Shown: piece after piece, positions 1-34,023 of the stretch
Numbering within the stretch: position 1 is the first letter of the stretch
Layout of the letters: each line of letters opens with the position of its first letter
Source: Thermoleophilaceae bacterium
Lineage (GTDB): Bacteria > Actinomycetota > Thermoleophilia > Solirubrobacterales > Thermoleophilaceae
NCBI GenBank assembly: GCA_030448005.1
Contig: JAUJNT010000008.1
Location: forward strand, 53,849-87,871
Direction of reading: 5' to 3'
DNA length: 34,023 bases
Made by a program: the position numbers and the translations under genes
Notes under the pieces: generated by a model
Told to the model about the DNA's origin: nothing
Database searches by the model: none
The model's input: the letters and a program-made list of their open reading frames with translations, nothing else

Positions 1-120
1 AACGAGCTCGACGGCGTAGCGCTCTGCGCTCTGCACGAGGGACCACTTGGCGACTGGATCCTCCCGCAAACCGGCCGAGTCTGCGCGACGCACGTGCCAG
101 CGTCCGGCACTGCGGCGTGA
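1..120 (+). CDS. Possible 3' end of a gene entering from the left (partial)
   Basis: Frame 1 is open from the first base to a TGA at 118-120 and reads as a balanced 39-residue tail (for example LHEGPLGDWILPQTGRV), unlike the arginine-rich shadow frames around it. The start lies outside the window and the family is not recognised. Bases 121-252, between this stop and the end of the LysR gene, hold nothing I can name. Low confidence because the piece is short. Confidence 0.25.
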   Translation, partial: NELDGVALCALHEGPLGDWILPQTGRVCATHVPASGTAA

Positions 121-252
121 GCGAGTCACGCTTCCTCGAACGCACCCGCCCGCCACTGCCCGAAGAGACGCCGTGATGCAGGCCGCTCGTTTTCACCGCC
201 CCGCAGTCCTCTTGCCGCGTATGTTGGGGCGCCCCTACGCCGCTCGCGGCGC

Positions 253-1188
253 TCAGGACACCGCGGCTAGGGATGACGGCTCTTCCCGGAACTCCTCCGC
301 CACGTCCTCGAGGATCTGGAGCATCGCCTCGCAGGCGGGCGAGCGGTAGCCGTCGACCAGTCGCGCCGCCCAGATGCGCCTCACCGGTGCGTCGCGCCCG
401 AGCGAGCGCGCGACCACCCCCGAGTGCAGCGGGTTGAGCGCGAGCCGCGGGAAGATGGTGACACCGACGCCCGCGGCCACCAGCGCCTGCGCGGCCATCG
501 TCTCGTCGGCCTCGAAGGCAACCGCGAGGTCGAAGCCGGCGTCCCGGCAGGCGCGGTCGGTGATCTCGCGGCACCCGCACGAGGGGCTGCCGGCGATCCA
601 CGGCTCGCGCGCCAGGTCGGAGAGCCGGATCCTCCGGCGGGTGGCGAGCGGATGGTCGTGGGCGATCACGGCGTCGTAGCGGTCCTCGATCAGGGGGGTG
701 AGCTCGAGGTCGTCCCCGAGCGTGCCGGACAGCGGCTCGAAGTCGTAGACCAGCGCGAGGTCGATGTCGCCGCTTCGCAGCCGCGCCTGCGCCTCTTCGG
801 GCTCGGCTTCCACCATGCCGAGCTCGACGGCGGGGTGGCGGTCGTGGAAGGCCTTGACCGCTCGGGGCACGAGGGTGGCGCCGGCGCTCTGAAAGGAGGC
901 GATCCGCAGGCGCCCTCCGCGCAGGCCCGCGAGCGCCGCAAGCTCCTCCTCGGCGTCCTCGATCCGGGCCAGGATCGCGTCGGCATGGGATACCAGCGCG
1001 CGCCCCGCCTCGGTGAGCCGGACTCCGCGCGAGCCTCGGTCGAGCAGCGTCGTGCCCGCCTCGCGCTCGAGCGCCGCCACCTGCTGGCTCACCGCGGACT
1101 GCGTGAAGGACAGCGCCTCGGCGGCCGCCGAGAACGAGCCGCGGGCGGCGACCTCCCTGAGGACCTTCATGCGGCGCACGTCGAGCAT
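253..1188 (-). CDS. LysR-family transcriptional regulator
   Basis: A 311-residue protein of standard LysR length. Residues 1-60 form the winged helix-turn-helix (VLREVAARGSFSAAAEALSF then TQSAVSQQVAALEREAG). Residues about 90-295 form the periplasmic-binding-protein-like effector domain (GRLRIASFQSAGATLVPRAV opens it). LysR proteins usually regulate the divergent neighbour and themselves; here the divergent neighbour is an EamA-type exporter, so control of that exporter by a small ligand is the simple inference. The ATG at 1188 is preceded by TAAGCT six bases upstream without a ribosome binding site, suggesting a leaderless message. A perfect LysR-type dyad covers that box and the start codon. 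The ligand cannot be predicted. Confidence 0.93.
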   Translation of the reverse strand: MLDVRRMKVLREVAARGSFSAAAEALSFTQSAVSQQVAALEREAGTTLLDRGSRGVRLTEAGRALVSHADAILARIEDAEEELAALAGLRGGRLRIASFQSAGATLVPRAVKAFHDRHPAVELGMVEAEPEEAQARLRSGDIDLALVYDFEPLSGTLGDDLELTPLIEDRYDAVIAHDHPLATRRRIRLSDLAREPWIAGSPSCGCREITDRACRDAGFDLAVAFEADETMAAQALVAAGVGVTIFPRLALNPLHSGVVARSLGRDAPVRRIWAARLVDGYRSPACEAMLQILEDVAEEFREEPSSLAAVS

Positions 1189-1201
1189 AAGCGCAGCTTA
1201 T
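1187..1201. promoter_or_regulatory. LysR-type operator (T-N11-A dyad) over the LysR start
   Basis: ATAAGC-GCA-GCTTAT is a perfect 6+3+6 inverted repeat with the T-N11-A spacing of LysR boxes (T at 1188, A at 1200). It contains the complement of the regulator's start codon (1186-1188) and its putative -10 box TAAGCT (1195-1200, minus strand). Binding here would block the regulator's own transcription and could reach the exporter promoter about 60 bases away. Confidence 0.7.
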
Positions 1202-1259
1202 CGAGGGCCCGGTGAACGGTCATGGGAAGTAATGGTCGCGGCTGCGATCATCGGAGCGG

Positions 1260-2180
1260 ATGACCCGCCGTGACTGGATCCAGTTCAGCCTGCTCTCCGC
1301 TCTCTGGGGCGCGTCCTACCTGTTCATCAAGGTCGCCCTCGAGGACGTGTCCCCGGCGATGGTGGTGTTCGCAAGGACCGCCCTCGCGGCCCTCGTGTTG
1401 CTCCCGTTCGCGCTACGGGCCGGCGCGTTCGCCGGGCTGAGGGGCCGGTTGTGGCCGATCACCGTCCTGGCGTTGGTGCAGATCGCCGCGCCGTTTATGC
1501 TGATCTCCGCGGGTGAAGAGCACCTCTCCTCTTCGCTGACGGGGATCCTCGTGGCCACCTCGCCAATCTTCACCTTCCTGCTCGCAATCAAGCTCGACCA
1601 GGACGAGCGGGTCCACGGGGTCGGGCTCCTCGGCGTGTTTCTCGGGATAGCGGGCGTGGTGCTGCTGTTGGGCGTCGATGCCGGCGGCGGCACGGCGGCG
1701 CTGGTGGGCGGCGGGATGGTCATCCTCGCCAGCCTGGGCTACACGCTCGGGGCCTTCTACCTGAAGCGCCGCTTCACCGCCGTCCAGCCGATCGGGCTCG
1801 TGGCGGCCACGATGCTGGCGAGCGCGGTGATGACGTTGCCCGTCGCGGCGGTGACCTTCCCGAGCGAGGCTCCGGGGCTCCAGGCGGTCGGCTCGCTGGC
1901 TGCCCTGGGACTGCTCGGCACCGGGCTGTCGTTCGTGCTCTTCTACACGCTGATCGCCCGCATCGGCCCGGGCAAGGCATCGCTCGTGGCGTACATCTCG
2001 CCCGGCTTTGCGGTGATCTACGGGGTGGTGCTGCTCGACGAGGGCTTCGGCCCGGCGTCGTTCGCCGGCCTGCTCCTGATCGTGGGGGGCTCTTGGCTCG
2101 CCGCCGAGGGCCGTCTTCCGTTCAGCGAGCGGCGAGCTGCCCGCAGGCGGCGTCGATATCCCGCCCGCGCGTCAACCTGA
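1260..2180 (+). CDS. EamA-family (drug/metabolite transporter) membrane exporter
   Basis: A 306-residue integral membrane protein with about ten hydrophobic segments arranged as two EamA repeats. The first begins FSLLSALWGASYLFIKVAL near residue 10; the second begins near residue 150 (LASLGYTLGAFYLKRRF) and ends with a glycine-rich helix before a basic C-terminus. The family exports amino acids, metabolites or drugs by proton exchange, but substrate cannot be read from sequence. The ATG at 1260 has GGAG at 1253-1256, rather close. The gene diverges from the LysR regulator, a common regulator-exporter pairing. Its last 59 bases overlap the end of rlmN on the other strand, so the two genes converge with overlapping tails. 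Confidence 0.9.
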   Translation: MTRRDWIQFSLLSALWGASYLFIKVALEDVSPAMVVFARTALAALVLLPFALRAGAFAGLRGRLWPITVLALVQIAAPFMLISAGEEHLSSSLTGILVATSPIFTFLLAIKLDQDERVHGVGLLGVFLGIAGVVLLLGVDAGGGTAALVGGGMVILASLGYTLGAFYLKRRFTAVQPIGLVAATMLASAVMTLPVAAVTFPSEAPGLQAVGSLAALGLLGTGLSFVLFYTLIARIGPGKASLVAYISPGFAVIYGVVLLDEGFGPASFAGLLLIVGGSWLAAEGRLPFSERRAARRRRRYPARAST

Positions 2181-3135
2181 CGGTGGCCGGAACGCCACGC
2201 TCCGCGAGTGCAGCTCTGAAGGCCTCGATCGCCTCCCGGGTCGAGCCCTCGAACTGCGAGTCGGTGGGGTTGTAGGGAATGAGGTTGACCTTGAACGTGT
2301 TGCGCGACGAGAGCAGCCGCGCGAGCGCCACCGCCTGCTCGTAGCGGTCGTTGACGCCGTCCAGCATCAGGTACTCCACGAAGACCTTCCGCCTGCGGCG
2401 CTCGTGCCAGCGGCGGCACGCGTCGAGCACGTCATGCAGCGGATAGCGATCGTTCACCGGCATCAGCTCCGAGCGCAGCGCGTCATCCGGCGCGTGCAGC
2501 GACAGCGCCAGCCGCACGGTGGGCCCGTCGTGCTCGGCCAGCCGATCGATCCCGGGGATCCATCCCACAGTGGAGATCGTGGTGCTGCTGGGGTGGATGC
2601 CGAGGGCAGGCAGCCGTTCGCAGGCAGACAAGACCGCGTCGAGGTTGATCAGGGGCTCTCCCATGCCCATGAAGACGGCGTTGGTGATAGCGGCTGTCTC
2701 CTTCCTGCGGAAGTGCAGCGCCTGGTCGAGGATCTCCGAGGGGGTGAGGTTGCGGGCGAACTTCATCGACCCGGTCGCGCAGAAGGTGCATGTGAGCGGG
2801 CAGCCCGACTGGCTCGAGAGGCATATCGAGCGGCGACCTTCGGCGTATCGCATGAGCACCGTCTCCAGCGGCCGCCCGTCCTGTGTGGAGAACAGGGCCT
2901 TCTCGGTGCCGTCGCGAGCCAGCGCCTCGCGGTCAACTTCGAGACAGGACAGGGGCACACGCTCCGCGAGCGCCTCGCGCAGGGCACGCGGAAGGTTCGT
3001 CATCTCCGCGTATGAGCCTGCCCCGCGGGCCGTCCAGGCCCACACCTGCTCGGCCCGGAACGGCGGCTCGCCACGGTCTGCCAGCACGTCGCGCAGAAGC
3101 TGCATGTCCATGTTGGGAAGTGTCGCAGCCATCAT
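2122..3135 (-). CDS. rlmN: RlmN, dual-specificity 23S rRNA/tRNA adenine-C2 methyltransferase
   Basis: A radical-SAM enzyme that methylates C2 of A2503 in 23S rRNA and A37 of some tRNAs. The 337 residues carry the cluster-binding motif CPLTCTFC (Cys 112, 116, 119), the flanking SSQSGCPL and CATG signatures, GMGEPLINLDAVL, and the late block FKVNLIPYNP. Cys 332 near the C-terminus (RDIDAACGQLA) fits the methyl-carrying cysteine of the family. Two ATG codons occur at the start (3135 and 3132). Only 16 bases separate the start from the divergent fucose synthase gene, so the two promoters must overlap one another or the coding regions. The 3' end overlaps the EamA gene convergently. Confidence 0.96.
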   Translation of the reverse strand: MMAATLPNMDMQLLRDVLADRGEPPFRAEQVWAWTARGAGSYAEMTNLPRALREALAERVPLSCLEVDREALARDGTEKALFSTQDGRPLETVLMRYAEGRRSICLSSQSGCPLTCTFCATGSMKFARNLTPSEILDQALHFRRKETAAITNAVFMGMGEPLINLDAVLSACERLPALGIHPSSTTISTVGWIPGIDRLAEHDGPTVRLALSLHAPDDALRSELMPVNDRYPLHDVLDACRRWHERRRRKVFVEYLMLDGVNDRYEQAVALARLLSSRNTFKVNLIPYNPTDSQFEGSTREAIEAFRAALAERGVPATVRLTRGRDIDAACGQLAAR

Positions 3136-3136
3136 C

Positions 3137-3142
3137 TAGGCT
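3137..3142 (+). promoter_or_regulatory. -10 box TAGGCT for the GDP-fucose synthase gene
   Basis: TAGGCT ends nine bases before the ATG at 3152, with no ribosome binding site in the 16-base divergent gap. This places the transcription start at or next to the start codon (leaderless). No convincing -35 box is visible; it would lie inside rlmN. Confidence 0.5.
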
Positions 3143-3151
3143 CACACTGCG

Positions 3152-4132
3152 ATGGCCGAGCACGTGCGGGACAAGCGGATCATGCTCACCGGCGGCGCCG
3201 GCTTCCTGGGAGGGCGGGTCCGTGACCGCCTGGAGCGCGCCGGAGCGGCCGAGGTGGTGGTGGTCAGGCGGCGTGACTTCGACCTTACCGAGCCCGCGGA
3301 GGTCGCCGAGGCCTACGAGGTCGCCCGTCCGGACACCGTGGTCCACCTGGCCGCCGAGGTCGGAGGAATCGGTGCCAACCGCGCGAACCCGGGCCGCTAC
3401 TTCTACGCCAACATGGCGATGGGGATGCACATGATCGAGGAGGGCCGCCGGCGGGGAATTGAGAAGTTCGTCCAGGTCGGGACCGTGTGCTCCTATCCCA
3501 AGTTCACGCCCGTCCCGTTCTCCGAGGAAGATCTCTGGAACGGATACCCCGAGGAGACCAACGCTCCCTACGGGATAGCCAAGAAGTCGCTGCTCGTGAT
3601 GCTGCAGGCCTACCGGGAGCAGTACGGGCTGAACGGCATCTACCTGATGTCGGTGAACCTGTACGGCCCGGGGGACAACTTCGACCCCGAGACCAGTCAT
3701 GTGATCCCCGCGCTCATAAGGAAGTGCGAGGAGGCGCGCGTGTCCGGCGCGGACGAGGTCATCTGCTGGGGCACCGGTGACGCCTCGCGCGAGTTCCTCT
3801 ACGTCGAGGACTGCGCGGAGGCCATCGCCTCAGCCACCGAGCGCTTCGACGGCCCCGAGCCGGTGAACGTCGGCGCCTCCAGCGAGATCTCGATCCGCGA
3901 GCTCACGGAGCTGATCGCGCGGTTGACCGGCTTCGAGGGCAGGCTGGTCTGGGACCCTTCCAAGCCCGACGGCCAGCCGCGACGCTGCCTCGATACCAGC
4001 CGGGCCAAGGAGCGCTTCGGCTTCGAGGCCTCGACCTCGCTCGAGGAAGGGCTGCGCGCGACGATCGACTGGTGGCGCGGTGAGTCCGCTCTCGCCGGCG
4101 CCGGCGCAGACGCCGGCGCCGCCCGCCCCTAG
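3152..4132 (+). CDS. fcl: GDP-L-fucose synthase-like NAD(P)-dependent epimerase/reductase
   Basis: An extended short-chain dehydrogenase of 326 residues. It has the Rossmann motif GGAGFLGG near residue 14, the fucose-synthase block [20 protein letters not shown], a catalytic Ser region ([12 protein letters not shown]), and the YGIAKK catalytic Tyr-x3-Lys. The family converts GDP-4-keto-6-deoxymannose to GDP-L-fucose for surface polysaccharides. The last 15 residues are an Ala/Gly/Pro tail outside the fold. No GDP-mannose dehydratase or glycosyltransferase gene lies nearby, so the exact sugar is inferred from family similarity. The neighbours do not form a glycan cluster. Confidence 0.88.
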
Positions 4133-4152
4133 CCGCCCGACCTCCGAGCATC

Positions 4153-4866
4153 ATGCGCCTCGCAAAGTACCTCGCCCACTCGGGTGTGGCCTCGCGCAGG
4201 GCGGCCGAGGAGCTGGTGGCCGCCGGCCGGGTCACGGTGGCCGGGGCGCGCGTGGGAGATCCCGCGCTCGATGTGCACGAGGGGAGCGGGGTGGCCGTGG
4301 ACGGCCATCGCGTGGCGCCCGAGCCGCGCGAGGTGCATGTGCTCAACAAGCCGACCGGCGTCGTCTCGACCGTCCGGGACACGCACGGGCGCACCACCGT
4401 GACCGAGCTGGTTCCCTCAGCCCGCCGTCTGTACCCGGTGGGGCGCCTCGACGCCGACACCTCCGGCCTCATCCTGCTCACCAACGACGGCGAGCTGGCC
4501 GATCGGCTCACCCACCCCCGCTACGGCGTGGAGAAGGTCTACCGGGCACGTGTGAGCCCTGCGCCGGTGCCCGAGCGGGCGCTCAGACGGCTGCGCGACG
4601 GCGTGGACCTCGAGGATGGCCGCACCTGCCCCGCCGCGGTCAGGCAGCTCCGGCCGGGCCTCCTCGAGCTGGAGCTGCGGGAGGGCCGCAACCGCCAGGT
4701 ACGGCGGATGTGCGAGGCCGTCGGGCACCGGGTGCTCGCGCTCGAGCGGGTGGCGTTCGGGCCGCTGCGCGTGGACGGCCTGCCGGTGGGCGAGTCCCGG
4801 CGCCTCGGAGCCGCCGAGGTCGAGCGCCTGCGCGGCGCGGCGGGCTGGAAGAATCGGCAGCCGTGA
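4153..4866 (+). CDS. rluB: 23S rRNA pseudouridine synthase, RluB/RsuA family
   Basis: A 237-residue protein with an N-terminal S4 RNA-binding domain (residues 1-60, beginning MRLAKYLAHSGVASRRAAEE) and a RsuA-type pseudouridine synthase domain. The catalytic aspartate sits in GRLDADTSGLILLTNDG and the late family block is LREGRNRQVRRMCEAVGH. It isomerises a uridine in the large-subunit rRNA. It heads the aromatic cluster; its TGA overlaps the GTG of aroH by four bases (GTGA), implying translational coupling. RluB rather than RsuA or RluE is inferred from the S4 domain and general similarity. Confidence 0.92.
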   Translation: MRLAKYLAHSGVASRRAAEELVAAGRVTVAGARVGDPALDVHEGSGVAVDGHRVAPEPREVHVLNKPTGVVSTVRDTHGRTTVTELVPSARRLYPVGRLDADTSGLILLTNDGELADRLTHPRYGVEKVYRARVSPAPVPERALRRLRDGVDLEDGRTCPAAVRQLRPGLLELELREGRNRQVRRMCEAVGHRVLALERVAFGPLRVDGLPVGESRRLGAAEVERLRGAAGWKNRQP

Positions 4867-5228
4867 AGCTCAGAGCGCTCAGGGGCGCAACCACCGTAGA
4901 GGAGAATGACTCGGACGCGATCCTCGACGCAACCGAGGAGCTCCTGCGCGAGCTGATGGAGCGAAACCAGCTCTCCCAGGAGGACATGGTGAGCTGCCTG
5001 TTCACCTGCACGGATGACCTGAACGCCGAGTTTCCCGCCGCCGCCGCCCGCCGCCTGGGGATGGGCGCCGTGCCGCTTCTCTGCTCGCGGGAGATCGATG
5101 TGCCGGGGTCCCTGCCGCGGGTGATCAGGGTGATGCTGCACTGCTACGCCGAGCCTGCCGCGCCGGCCCGCCACGTCTATCTGCGCGAGGCGGTCGCGCT
5201 GAGGCGCGACCTGCAGGAGGCACAGTGA
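4863..5228 (+). CDS. aroH: Chorismate mutase, AroH (trimeric Bacillus-type)
   Basis: Converts chorismate to prephenate, the branch point toward phenylalanine and tyrosine. The 121 residues match the AroH family in length. RGATTVEENDSDAI at residues 6-19 contains the conserved Arg and Glu, CSREIDVPGSLPRVIRVMLH supplies the later active-site Glu and Arg, and a Tyr follows in CYAE. I start it at the GTG at 4863 because this overlaps the rluB stop as GTGA and removes an upstream extension that is only rluB read in another frame. Its own TGA overlaps the GTG of hisC in the same way. Confidence 0.93.
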   Translation: MKLRALRGATTVEENDSDAILDATEELLRELMERNQLSQEDMVSCLFTCTDDLNAEFPAAAARRLGMGAVPLLCSREIDVPGSLPRVIRVMLHCYAEPAAPARHVYLREAVALRRDLQEAQ

Positions 5229-6301
5229 GCGGCATCGAGTTCAACCGGCGGTTGAGCGGCATCCCCATCTATCCGGCGGCCTCGACCTACGAGCACTCCG
5301 GCGACCTCGTGAAGCTGTCGTCCAACGAGACGCCCTGGGGGCCGCAGCGTCAGGTGATCGCCGCCATCCAGGATCAGCTCGAGACGCTCAACCGCTACCC
5401 CGACCCCGACAAGTCGGTCATGCGCCGGGCGATCGCCGACCGCACCGGGGTTCCGCCCGCGCGGGTGGCCGTGGGCAACGGGTCGTGCGAGATCCTAATG
5501 GCGGCCGGCGAGGCCCTGCTCGAGCCGGGAGCGGAGCTGGTCCACGCATGGCCGTCGTTCTCTATGTACCCGCACCTGGCCGCCCAGTCGGGGGCTACCG
5601 CGGTGAGGGTGCCGCTCGACGCCCACGGCCGCCACGACCTCGACGAGATGGCCCGACAGGTCACGGTGGCCACCCGCCTGGTCGTGATCTGCAACCCCAA
5701 CAACCCGACGGCCACCGCGCTGCCGGTCGAGGCCATCGACGCCTTCGTGGCGGGCCTCCCGCGGCGCGTGGCGGTGATCCTCGACGAGGCCTATGTGGAG
5801 TTCAACATGCTCCAGGATCCCGACGACTCGCTCGATCTGCTGCCCCGGCACCCAAACCTGGTGCTGCTTCGCACCTTCTCGAAGGTCTACGGGCTGTGCG
5901 GGCTGCGGGCGGGCTACGCGCTCTGCTCCGAGCAGTTCCGGCTGGCGGTGGACCGCGTGCGCCAACCCTTCTCCGTGAGCACACTGGCCCAGGCCGCCGC
6001 AGCGGAGGCGATCCGCCATCAGGACGAGGTGGAGCGCCGCGTCGAGATGACCGCGATCGAGCGCCTGCACCTCGAGATGGAGCTCGAGGAGCGCGGGCTC
6101 GATACCACGGACAGCCAGGCCAACTTCGCCTGGGTCTCCCTCGGCGAGCGCGACGAGGCCGCGGTGGTGAAGGGCCTCGCCGAACGCGGGGTGATCGTGC
6201 GCTCCGGAGCAGCGCTAGGCCAGGAGGGGGCGATGCGGGTGACATATGGCGCCCGCCGCGAGAACGACCGCTTCCTCGCGGCGCTCGACGAGGTGCTGTG
6301 A
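5225..6301 (+). CDS. hisC: Histidinol-phosphate/aromatic aminotransferase (HisC family)
   Basis: A PLP-dependent class I/II aminotransferase of 358 residues. It shows the N-terminal KLSSNETPWGPQ block, the Asn region VICNPNNPTAT, the PLP-site aspartate in ILDEAYVEF, and the lysine motif TFSKVYGLCGLRAGY. The HisC family transfers amino groups to histidinol phosphate, and many members also act on phenylpyruvate or hydroxyphenylpyruvate. Lying between chorismate mutase and DAHP synthase, it probably serves phenylalanine/tyrosine formation, perhaps with a histidine role too. The GTG start overlaps aroH by four bases. A 266-base gap carrying the aroF leader follows. Confidence 0.92.
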   Translation: MSGIEFNRRLSGIPIYPAASTYEHSGDLVKLSSNETPWGPQRQVIAAIQDQLETLNRYPDPDKSVMRRAIADRTGVPPARVAVGNGSCEILMAAGEALLEPGAELVHAWPSFSMYPHLAAQSGATAVRVPLDAHGRHDLDEMARQVTVATRLVVICNPNNPTATALPVEAIDAFVAGLPRRVAVILDEAYVEFNMLQDPDDSLDLLPRHPNLVLLRTFSKVYGLCGLRAGYALCSEQFRLAVDRVRQPFSVSTLAQAAAAEAIRHQDEVERRVEMTAIERLHLEMELEERGLDTTDSQANFAWVSLGERDEAAVVKGLAERGVIVRSGAALGQEGAMRVTYGARRENDRFLAALDEVL

Positions 6302-6354
6302 GCCCTCCGCAAGGCCTTCGCCGAATCCGCCGATGTCTGCTACAAGTCATGGGG

Positions 6355-6441
6355 ATGCTTCGAACCGCCACGCCGACCTCTCTCATGTGTGCCCTCGCGG
6401 GTGCCCGTCGGCGTGCGAATTCGTATTGGCGATTTAGCTAG
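6355..6441 (+). CDS. Candidate attenuator leader peptide ending S-Y-W-R-F-S upstream of aroF
   Basis: A short ORF of 28 codons, starting at the ATG at 6355, ends MCALAGARRRANSYWRFS before TAG (6439-6441). Tyr, Trp and Phe codons cluster at 6424-6426, 6427-6429 and 6433-6435, just before the stop, and the next gene is DAHP synthase, the first enzyme for all three amino acids. Other in-frame starts are ATG 6349 and ATG 6385 (18 residues). TTCGCC (6317-6322) and TACAAG (6341-6346) could form a weak promoter putting the transcript start near 6353, so a leaderless ATG at 6355 is plausible. That it is translated and regulatory is inference. Confidence 0.5.
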   Translation: MLRTATPTSLMCALAGARRRANSYWRFS

Positions 6442-6520
6442 GCGTCCGGCCGCGGTAGCTTCTGCCGTCGACCGAGTCGAGTCCCCGCCGGGCGCCGACC
6501 CCACGGCCTGCAAGTAGGCC
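6441..6520 (+). promoter_or_regulatory. Structured aroF leader RNA (possible attenuator)
   Basis: Bases 6441-6450 (GGCGTCCGGC) pair with 6487-6496 (GCCGGGCGCC) over ten base pairs including one G-U. The stem starts on the last base of the leader-peptide stop codon. It encloses hairpins 6453-6458/6462-6467 and 6468-6472/6476-6480. A further hairpin, 6505-6509/6516-6520 (GGCCT/AGGCC), follows. A competing strand exists inside the leader ORF: 6400-6407 (GGTGCCCG) can pair with 6489-6496. The two pairings are mutually exclusive, as in ribosome-controlled attenuation. No U-run follows, so any termination would be atypical, or control acts on translation. Confidence 0.5.
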
Positions 6521-6567
6521 ATCTCCGTACCCGCTACGTACCTATCTTTGAGAGGCTTAAGGAAGAC

Positions 6568-7596
6568 ATGATGATCGTGATGAAAGAGGAGGCGACGCCG
6601 GAGGAGATCCGGGCGGTCGTCAACCGCGTGGAGTCGGTCGGCGCCCGCGCCCACCTCTCCGAGGGGGAGATCCACACCGTGGTCGGCGCCATCGGCGACC
6701 GCGAGCAGGTGGCCAACCTCGAGCTCGAGGGCTCGCCCGGCGTCGACCACCTGGTGCCGATCACCCGCCCGTACAAGCTCGCCTCGATGCAGTTCAGGCA
6801 TGGACGGCGAACGGTGATCGATATCGACGGTCGCAAGATCGGCGGCAACCACTTCGCCACGATCGCCGGCCCCTGCACCGTCGAGTCGCGGGACCTGCTG
6901 CTCGACGCCGCCCACACGGTCAAGGAGGCCGGCGCGCAGTTGCTGCGGGGCGGCGCCTACAAGCCGCGCACCTCGCCCTACTCCTTCCAGGGGCTGGGGG
7001 AGGAGGGTCTGCGCCTCCTGGCCGAGGCCAAGGAGGTCACGGGCATGCCGATCGTGACCGAGCTCATGGACGTGCGCGACCTCGACGCCGTGCTCGAGGT
7101 GGCCGACGTGATCCAGCTGGGCGCGCGCAACATGCAGAACTACACGCTGCTCACCGAGGTGGGCCGGGCGGGGCGGCCGGTGTTGCTGAAGCGCGGCCTC
7201 TCCGCAACGCTCGACGAGCTGCTGATGTCCGCTGAGTACATCCTCAAGGAGGGCAATACGGACGTGATGCTCTGCGAGCGCGGAATCCGCACGTACGAAA
7301 CGGGCTACCGCTTCACGCTCGACCTGATGGCGGTGCCCGTGCTCAAGGAGCTGACCCACCTGCCGGTGATCGTCGATCCCAGCCACGCGGCGGGGCGGCG
7401 CGATCTGGTGCCCGCGCTGTCGATGGCGGCCGCCGCGGCGGGAGCGGACGGCGTGGTCGTGGAGGTGCATCCCGACCCCGAGAACGCGATCTGCGACGGC
7501 CCGCAGCAGCTGCGCTCGGAGGACTTCGCCTCCTACCTGCGGCGGATGGAGCAGGTGGCGGAGATCGCAGGCAAGGAGCTGGCCTCGGCCGTCTGA
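6568..7596 (+). CDS. aroF: DAHP synthase (3-deoxy-7-phosphoheptulonate synthase), type I-beta with N-terminal ferredoxin-like domain
   Basis: Condenses phosphoenolpyruvate and erythrose-4-phosphate, the first step of the shikimate pathway. The 342 residues comprise an N-terminal ferredoxin-like regulatory domain (about 1-75, opening [20 protein letters not shown]), the type found in Thermotoga-like enzymes where it mediates feedback inhibition, and a TIM barrel. Barrel motifs are [54 protein letters not shown] and [19 protein letters not shown] lies just before the ATG at 6568, so unlike many genes here it has a leader and ribosome binding site. The upstream leader ORF with Tyr/Trp/Phe codons suggests additional control by aminoacyl-tRNA supply. 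Confidence 0.95.
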
Positions 7597-7598
7597 TT

Positions 7599-7626
7599 CC
7601 TTTACCGCAGGCTAAGATGGTAAAGG
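7599..7626. promoter_or_regulatory. Toxin-antitoxin promoter with flanking operator dyad
   Basis: CCTTTACC (7599-7606) and GGTAAAGG (7619-7626) are perfect 8-base inverted repeats separated by 12 bases. The second arm ends exactly at the GTG start of the antitoxin gene. Between them lies TAAGAT (7613-7618), a good -10 box eight bases before the GTG, implying a leaderless transcript. The arrangement fits autorepression by the AbrB/MazE-type antitoxin. Confidence 0.65.
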
Positions 7627-7845
7627 GTGCCGAAGCTGTCCCGCAAGAACCAGATCACCATTCCGGTCGCCGTGCTGCGCGAAGCGGGTCTCACGCCCGG
7701 TGACCAAGTGAGCGTGCGCGCGGCTGGGAAGGGACGTGTCGAGATCGAGCGCCTCGTGGACGCGATCGAGCTGTACGCCGGCAGCTTCAAGCCCGGCTAT
7801 CCGCCGGGGTACCTCGACGCGCTGCGCGACGAGTGGGATCGGTAG
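7627..7845 (+). CDS. AbrB/MazE-type (SpoVT-AbrB) antitoxin
   Basis: A 72-residue protein. Residues 1-45 are a SpoVT-AbrB swapped-hairpin DNA-binding domain (KLSRKNQITIPVAVLREAGL, then TPGDQVSVRAAGKGRVEIER). The C-terminal 27 residues (YAGSFKPGYPPGYLDALRDE) are the likely toxin-binding tail. It should neutralise the PIN toxin encoded immediately downstream and repress their shared promoter through the dyad overlapping its start. The GTG start has a -10 box eight bases upstream and no ribosome binding site. The gene sits between aroF and tyrA, an unusual place for a toxin-antitoxin pair. Confidence 0.85.
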   Translation: MPKLSRKNQITIPVAVLREAGLTPGDQVSVRAAGKGRVEIERLVDAIELYAGSFKPGYPPGYLDALRDEWDR

Positions 7846-8213
7846 CGCTCGACTCAGGCGTCGTGATCGGGCTGATCGACCCGCGGGACGCACACCACGA
7901 TGAGGCGGTGGCCGAGCTGAAGGCGGCGGCCACACGGGGAGACGACCTGCTGATGGCCTCGAGCGCCTATGCGGAGGCAATCATCGAGCCGTTGCGCGCG
8001 GGCCAGGGCGAGCTGGTCGACGGCTTCGTCGACGCGAGCCGGATCGCGATCGTCTCGATCGATCGCGGGATCGCCCGCCAAGCCGCCGCCCTGCGCGCGC
8101 AACATGGCTCGCTGCGGCTGGGCGATGCCCTCGTGTTGGCGGTCGCGCGGGAACGCGAGGCCTCACTGCTGACCTTCGACGCTCGCCTTCGACGTATCAC
8201 CAAGGCCTCGTAG
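7833..8213 (+). CDS. PIN-domain toxin (VapC-like ribonuclease)
   Basis: A 126-residue PIN-domain protein, a probable Mg-dependent endoribonuclease. Acidic positions typical of the fold are visible: Asp 7 (VALDSGVVIG), a Glu in SSAYAEAIIEPL, Asp in LGDALVLAVARE and Asp in LTFDARLRR. The GTG at 7833 overlaps the antitoxin end by 13 bases, as expected for a coupled pair. A slightly later start is possible. The stop codon TAG (8211-8213) directly abuts the ATG of tyrA (8214) with no gap, so the toxin gene has become part of the aromatic operon. Confidence 0.85.
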   Translation: MGSVALDSGVVIGLIDPRDAHHDEAVAELKAAATRGDDLLMASSAYAEAIIEPLRAGQGELVDGFVDASRIAIVSIDRGIARQAAALRAQHGSLRLGDALVLAVAREREASLLTFDARLRRITKAS

Positions 8214-9287
8214 ATGCGTATCGCGATCCTCGGCGTGGGCCTCATCGGAGGGTCGATCGGGCTCGCGGCGCGCGAGGGATGTGAGAGCCCGGAGATCGTC
8301 GGCTTCGGGCGCGACCCGGAGCGGCTGGTGCGCGCGCTGAAGCTCGGCGCCCTCGACACCGTCGCGGGATCGCTCGAGGAGGCGCTCGAGGGCGCCGGGG
8401 CGTGCTTCTGCTGCGCACCCGTTGGTGTGCTGTCGGGTCAGATCGCCGATGCGCTTGCCGCCGCGCCCGGCGACTGCGTGGTCACCGACGTCGGCTCCAT
8501 CAAGCGCGACATCGTCGAGCCCGTCGCGGACGAGCGTTTCGTGGGGGGCCACCCGATCGCCGGAGCGGAGACGGCGGGCGTTGAGGGCGCACGTGGCGAT
8601 CTCTTCCGTGGCGCCGTCTGGTACCTCACCCCGACCGAGCGCTCGTCGGGCATCCTCCTCGAGCGCCTGCATCGGTTGGTGGTGGCCTTCGGGGCCCGGC
8701 CGGTTGCCATCGACGCCGAGTCCCACGACAGGCTGCTCGCCACCGTCAGCCACCTCCCTCACGTGCTCGCCAACGTGCTGGTGGCGCAGGCCGCGCTGGC
8801 GTTGACCGAGGAGGACGCCGCGCTCCCCCGCGTTGGGCCGAGCTTCCGCGACGCCACGCGCGTCGCGGGGGCCAACTCGTGCATCTGGACGGACATCTAC
8901 ATGGCAAACCGGGGAGCGATCGCGGAGCAGATCGAGGCTGCGGCTGCGCGGATGACCGACGTGGCCACCACGCTTCGCTCGGGGGACGCCGCGGCGATCG
9001 AGGCATGGAACGAGGAGGCAGCGGACTGCCGTCGGCGGCTGCTCGAGACCGACCTGGCGGGCGGCGTGGTGCACGAGCTGCGCCTGACCGTGCCAAACCG
9101 CCCCGGTACCGTCGCGCAGGTAGCCCTGGCCCTCGGCAAGGCAGGCGTGAACATCGTCGATCTGGCGCTCGCTCCTGCGTCCGACATGCGCTCGGGCGCG
9201 ATCACCCTCTGGATCGGTGGGGACGAGCAGACCGTCCGCGCACGCGAGCTGATCGACGAGCTCGGCTTCCCGGTGGCCGGGCCGTGA
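8214..9287 (+). CDS. tyrA: Prephenate (or arogenate) dehydrogenase with C-terminal ACT domain
   Basis: NAD(P)-dependent oxidative decarboxylation of prephenate (or arogenate) in tyrosine synthesis. The 357 residues begin with a Rossmann motif (ILGVGLIGGSIG, residues 4-15). TDVGSIK and GGHPIAGAETAGVEGARGDL carry the catalytic region with its His, and an all-helical dimer domain follows. From about residue 283 an ACT domain appears (LRLTVPNRPGTVAQVALALG), the usual site of tyrosine feedback. The ATG abuts the stop codon of the PIN toxin gene, so its translation probably depends on read-through coupling from that gene. The stop overlaps aroA by four bases. Confidence 0.94.
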   Translation: MRIAILGVGLIGGSIGLAAREGCESPEIVGFGRDPERLVRALKLGALDTVAGSLEEALEGAGACFCCAPVGVLSGQIADALAAAPGDCVVTDVGSIKRDIVEPVADERFVGGHPIAGAETAGVEGARGDLFRGAVWYLTPTERSSGILLERLHRLVVAFGARPVAIDAESHDRLLATVSHLPHVLANVLVAQAALALTEEDAALPRVGPSFRDATRVAGANSCIWTDIYMANRGAIAEQIEAAAARMTDVATTLRSGDAAAIEAWNEEAADCRRRLLETDLAGGVVHELRLTVPNRPGTVAQVALALGKAGVNIVDLALAPASDMRSGAITLWIGGDEQTVRARELIDELGFPVAGP

Positions 9288-10597
9288 GCGCCGGAGGGGG
9301 CCGCCGCTTCGAGCCCGCTGGTCCTATCCGGGGCACCTACAGGCCTCCCGCGGACAAGTCGATCTCCCACCGCGCCGCGCTGTTCGGCGCCATGTCCGAC
9401 GTGCCGGTCACCGTGCACAACTACCTCGACTCGGCCGACACGGGCAGCACCCTCGATGCGCTGCTGGAGATCGGCGCCGGCATCACGCGGGACGGTGACG
9501 ACCTGTTGGTGCGGGGGGTCGGGCTACACGCCGCCCTCGAGGCCACCGGCGGCCGGCTCGACGTGGGCAACTCGGGCACGCTTCTGCGGCTCCTGCCCGG
9601 CTGGCTCGCCGGACAGCCGGGTGGCGAGTGGACGCTCGACGGCGACGAGTCGATACGCCGCCGGCCGGTGGATCGCGTGGTCGAGCCGCTGGCGCTGATG
9701 GGCGCGGGGGTGGCCGCCCGCGAAGGGCGCTACCCGCCGCTCACCGTGCGGGGCGCCGAGCTACACGGCATCGAGTACCCAGCCCCGGTGGCGAGCGCGC
9801 AGGTCAAGTCATGTGTGCTGATCGCGGGAATGCTGGCCGACGGCACCACCACGCTCACCGAGACTCGCCAGAGTCGCGACCACACCGAGCGCATCCTGCA
9901 GCGCTCGCGGGTGCCGCTCGAGCGCGACGGGCTGACCGTCACGGTCACCCAGGTCGACGAGCTCGAGCTGGACGAGATCACAGTGCCGGGAGACCCGTCA
10001 TCGGCTGCCTTCATCGTGGCGGCCGCCTGTCTCGTGCCGGGCTCTAGGGTGGTGATCGGCGATGTCGGTCTCAACTGGACGCGCACGGGGTTCCTCCGCA
10101 TCGCGCAGCGGATGGGAGCCGTGATCCTCGGGGACCTCGAGGAGCCCGGCACCGTTTCCTCCGAGGAGCCGGTCGGTGAGCTCGACGTGGCCCACGGGCC
10201 GCTCGAGGGCACGGAGGTGGGTCCGGACGAGGTGCCGACCTCGATCGATGAGCTGACGCTGGTGGCGCTGCTCGGCGCCTTCGCGGAGGGGGACACCACG
10301 GTGCGTGGGGCTGCGGAGCTGCGTCACAAGGAGTCGGACCGCATCGCGGGCGTGGTGGACGGGCTGAGGGGGATCGGCGCCGACATCGCGGAGACCGCCG
10401 ACGGCTTCTCGGTGCGAGGCAACGGGGCCCGGCTCGAGGGGGGTACCCTCGACGCGCGCGGCGACCACCGGCTGGCGATGCTGGGCGCCGTGGCGGGACT
10501 GGCATCGCGCAAGGGCGTGCAGGTCGTGGGGATGGAGGCTGCGGCGATCTCCTACCCGGCGTTCGAGCAGGACCTGGCCGCGTTGCTTCCGGGCTGA
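9284..10597 (+). CDS. aroA: EPSP synthase (3-phosphoshikimate 1-carboxyvinyltransferase)
   Basis: Adds the enolpyruvyl group of PEP to shikimate-3-phosphate, the sixth shikimate step. I take the GTG at 9284, which overlaps tyrA as GTGA and gives 437 residues, the usual family length; the open frame upstream is only tyrA in another register. Motifs: PPADKSISHRAALFGAMS near residue 22, LDVGNSGTLLRLLPG, RRRPVDRVVEPL, SAQVKSCVLIAGMLA, TRQSRDHTERIL, and the late ELRHKESDRI. It is the last gene of the aromatic run. In many bacteria cmk follows aroA directly; here a 3-kb accessory segment intervenes. Confidence 0.95.
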   Translation: MSAGGGRRFEPAGPIRGTYRPPADKSISHRAALFGAMSDVPVTVHNYLDSADTGSTLDALLEIGAGITRDGDDLLVRGVGLHAALEATGGRLDVGNSGTLLRLLPGWLAGQPGGEWTLDGDESIRRRPVDRVVEPLALMGAGVAAREGRYPPLTVRGAELHGIEYPAPVASAQVKSCVLIAGMLADGTTTLTETRQSRDHTERILQRSRVPLERDGLTVTVTQVDELELDEITVPGDPSSAAFIVAAACLVPGSRVVIGDVGLNWTRTGFLRIAQRMGAVILGDLEEPGTVSSEEPVGELDVAHGPLEGTEVGPDEVPTSIDELTLVALLGAFAEGDTTVRGAAELRHKESDRIAGVVDGLRGIGADIAETADGFSVRGNGARLEGGTLDARGDHRLAMLGAVAGLASRKGVQVVGMEAAAISYPAFEQDLAALLPG

Positions 10598-10865
10598 GGC
10601 GTCGCCTCGGGCCGCTGTGGCAGGGGTCCGACACCGGTGGCGTGGCGATCCTGGACCAGTTGTTCCTCAGCGGCCGCCTGGGCCGTTTGCGAACGAGCGG
10701 TTGCCGGTGCGGCTCTGATCCTAGGTTGTCCTCCGGGAGCGTGGTCGCTATCCAGGGACGGTCGTTCCAACTCAACGTGGCCGGACCCACTAGCAACTAC
10801 TGGCGGGCGCGGTCGGCACTGAGATTCACCCGCCGCGAGAGCCTTGTGCGCGAGCGCTAGCGCCG
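10598..10865. other. Convergent intergenic region with nested inverted repeats
   Basis: This 268-base gap separates aroA from the convergent DUF3800 gene. Right after aroA, GGCCGCTG (10610-10617) can pair with CAGCGGCC (10668-10675), and inside it GGTCC (10625-10629) with GGACC (10653-10657). Such nested stems could end the aromatic transcript, although no U-run follows. An open frame at 10642-10860 (72 codons, GTG start) is rich in Arg and Ser and resembles no family I know; I do not call it a gene. Confidence 0.35.
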
Positions 10866-11747
10866 CTATCCTCTAGGTGTGGCCTGGTCGCCCTCCTGGG
10901 CTTGACTTCGGTCACGAGCCGGGGCCCGCTTGCGCGGGCCCTGTGCACTTCTAGGGCTCGACGCGGTGGTGATACGTGGGGCCTGCCCCCTGTGGGTGCA
11001 GTTAGCACCGTCCCTTATGAGACGTGGACCGACTAGGCCGTCAAGCCAAGTCTCGGAACCAGGGAAGAACTGTCCGCTCGGCCGCCAAGCCTGCCGAGCT
11101 GAGGTTGCGACGAGATCGGCAAGTTGGACCCGCCGATCCGTTTTCGAGTCGACGAACGTGGGCACAGCCGCGGACGATCCAGCCTCGAAGTGCTCGCCAA
11201 AGGCGGCGGAATACCCCGCGTCGTGCCCTCGATCCACCGTCGCCCTCACCACGATGAAATTCTCCGCGGCAAGTGCGGTCAACGCGAGTAGCGTGGCTCT
11301 CCGTAGCCGGTAGTCGGCGCCACGACTCGCGGGCGTCACCGCGGATGTCCACTCGTAGGCCAGGGCTAGTGCCCAGACGCCCGCAACCCGTTGGACCGCT
11401 GCCAATCCTCTCGCAAAGATTGCGGGGCGGGCGGCCCGATTGGGCTCCTCGCCAAGGCGAATCCGTGACCGGCGGGATCGTGTTGGACGGCGACCAAGTA
11501 CCGAGCCGTGCCACTCCGGCATGTTGGCGAGTTTCGGCCAGAGCTGTTCGATCTCGGCGGTCTGCCTCGCCAAGTGCTCGCGGAGCTGCTCCTCCTGTCC
11601 CGCCTCGCAAAGCACCAGTCCGAGCACGACGTAGTCATCGGTTGGCCCCGACTCGTCGATGAACGCCGTCACTCGTCGGGCCACGGCGGGATTCTGCACG
11701 AGGCACTGCGGATCAGCCTCATGCGCCCAAGCTAGGGACGGAACCAA
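10866..11747 (-). CDS. DUF3800 domain protein
   Basis: A 293-residue protein with the two hallmarks of DUF3800: the N-terminal AFIDESG motif (Asp 31, Glu 32) and the late VDSKTDRRVQLADLVATSAR block (Asp 200, Asp 211). Family members are widespread on mobile and defence-associated DNA, but a confirmed activity is not known to me. The acidic residues suggest a metal-dependent, RNase H-like nuclease; that is inference. The TTG at 11747 has AAGGAAG six bases upstream, the best start signal; GTG codons at 11699, 11684 and 11672 are alternatives closer to the domain. The last 45 residues are basic low-complexity sequence. It lies in the island between aroA and cmk. Confidence 0.75.
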   Translation of the reverse strand: MVPSLAWAHEADPQCLVQNPAVARRVTAFIDESGPTDDYVVLGLVLCEAGQEEQLREHLARQTAEIEQLWPKLANMPEWHGSVLGRRPTRSRRSRIRLGEEPNRAARPAIFARGLAAVQRVAGVWALALAYEWTSAVTPASRGADYRLRRATLLALTALAAENFIVVRATVDRGHDAGYSAAFGEHFEAGSSAAVPTFVDSKTDRRVQLADLVATSARQAWRPSGQFFPGSETWLDGLVGPRLIRDGANCTHRGQAPRITTASSPRSAQGPRKRAPARDRSQAQEGDQATPRG

Positions 11748-12252
11748 TCGGCGCTTCCTTCAGGCTCGCTGGTGCGAACTTCATGACCGAGGCAAACTGG
11801 GCCCAGTTGAGGCTGAGGGGCCGCCCACCGCCGACAGCGAGGGGCTGTCGACGCTCGGCCTCGGACACACTCACGCCGGCGGCTGCTCGAAGCCGCGCCC
11901 CGCGACAGTTCGAGGGGTTTCGGCATTCGCCCTGTGGCATCCAGGTCACCTCGCGCTCGACCACCGATCCACATCGGACGCCTCGAACTACCTCGACGGC
12001 ATAGGGGACGTGCTCGCAGAGAAGCCCGCCAAGGCGAGCTCTAGCACCCGGTGAGCGCGCTTCCGTCTGCTGTACGCGAACTACCCCCAGAGTCCGCAAA
12101 CGGCGCCACCCCAAGAGCGCGGCACCGCCGCCAACGCCGTCCGCCTCTGGGCTTGCAGCCTCGCGCTCGTTGCGATCCGTAAGGGGCGTCTTACGTTCAA
12201 CAAGCGCGCGCGCCCTCTTCAAAGGGCACCCCGGCGTCCCCGTGCCATTCAT
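11719..12252 (-). CDS. Doubtful ORF upstream of the DUF3800 gene
   Basis: This open frame would encode 177 residues from an ATG at 12252, ending 29 bases inside the DUF3800 start. The second half reads fairly naturally, with four cysteines in a patch (LLCEHVP..., VRCGSV, GECRNPSNCRG), which could bind metal. I recognise no family. The first half is arginine- and proline-rich. Third-position GC in the last 25 codons is about 68 percent, low for this genome, which means either foreign DNA or no coding. Nothing else is visible in the 573 bases between the DUF3800 start and the metalloprotease. Confidence 0.2.
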   Translation of the reverse strand: MNGTGTPGCPLKRARALVERKTPLTDRNEREAASPEADGVGGGAALLGWRRLRTLGVVRVQQTEARSPGARARLGGLLCEHVPYAVEVVRGVRCGSVVEREVTWMPQGECRNPSNCRGARLRAAAGVSVSEAERRQPLAVGGGRPLSLNWAQFASVMKFAPASLKEAPIGSVPSLGA

Positions 12253-12314
12253 AGAAGCATCTGGGTGGCCTCCCGCTACCGGTCGTACCAGTCCAAGGCG
12301 TCCGAATGTCTCCC

Positions 12315-12320
12315 TAGGCT
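12315..12320 (+). promoter_or_regulatory. -10 box TAGGCT for the metalloprotease gene
   Basis: TAGGCT ends nine bases before the ATG at 12330, the same box and spacing as at the fucose synthase gene. This favours the ATG over the GTG at 12321 as the start and implies a leaderless message. Confidence 0.5.
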
Positions 12321-12329
12321 GTGACAGCC

Positions 12330-13247
12330 ATGGAAGCGCCAAGGGATCCCATTGCTTCGACATTCCAGACCGAAGGTGGCGGGCTTGGTGATCCCTTTGA
12401 CTTGAGACCGCCGCCAGGCCTCCAGGCCCTACCGGGGACGCGTTCCACCCAGGAGGCAGCACGGATTGCGCAGGAACTATCGGTGCGACTTGGAGATCAC
12501 AGCCCGGTCGTTGACGTGACGCTGCGGTCCCTTAGCAAGGTGCCCGGAGACCACCTACGGTTCTTGCAGCTGCGGGGAACGCGGATCGTTTTCGCGCCCA
12601 CGATCGCCGCGGCCCTGGAGTCGTCATGGGCTGCCGAGCGCCGCGGACGCCGCCTTACCCGGGAAGAGGCGCTCGACGCACGGGCGCGTTTCTCGCAGGA
12701 GACCGAGACGGCCAGCATCTATTCGCCCGAGCTGGACATCATCGTGTTTCCCACGACCTGGACATCCAAAGCCATGGACCGCGTTGTCTTCCATGAGGTG
12801 GGACACGCGCTGACGTTCCACCAGGCCGAAGTGCGGCTGGGCCTGCTTCGCAATTTGCCACCGGACATCGCGCGTCACCTGCAAAGCCCGCACTACGGCG
12901 GAGAAGATGACGCCGGAACGCTACGCCGACGATGCCTCGAGGCCTTGGCTGAGGCCTACGTGCACCTCGTTACCGGGCGAGCGGAGCACCTCTCCGGATC
13001 GTTGCTGTCCGAGCTGATGTTCATTCTGACCGCGGTGGCTGAGTCCGACGACAAGATCCGCTTGGACTTCGGAGAGGACAAAGATCCCTCCGCCCTGCGA
13101 GTCCCAAAGACAACAATCGTCGGGCGAGACCATCCCGAGCTGGGATGGTTGCTGGCTCCTGAAGTGCCCGCCGATGCCTCGCTCGAGGCCCATGAGCTGG
13201 CCGACGACGAGTTGTCGTGTCGCCGTCGACGACGACACGCCGCCTGA
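12330..13247 (+). CDS. Zincin metalloprotease-like protein (HExxH)
   Basis: A soluble protein of 305 residues from ATG 12330 (308 from GTG 12321). The zinc-protease signature VVFHEVGHALTFHQ is at about residues 152-165 (two His ligands and the catalytic Glu), and a downstream helix, CLEALAEAYVHLV near 205, offers the third, glutamate ligand as in gluzincins. No signal peptide or membrane segment is seen, so it acts in the cytoplasm. The spacing resembles ImmA/IrrE-like proteases that cleave repressors, but the sequence around the motif is not a clear match and no HTH partner is obvious. The basic C-terminus (CRRRRRHAA) may bind nucleic acid or be untailored sequence. It belongs to the island between aroA and cmk. 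Confidence 0.7.
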   Translation: MEAPRDPIASTFQTEGGGLGDPFDLRPPPGLQALPGTRSTQEAARIAQELSVRLGDHSPVVDVTLRSLSKVPGDHLRFLQLRGTRIVFAPTIAAALESSWAAERRGRRLTREEALDARARFSQETETASIYSPELDIIVFPTTWTSKAMDRVVFHEVGHALTFHQAEVRLGLLRNLPPDIARHLQSPHYGGEDDAGTLRRRCLEALAEAYVHLVTGRAEHLSGSLLSELMFILTAVAESDDKIRLDFGEDKDPSALRVPKTTIVGRDHPELGWLLAPEVPADASLEAHELADDELSCRRRRRHAA

Positions 13248-13425
13248 AGGGCTACCGGCCCGGGAACCCGGAGCTCGGAGCGTTGGGCGCTCTCACGGGC
13301 TCTTGCTCTGATCTGCCATTCACCTCGGCGAATTGGGTGTTGCTCTCCCGATCACGGCGCGCTGGGGGTGGGGCTGCGGGAGATCTCGTGGGAGCGCCCC
13401 GGTGGCCTACCCAGCGCGCCCACGC

Positions 13426-13527
13426 GCGGTTCTCGAGGAGGACTTGGGAGCTGAACCGCAGACGCACGCCGGCTTCGGCTTGATGAGTGCCGGCGCGTCC
13501 CGCACCGTCGCCGCAAGCGCCGGCGCT
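13426..13527. other. Two stem-loops in the gap before cmk
   Basis: The 367-base gap 13248-13614 has no convincing gene. It contains GCGGTTC/GAACCGC (13426-13432 with 13453-13459). It also contains an 11-base-pair stem with one G-U pair, 13486-13496 with 13517-13527 (core GCCGGCGC/GCGCCGGC, 20-base loop). The second could terminate transcription leaving the island, but no U-run follows it on the plus strand. Confidence 0.4.
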
Positions 13528-13599
13528 CGGGAGTCAACGTGCCCGCCGATCGCCTCTGCCGAGCGTCCCCCGGGAGGTGTGGGGCGTGCCGAGTGGTAC

Positions 13600-13605
13600 T
13601 AGCCT
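13600..13605 (+). promoter_or_regulatory. -10 box TAGCCT for cmk
   Basis: TAGCCT ends nine bases before the ATG of cmk (13615), with no ribosome binding site between. It gives cmk its own leaderless promoter downstream of the inserted island. Confidence 0.5.
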
Positions 13606-13614
13606 TTAACCGCG

Positions 13615-14232
13615 ATGGTGGTGGCGATCGACGGTCCCGCGGGAGCGGGCAAGAGCACGGTGGCGCGCGCGACCGCGCGCGCGCTCGGGTTCACCTACCT
13701 CGACTCCGGCGCGATGTACCGCGCCGCCGCGCTCACCCTGCTCGAGGAGGGAGGCGCCGCCTCCGAATCGGCGGAGCGCCTCCAGATCGACGTCGGCGAG
13801 CGGGTGATCGCCAACGGACGCGACGTGACGGAGGCGATCCGTACCCCCGAGGTCTCGGAGGCCGCGTCACGCATCGCCACGAATGAGAAGGTGAGGGCCG
13901 CGCTCGTGGCAAAGCAGCGTGCCCTGCTCGAATCTGGAGATTGGGTGGCCGAGGGGCGTGACATCGGAACCGTGGTGGCCCCCGAGGCCGAGGTGAAGGT
14001 GTTCCTGACGGCGAGCCCCGAGGAACGAGCGCGCCGGCGGGCCGACGAGCTGAGAGCAGACCTCGAGACCGTGCAGCGCGATCAGGCGCTGCGCGACGCT
14101 CAAGACGAGGGTCGCGAGCACTCGCCGCTGCGACCGGCCGCCGGGGCGATCGAGCTCGACACCTCCGGCCTCAGCGTGGAGCAGGTGGTGGAGCGCATCG
14201 CCTCCCTCGCGCGCGCCGCCCGGATGGGTTGA
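13615..14232 (+). CDS. cmk: Cytidylate kinase
   Basis: Phosphorylates CMP and dCMP with ATP. The 205 residues are slightly short for the family (about 220). They carry the P-loop [19 protein letters not shown] at residues 4-22, the CMP-binding segment [16 protein letters not shown], the switch [20 protein letters not shown], and the lid arginines [10 protein letters not shown]. The missing length is mainly in the middle insert domain. The gene is followed seven bases later by der, a standard cmk-der pair. Its own -10 box lies just upstream, consistent with separation from aroA by the island. Confidence 0.94.
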
Positions 14233-14239
14233 GGGAGCG

Positions 14240-15556
14240 ATGGCGCTCCCGAAGGTGGCCGTGGTGGGCTACCCCAACGTCGGCAAGTCCACCCTGGTCA
14301 ACCGGCTGTCCGACAGCCGCGAGACCGTGGTGCACGAGCAGTCGGGGGTCACGCGCGACCGCAAGGAGGTAGAGGCCGACTGGAACGGGCGCTCGTTCGT
14401 GCTGGTGGACACCGGCGGCGTGGACATGGACGAGCGCGGCGACCTGGCACGGTCAGTCCAGCGCCAGGCCCGCACCGCCCTCGGGGAGGCCGACGTGGCG
14501 GTGTTCGTGGTGGACGCCGCCGCGGGGCTGCGCCCCGGCGACGCCGAGCTGGCCGCGGAGCTGCGGGCGGCCCCCACCCCGGTGATCGTGGCCGCCAACA
14601 AGGTGGACGACGGACGCCAGGCGCCGCAGGTGGCGGAGTTCTTCGGACTGGGGCTGGGTGCGCCCGTGGCGGTCTCGGCGGTGCACGGACTCGGCACCGG
14701 GGACCTGCTCGACCGCATCGCCGAGCTGCTCACCCACGTTCCCGAGCGGGAGGAGGTGCAGGAGACTCGGCTGGCGGTGATCGGCCGTCCCAACGTGGGG
14801 AAGTCCTCGCTCGTCAACAAGCTGCTCGGAGAGGAGCGGGTGATCGTGGCGGACATCGCGGGTACCACGCGGGACTCGATCGACACCCCTATCGATTTCG
14901 AGGGGCGGCGGGTGGTGCTGGTGGACACCGCGGGCCTGCGACGGCGAACGAAGGTGGCCGGGACGGTCGACTACTACGCGCAGCTCCGTTCGGAGCGGGC
15001 AGCCGAGCGGGCCGCGGTGGCGATCGTGCTCTGCGACTCCTCGGAGGGCGTTACCACCGAGGACTTCCGGATCGCCGAGCTGGCGATGAAGAAGCGCTGC
15101 GCGACCGTGATCGCGCTCAACAAGTGGGACATCTCTGACACCGACCTGGAGGACGCGAAGGCACGCGTGAGCAACAAGCTGCGCCAGCGACCGCGCGTGA
15201 TGGCGGTCTCGGCGCAGACCGGGCGGGGGCTCAGGCGGCTGGTGGCCGAGGCGCTCGACCTGGCCGACCGCGCCGCCGCGCGGGTGCCCACGCCCGAGCT
15301 CAACCGGTTCCTCGCCGACCTCCAGTCGGCCCGCCAGCCGCCCGCCACCCGCGGCAAGCGCCTCAAGCTCTACTACCTCGCCCAGTTCGAGACCGGGCCG
15401 CCGCGCTTTGCCCTCAAGGTCAACGACCGCTCGCTGATCACCCGCGACTACGCCTACTTCCTCGAGAACAGGCTGCGCGAGCGCTTCGGGCTACAGGGCG
15501 TGCCGGTGGTGATCGACATCGAGACGGCAGGAGGGCGGCGCCACGGAGGCCGTTGA
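14240..15556 (+). CDS. der: Ribosome-assembly GTPase Der (EngA)
   Basis: An essential GTPase with two tandem G domains, needed for 50S subunit maturation. First domain: [18 protein letters not shown] at residues 9-26, DTGGVD, NKVD. Second domain from about residue 180: [37 protein letters not shown]-terminal KH-like domain follows ([20 protein letters not shown]), ending near residue 430. Length 438 is normal. It is cotranscribed with cmk. Confidence 0.97.
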
Positions 15557-15629
15557 GCGCGGGTGACGACCGCCTCTGTACCCTTGACCGCTTCCGCCGT
15601 CGACCCACCGGAGCCGATCTTCTCCCCCC

Positions 15630-16877
15630 ATGCGCCCTGACGAGCTTCCAGACAACGAGTTCCTGTTCACCTCCGAATCCGTCACGGAGGGACACCCGGA
15701 CAAGATCGCCGACCAGATCTCAGACGGAGTTCTCGACGCGATCATGCGCGACGATCCCGGCGGTCGCGTTGCCTGCGAGACGCTCGTGAACACCGGCCTG
15801 ATCGTGGTGTCCGGCGAGATCTCGACCGACACCTACGTCGACATCCCGGATATCGCCCGCGAGACCGTGCGGGGCATCGGCTACGACAACGCCACCTACG
15901 GCTTCGATTGCAACACCTGCGCCGTGATCAACGCGATCGACAAGCAGTCACCCGACATTGCCCAGGGAGTGGACAAGGCCTACGAGGCCCGCACCGACCC
16001 CGGCGACGAGGACCGCCTCGACATCGCGGGCGCGGGCGATCAGGGCATGATGTTCGGCTACGCCACCAACGAGACCGACGAGCTGATGCCGATGCCCATC
16101 TCGCTCGCGCACAAGCTCGCCCACCGGCTCGCTGACGTCCGCAAGAGCGCGGTGCTCCCGTACCTGCGCCCGGACGGCAAGACCCAGGTCACCGTTCGCT
16201 ACGAGGACGGCCGCCCGGTGGAGATCGAGAAGGTGCTGATCTCGACCCAGCACGGCCCCAAGGCCGACTCCCAGACGCTCATCAAGCCCGACCTCTGGGA
16301 GCAGGTGGTGCACCCCATCCTGCCCCGCGACATGTACGACGAGAAGAAGCTGCAGTCCCGGCACAACTTCCTTGTCAACCCCACGGGCAAGTTCGAGATC
16401 GGCGGCCCGATGGGGGACTGCGGCCTGACCGGACGCAAGATCATCGTCGACACCTACGGCGGCGCGGCCCGCCACGGCGGCGGCGCCTTCTCGGGCAAGG
16501 ACCCGTCGAAGGTCGACCGCTCGGCCGCCTACGCGGCCCGCTATGTCGCCAAGAACGTGGTGGCCGCCGGACTGGCCGACCGCTGCGAGATTCAGGTGGC
16601 CTACGCGATCGGTGTGGCGCATCCGGTGTCGGTGATGGTGGAGACCTACGGGACCGAGAAGGTGGCCCGCTCGACGATCACGAAGCTCGTGCACGAGCAC
16701 TTCGACCTGCGCCCCGGCGCCTTCCGCGAGTACCTCAACCTGCACCGCCCGATCTACCAGAAGACGGCCGCCTACGGCCACTTCGGCCGCGAGGACGCCG
16801 ACTTCACGTGGGAGCGCACGGACAAGGTGGAGGCGCTGCGGGAGACCGCGGGACTCGCCGCGGGCAGCGCCGCCTAG
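15630..16877 (+). CDS. metK: S-adenosylmethionine synthetase
   Basis: Makes S-adenosylmethionine from methionine and ATP. The 415 residues contain the N-terminal [19 protein letters not shown], the ATP-binding hexapeptide in [15 protein letters not shown], the [21 protein letters not shown]-loop-like block, and the C-terminal [13 protein letters not shown]. The upstream gap of 73 bases has a possible -10 box TACCCT at 15579-15584 and is too short for a SAM riboswitch; none is seen. A methyltransferase gene follows. Confidence 0.96.
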
Positions 16878-16912
16878 GATCGGCGGGACCCTCCGCGGGA
16901 CGGCGGCCCGCG

Positions 16913-16918
16913 TAGCCT
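16913..16918 (+). promoter_or_regulatory. -10 box TAGCCT for the methyltransferase gene
   Basis: TAGCCT ends seven bases before the GTG at 16926; no ribosome binding site is visible. Leaderless start inferred. Confidence 0.45.
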
Positions 16919-16925
16919 ACGGGTC

Positions 16926-17780
16926 GTGACCGGCTCCGCCGAGCTCCGCGACGTCTACGAGGGCCACTACGCCGCCGAGGGGTCGGACGCCGTGCTCTAC
17001 GGCGGCTGGCGCGAGCTGTGCGCGGAGGGGAAGGCAGACCACGTGGCCGAGCTGGTCGGGCGGCTGCCCGAGCCGCCCCGGACGGTGGCCGACGTGGGTT
17101 GCGGCGACGGCGTGCTGCTCACGCTGCTGGCGCGCCGCGGCATCGGCGAGCGCCGACACGGCTTCGAGATCACCGAGCGCGCGGTCCAGATCGCGGCGGG
17201 AAGGCCCGAGATCGAACGGGTGGAGCGCTTCGACGGCGTGACCCTGCCGCTACCAGACGGCGCCTACGACCTGGGGGTCCTCTCCCACGTCCTCGAGCAC
17301 GTGCCCGAGCCGCTGCCGCTGCTCCGTGAGGTGGCCCGGGCCTGCCGGGCGGTGGTGGTCGAGGTTCCACTCGAGGACAACCGCTCCGCCTCACGCCCCG
17401 CCGCCGAGGCCGGCCGGCGCAAGATCGGGCACCTGCACCGCTTCAGCAGGGCCGCCGTGCACCGGCTGGCCCATGAGGCGGGGCTTCGGGTGGCCGGCGA
17501 GCTCTCCGACCCGCTTCCGCGGGCCGTGCACGTCTACTTCGCCGACTCGGCACGGGCGCGCGCCAAGGGGCTTGCCAAGGCAGGCGCGAGGCGCGCGCTC
17601 TTCGCCGCCTCGCCTCGACTTGCCGAGCGCGCGTTCACGGTGCACTACGCCTGCCTCTGTGTGCCGGCGAAAGCGCCGGTCGCCCCCGCGTCCGGCCGCG
17701 GGGCGAACGCGGCGGTCGACCCTGCCTCTGGCCGCCCGGCGCAGCCGCCGGCCGCCGCCGGCGTCCGCCGCCCGGCGTAA
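16926..17780 (+). CDS. Class I SAM-dependent methyltransferase
   Basis: A 284-residue protein with the SAM-binding motif I VADVGCGDGVLLTLLARRG (about 53-71), the acidic motif in GFEITERAVQIAAG, and motif IV-like YDLGVLSHVLEHVPEPLPLL. This is the methyltransferase type 11/23 fold. The substrate is unknown. Residues after about 243 form a Pro/Ala-rich tail with two similar pieces (APVAPASGRG and AAVDPASGRP), probably disordered. It lies between metK, which makes its cofactor, and priA, but has its own putative leaderless promoter. Confidence 0.82.
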   Translation: MTGSAELRDVYEGHYAAEGSDAVLYGGWRELCAEGKADHVAELVGRLPEPPRTVADVGCGDGVLLTLLARRGIGERRHGFEITERAVQIAAGRPEIERVERFDGVTLPLPDGAYDLGVLSHVLEHVPEPLPLLREVARACRAVVVEVPLEDNRSASRPAAEAGRRKIGHLHRFSRAAVHRLAHEAGLRVAGELSDPLPRAVHVYFADSARARAKGLAKAGARRALFAASPRLAERAFTVHYACLCVPAKAPVAPASGRGANAAVDPASGRPAQPPAAAGVRRPA

Positions 17781-17783
17781 CTT
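17778..17783 (+). promoter_or_regulatory. -10 box TAACTT for priA
   Basis: TAACTT ends six bases before the GTG at 17790, overlapping the stop region of the methyltransferase gene (TAA at 17778-17780). The following GGCGGGG is not a typical ribosome binding site. A leaderless start is possible but less certain than for cmk. Confidence 0.35.
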
Positions 17784-17789
17784 GGCGGG

Positions 17790-19967
17790 GTGATCGCCAA
17801 GGTCGAGCCGCTGACCCCCGCGCGCTCGCTGCGCGGCCCGTTCGACTACCTCCTCGGGTCAGGCCACGAGGGCGTCGGGGTGGGCAGCATGCTCGTGGTC
17901 CCGTTCGGTGGCAGGCGGCTGCTCGGCGTGGTGGTAGATGTGGCCGAGGAGAGCGAGCTGGCTCCCGAACGCCTCGCCGAGCCGCTGGCGGCACTCGAAG
18001 CCGATGTCCCGGCAGAGCTCGTGAGGCTGGGCCTGTGGGTGGCCCGGGAGTACGTCTCCACCCCTGCGCGTGGGCTGGCCCTGGTGCTCCCGCCCGGTAC
18101 CGGCACGGGGACGGGTCGCCGCCTGAGCGCCCGCCGCTCACTCACGGCAACGCTCACCGGCGCCGGGCGCGCCGCACTTGCGGAGGGCTCCACAGGGCCG
18201 CTCGGCGCCCGTCAGAGGGCGGGGCTCGAGGCCCTCCACGGCGGCACCGTGCGAGTCAGCGTGCTCGCCCGGCAGACCGGCTGCGATCATCCCTCCGTGC
18301 GCGGACTGGAGCGCCGCGGGCTCGTGAGGATCGAGCACACGCTGGAGGCGGCGCGCCGTCCTCGCATCGGCGGCGTCGGCGCGCGGACCACGGTGGGCGA
18401 GCTCACCACGGAGCAGGACGCCGCCCTCGCCGAGATCCTCGCGCGGATGGAGGGCACCGATGGCGAGGCGCGCAACGTGCTCCTCCAGGGCGTCACCGGC
18501 AGCGGCAAGACGGAGGTGTACCTGCGCGCCGTGGCGGCGGCGCTCGAGCAGGGGAGGGCGGCGATCGTGCTCGTGCCCGAGATAGCGCTCACACCCCAGA
18601 CCGCAAGCCGGTTCATCGAGCGCTTCGGCGACACGGTGGCGGTGCTCCACTCGCGGCTCACCGCCCGCGAGCGCTTCGACGAGTGGACGCGCCTGCGCTC
18701 GGGGGAGGCACGGGTTTGCGTCGGCCCCCGGTCGGCCGTGTTCGCGCCGCTCGAGCGCCTTGGGCTGATCGTCGTGGACGAGGAGCACGACGCCTCCTAC
18801 AAGCAGGAGGGCGACCCTCGCTATGACGCCCGCTGGGTGGCCGAGCGGCGCGCGGCCGAGTGTGGCGCCGTCCTCGTGGCGGGGTCTGCCACGCCTCGGC
18901 CCGAGAGCGTGCGCCGCCTCGACCGGCTGCGGCTGAGCCAGCGGGTGGACGGACGCGGATTGCCGCCGGTCGAGGTGCTCGGCATGGTGGGCGTGTCGGG
19001 GCCGCTTCACGAGCGCACGCGCGACGCGCTCGACGACGTGCGCCGCGCCGCGGGAAAGGCGATCGTGCTGCTCAACCGGCGGGGGTGGTCGAACTTCCTG
19101 ACCTGCCGGACGTGTTCGCGCGTCTGGGGCTGCCCGGCCTGTGACGTGTCGCTCGTGCTGCACCGTCGCGCCGGGCGCGTGTCCTGCCACCACTGCGGCC
19201 ATCGGGAGCGCGTGCCGGGGGCGTGTCCCGACTGCGGCTCGGTCTCGCTGTCGAGGCACGGGATGGGCACCGAGCAACTGGGAGCGGAGCTCGAGCGGCT
19301 GGTGTTCCCGTTGCCGGTGTTCCGCCTCGACGCGGACACCGCGGCAGACGCAGGCGCCGCAGGCACCCTCGAGCGCTTCGACGCGGCGCAGGCAGGAGTG
19401 CTCGTGGGTACCCAGATGGTGGCCAAGGGCCACGACTTCCCGGACGTGACGCTCGGCGTGGTGCTCGATGCCGATGCCACCCTGCGGTTCCCGGACTTCC
19501 GCGCGGAGGAGCGCACGTTTGCGCTCGTGGCCCAGCTCGCGGGGCGAAGCGGGCGCGGCGCCCGCGGCGGCCGAGTGGTGGTGCAGGCGCTCGACCCCGG
19601 GGCCCGCGCCCTGCGCCACGCCGCGAGCCACGACGCGGACGGCTTCCTCGAGGCCGAGCTCGGGCGCCGGGAGGCGCTCGGCTACCCGCCCTTCGGGCAC
19701 CTCATCCGAGTGGTCTGCTCCTCGGTGGAGCACGGGCCGCAGCTGAGCGCCGCCGAGGCGGTTCGCCAGGCGATCGACGCACCGGAGGCAGCAGTGCTCG
19801 GGCCCGCTCCGCTCTTTCGCCTCAAGGGGCGGGAGCGCGCCCAGCTCGTGGTGAAGGGACAGGATCGGGGGGCCGCCATCGCCGCCGTGCGCCGTGCGGT
19901 GGAGTCGGTGGCGGCCGATCGCGCTCACCGCGGCGCGAGCTACGCCGTGGACGTTGACCCCCAGTAG
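17790..19967 (+). CDS. priA: Primosomal protein N' (replication restart helicase PriA)
   Basis: Restarts stalled replication forks by binding D-loops and loading the replicative helicase. The 725 residues show the N-terminal DNA-binding domain, Walker A GVTGSGKTEVYL near residue 233, and the DEEH-type box VVDEEHDASYKQEGDPRYDAR near 328. The eight-cysteine zinc module follows, from CRTCSRVWGCPACDVSL to CHHCGHRERVPGACPDCG (about 437-480). Helicase motif V is GTQMVAKGHDFPDV and motif VI QLAGRSGRG. All key residues are present, so it should be an active helicase, unlike the inactivated PriA of some actinobacteria. Confidence 0.96.
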   Translation: MIAKVEPLTPARSLRGPFDYLLGSGHEGVGVGSMLVVPFGGRRLLGVVVDVAEESELAPERLAEPLAALEADVPAELVRLGLWVAREYVSTPARGLALVLPPGTGTGTGRRLSARRSLTATLTGAGRAALAEGSTGPLGARQRAGLEALHGGTVRVSVLARQTGCDHPSVRGLERRGLVRIEHTLEAARRPRIGGVGARTTVGELTTEQDAALAEILARMEGTDGEARNVLLQGVTGSGKTEVYLRAVAAALEQGRAAIVLVPEIALTPQTASRFIERFGDTVAVLHSRLTARERFDEWTRLRSGEARVCVGPRSAVFAPLERLGLIVVDEEHDASYKQEGDPRYDARWVAERRAAECGAVLVAGSATPRPESVRRLDRLRLSQRVDGRGLPPVEVLGMVGVSGPLHERTRDALDDVRRAAGKAIVLLNRRGWSNFLTCRTCSRVWGCPACDVSLVLHRRAGRVSCHHCGHRERVPGACPDCGSVSLSRHGMGTEQLGAELERLVFPLPVFRLDADTAADAGAAGTLERFDAAQAGVLVGTQMVAKGHDFPDVTLGVVLDADATLRFPDFRAEERTFALVAQLAGRSGRGARGGRVVVQALDPGARALRHAASHDADGFLEAELGRREALGYPPFGHLIRVVCSSVEHGPQLSAAEAVRQAIDAPEAAVLGPAPLFRLKGRERAQLVVKGQDRGAAIAAVRRAVESVAADRAHRGASYAVDVDPQ

Positions 19968-19974
19968 GAGGCTC

Positions 19975-19980
19975 TAGACT
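19975..19980 (+). promoter_or_regulatory. -10 box TAGACT for def
   Basis: TAGACT ends eight bases before the ATG at 19989. The gap between priA and def is only 21 bases, so def may be both cotranscribed with priA and expressed from this leaderless start. Confidence 0.4.
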
Positions 19981-19988
19981 CGTCGGGG

Positions 19989-20597
19989 ATGGCCGGCGAG
20001 CACGAGCTGCGGGAGGGCGAAGCGGACGAGGTCGAGGAGCGCGTTCCGGCCCCGGATCCCGAGCTCGAGGCGCGTCGCGCGGCCGCGCTGTCTTTCATCC
20101 GCCGCCTGGGCGATCCGGTGCTGCGAAGCCGCGCAACGGAGGTCGACCGCTTCGATGAGTCGCTCACGGGCCAGGTGGCGCGGATGGCCGGGCTGATGCA
20201 CGACGCCTTCGGGCTCGGCCTGGCCGCGCCGCAGCTCGGGATCTCCCAGCGACTGCTGGTCTATCGCGTCGGAATCGACGCTCCGGTGATCGCCCTGGCC
20301 AACCCCGAGCTCGAGTGGTCGAGCAAGGATGAGGAGACGATGGAGGAGGGCTGTCTCTCGCTGCCCGGGGTCACCGTGGACGTGGACCGGTCCGTGCACC
20401 TGCGGGTGCGTGCTCGCGACGAGCACGGCGACGAGCGCCGCGTGGAGGCCTCGGGCCTCGAGGCGCGCGTCATCCTGCACGAGATGGACCATCTCGACGG
20501 CGTCCTGATCCTCGACCGCACCAGCCGCGATCAGCGCAAGGAGGCGATGAAGGCACTTCGAGAGGCCGAGCGAGACCGCTCGGAGCGGGCTGCCTGA
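19989..20597 (+). CDS. def: Peptide deformylase
   Basis: Removes the formyl group from nascent proteins. All three family motifs are present: motif 1 GLGLAAPQLG, motif 2 EEGCLSLPG with the metal-binding Cys, and motif 3 ILHEMDHLDGVL with two His ligands and the catalytic Glu. At 202 residues it is about 30 longer than the E. coli enzyme because of an acidic N-terminal extension (GEHELREGEADEVEERVPAP). In many bacteria def is followed by fmt; here an ABC exporter follows instead. Confidence 0.95.
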   Translation: MAGEHELREGEADEVEERVPAPDPELEARRAAALSFIRRLGDPVLRSRATEVDRFDESLTGQVARMAGLMHDAFGLGLAAPQLGISQRLLVYRVGIDAPVIALANPELEWSSKDEETMEEGCLSLPGVTVDVDRSVHLRVRARDEHGDERRVEASGLEARVILHEMDHLDGVLILDRTSRDQRKEAMKALREAERDRSERAA

Positions 20598-20612
20598 GGC
20601 GAGCGCGGCGCG

Positions 20613-22490
20613 GTGGGTAGCGCTGTCCGGCCCGGGACCACGACCCCCGTGCCTCCTTCCCAGGGCACCAGCTGGAGTGAGTACGGCGAGCGCCCACTCG
20701 AGCTGAAGAGGCTCGTCCACCTGCTGGGCCCGTCCCTGAGGCTGGTGTGGCGCGCCAGCCCCTCCGAGACGGTGGTCCTGCTGGTCCTCCAGGCCCTCTC
20801 GGGTCTGGCGCTCCCGGCTCAGGTGCTGGCCGGCAAGTGGGCGCTGGACGAGGTGCTAGCGGCCGGCCGCGCGGGCGCGGGCATGGAGAGCGCTCTTCCC
20901 GCGGTGGCAGTAGCGGTCGGCACGTTGACGATCGGCCGCCTGGTGTCCACCGCCTCTCGGCAGCGCCAGCGGCTGCTACCGGAGCTCGTCGGTCAGACGG
21001 CGATGACGATGCTGGCAGCCAAGGCGGTCGCGCTTGACCTGGTGGCTCTCGAGACGCCCGCCTTCCACGACCGGCTCGTGCGCGCCCAAGAGCAGGCCAG
21101 GTTTCGCCCGGCCAACCTCGTGATGGACCTGGGGATGATCGTGACCTCAGGCGTCGCGGTCGCGGGCCTCGCCGTGGTGCTCGTGACGGTTCATCCGGTG
21201 CTCCTGCTGCTGCTCGTGGCAGCCATGCTCCCGCTGTGGTCGACGAGCATCTCGGGCGGGCGGGCCTTCTACCGCCACATGCTGCTCAACACTCCCAACC
21301 GGAGGGTGATCGGGTATCTGCGGGGTCTCCTCACGATTCGCGAGTCGGCGAAGGAGGCGCGTGCGTTCGGGCTCGGTCCCTACCTGCTCGAGAAGCAGCA
21401 GCGCCTCTTCGACCGGCAGATGGTAGAGCTCCGCCGGCTGATCGGGCAGCGATTGCGCCGCGAGCTGCTCGCCAGCTTCGCGAGCTCGGTTGTGAGCGCC
21501 GCCGGCCTGATGATCGTCCTGTGGCTGCACTTCTCCGATCAGATATCCATCGGCGAGCTTGCCGCAGGGGTCGGGGCCCTGCTTCTGGTGGTGCCGCGGC
21601 TGGGGTGGCTGGTTGAGGCAACGGGGCTGCTGCACGAGAATGCCCTCTTCGTGGAGGACTTCTGGTCCTTCCTCGAGCAGACGCCGCCGCAGATGGCCAC
21701 CTCCTCGTCAGAGCCACCGCCGCCGTCCCTGTCGAAGGTGTCGGTGAACGACGTCAGCTTCACCTACCCGGAGTCAGAGGTCCGCGCGCTGAAGGGTGTC
21801 TCGATGGAGATCGCGCGCGGGGAGACGGTGGCGCTCGTCGGCGAGAACGGAGCGGGCAAGACCACCCTCGCGAAGCTGCTCTGCCGGCTGTATGACCCCT
21901 CCTCGGGGACGATCAGCTGGGACGGACGGGACATCACGAGCTGCGACCCGGACGACCTGCGCGGGCGGATCGCCGTGATCTTCCAGGACTTCGTGCAGTA
22001 CCAACTCTCGGCTCGCGAGAACGTCGGCTTCGGGAACCTCGGCGCGATCGACGACCACGGGGCGGTATCCCAGGCCGCGCGCAGGGCTGGCGCCCACGAT
22101 TTCCTGGAGGCTCTCCCGGACGGGTACGAGACGATGCTCGGCAGGATCTTCGAGACGGGCCACGAGCTGTCGATCGGCCAGTGGCAGAAGGTGGCCCTCG
22201 CGCGCGCCTTCATCCGGGAGGCTCCGCTAGTGATCATGGACGAGCCCACCGCGTCGCTCGATGCACGCGCGGAGTACAACGTGTTCGAGACCATGCGCGA
22301 GCTGTTCAAGGACCGGGCGGTGCTGCTGATCTCACACCGCTTCTCGAGCGTGCGGATGGCCGACCGGATCTATGTCCTGGACGACGGTCGGGTCGTCCAG
22401 TCGGGCAACCACGACGAGCTGATCGCCGCCGGCGGCCTGTACGCAGAGCTCTTCGGCCTGCAGGCGGCGAGCTACTCCCAGGCGCGATAG
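20613..22490 (+). CDS. ABC exporter, fused membrane and ATPase domains
   Basis: A 625-residue half-transporter. The N-terminal part (about 1-350) has five to six hydrophobic helices, for example VVLLVLQALSGLALPAQVLA and VAVAGLAVVLVTVHPVLLLL. The C-terminal ATPase has Walker A GENGAGKTTLAKLL near 410, signature LSIGQWQKVALARAF near 518, Walker B LVIMDEPTASLD and the H-loop ISHRFS. It probably works as a homodimer exporting a lipid, peptide or drug. Only one gene is present, so no heterodimer partner is implied. The GTG start at 20613 is uncertain; the first 30 residues are poorly ordered. It ends 19 bases before the convergent aceB. Confidence 0.92.
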   Translation: MGSAVRPGTTTPVPPSQGTSWSEYGERPLELKRLVHLLGPSLRLVWRASPSETVVLLVLQALSGLALPAQVLAGKWALDEVLAAGRAGAGMESALPAVAVAVGTLTIGRLVSTASRQRQRLLPELVGQTAMTMLAAKAVALDLVALETPAFHDRLVRAQEQARFRPANLVMDLGMIVTSGVAVAGLAVVLVTVHPVLLLLLVAAMLPLWSTSISGGRAFYRHMLLNTPNRRVIGYLRGLLTIRESAKEARAFGLGPYLLEKQQRLFDRQMVELRRLIGQRLRRELLASFASSVVSAAGLMIVLWLHFSDQISIGELAAGVGALLLVVPRLGWLVEATGLLHENALFVEDFWSFLEQTPPQMATSSSEPPPPSLSKVSVNDVSFTYPESEVRALKGVSMEIARGETVALVGENGAGKTTLAKLLCRLYDPSSGTISWDGRDITSCDPDDLRGRIAVIFQDFVQYQLSARENVGFGNLGAIDDHGAVSQAARRAGAHDFLEALPDGYETMLGRIFETGHELSIGQWQKVALARAFIREAPLVIMDEPTASLDARAEYNVFETMRELFKDRAVLLISHRFSSVRMADRIYVLDDGRVVQSGNHDELIAAGGLYAELFGLQAASYSQAR

Positions 22491-22509
22491 TCACCCCCTG
22501 ACGCGTCGC

Positions 22510-24123
<1,614 letters not shown>

Positions 24124-24619
24124 CTGCCCAGCTCCCCTCGATCGACATCCACAGCAAGTCCATCGGAAGCAGCACCGGCAGGCTCCGGCCCAGCCGCTCA
24201 CTGTGCGAGGCGATCTTCAGCGAGCAGCCGAGGTTTGCCGAGGCCACCGCGTCTGCCTCCGTGGCCAGCAGGTTACGTGCCTTTCGCCGTCACCCGCCCG
24301 CGCGGATCGCCGCTTGTCCTCAATCAGCTTGTCGTACTGAACGCCCGACGGGCAGGCCGTCACGCACGCCATGCACCCGAGGCAGTTGTCGATGTGCCCG
24401 ACGAGCTCCCCCGAGAGCTCGGCGCCCTCGGCGTGGCCGGCCTTCATCACACGATGCGGCCCCGGCGACTCCATCTCCTCTACCCACAGCACCTAGGTCG
24501 GACAGGTCGGAAGGCAGAAGCCGCAGTTCGCAATCGTCGATCAGCTCGAGCTGCGGCGGCCGCTCGGGATCGTATGCCCCGCCGGCCAGCTTGATCGAGC
24601 CTTCGCTCATCGGAGGCAT
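24124..24619 (-). pseudogene. glcF: Remnant of glcF (glycolate oxidase iron-sulfur subunit)
   Basis: Read on the minus strand, the N-terminal part begins at ATG 24619 or 24610 with RPPQLELIDDC. It then shifts frame near 24527-24531 into NCGFCLPTCPT, hits an in-frame TAG at 24493-24495 where GlcF has a tyrosine, and continues as EEMESP...MKAGHAEGAELSG to the second cluster CLGCMACVTACPSGVQYDK. Shortly after (about 24280-24313) the sequence jumps to the GlcF C-terminus, ARNLLATEADAVASANLGCS then [19 protein letters not shown]. Roughly 290 central residues are missing. Both ferredoxin-type cysteine motifs identify the gene. Three independent lesions make it a true pseudogene rather than a sequencing error. 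It abuts aceB, matching known glcDEF-aceB-type clusters. Confidence 0.82.
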
Positions 24620-24673
24620 CGTCCCGTACCTGAGCGAAGCGTTGCTGCCCTGATCATCAGGTGCTCTACTTAC

Positions 24674-24679
24674 TAACAT
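24674..24679 (+). promoter_or_regulatory. -10 box TAACAT for the second toxin-antitoxin pair
   Basis: TAACAT ends eight bases before the ATG at 24688, the same leaderless arrangement as the first pair. It supports the ATG over an upstream GTG at 24661. Confidence 0.45.
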
Positions 24680-24687
24680 CACGCAGC

Positions 24688-24933
24688 ATGCCGCGTACGA
24701 CGATCGATCTCGACGGCTCGGTGCTGGAAGGGCTGCGCCGCCTCAGCCGCCGCGAAGCCAAGAGCATGGGGCAGGTCGCCTCCGAGCTGCTGGCGCCCGC
24801 GCTCAGCGGTGCCGAGCGGTCGGACGAGGGGGCGGTCGCGTTCAAGCTTCGCACCGCCCGGCTGGGGAGGCCGCGCGTCGACCTCGAGGACAAGGACGCC
24901 CTGAGGGCGGTCCTCGAAGAGCGGTCGGGGTGA
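24688..24933 (+). CDS. Ribbon-helix-helix antitoxin (VapB-like)
   Basis: An 81-residue protein with an N-terminal ribbon-helix-helix domain (RTTIDLDGSVLEGLRRLSRR, then EAKSMGQVASELLAPAL). The C-terminal tail is RLGRPRVDLEDKDALRAVLE, typical of VapB proteins that wrap their PIN toxin. It overlaps the toxin gene by four bases (GTGA at 24930-24933). An upstream GTG at 24661 would add nine residues, but the -10 box argues for 24688. Confidence 0.85.
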   Translation: MPRTTIDLDGSVLEGLRRLSRREAKSMGQVASELLAPALSGAERSDEGAVAFKLRTARLGRPRVDLEDKDALRAVLEERSG

Positions 24934-25361
24934 GCCAGACGGTCGACGCGAATATGCTCGTCTACGCGGTCAACGAGGACGCCGACGAGCACGGGCCGGC
25001 GCTCGCGCTGCTCGAGCGGTTGGGCCAAGGCCCCGAGATCGTCTACCTCTTCTGGCCCGCGATCATGGGATTCCTGCGCATCGCGACCCACCCGGGAATC
25101 CTCCCCAACCCGCTGTCGATCACGGACGCCGTCCAGACGATCGGTGACCTGCTGCGCCGGCCGCACGTCAGGACGCCCGGCGAGTCGCCGGGCTTCTGGG
25201 AGCTCTACCTCGACACCGGCGGCGCGCGCGCACGCGCCAACGACGTTCCCGACGCACACCTGGCCGGTCTGATGCGTCAGCACGGCGTCGGCCTCATACA
25301 TACTCGCGATCGCGGCTTCAGGCGCTTCACGGGAATCGAGATCCGCGACCCCCTCGCATGA
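24930..25361 (+). CDS. PIN-domain toxin (VapC family)
   Basis: A 143-residue PIN protein starting at GTG 24930. Asp 6 (TVDANMLVYAVN) and the later acidic pair DVPDAHLAGLM and HTRDRGFRRF are present. At the place where most VapC toxins have the second catalytic acid (consensus EFLR) this protein has WPAIMGFLRIATHP, that is Gly. Related actinobacterial sequences may share this variant, so loss of activity is not certain. It is translationally coupled to its RHH antitoxin. The 169 bases between its stop and the insertion sequence hold nothing recognisable. Confidence 0.85.
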   Translation: MSQTVDANMLVYAVNEDADEHGPALALLERLGQGPEIVYLFWPAIMGFLRIATHPGILPNPLSITDAVQTIGDLLRRPHVRTPGESPGFWELYLDTGGARARANDVPDAHLAGLMRQHGVGLIHTRDRGFRRFTGIEIRDPLA

Positions 25362-25530
25362 GCCCATCCCGAGCGCAGGACCACGCGGGCGCGAGATGCC
25401 GGCCTCTTGCCGCGGCGAGGGTCGGGAGTCGCCAAGCGGCGCCCGGCGCAGCAGGCCATCCCGGCCGCCCGCCCGGTCGCGGCTCGTGTCGCAAAAGGAG
25501 TCACGAGCCGCCACACGACTCCCTTGTGGC

Positions 25531-25549
25531 GTGGCCGTTGCGTAATCCG
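25531..25549 (+). repeat. Left terminal inverted repeat of the insertion sequence
   Basis: GTGGCCGTTGCGTAATCCG; it matches the reverse complement of 27070-27088 (GTGGCTGTTGCGTAAACCG) at 17 of 19 positions. Confidence 0.8.
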
Positions 25550-25631
25550 CGCGATGGTCTCGCGATGTGCGTCGGCTGGATCCGCTCGCAGGTCGCTTTT
25601 GGCCGGGCCTTGTCCAGCGGGGTAGCCTCCC

Positions 25632-27037
25632 TCACCCGATGGCGAGGGCGGCCCGGTGGCGGTAGAGCTTGCTGAGGTTGTGAGTCGCGGTGATCAGTCG
25701 CCACTCCGACCGCGCGGCGGCTCTGCCGCGGCGTAAGAAGCGATCGATCCGGCGGTTGAACTTCGTGTCGGCGAAGACGGGCTCGATCATGCCCTGGCGT
25801 TTTCGATAGAGCTCGCCGCCGCGGTCGGTCTGAAGCGCGCTGCGCATGAACGCGTAGGGGCCGCCATCCCACCCTGGTCGTGGTGTCTTGCGTCCGCTCG
25901 CGTCCGGCGGGACGAGCACCTGGATCCTCGGTTGACAATCTCATGCATCTGTTCTGTGTGCCAGTAGCCGGCGTCGGCGACCACGACTTCAGGCGTCTCG
26001 GACACGCCGGCGTTCGTGAGCTCGCCGAGGGTGGCGTCGACCATCGGGCCGAGGTTGCCGAAATCGGCGGTGGAGGCATTGACCTCAGCGGCGATCACGA
26101 TCTGGCGATCGTTAACTGCGGCCTGCGCGTTGTAGCCCTGCAAATAACCCTGCGGCGCCTTCAATCTGCGCGAGTCGGGATCGGAGGTGTTGATCACCCC
26201 AGCCGGCGTATCGGGTGGGGAATAGGGCTTTGGCGGCCGGCTGCTGGGCTGCTCTCCTGCCGCGCTCCTGGCCGCCCACATTTCATCTTGGCGCTCGGCC
26301 GCGCGGCACTCGACCGCGAGCTCCTCCTCAAGCCGCCGGGCGCACTCGTGTAACCGGTCGGGCCGCGACCTAGGGATCGGACGTGCCTCCTCGGCGCGGC
26401 GCTGTTCGAGGCGCTGGCGGGCCTCGCGCAACCACGCCCGCCGGCCCTTCGAGCTGCGAAAGCCCTCTGGCAACACGTCAACGCTCGATCCCGGCCCGTA
26501 GCGCTCGTCCTCCTCGCGGTCGACAGCGTCGGCCTGCTCGAGGATCTCGCTGGCGATCTGCTCGTAGTCTGTGTTCGCGTCACGGCTTGCGTTCGCGTGC
26601 AGTTTCGTGCCGTCGATCGCGACCACCCCAAGCTCGACCAGCCCCGCCTCGGCGCACAACGACAACACCTCGCCGAAGAGGTCGGCGAGCGCCGCCTCGT
26701 GGCGCTGGCGAAAGCGCGCGAGCGTTGTGTGATCGGGCGCCTTGTTGCCCGCGACGACTCGCACCGCGACGTCCTCGACGCACGCCCGCTCGATCTTGCG
26801 CGACGAGCGCTCCCCGCGCGCGTAGGCGTAGAGAAGCAGCGCCACCATCATCCCCGGATCGTGCGCAGGCCGCCCATGCCCATCGTCGCGATAGACGCCG
26901 TAGAACGCCGAGAGGTCCAGCTCCGCGACGGCGTCGACTACAAACCACGCGAAATGGCCCGCCGGCAGCCACTCCCGCAGCGACGGCGGCAAAAAAAGCT
27001 CCTGATCACGATCACACGCGATGAAGTTCTGAGACAT
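25632..27037 (-). pseudogene. IS1182-family DDE transposase, frameshifted
   Basis: The frame from ATG 27037 carries the N-terminal DUF772-type domain (LFLPPSLREWLPAGHFAWFV, then HDPGMMVALLLYAYARGERS), the first catalytic Asp in VVAIDGTKLHANAS, and the second in VVVADAGYW. Near 25926 one base is missing (CGAGG where CGAGGG is expected). The reading then leaves the real sequence, which continues in another frame as IQVLVPPDASGRKTPRP to YRKRQGMIEPVFADTKFNRR and ends at 25632. The third catalytic residue, the Glu in GMIEPVFADTK, lies beyond the shift, so the normal product lacks the full active site. The repaired protein would be about 468 residues, normal for the family. Confidence 0.85.
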
Positions 27038-27069
27038 ACCGGAATCGTCCCGACCACCCCGGACAGCCC

Positions 27070-27088
27070 CGGTTTACGCAACAGCCAC
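27070..27088 (-). repeat. Right terminal inverted repeat of the insertion sequence
   Basis: Read on the minus strand it is GTGGCTGTTGCGTAAACCG, mismatching the left end at two positions. It lies 32 bases upstream of the transposase start. Confidence 0.8.
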
Positions 27089-27111
27089 TGGCCGAAGCGG
27101 TCGCGCCAGCT

Positions 27112-27737
27112 TCATTCATGAGGCGGTGGTCGCACTCGTGGGGCAGGCCAGCGTCGAAGCAGTAGACGCCCGCGCGCAGCGGTGCGAGCCCCTAGCCGCA
27201 CCGTACGCAGCTGCGGGTTTGGACGGCCGGGTCCTTTCTGCGGAGGCCACGGCTCATCGTCCCTGTATAGCTCGAGGCGTGCCCCCCAGCGCTCGACCTC
27301 CTTGTCTGGAAGATCCCCGACCTCGAAGGCATTCGCCTCCTCATCGCGCTCTCCAGCTGGCGCCAACGGCTGGCCGGAAGTTCGTAGATATGGGCGTTCT
27401 CGCGGGCTTCGCTTGAGCGCCCGCCCTTCGCTGCCCGCGCGCGCTGCTCGAAGTCGTCCGCACGGCGGCGCACCTGATTGATCGTCATCGAACGCAGGCG
27501 TTCAAGTAGGTCCTCATCAGCGGGTCGCCCGGCGAGGCCGTCCCGAATGCCGTCCACGGTACCCAGCACATACGGCGCGACGTAGAGAGCGACAAAGCCC
27601 AGCACCAACAGAGCCGCGATCACAGCCAGGAGGGCGGTTAACCAGGGTGGGAAGCCGAGAAAACCGACGACCCACCATGCCACGAGCACGCTGCCTGTGA
27701 CCGTCGCGAGAGCCGCTGCCCACCACCGCCAGTGCAT
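27112..27737 (-). pseudogene. Small two-helix membrane protein gene with a frameshift
   Basis: From ATG 27737 the protein begins MHWRWWAAALATV. It has two hydrophobic segments (about residues 5-24 and 28-55), then a charged helical stretch EDLLERLRSMTINQVRRRAD. Near 27345-27355 the natural sequence moves to the other frame (RDEEANAFEVGDLPDKEVER, then WGARLELYRDDEPWPPQ). The original frame continues as Arg/Ser-rich sequence rich in AGG codons to 27192. I infer a one-base lesion or sequencing error. TAGGAT lies seven bases before the ATG (27745-27750), so the promoter looks intact. The family is not recognised. Confidence 0.45.
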
Positions 27738-28211
27738 TCGGTCCATCCTAAGGAGCCGCAGCTCGCGGCGGCGGAGAAGGCCACCATCCAATGTCCATTT
27801 ACCGGCGAGGCGGCGCTGCCACACAAGCGACCAGGGCTCGAAGCCCGCACGCCAGCGGGGCGTCGGCTGCCCTTTGCGCAACGAGACGCAACTGCGGGTC
27901 AGGCGCGCGATGGCTTCCGGCGCCGACCGATCGCCGTGCGTCCGCTACGCCACGCCACTCGTTTGGCCACATTCCAGCTGCGAGCGCGATCGCTTGGTGG
28001 CCGAAGGAGTCGTCTGCCTGATCGCCGCCGGCATGATCGCTCTGCGCCGAGAGCAATCACGCGTCCGGTCCCCCAGCGGAAGACTGCCGGGACGATCGCG
28101 ATGAGGGCACGGCGCCTCAACGAGGAGAGAGCGCTCGTTGCCGCGGCGGCGTTGGTCTGGTTGCATTTCGCAACATGAGGCTGGCGAGACTGCTGGTTTT
28201 GTTCGTCTACG
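27738..28211. other. Gap without a recognisable gene
   Basis: About 470 bases between the divergent small membrane-protein genes. Open frames on both strands are Arg/Ala-rich and overlap one another, with no start signal or family motif. The short frame 28216-28347 ends naturally (GEIVRANGRRVAEHLLSITE, then a stop at 28345-28347) and could be the tail of a lost gene, but a stop at 28213-28215 precedes it. Confidence 0.3.
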
Positions 28212-28844
28212 GTGAGTCGCGCCCGGCCTGCCCGGGAGCGGGTGGCGCGTTCGTCCTGCACGCGCGCGCGGCGAGGGGGAGATCGTGCGCGCGAACGGCC
28301 GCCGGGTCGCCGAGCATCTGCTATCGATCACCGAGTCGGTCAACTGATCGCCGTCCTGACTGGCGAGGTCCCCCGGCTCGGCGACCGGCTGCACTTCACG
28401 GCGACGGTGGCACGGCGGCAGGTCCTCTTGCTGGCGGGCAACGTCGTCTGCGCGTCCGCGCTCGCGTACGGGCTGGGCTGGGAGGTCGGCGGTGGCGCCC
28501 CGGTTGCGGTCGCGCTGGCGTCGGTCGCGTTCGTCGCCTACGTCGTCTGGTACGCGCGGCTGGTCTGGTGGTTCGAGGGCGAGCTGTGGTCGGCCTACCT
28601 GCTCGACCTTCCACGCCGGCGGCGGGCGATTCCCGGGCCTGCACCCGGCACATGGGCGACGGACGTCGTCCGCGCCGACGGCCGGTATGCCGTGCTGCTG
28701 CTGCACTTCGGCACCGACAGGAGGCGGGTTCCGCCACGCGCCGATGACGTGCCGCCCGAGGGGTGGGGGCATTATCCGCTGCTTCCGCTGCGCGGGACGC
28801 GCACCGTCGTCGCGCTGGAATGGGCCGAGGAGTGCCGGCCATGA
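28212..28844 (+). CDS. Hypothetical membrane protein with two helices
   Basis: Up to 210 residues. Residues 71-89 (VLLLAGNVVCASALAYGLG) and 97-119 (APVAVALASVAFVAYVVWYA) are membrane segments. The soluble C-terminus (YAVLLLHFGTDRRRVPPRAD, then GWGHYPLLPLRGTRTVVALE) reads as real coding sequence. The first 40 residues are Arg-rich and probably not coding; GTG 28407 is the first later conventional start I can find, though it would trim residues that look genuine, so the true start is uncertain or has been lost. Unknown family. Confidence 0.5.
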   Translation: MSRARPARERVARSSCTRARRGGDRARERPPGRRASAIDHRVGQLIAVLTGEVPRLGDRLHFTATVARRQVLLLAGNVVCASALAYGLGWEVGGGAPVAVALASVAFVAYVVWYARLVWWFEGELWSAYLLDLPRRRRAIPGPAPGTWATDVVRADGRYAVLLLHFGTDRRRVPPRADDVPPEGWGHYPLLPLRGTRTVVALEWAEECRP

Positions 28845-28883
28845 CCATGGCAAACGCCTTCTCTGACTCTGCGGCGTACTCCT

Positions 28884-28991
28884 GTGGTCAACGCCGCTGT
28901 CTTCATAGCTGGGATGGCCGCCGGTGTTGCGGTAACGCGCCGACGCGCAACCTTCCGCCGTGCCCCGCCGCACCAGCGGGGCATCAGCTAA
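28884..28991 (+). CDS. Possible 35-residue membrane peptide
   Basis: A short frame from GTG 28884 to TAA 28989-28991 encodes VNAAVFIAGMAAGVAVTRRR followed by a basic tail. This is one hydrophobic helix with positive residues on the C-terminal side. It converges on the PH-like gene, with one base between stops. No ribosome binding site is obvious. Composition alone suggests it, so confidence is low. Confidence 0.25.
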   Translation: MVNAAVFIAGMAAGVAVTRRRATFRRAPPHQRGIS

Positions 28992-28992
28992 A

Positions 28993-29460
28993 TCACTCCT
29001 CGACCACCGGCCAGCCTTGCCGTCGAAGTGCCTCGGCAAACGCCGCCGCGTCGAACCGGCCAAGCGGGTGACGGGCCTGGATCTTCCAGCCCCTTCGGCG
29101 CACGGCAACCCATCCACCGGTCCGCCCGCCGCTAACGGTGATGAGCTCGACATCGGCGCGCTCGATCGAGAAGCCCCGCGTGGGGCCGGGCCCGAGTACT
29201 GAGAAAGTGATGGTCTCGGGAGTGATCTCGCAGCGCAGCCCGCGGTTGCGCACCAGCAGGGAAACTGTGCCGAGGCCCATCGCCAGAAAGAAAGCACCTA
29301 TGAACAGTCCCTCTCCAGTCACGAAGCTGTAGAGGGCCAGGCCAAGCGTGGCTACAGCGATTGCTGCCAGCAGCGCGAGCGTCTGCCAGGTGTCGGTCCC
29401 GGTGAATACGGCCGGATCGACGCCCGGTGGGTCCGGGTCCGGTGAACGGACCCCGTTCAT
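28993..29460 (-). CDS. Small membrane protein with a PH-like C-terminal domain
   Basis: 155 residues from ATG 29460. The longer open frame adds only Arg/Ser-rich sequence. Residues 26-45 (QTLALLAAIAVATLGLALYS) and 52-70 are two membrane helices. The rest (CEITPETITFSVLGPGPTRG, then ADVELITVSGGRTGGWVAVR) has the alternating strand pattern and closing helix (FDAAAFAEALRRQGW) of bacterial PH domains that follow paired helices. Function unknown; assignment is by pattern, not by a specific motif. A strong inverted repeat lies 20-47 bases upstream. Confidence 0.6.
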   Translation of the reverse strand: MNGVRSPDPDPPGVDPAVFTGTDTWQTLALLAAIAVATLGLALYSFVTGEGLFIGAFFLAMGLGTVSLLVRNRGLRCEITPETITFSVLGPGPTRGFSIERADVELITVSGGRTGGWVAVRRRGWKIQARHPLGRFDAAAFAEALRRQGWPVVEE

Positions 29461-29480
29461 CGATGCACCCGCTGCATGGT

Positions 29481-29507
29481 CGTCCCCGTCCGTTCTAGGC
29501 GGGGACG
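29481..29507. promoter_or_regulatory. Inverted repeat CGTCCCCG-N11-CGGGGACG upstream of the PH-like gene
   Basis: Perfect 8-base arms (29481-29488 and 29500-29507) about 20 bases before the ATG at 29460. It could be an operator or the end of a transcript from upstream; no U-run accompanies it on either strand. The loop contains CTAGAAC on the minus strand, a poor -10 candidate. Confidence 0.4.
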
Positions 29508-29656
29508 CCCGCACGCAGCAGGTGCTCTCCACCCTCGGGGGTCGGAGCGATGCGCCATTGACGTGTTTACCGCACTGGCGGGGGCCGCTTTGTGTTGTGG
29601 CGCCGAGAGTACGCCTGCTCGAGCCCAACGCGCCACCCTCAAGTCGCCCTGAGGGA

Positions 29657-29995
29657 TCACGGCTCCTCGATCGCGCGCTCAAGCCACGCCTCCTGGCTAC
29701 CCGCCCTCATCCAGATATGAAGGCCGCCCATCGTGAGGCTGAGGTGCTGCAACTTGTTCCTCCAGTAGGCACCATCAAATACGAATGGGTCCAAGATGAG
29801 CGCCACGTCGGTTCCGATTCGCAGCCTCAGTGTGTCCGAAGCGCGGCCCGCGATCGCGTTGAACTCCTCGACGATCTGCGTTACCTCGCTGGACTGGGCT
29901 TCTGGCTCAGGGCCGGGTCTGAGAATGCCTGAACAGCTCAGGAGCAGGCTGCGTGGTTCCACGGTCTGCACACCAGCTCCCACCTGCTCGCCCAT
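29657..29995 (-). CDS. Hypothetical protein (112 residues)
   Basis: Starts at ATG 29995 within TGATG, the stop-start overlap with a short upstream frame. Its sequence reads naturally, with an acidic/polar middle (SSEVTQIVEEFNAIAGRAS), a beta-rich part (TLRLRIGTDVALILDPFVFD) and a helical end (MRAGSQEAWLERAIEEP). No signal peptide, helix pair or known motif. Upstream, MGDTVPEQPDDLEVLD from ATG 30077 and, in the next frame, RYLQEMLAKLAD ending at that TGA look like one short gene split by a one-base shift near 30030. Confidence 0.5.
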   Translation of the reverse strand: MGEQVGAGVQTVEPRSLLLSCSGILRPGPEPEAQSSEVTQIVEEFNAIAGRASDTLRLRIGTDVALILDPFVFDGAYWRNKLQHLSLTMGGLHIWMRAGSQEAWLERAIEEP

Positions 29996-30606
29996 CAGTC
30001 CGCTAGCTTGGCGAGCATCTCTTGGAGGTATCGAGAACCTCGAGGTCGTCGGGCTGTTCGGGAACGGTGTCGCCCATAGCTCAGTATCTCGCGAGCTGGC
30101 CCGTCCCAGCGACCTGGGATCGCTGGGCGACCTGCCGCCCGGCTCTCGGGAGATCATGTAGCCCGGTGTCGTCGGGCGTTCACGGCTATCGCCGGCGGGC
30201 CCACGGTGACGCCCCCGGCCGACATCCGGATGCGCCCGCGCGCCTGCCGAATAACGGCGGCGGTAGCTGCGGCTACAGCGGCGGCGAGACGGAGCGAGGC
30301 TGTACGGTCGCGCCCTCACCAGGCGCCGCCGTCGCACTTCGGAACCCAAGCGTTTATCCGCGGCAAGTAACCAAAGCTTGCATCCCCGGTGCCTTGAGGC
30401 GCCGTCTATGCCTTCATCAGAACCTGGAGAGCCTCGGTCCTGCCTTCAGCGCGGTCTTTGCCTTCATCAGTACCTGGTCGAGACGACAACCTACCCGGCG
30501 CCGGCGCCGGCCCGCCGCTACGAGCCCTGACCGAAGACGCCGCTCAGCGGCATCCGTATGGACCGTAGCTTGCTTGACCGGTGGGTCGCGGAGGTCCCGG
30601 CAGGGC
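29996..30606. other. Gap with short relic frames and a duplicated 24-mer
   Basis: Apart from the split small frame at 30003-30077, I find no gene here. The open frames are Arg/Pro-rich shadows. A degenerate 24-base direct repeat at 30404-30427 and 30454-30477 is the only structure seen. Confidence 0.4.
30404..30477. repeat. Pair of 24-base direct repeats (22/24 match)
   Basis: The unit containing TGCCTTCATCAG and ending ACCTGG occurs at 30404-30427 and 30454-30477, 50 bases apart, with the shared octamer TGCCTTCA once more at about 30441. Both units translate to AVxAFIxTW but in different frames, so they look like a duplicated coding fragment rather than a functional array. Too few units and too short a spacer for CRISPR. 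Confidence 0.55.
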
Positions 30607-30908
30607 CTACGTGCCGTTGCTCAGGCACACGTCGGCGACGTTCTTGAAGCCGTGCGAGAGCGCATCGGCGAGCGGGCGACGGTGGTTGTAGTCGCTGTGG
30701 GCAAACGTCCGCTCGAGCCCCGACGATCCGCTGCGCCCCGCGGCGGGCGATGGCGCATCGCCGGCGCCGCGAGCGCGATGCTCAGGCCGGCGCCCCACCA
30801 AGAGTTCGTACGAGGGACATCTGTGCCTTTCGGGTGATCGGCGGTTGGCGGCGCCGATGCTTTGGAGACGTGCGGCAGCGTGGGCGGCCCGACGCGGGTT
30901 GCACCCAT
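30607..30908 (-). pseudogene. N-terminal relic of a glycerophosphodiester phosphodiesterase/PI-PLC-like gene
   Basis: An ATG at 30908 lies two bases after the stop of the preceding operon gene. The frame reads a signal-like helix (SWWGAGLSIALAAPA). It then needs a frameshift to enter LERTFAHSDYNHRRPLADAL followed by SHGFKNVADVCLSNG and a stop at 30607. That segment matches the first conserved block of secreted GDPD/PI-PLC-like enzymes (AHNDYxHxRPLxDALxHGF, VEADxxLVxG), with the metal-binding Glu of VEAD deleted. The remaining three quarters of the enzyme are absent. It is therefore a truncated, frameshifted remnant, probably once the fourth gene of the operon. Confidence 0.65.
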
Positions 30909-30910
30909 CG

Positions 30911-32167
30911 CTACGCACCGTCGCGGGCGCGCCGCAGCTCGCCTCGGCCGACGCGCTGCGCGAGGTCGGGCGCGAAGACGCCGAAGCCGGTCCGCGCCCA
31001 CAGCGAGTCGGTCTCGAACCACGGGCGGCCGTCGTCGAGCAGCGCGTCGGGCGGCCGGTTGGCACGCAGGGCGGCGCGGCACGTGGCGCAGGCCGGCACG
31101 GTGAGGCCCCCCGGCCAGTCGACGGGCAGCGTCGATCCCGGGTGGCGCGGATCAAAGAAGCACAGCGGTGCGGTGCGGGGCGCGGGGCGGCTGGCCTCGA
31201 GCGCCTCGGCGGCGGCGAGCGCGCGGCTGCCGTCCTCGACGAGCACGAGCGCACCGACGAGGTCGACCATGCGCGGCTCGGACGCCAGGACGCGGCGCGC
31301 GGCCGCGTAGGCGGCCAGCGCGTGCTGCTGGCGCTCCTGGGCGGTATCGCTCGCGGGCGTGCCGGTCCGGTCGATCCGGTCGGCGAAGGCGATCAGGCGC
31401 TCCTCGATCTGCTCGCGCAGCTCTCCGGCCTGGGCGCTGTGGGCGTGCTGAAAGACGCGCGCGGGGATCAGCGGCTCGTCGGCGGGGGCCGGGCGGGCGT
31501 GGCGGCGCCGGCGCCGATGCACGAGCGCGCCGCCGGCGCCGGCGCCGAGCGCTGTCAGCACGGCGACCGGCAGCAGCCACCCGACGCCGCCATCCTGCTC
31601 CTCGCCGTCGGCCGCGGCGGGCGGTGGCGGGGCTAGCGACTCTTCGCGCTGCCTGCGCAGGCGCGCCTCCGTGCGCGCGTAGCGGGCGGCGAGATCAGGG
31701 GCGCGCAGTGCCTCGACGAAGCGCCGGACCTTGGCGATCTGCGGCTCGTCGTAGACGCCGGACTCGAAGTTGCCGACTGTGCTCGCCTGGTTGAGGTCAG
31801 GGTGCTCGTCGTCGACGCCGAACGCCCTGTGGCTGAGCAGGCGCCCGGAGACCGTGACGTAGACGCCGTCCCGACCCAGGCGCCCGTGGACCACGCCGAG
31901 GAAGCGGCCCGCGTCGCCGCCGTAGCGATCCCCGGCCGTGATCGGCACGAGCACGACCCAGACGGGATACGGCGCCGCCTCGATCGCCCGCAGCACCGCG
32001 CGCCGCTGCGCGGCGGGGACCGCCTCCGCCAAGGACGGATCGACGACGAGCGGGGAGCGGCGCAGCTGGGCCGCGATGTCCTTGGGCAGGGTGGCCGCGG
32101 CGGCGGGGAGCGCGCCGGCGAGCAGCGCGGCGAGCGCGACGGCCACTCCGATCAGGCGGCAGATCAA
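30911..32167 (-). CDS. Membrane-anchored protein with extracytoplasmic TPM-like domain and C-FFDPRH/CxxC C-terminal domain (paralog C)
   Basis: 418 residues. A signal peptide occupies 1-24 (ALAALLAGALPAAAA). An extracytoplasmic domain spans about 25-180 (SPLVVDPSLAEAV, then VWVVLVPI, then GRLGRDGVYVTVSG), a membrane helix 196-217, a basic stop-transfer RRRRRR, and a cytoplasmic part 222-418. The latter ends with Cys 336-FFDPRH, PACATC (Cys 360, 363) and FETDSLWARTGFG, which could bind zinc through three Cys and His 342. The outer domain resembles TPM domains in layout, by inference only. Its start overlaps the stop of the middle paralog by four bases (ATGA), so the three genes form one operon. 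Function unknown. Confidence 0.8.
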   Translation of the reverse strand: MICRLIGVAVALAALLAGALPAAAATLPKDIAAQLRRSPLVVDPSLAEAVPAAQRRAVLRAIEAAPYPVWVVLVPITAGDRYGGDAGRFLGVVHGRLGRDGVYVTVSGRLLSHRAFGVDDEHPDLNQASTVGNFESGVYDEPQIAKVRRFVEALRAPDLAARYARTEARLRRQREESLAPPPPAAADGEEQDGGVGWLLPVAVLTALGAGAGGALVHRRRRRHARPAPADEPLIPARVFQHAHSAQAGELREQIEERLIAFADRIDRTGTPASDTAQERQQHALAAYAAARRVLASEPRMVDLVGALVLVEDGSRALAAAEALEASRPAPRTAPLCFFDPRHPGSTLPVDWPGGLTVPACATCRAALRANRPPDALLDDGRPWFETDSLWARTGFGVFAPDLAQRVGRGELRRARDGA

Positions 32168-32856
32168 CGCTTGCCCCTGCGTCGGCGCCGAGGGGGGGCG
32201 GTACGGGGTGGGCGGGCAGCCACGTGTCGCGCGCGCAGGCGCGCCAAGCCACCGGCGAACAGGCCGAGGATGCCACCGGCGATGGCCGCATCCAGGGCAA
32301 CATCCGCGGTAGACTCGCCGTATCGACGGGTGCGCCAGTTCTCGTACGGCTCCAGCGGGCTCAGGTACGGCTCGTCGGTCGTCCGCCCGCGCGGGGCCGC
32401 CGCGACCTCGGCGACGAGATCCCGTACGCGTTTGACCGCCCCTGCGGCCGTGCGGGCCTCGCTACTACTGGGAAACGCCAGGCTGTTCGACACGCGGATC
32501 TCGCGCGGGATCGCCCACGTGCCCGCCGAGAAGTAGCCGTGCTGGTCGATGACGAGATAGACCCCCGGGCGTCCCAGGCGCTGGTGCAGCGAGGCCACGA
32601 TCCGGTTGCCGTCGCCGCCGGACTCGTCGTCCTCGAACTCCGGCACGAGCGCGACGTGGAAGTCGACGGGGCTGCGCCGCAGCGCCCGCACGAGACGGAC
32701 CTCCTCGGCGCTGCTGAAGAACCACAGCAGGTCCGCGTCGATCGCGAGCGGTCGCTCGCGCAGCTGCTGGGCGAGGTCGTCGAGGCGGTCGGCGGCGCCG
32801 GCCGGCGACGCGTGGACGAGCAGCGCCAGCCCCACAGCGATCACCAGCGCCCTCAT
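32164..32856 (-). CDS. Secreted/anchored paralog with the shared extracytoplasmic domain only (paralog B)
   Basis: 230 residues. Signal peptide 1-21 (LALLVHASPAGAA) and an outer domain (RERPLAIDADLLWFFSSAEE, then VDFHVALVPEF, then HQRLGRPGVYLVIDQHGYFS) align in order with the other two proteins. A membrane helix near 185-205 precedes a short Arg-rich tail (PPRRRRRGKR). It lacks the cytoplasmic Cys domain entirely. Both ends overlap its neighbours by four bases. It may form a complex with the two longer paralogs; that is inference from the operon. Confidence 0.78.
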   Translation of the reverse strand: MRALVIAVGLALLVHASPAGAADRLDDLAQQLRERPLAIDADLLWFFSSAEEVRLVRALRRSPVDFHVALVPEFEDDESGGDGNRIVASLHQRLGRPGVYLVIDQHGYFSAGTWAIPREIRVSNSLAFPSSSEARTAAGAVKRVRDLVAEVAAAPRGRTTDEPYLSPLEPYENWRTRRYGESTADVALDAAIAGGILGLFAGGLARLRARHVAARPPRTAPPRRRRRGKR

Positions 32857-33974
32857 CGCCGGGCCTCGCCGCCGAGCACGCGCGCCGCGAGCTGGTCATC
32901 GAGCGCGCCGAAGCCGGTCCGCGCCCACAGCGTGTCGCGCTCGAAGTAAGGCAGCCCGCCGTCCTGCACCGCAGCGGGCGCGCGCCCCTTCGCCACCTTC
33001 CGTGCGCACGGGCGACACGCGGGGATGTCGGCCTCCTCGCGCCCGAGACGCCAGCGCGTTCGCGTGTTGGCCGCGCCGTGGCGCGGATCGAAGAAGCACG
33101 GCGCAGAGGGCCGCCCACGCAGCGTGGCATCGGCGCGCCGCACGAGCTCGAGCGCGGCGAGCAGGGCGAGCGCATCGTCCTCGTCTGCGTCTTCGAGTAG
33201 CTTCGAAGCGGCCGCGTAGGCGTCGAAGGCGGGGGTCGGCGGAGCGTCGGCCGCGGCGAGCGCGGCCGACAGCCCGGCCAGCTGCCCGTGCGCCCGGTCG
33301 CGCAGCACCCGCGGATCGAGCGGCGGCGCGGCGGCGAGCGCAGCCTGTGGCGCAGCGCTCTGCTCCCGGCGGCGGCGGCGCATCGCGATCCACGGCCAGC
33401 CGGCGGCGGCGAAGCCGAGCGCGCCGGTCGCGAGCCCGGCGGCCACGACCGGGGCCGCCTGCACCGTCGCCTCGCCGCCGCGCCGCGGCACTGCGTCGCG
33501 CCGGCCCGTCGTCAGCAGCTCCACGGCATAGCGCGCGGCCTCACCCGGACCAGCCTCGGGACGATCGTCGTAGACGGCGCTGCGCAGATCGCCGGTGTCG
33601 AAACGGACCGGCACGCCGAACGCCTGGCCGTGCACGCTCGGACCGAGCTCGACGGCCAGGTAGATCCCGTCGCGTTCGAGCCGGTCGTGCAGCAGATCGG
33701 GCAGCGAATCGAACGTCCCGAGCCCCGGCTCGCCGCCGAAGGCCGGCGCGACGACGACAAACACCCGCACCCGCGCGGCGGCAACCGCGCGGCGCAATGC
33801 CCTGATCTGCGCGGGCGGCACGGAGCGGCTTGCCGCGCCGCTCACGAAGACGGGGTCGGTGCGCAACGCCTTGACCATCGCGTTGACTCTCTCGTCGGCC
33901 TGCGCCGGCGTCGCGCTGAGGCACAGCGCGACCGCCAGCACGGGCATCAGCAGGATCGTGCAAGTCCGCGCCAC
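32853..33974 (-). CDS. Membrane-anchored paralog with C-FFDPRH/CxxC C-terminal domain (paralog A, first gene)
   Basis: 373 residues from GTG 33974. Signal peptide 1-26 (LLMPVLAVALCLSATPAQA) and an outer domain about 27-165 (RTDPVFVSGAASRSVPPAQI, then VRVFVVVAP, then DRLERDGIYLAVELGPSVHG). A membrane helix lies about 172-197, followed by MRRRRRE. The cytoplasmic domain ends with Cys 293-FFDPRH, IPACRPC (Cys 320, 323), PYFERDTLWARTGFG and a short tail. The C-terminal signature is nearly identical to that of the third gene, showing a duplication. It is the first gene of the trio within the window. No family name is known to me. Confidence 0.8.
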   Translation of the reverse strand: MARTCTILLMPVLAVALCLSATPAQADERVNAMVKALRTDPVFVSGAASRSVPPAQIRALRRAVAAARVRVFVVVAPAFGGEPGLGTFDSLPDLLHDRLERDGIYLAVELGPSVHGQAFGVPVRFDTGDLRSAVYDDRPEAGPGEAARYAVELLTTGRRDAVPRRGGEATVQAAPVVAAGLATGALGFAAAGWPWIAMRRRRREQSAAPQAALAAAPPLDPRVLRDRAHGQLAGLSAALAAADAPPTPAFDAYAAASKLLEDADEDDALALLAALELVRRADATLRGRPSAPCFFDPRHGAANTRTRWRLGREEADIPACRPCARKVAKGRAPAAVQDGGLPYFERDTLWARTGFGALDDQLAARVLGGEARR

Positions 33975-33980
33975 GGGTCA

Positions 33981-33995
33981 GATCATGGCGTGATC
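33981..33995. promoter_or_regulatory. Small dyad GATCA-TGGCG-TGATC upstream of the three-gene operon
   Basis: Perfect 5-base arms (33981-33985 and 33991-33995) seven bases upstream of the GTG at 33974 on the minus strand. It could be an operator for the operon, but dyads of this size arise by chance. No clear -10 box lies between it and the start. Confidence 0.3.
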
Positions 33996-34023
33996 GAGCG
34001 CACCCTGCGCGGGAGCTCGCGGC

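What the first reader, a model, noticed from the sequence alone, without database searches (positions are those of the whole stretch)
30911..33974. Overlapping operon of three paralogous secreted/membrane proteins with an unnamed C-FFDPRH...CxxC...LWARTGFG domain
Seen: three genes overlap by ATGA, and each has a signal peptide, a similar outer domain and one membrane helix. Two end with an almost identical cytoplasmic motif, Cys-FFDPRH, PACxxC and F-E-x-D-(S/T)-LWARTGFG; the middle one lacks it. Inference: a hetero-oligomeric envelope sensor or chaperone system in which the outer domain (TPM-like in layout) is coupled through the membrane to a zinc-binding internal domain. I know no characterised system with this composition.
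Basis: partly seen in the sequence, partly recalled or inferred. Interest (0 to 1): 0.72.

Follow-up and report, generated by a model that had tools for sequence, protein, structure and literature searches.

The report
Three-part TPM-fold envelope protein system
Three adjacent genes encode membrane proteins whose outer parts share the TPM fold known from photosystem and respiratory-complex helper proteins, two of them carrying a probable zinc-binding domain inside the cell, and this undescribed trio is kept together across distant Actinomycetota, with two of the three fused into one protein in Streptomyces.

Summary
In detail: genes A (32853-33974), B (32164-32856) and C (30911-32167), minus strand, overlap by 4 bases each. 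All have a signal-peptide-like start, an outer domain and one membrane helix; A and C end in the Cx5H...CxxC...LWARTGFG domain, B does not. Pfam, NCBIfam, PADLOC and PDB sequence searches name none of it. Predicted structures settle the outer domain: it has the TPM fold (A Z 13.1, B Z 11.7 to AtTLP18.3), although the Pfam TPM model misses it. The A-B-C run is conserved in 11 of 232 genomes of the order while flanking genes differ. In Streptomyces, A and B are fused in one protein, followed by an overlapping C gene in 8 of 10 loci. Three TPM and two zinc-type domains are kept in both arrangements. All 36 system proteins carrying the inner domain have CxxC; 38 of 40 lone relatives have CxxD. Best reading: a hetero-oligomeric, envelope-spanning scaffold or assembly chaperone. 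Composition, linkage and fold are shown by computation; complex formation, zinc binding and function are inferred. It is a new variant of a known kind (TPM membrane proteins).

The parts
32853..33974 (-). Gene A, 373 aa (GTG start): signal peptide, outer TPM-fold domain (res. ~24-160), membrane helix (res. 178-207), inner three-helix region (res. 221-285), Cx5H...CxxC domain (res. 293-372)
   Evidence: (pLDDT 86.8)
32164..32856 (-). Gene B, 230 aa (ATG start, ATGA overlap with A): signal peptide, outer TPM-fold domain with an invariant DESG loop, membrane helix, no zinc-type domain
   Evidence: (pLDDT 78.7)
30911..32167 (-). Gene C, 418 aa (TTG start, TTGA overlap with B): signal peptide, outer domain, membrane helix, inner helices, Cx5H...CxxC domain
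32859..33098 (-). Inner Cx5H...CxxC...LWARTGFG domain of A (ligand candidates C293, H299, C320, C323)
   Evidence: invariant in all A and C proteins
30914..31162 (-). Inner Cx5H...CxxC...LWARTGFG domain of C (ligand candidates C336, H342, C360, C363)
33495..33905 (-). Outer TPM-fold domain of A
   Evidence: Z 13.1 to 3ptj, 130 residues aligned, 2.8 A
32389..32790 (-). Outer TPM-fold domain of B
   Evidence: Z 11.7 to 3ptj, 128 residues aligned, 3.1 A
31694..32083 (-). Outer domain of C, same family by sequence (not folded separately)

Best explanation
The three genes make one hetero-oligomeric membrane complex. A, B and C each put a TPM-fold domain outside the cytoplasmic membrane; A and C also put a helical region and a probable zinc-binding (treble-clef-like) docking domain inside. 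The complex most likely works as an envelope scaffold or assembly/repair chaperone: the outer TPM platform holds or matures an extracytoplasmic or membrane-complex client, and the inner zinc domains tether it to, or report to, cytoplasmic partners. Shown by computation: gene run, TPM fold of A and B, conservation, fusion of A with B, constant 3 TPM : 2 zinc-type composition. Inferred: physical complex, zinc, client, chaperone activity.
For: Conserved A-B-C order in 11 of 232 genomes of the order, with 1-8 base overlaps and different flanking genes between genera. A and C form separate well-supported clades, so the paralogues were kept as distinct parts (100/99 and 97/90). AlphaFold models of A and B match TPM structures far above the rest. 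Streptomyces carries an A+B fusion with C downstream and overlapping in 8 of 10 loci; the first fusion TPM groups with A (99/93) and the downstream gene with C (94/77). Hydropathy of the fusion fits all TPM domains outside and the zinc-type domain inside. TPM proteins elsewhere act in photosystem II assembly/repair (PMC13089150) and have been proposed as assembly chaperones beside PspA, band-7 and zinc-ribbon proteins (PMC11237479); a mycobacterial respiratory supercomplex subunit also matches the fold.
Against: No client, no conserved functional neighbour and no experiment. Profile-profile comparison with TPM was weak (probability 9-10%) and Pfam TPM finds nothing here, so the TPM assignment rests on predicted structure. 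B and the second fusion domain are not resolved as one clade. One Streptomyces genome has the fusion without C (L128). The inner zinc-type domain was not folded alone and has no PDB match.
Confidence: 0.5

Rival explanations
1. A transmembrane stress sensor: the outer TPM domains sense an envelope signal (metal, ligand, damage) and the inner zinc domain passes it to a cytoplasmic regulator.
For: Single-pass layout with an outer domain and an inner zinc-type domain; TPM genes occur in Psp/band-7 stress operons elsewhere (PMC11237479); a band-7 gene lies tail-to-tail with the operon in one genus.
Against: No kinase, HTH, sigma-factor or anti-sigma gene is a conserved neighbour; neighbours differ by genus.
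Confidence: 0.2
2. An extracytoplasmic phosphatase or other enzyme of the TPM_phosphatase type.
For: Pfam names the family a phosphatase and AtTLP18.3 was reported with acid phosphatase activity (cited in PMC13089150).
Against: The canonical DNG motif before the inner strand is altered: A has (R/K)DG, C mostly DA/DG, lone relatives mostly no acid there; Ravi et al. hold that TPM is unlikely to be a phosphatase (stated in PMC12419801).
Confidence: 0.07
3. An accessory part of type VII-like (WXG100/EccC) or Tad-type secretion.
For: In 3 of 9 Streptomyces loci with wide flanks the fusion-C pair lies beside WXG100 genes, one also beside an FtsK/SpoIIIE ATPase; three loci lie near CpaB/Tad-like genes by eye.
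Against: The window genome and six more genomes with the trio have no WXG100 match at all; other Streptomyces loci lie elsewhere, for example between tsaD and groES (by eye).
Confidence: 0.08
4. Three tandem duplicates without joint function, kept together only by duplication history.
For: A, B and C are paralogues of each other and of lone-gene relatives.
Against: Old divergence (A/B 25% identical in the window; A and C clades separate before the genera split), constant order, B always without the inner domain, and A+B fusion with retained C.
Confidence: 0.1

Closest known systems
TPM domain proteins (Pfam PF04536; AtTLP18.3, Psb32, BA41/BA42, cg2496, Rhom172_1776)
   Same: Predicted fold of the outer domains of A and B (Z 11-13); extracytoplasmic location; membrane anchor in many
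   Different: Not recognised by PF04536; altered DNG motif; three different TPM subunits in one operon; a zinc-type inner domain
Long actinobacterial TPM membrane proteins (signal-TPM-helix-coiled region-Gly-rich tail)
   Same: Same overall layout as the lone relatives of this family, including the Gly-rich tail
   Different: No Cx5H...CxxC/CxxD domain seen; single genes
B. subtilis ydjFGHL (PspA, zinc ribbon, TPM YdjH, band-7; described in PMC11237479)
   Same: TPM and zinc-ribbon modules used together at the membrane
   Different: Zinc ribbons and TPM lie on different proteins there; PspA is present; only one TPM protein
Mycobacterial III2IV2 supercomplex subunit 6adq_J / 6hwh_O / 8hcr_J (probably PRSAF1)
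   Same: Matches the TPM-fold model of A (Z 8.2-8.9)
   Different: Small accessory subunit, no paralogue trio, no zinc-type domain known to me; chain identity as PRSAF1 not verified here

Membership tests
TPM domain (PF04536) | Match to the curated Pfam model | tested here: not met
   none; no PF04536 match in the window genome or 40 relatives
TPM domain (PF04536) | TPM fold | tested here: met
   Searches (A; B): best rows are TPM structures, Z 10.9-13.1 and 9.9-11.7; on predicted models
TPM domain (PF04536) | Sequence-profile homology | tested here: inconclusive
   hhalign probability 9-10%, P about 0.003, aligned at the start of the domain in the expected register
TPM domain (PF04536) | Canonical DNG motif before the inner strand | tested here: not met
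   (R/K)DG in most A, DG/DA in C, mostly TG/PG in lone relatives; the long actinobacterial TPM proteins also vary there
Treble-clef or zinc-ribbon domain | Four conserved ligand candidates in two pairs | tested here: met
   Cx5H and CxxC in all 36 system proteins
Treble-clef or zinc-ribbon domain | Fold | tested here: inconclusive
   first pair, hairpin 304-319, helix 321-328 beginning at CxxC; barely tested this part; no PDB sequence relative
Treble-clef or zinc-ribbon domain | Bound zinc | not testable with these tools
   needs metal analysis
Psp/Ydj-type envelope stress operon | PspA or band-7 partner in the operon | tested here: inconclusive
   band-7 only as a convergent neighbour in one genus, no PspA noticed; the upstream side of the window operon is cut off
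Type VII secretion accessory | WXG100 genes in genomes with the system | tested here: not met
   none in the window genome and in 6 of the 10 other order genomes with the trio

The most novel reading that the evidence does not exclude
A previously undescribed obligate three-TPM, two-zinc-domain transmembrane machine of Actinomycetota, in which the outer TPM assembly acts on a client and the inner CHCC zinc domains couple it to the cytoplasm; a separate lineage from the CHCD single-gene family.
Probability: 0.35. Interest if true: 0.7.

Novelty: new variant of a known kind. Interest (0 to 1): 0.52.

Why it matters
What TPM domains do outside photosystem II is an open question, with phosphatase and assembly-chaperone views in conflict. 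A conserved heteromeric TPM system with a natural fusion gives a compact test case: stoichiometry, partners and client can be sought in culturable Streptomyces and Solirubrobacterales. It also defines an unnamed, widespread actinobacterial inner domain (CFFDPRHGPS...PACAADA or PACxxC) that no searched family library names.

Tried and rejected
The search for related loci with A alone found nothing; with profile A3 only two named loci, one of them Patulibacter. Pfam, NCBIfam, PADLOC and PDB sequence searches gave only sub-threshold chance rows. Defence-system reading: no PADLOC match. A conserved functional neighbour was sought and not found: Fpg/Nei in the Patulibacter group, acyl-ACP thioesterase in G214, HAD hydrolase in G203, band-7 in g52. 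A type VII link was considered and is not general. The inner helical region resembles the DnaK lid and other helical bundles at Z about 7-9, which is ordinary for helices. Rfam: nothing in the window. Promoter scan empty; the two terminator-like sites lie inside gene A and are not credible. C-type genes in a phylum-wide draw of 396 genomes: only the window genome and G397, so the system is uncommon. One family-wide Streptomyces search failed technically and was rerun smaller. Papers naming such a trio were not found, within an open-licence library only.

Full report
Check of the observation. The three minus-strand genes are real and lie as described. Transcription order is A (32853-33974), B (32164-32856), C (30911-32167). 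A and B share ATGA; B and C share TTGA. Each protein starts with a signal-peptide-like segment and has one later membrane helix. The window ends at a contig end, 49 bases upstream of A.

Nothing names it by sequence. Pfam, NCBIfam, PADLOC and PDB sequence searches gave no credible match to A, B or C, to the relatives, or to the end domain alone.

Linkage. A profile search over 232 genomes of the same order found the contiguous run A-B-C, same order and strand, in 11 genomes: the window genome and ten from another family of the order. Two contigs are named: Patulibacter sp. and an unassigned actinomycetote; NCBI places Patulibacter in Solirubrobacterales. Genes overlap by 1-8 bases in every run measured. 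B lacks the end domain in all ten sequences aligned. Flanking genes differ between genera, so the three genes stay together while their surroundings change. In one genome (G220) C looks frameshifted near its membrane helix. A tree of full-length A, C and lone relatives gives A (100/99), C (97/90) and the lone genes as three groups.

Lone relatives. Many Actinomycetota carry single genes with the same outer domain, membrane helix and a CFFDPRHGPS...PACAADA domain followed by a Gly-rich tail; the window genome has one too (G000:C1:397488-398642). Some have the inner part alone, without outer domain. In a draw of 396 genomes of the phylum, 52 had a profile match at E 0.001, about half of them strong.

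Fold of the outer domain. AlphaFold2 on a 50-sequence alignment gave A with pLDDT 86.8, most of the outer domain above 90; B gave 78.7 from ten sequences. Foldseek's three best rows for A are TPM structures (probability 0.96-1.00, E 0.02-0.1), as are the best rows for B. VIA-align gives A Z 13.1 to AtTLP18.3 (130 residues, 2.8 A), 12.9 to BA41, 11.7 to Rhom172_1776, 10.9 to Psb32, and 8.9 to a mycobacterial respiratory supercomplex subunit; B gives 11.7, 11.4, 10.9 and 9.9 for the first four. Unrelated alpha/beta rows lie clearly lower. Sequence methods alone could not establish this: Pfam TPM has no match in 41 genomes of the group, and profile-profile probability was 9-10%. Classical long TPM proteins of actinobacteria share the layout of the lone relatives, Gly-rich tail included. 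C was not folded separately; its outer domain is of the same family by sequence.

Inner domain. Eleven positions are invariant in 19 A and C proteins, among them Cx5H and CxxC. In the model the first pair precedes a hairpin and CxxC opens a helix, the order of a treble-clef finger; this is inference, as this part was barely tested against PDB. The fourth position separates the two kinds: C in all 36 system proteins found (10 A, 9 C, 10 Streptomyces fusions, 7 Streptomyces C), D in 38 of 40 lone relatives.

Fusion in Streptomyces. Two genomes first showed a protein with two outer domains and one end domain. A search of 101 genomes of that genus found 13 with a match, ten of them read here as complete or near-complete fusions. 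The genus is named through a plasmid record, Streptomyces sp. NBC_01237, of the same length as one of these replicons. In 8 of 10 loci a C-type gene follows and overlaps; one locus ends at a contig end and one lacks C. In a tree of outer domains the first fusion domain groups with A (99/93), the downstream gene with C (94/77), and the second fusion domain falls near B without resolved support; it matches the B profile and carries DESAGD where B has DESGGD. The fusion has one end domain, so both arrangements hold three TPM domains and two zinc-type domains. Hydropathy of the fusion (four helices in two of three sequences examined) places the TPM domains outside and the end domain inside.

Mechanism. 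Fusion of neighbouring genes with kept composition is the strongest computational sign that A and B, and by linkage C, act in one complex. TPM proteins elsewhere serve assembly or repair of membrane complexes: TLP18.3 and Psb32 at photosystem II (PMC13089150), and a proposed chaperone-like role beside PspA, band-7 and zinc ribbons (PMC11237479); a later paper repeats that phosphatase activity is unlikely (PMC12419801). Here the DNG motif of classical TPM is altered. I therefore favour an envelope scaffold or assembly chaperone with inner docking domains (0.5) over a sensor (0.2), with enzyme and secretion-accessory readings lower. The type VII association seen in some Streptomyces loci cannot be general, since the window genome has no WXG100 match.

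Verdict. An ordinary-looking hypothetical operon is in fact a conserved, undescribed three-component TPM-fold system. The pieces are of a known kind; the combination, the inner domain and the fusion are absent from the libraries and papers that could be searched. Function remains untested.

Noticed in passing
L055 6847-7728 and L028, L031-L038 (genus g48): Small proteins consisting of the inner helical and CFFDPRHGPS domain alone, beginning MPFFGHKTRHEREWEEV, without outer domain or membrane helix: the inner module also exists as a soluble protein.
   Followed up: partly
L123 4325-5560 and 5352-7157: A membrane-anchored inner-domain protein with CxxC and no TPM domain lies next to a lone TPM relative in another actinobacterial family (G273): a possible independent two-gene version.
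   Followed up: no
L140 815-1252, L141 121-5069, L142 10377-10685: In three Streptomyces genomes the A+B fusion and C lie beside WXG100 genes, in one also beside an FtsK/SpoIIIE ATPase; possible functional or merely syntenic link.
   Followed up: partly
L050 5755-6750 (and L048, L049, L051): A band-7/SPFH gene lies tail-to-tail with the operon (one small gene between) in four or more genomes of one genus (g52).
   Followed up: partly
L010 843-3910: Near the lone paralogue in the window's own genome are genes whose motifs (ICGVCGSSH; GCEGCSISF) look like large and small [NiFe]-hydrogenase subunits; between them and the paralogue lie two small highly charged coiled-coil proteins.
   Followed up: no
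window 25787-27037: DUF772 transposase-type gene (PF05598): an insertion element about 4 kb downstream of the operon.
   Followed up: no
window 30399-30427 and 30449-30477: Two 29-base direct repeats, 90% identical, 50 bases apart, in the stretch downstream of the operon.
   Followed up: no
L051 about 9600-9700: The C gene of G220 appears frameshifted near its membrane helix (sequencing error or real).
   Followed up: no
G112:C159:14946-15167 (L042): A contig-end fragment of an A/C-type end domain with CxxC in a further genus (g17) suggests the system is somewhat wider in the order than the 11 complete runs.
   Followed up: no
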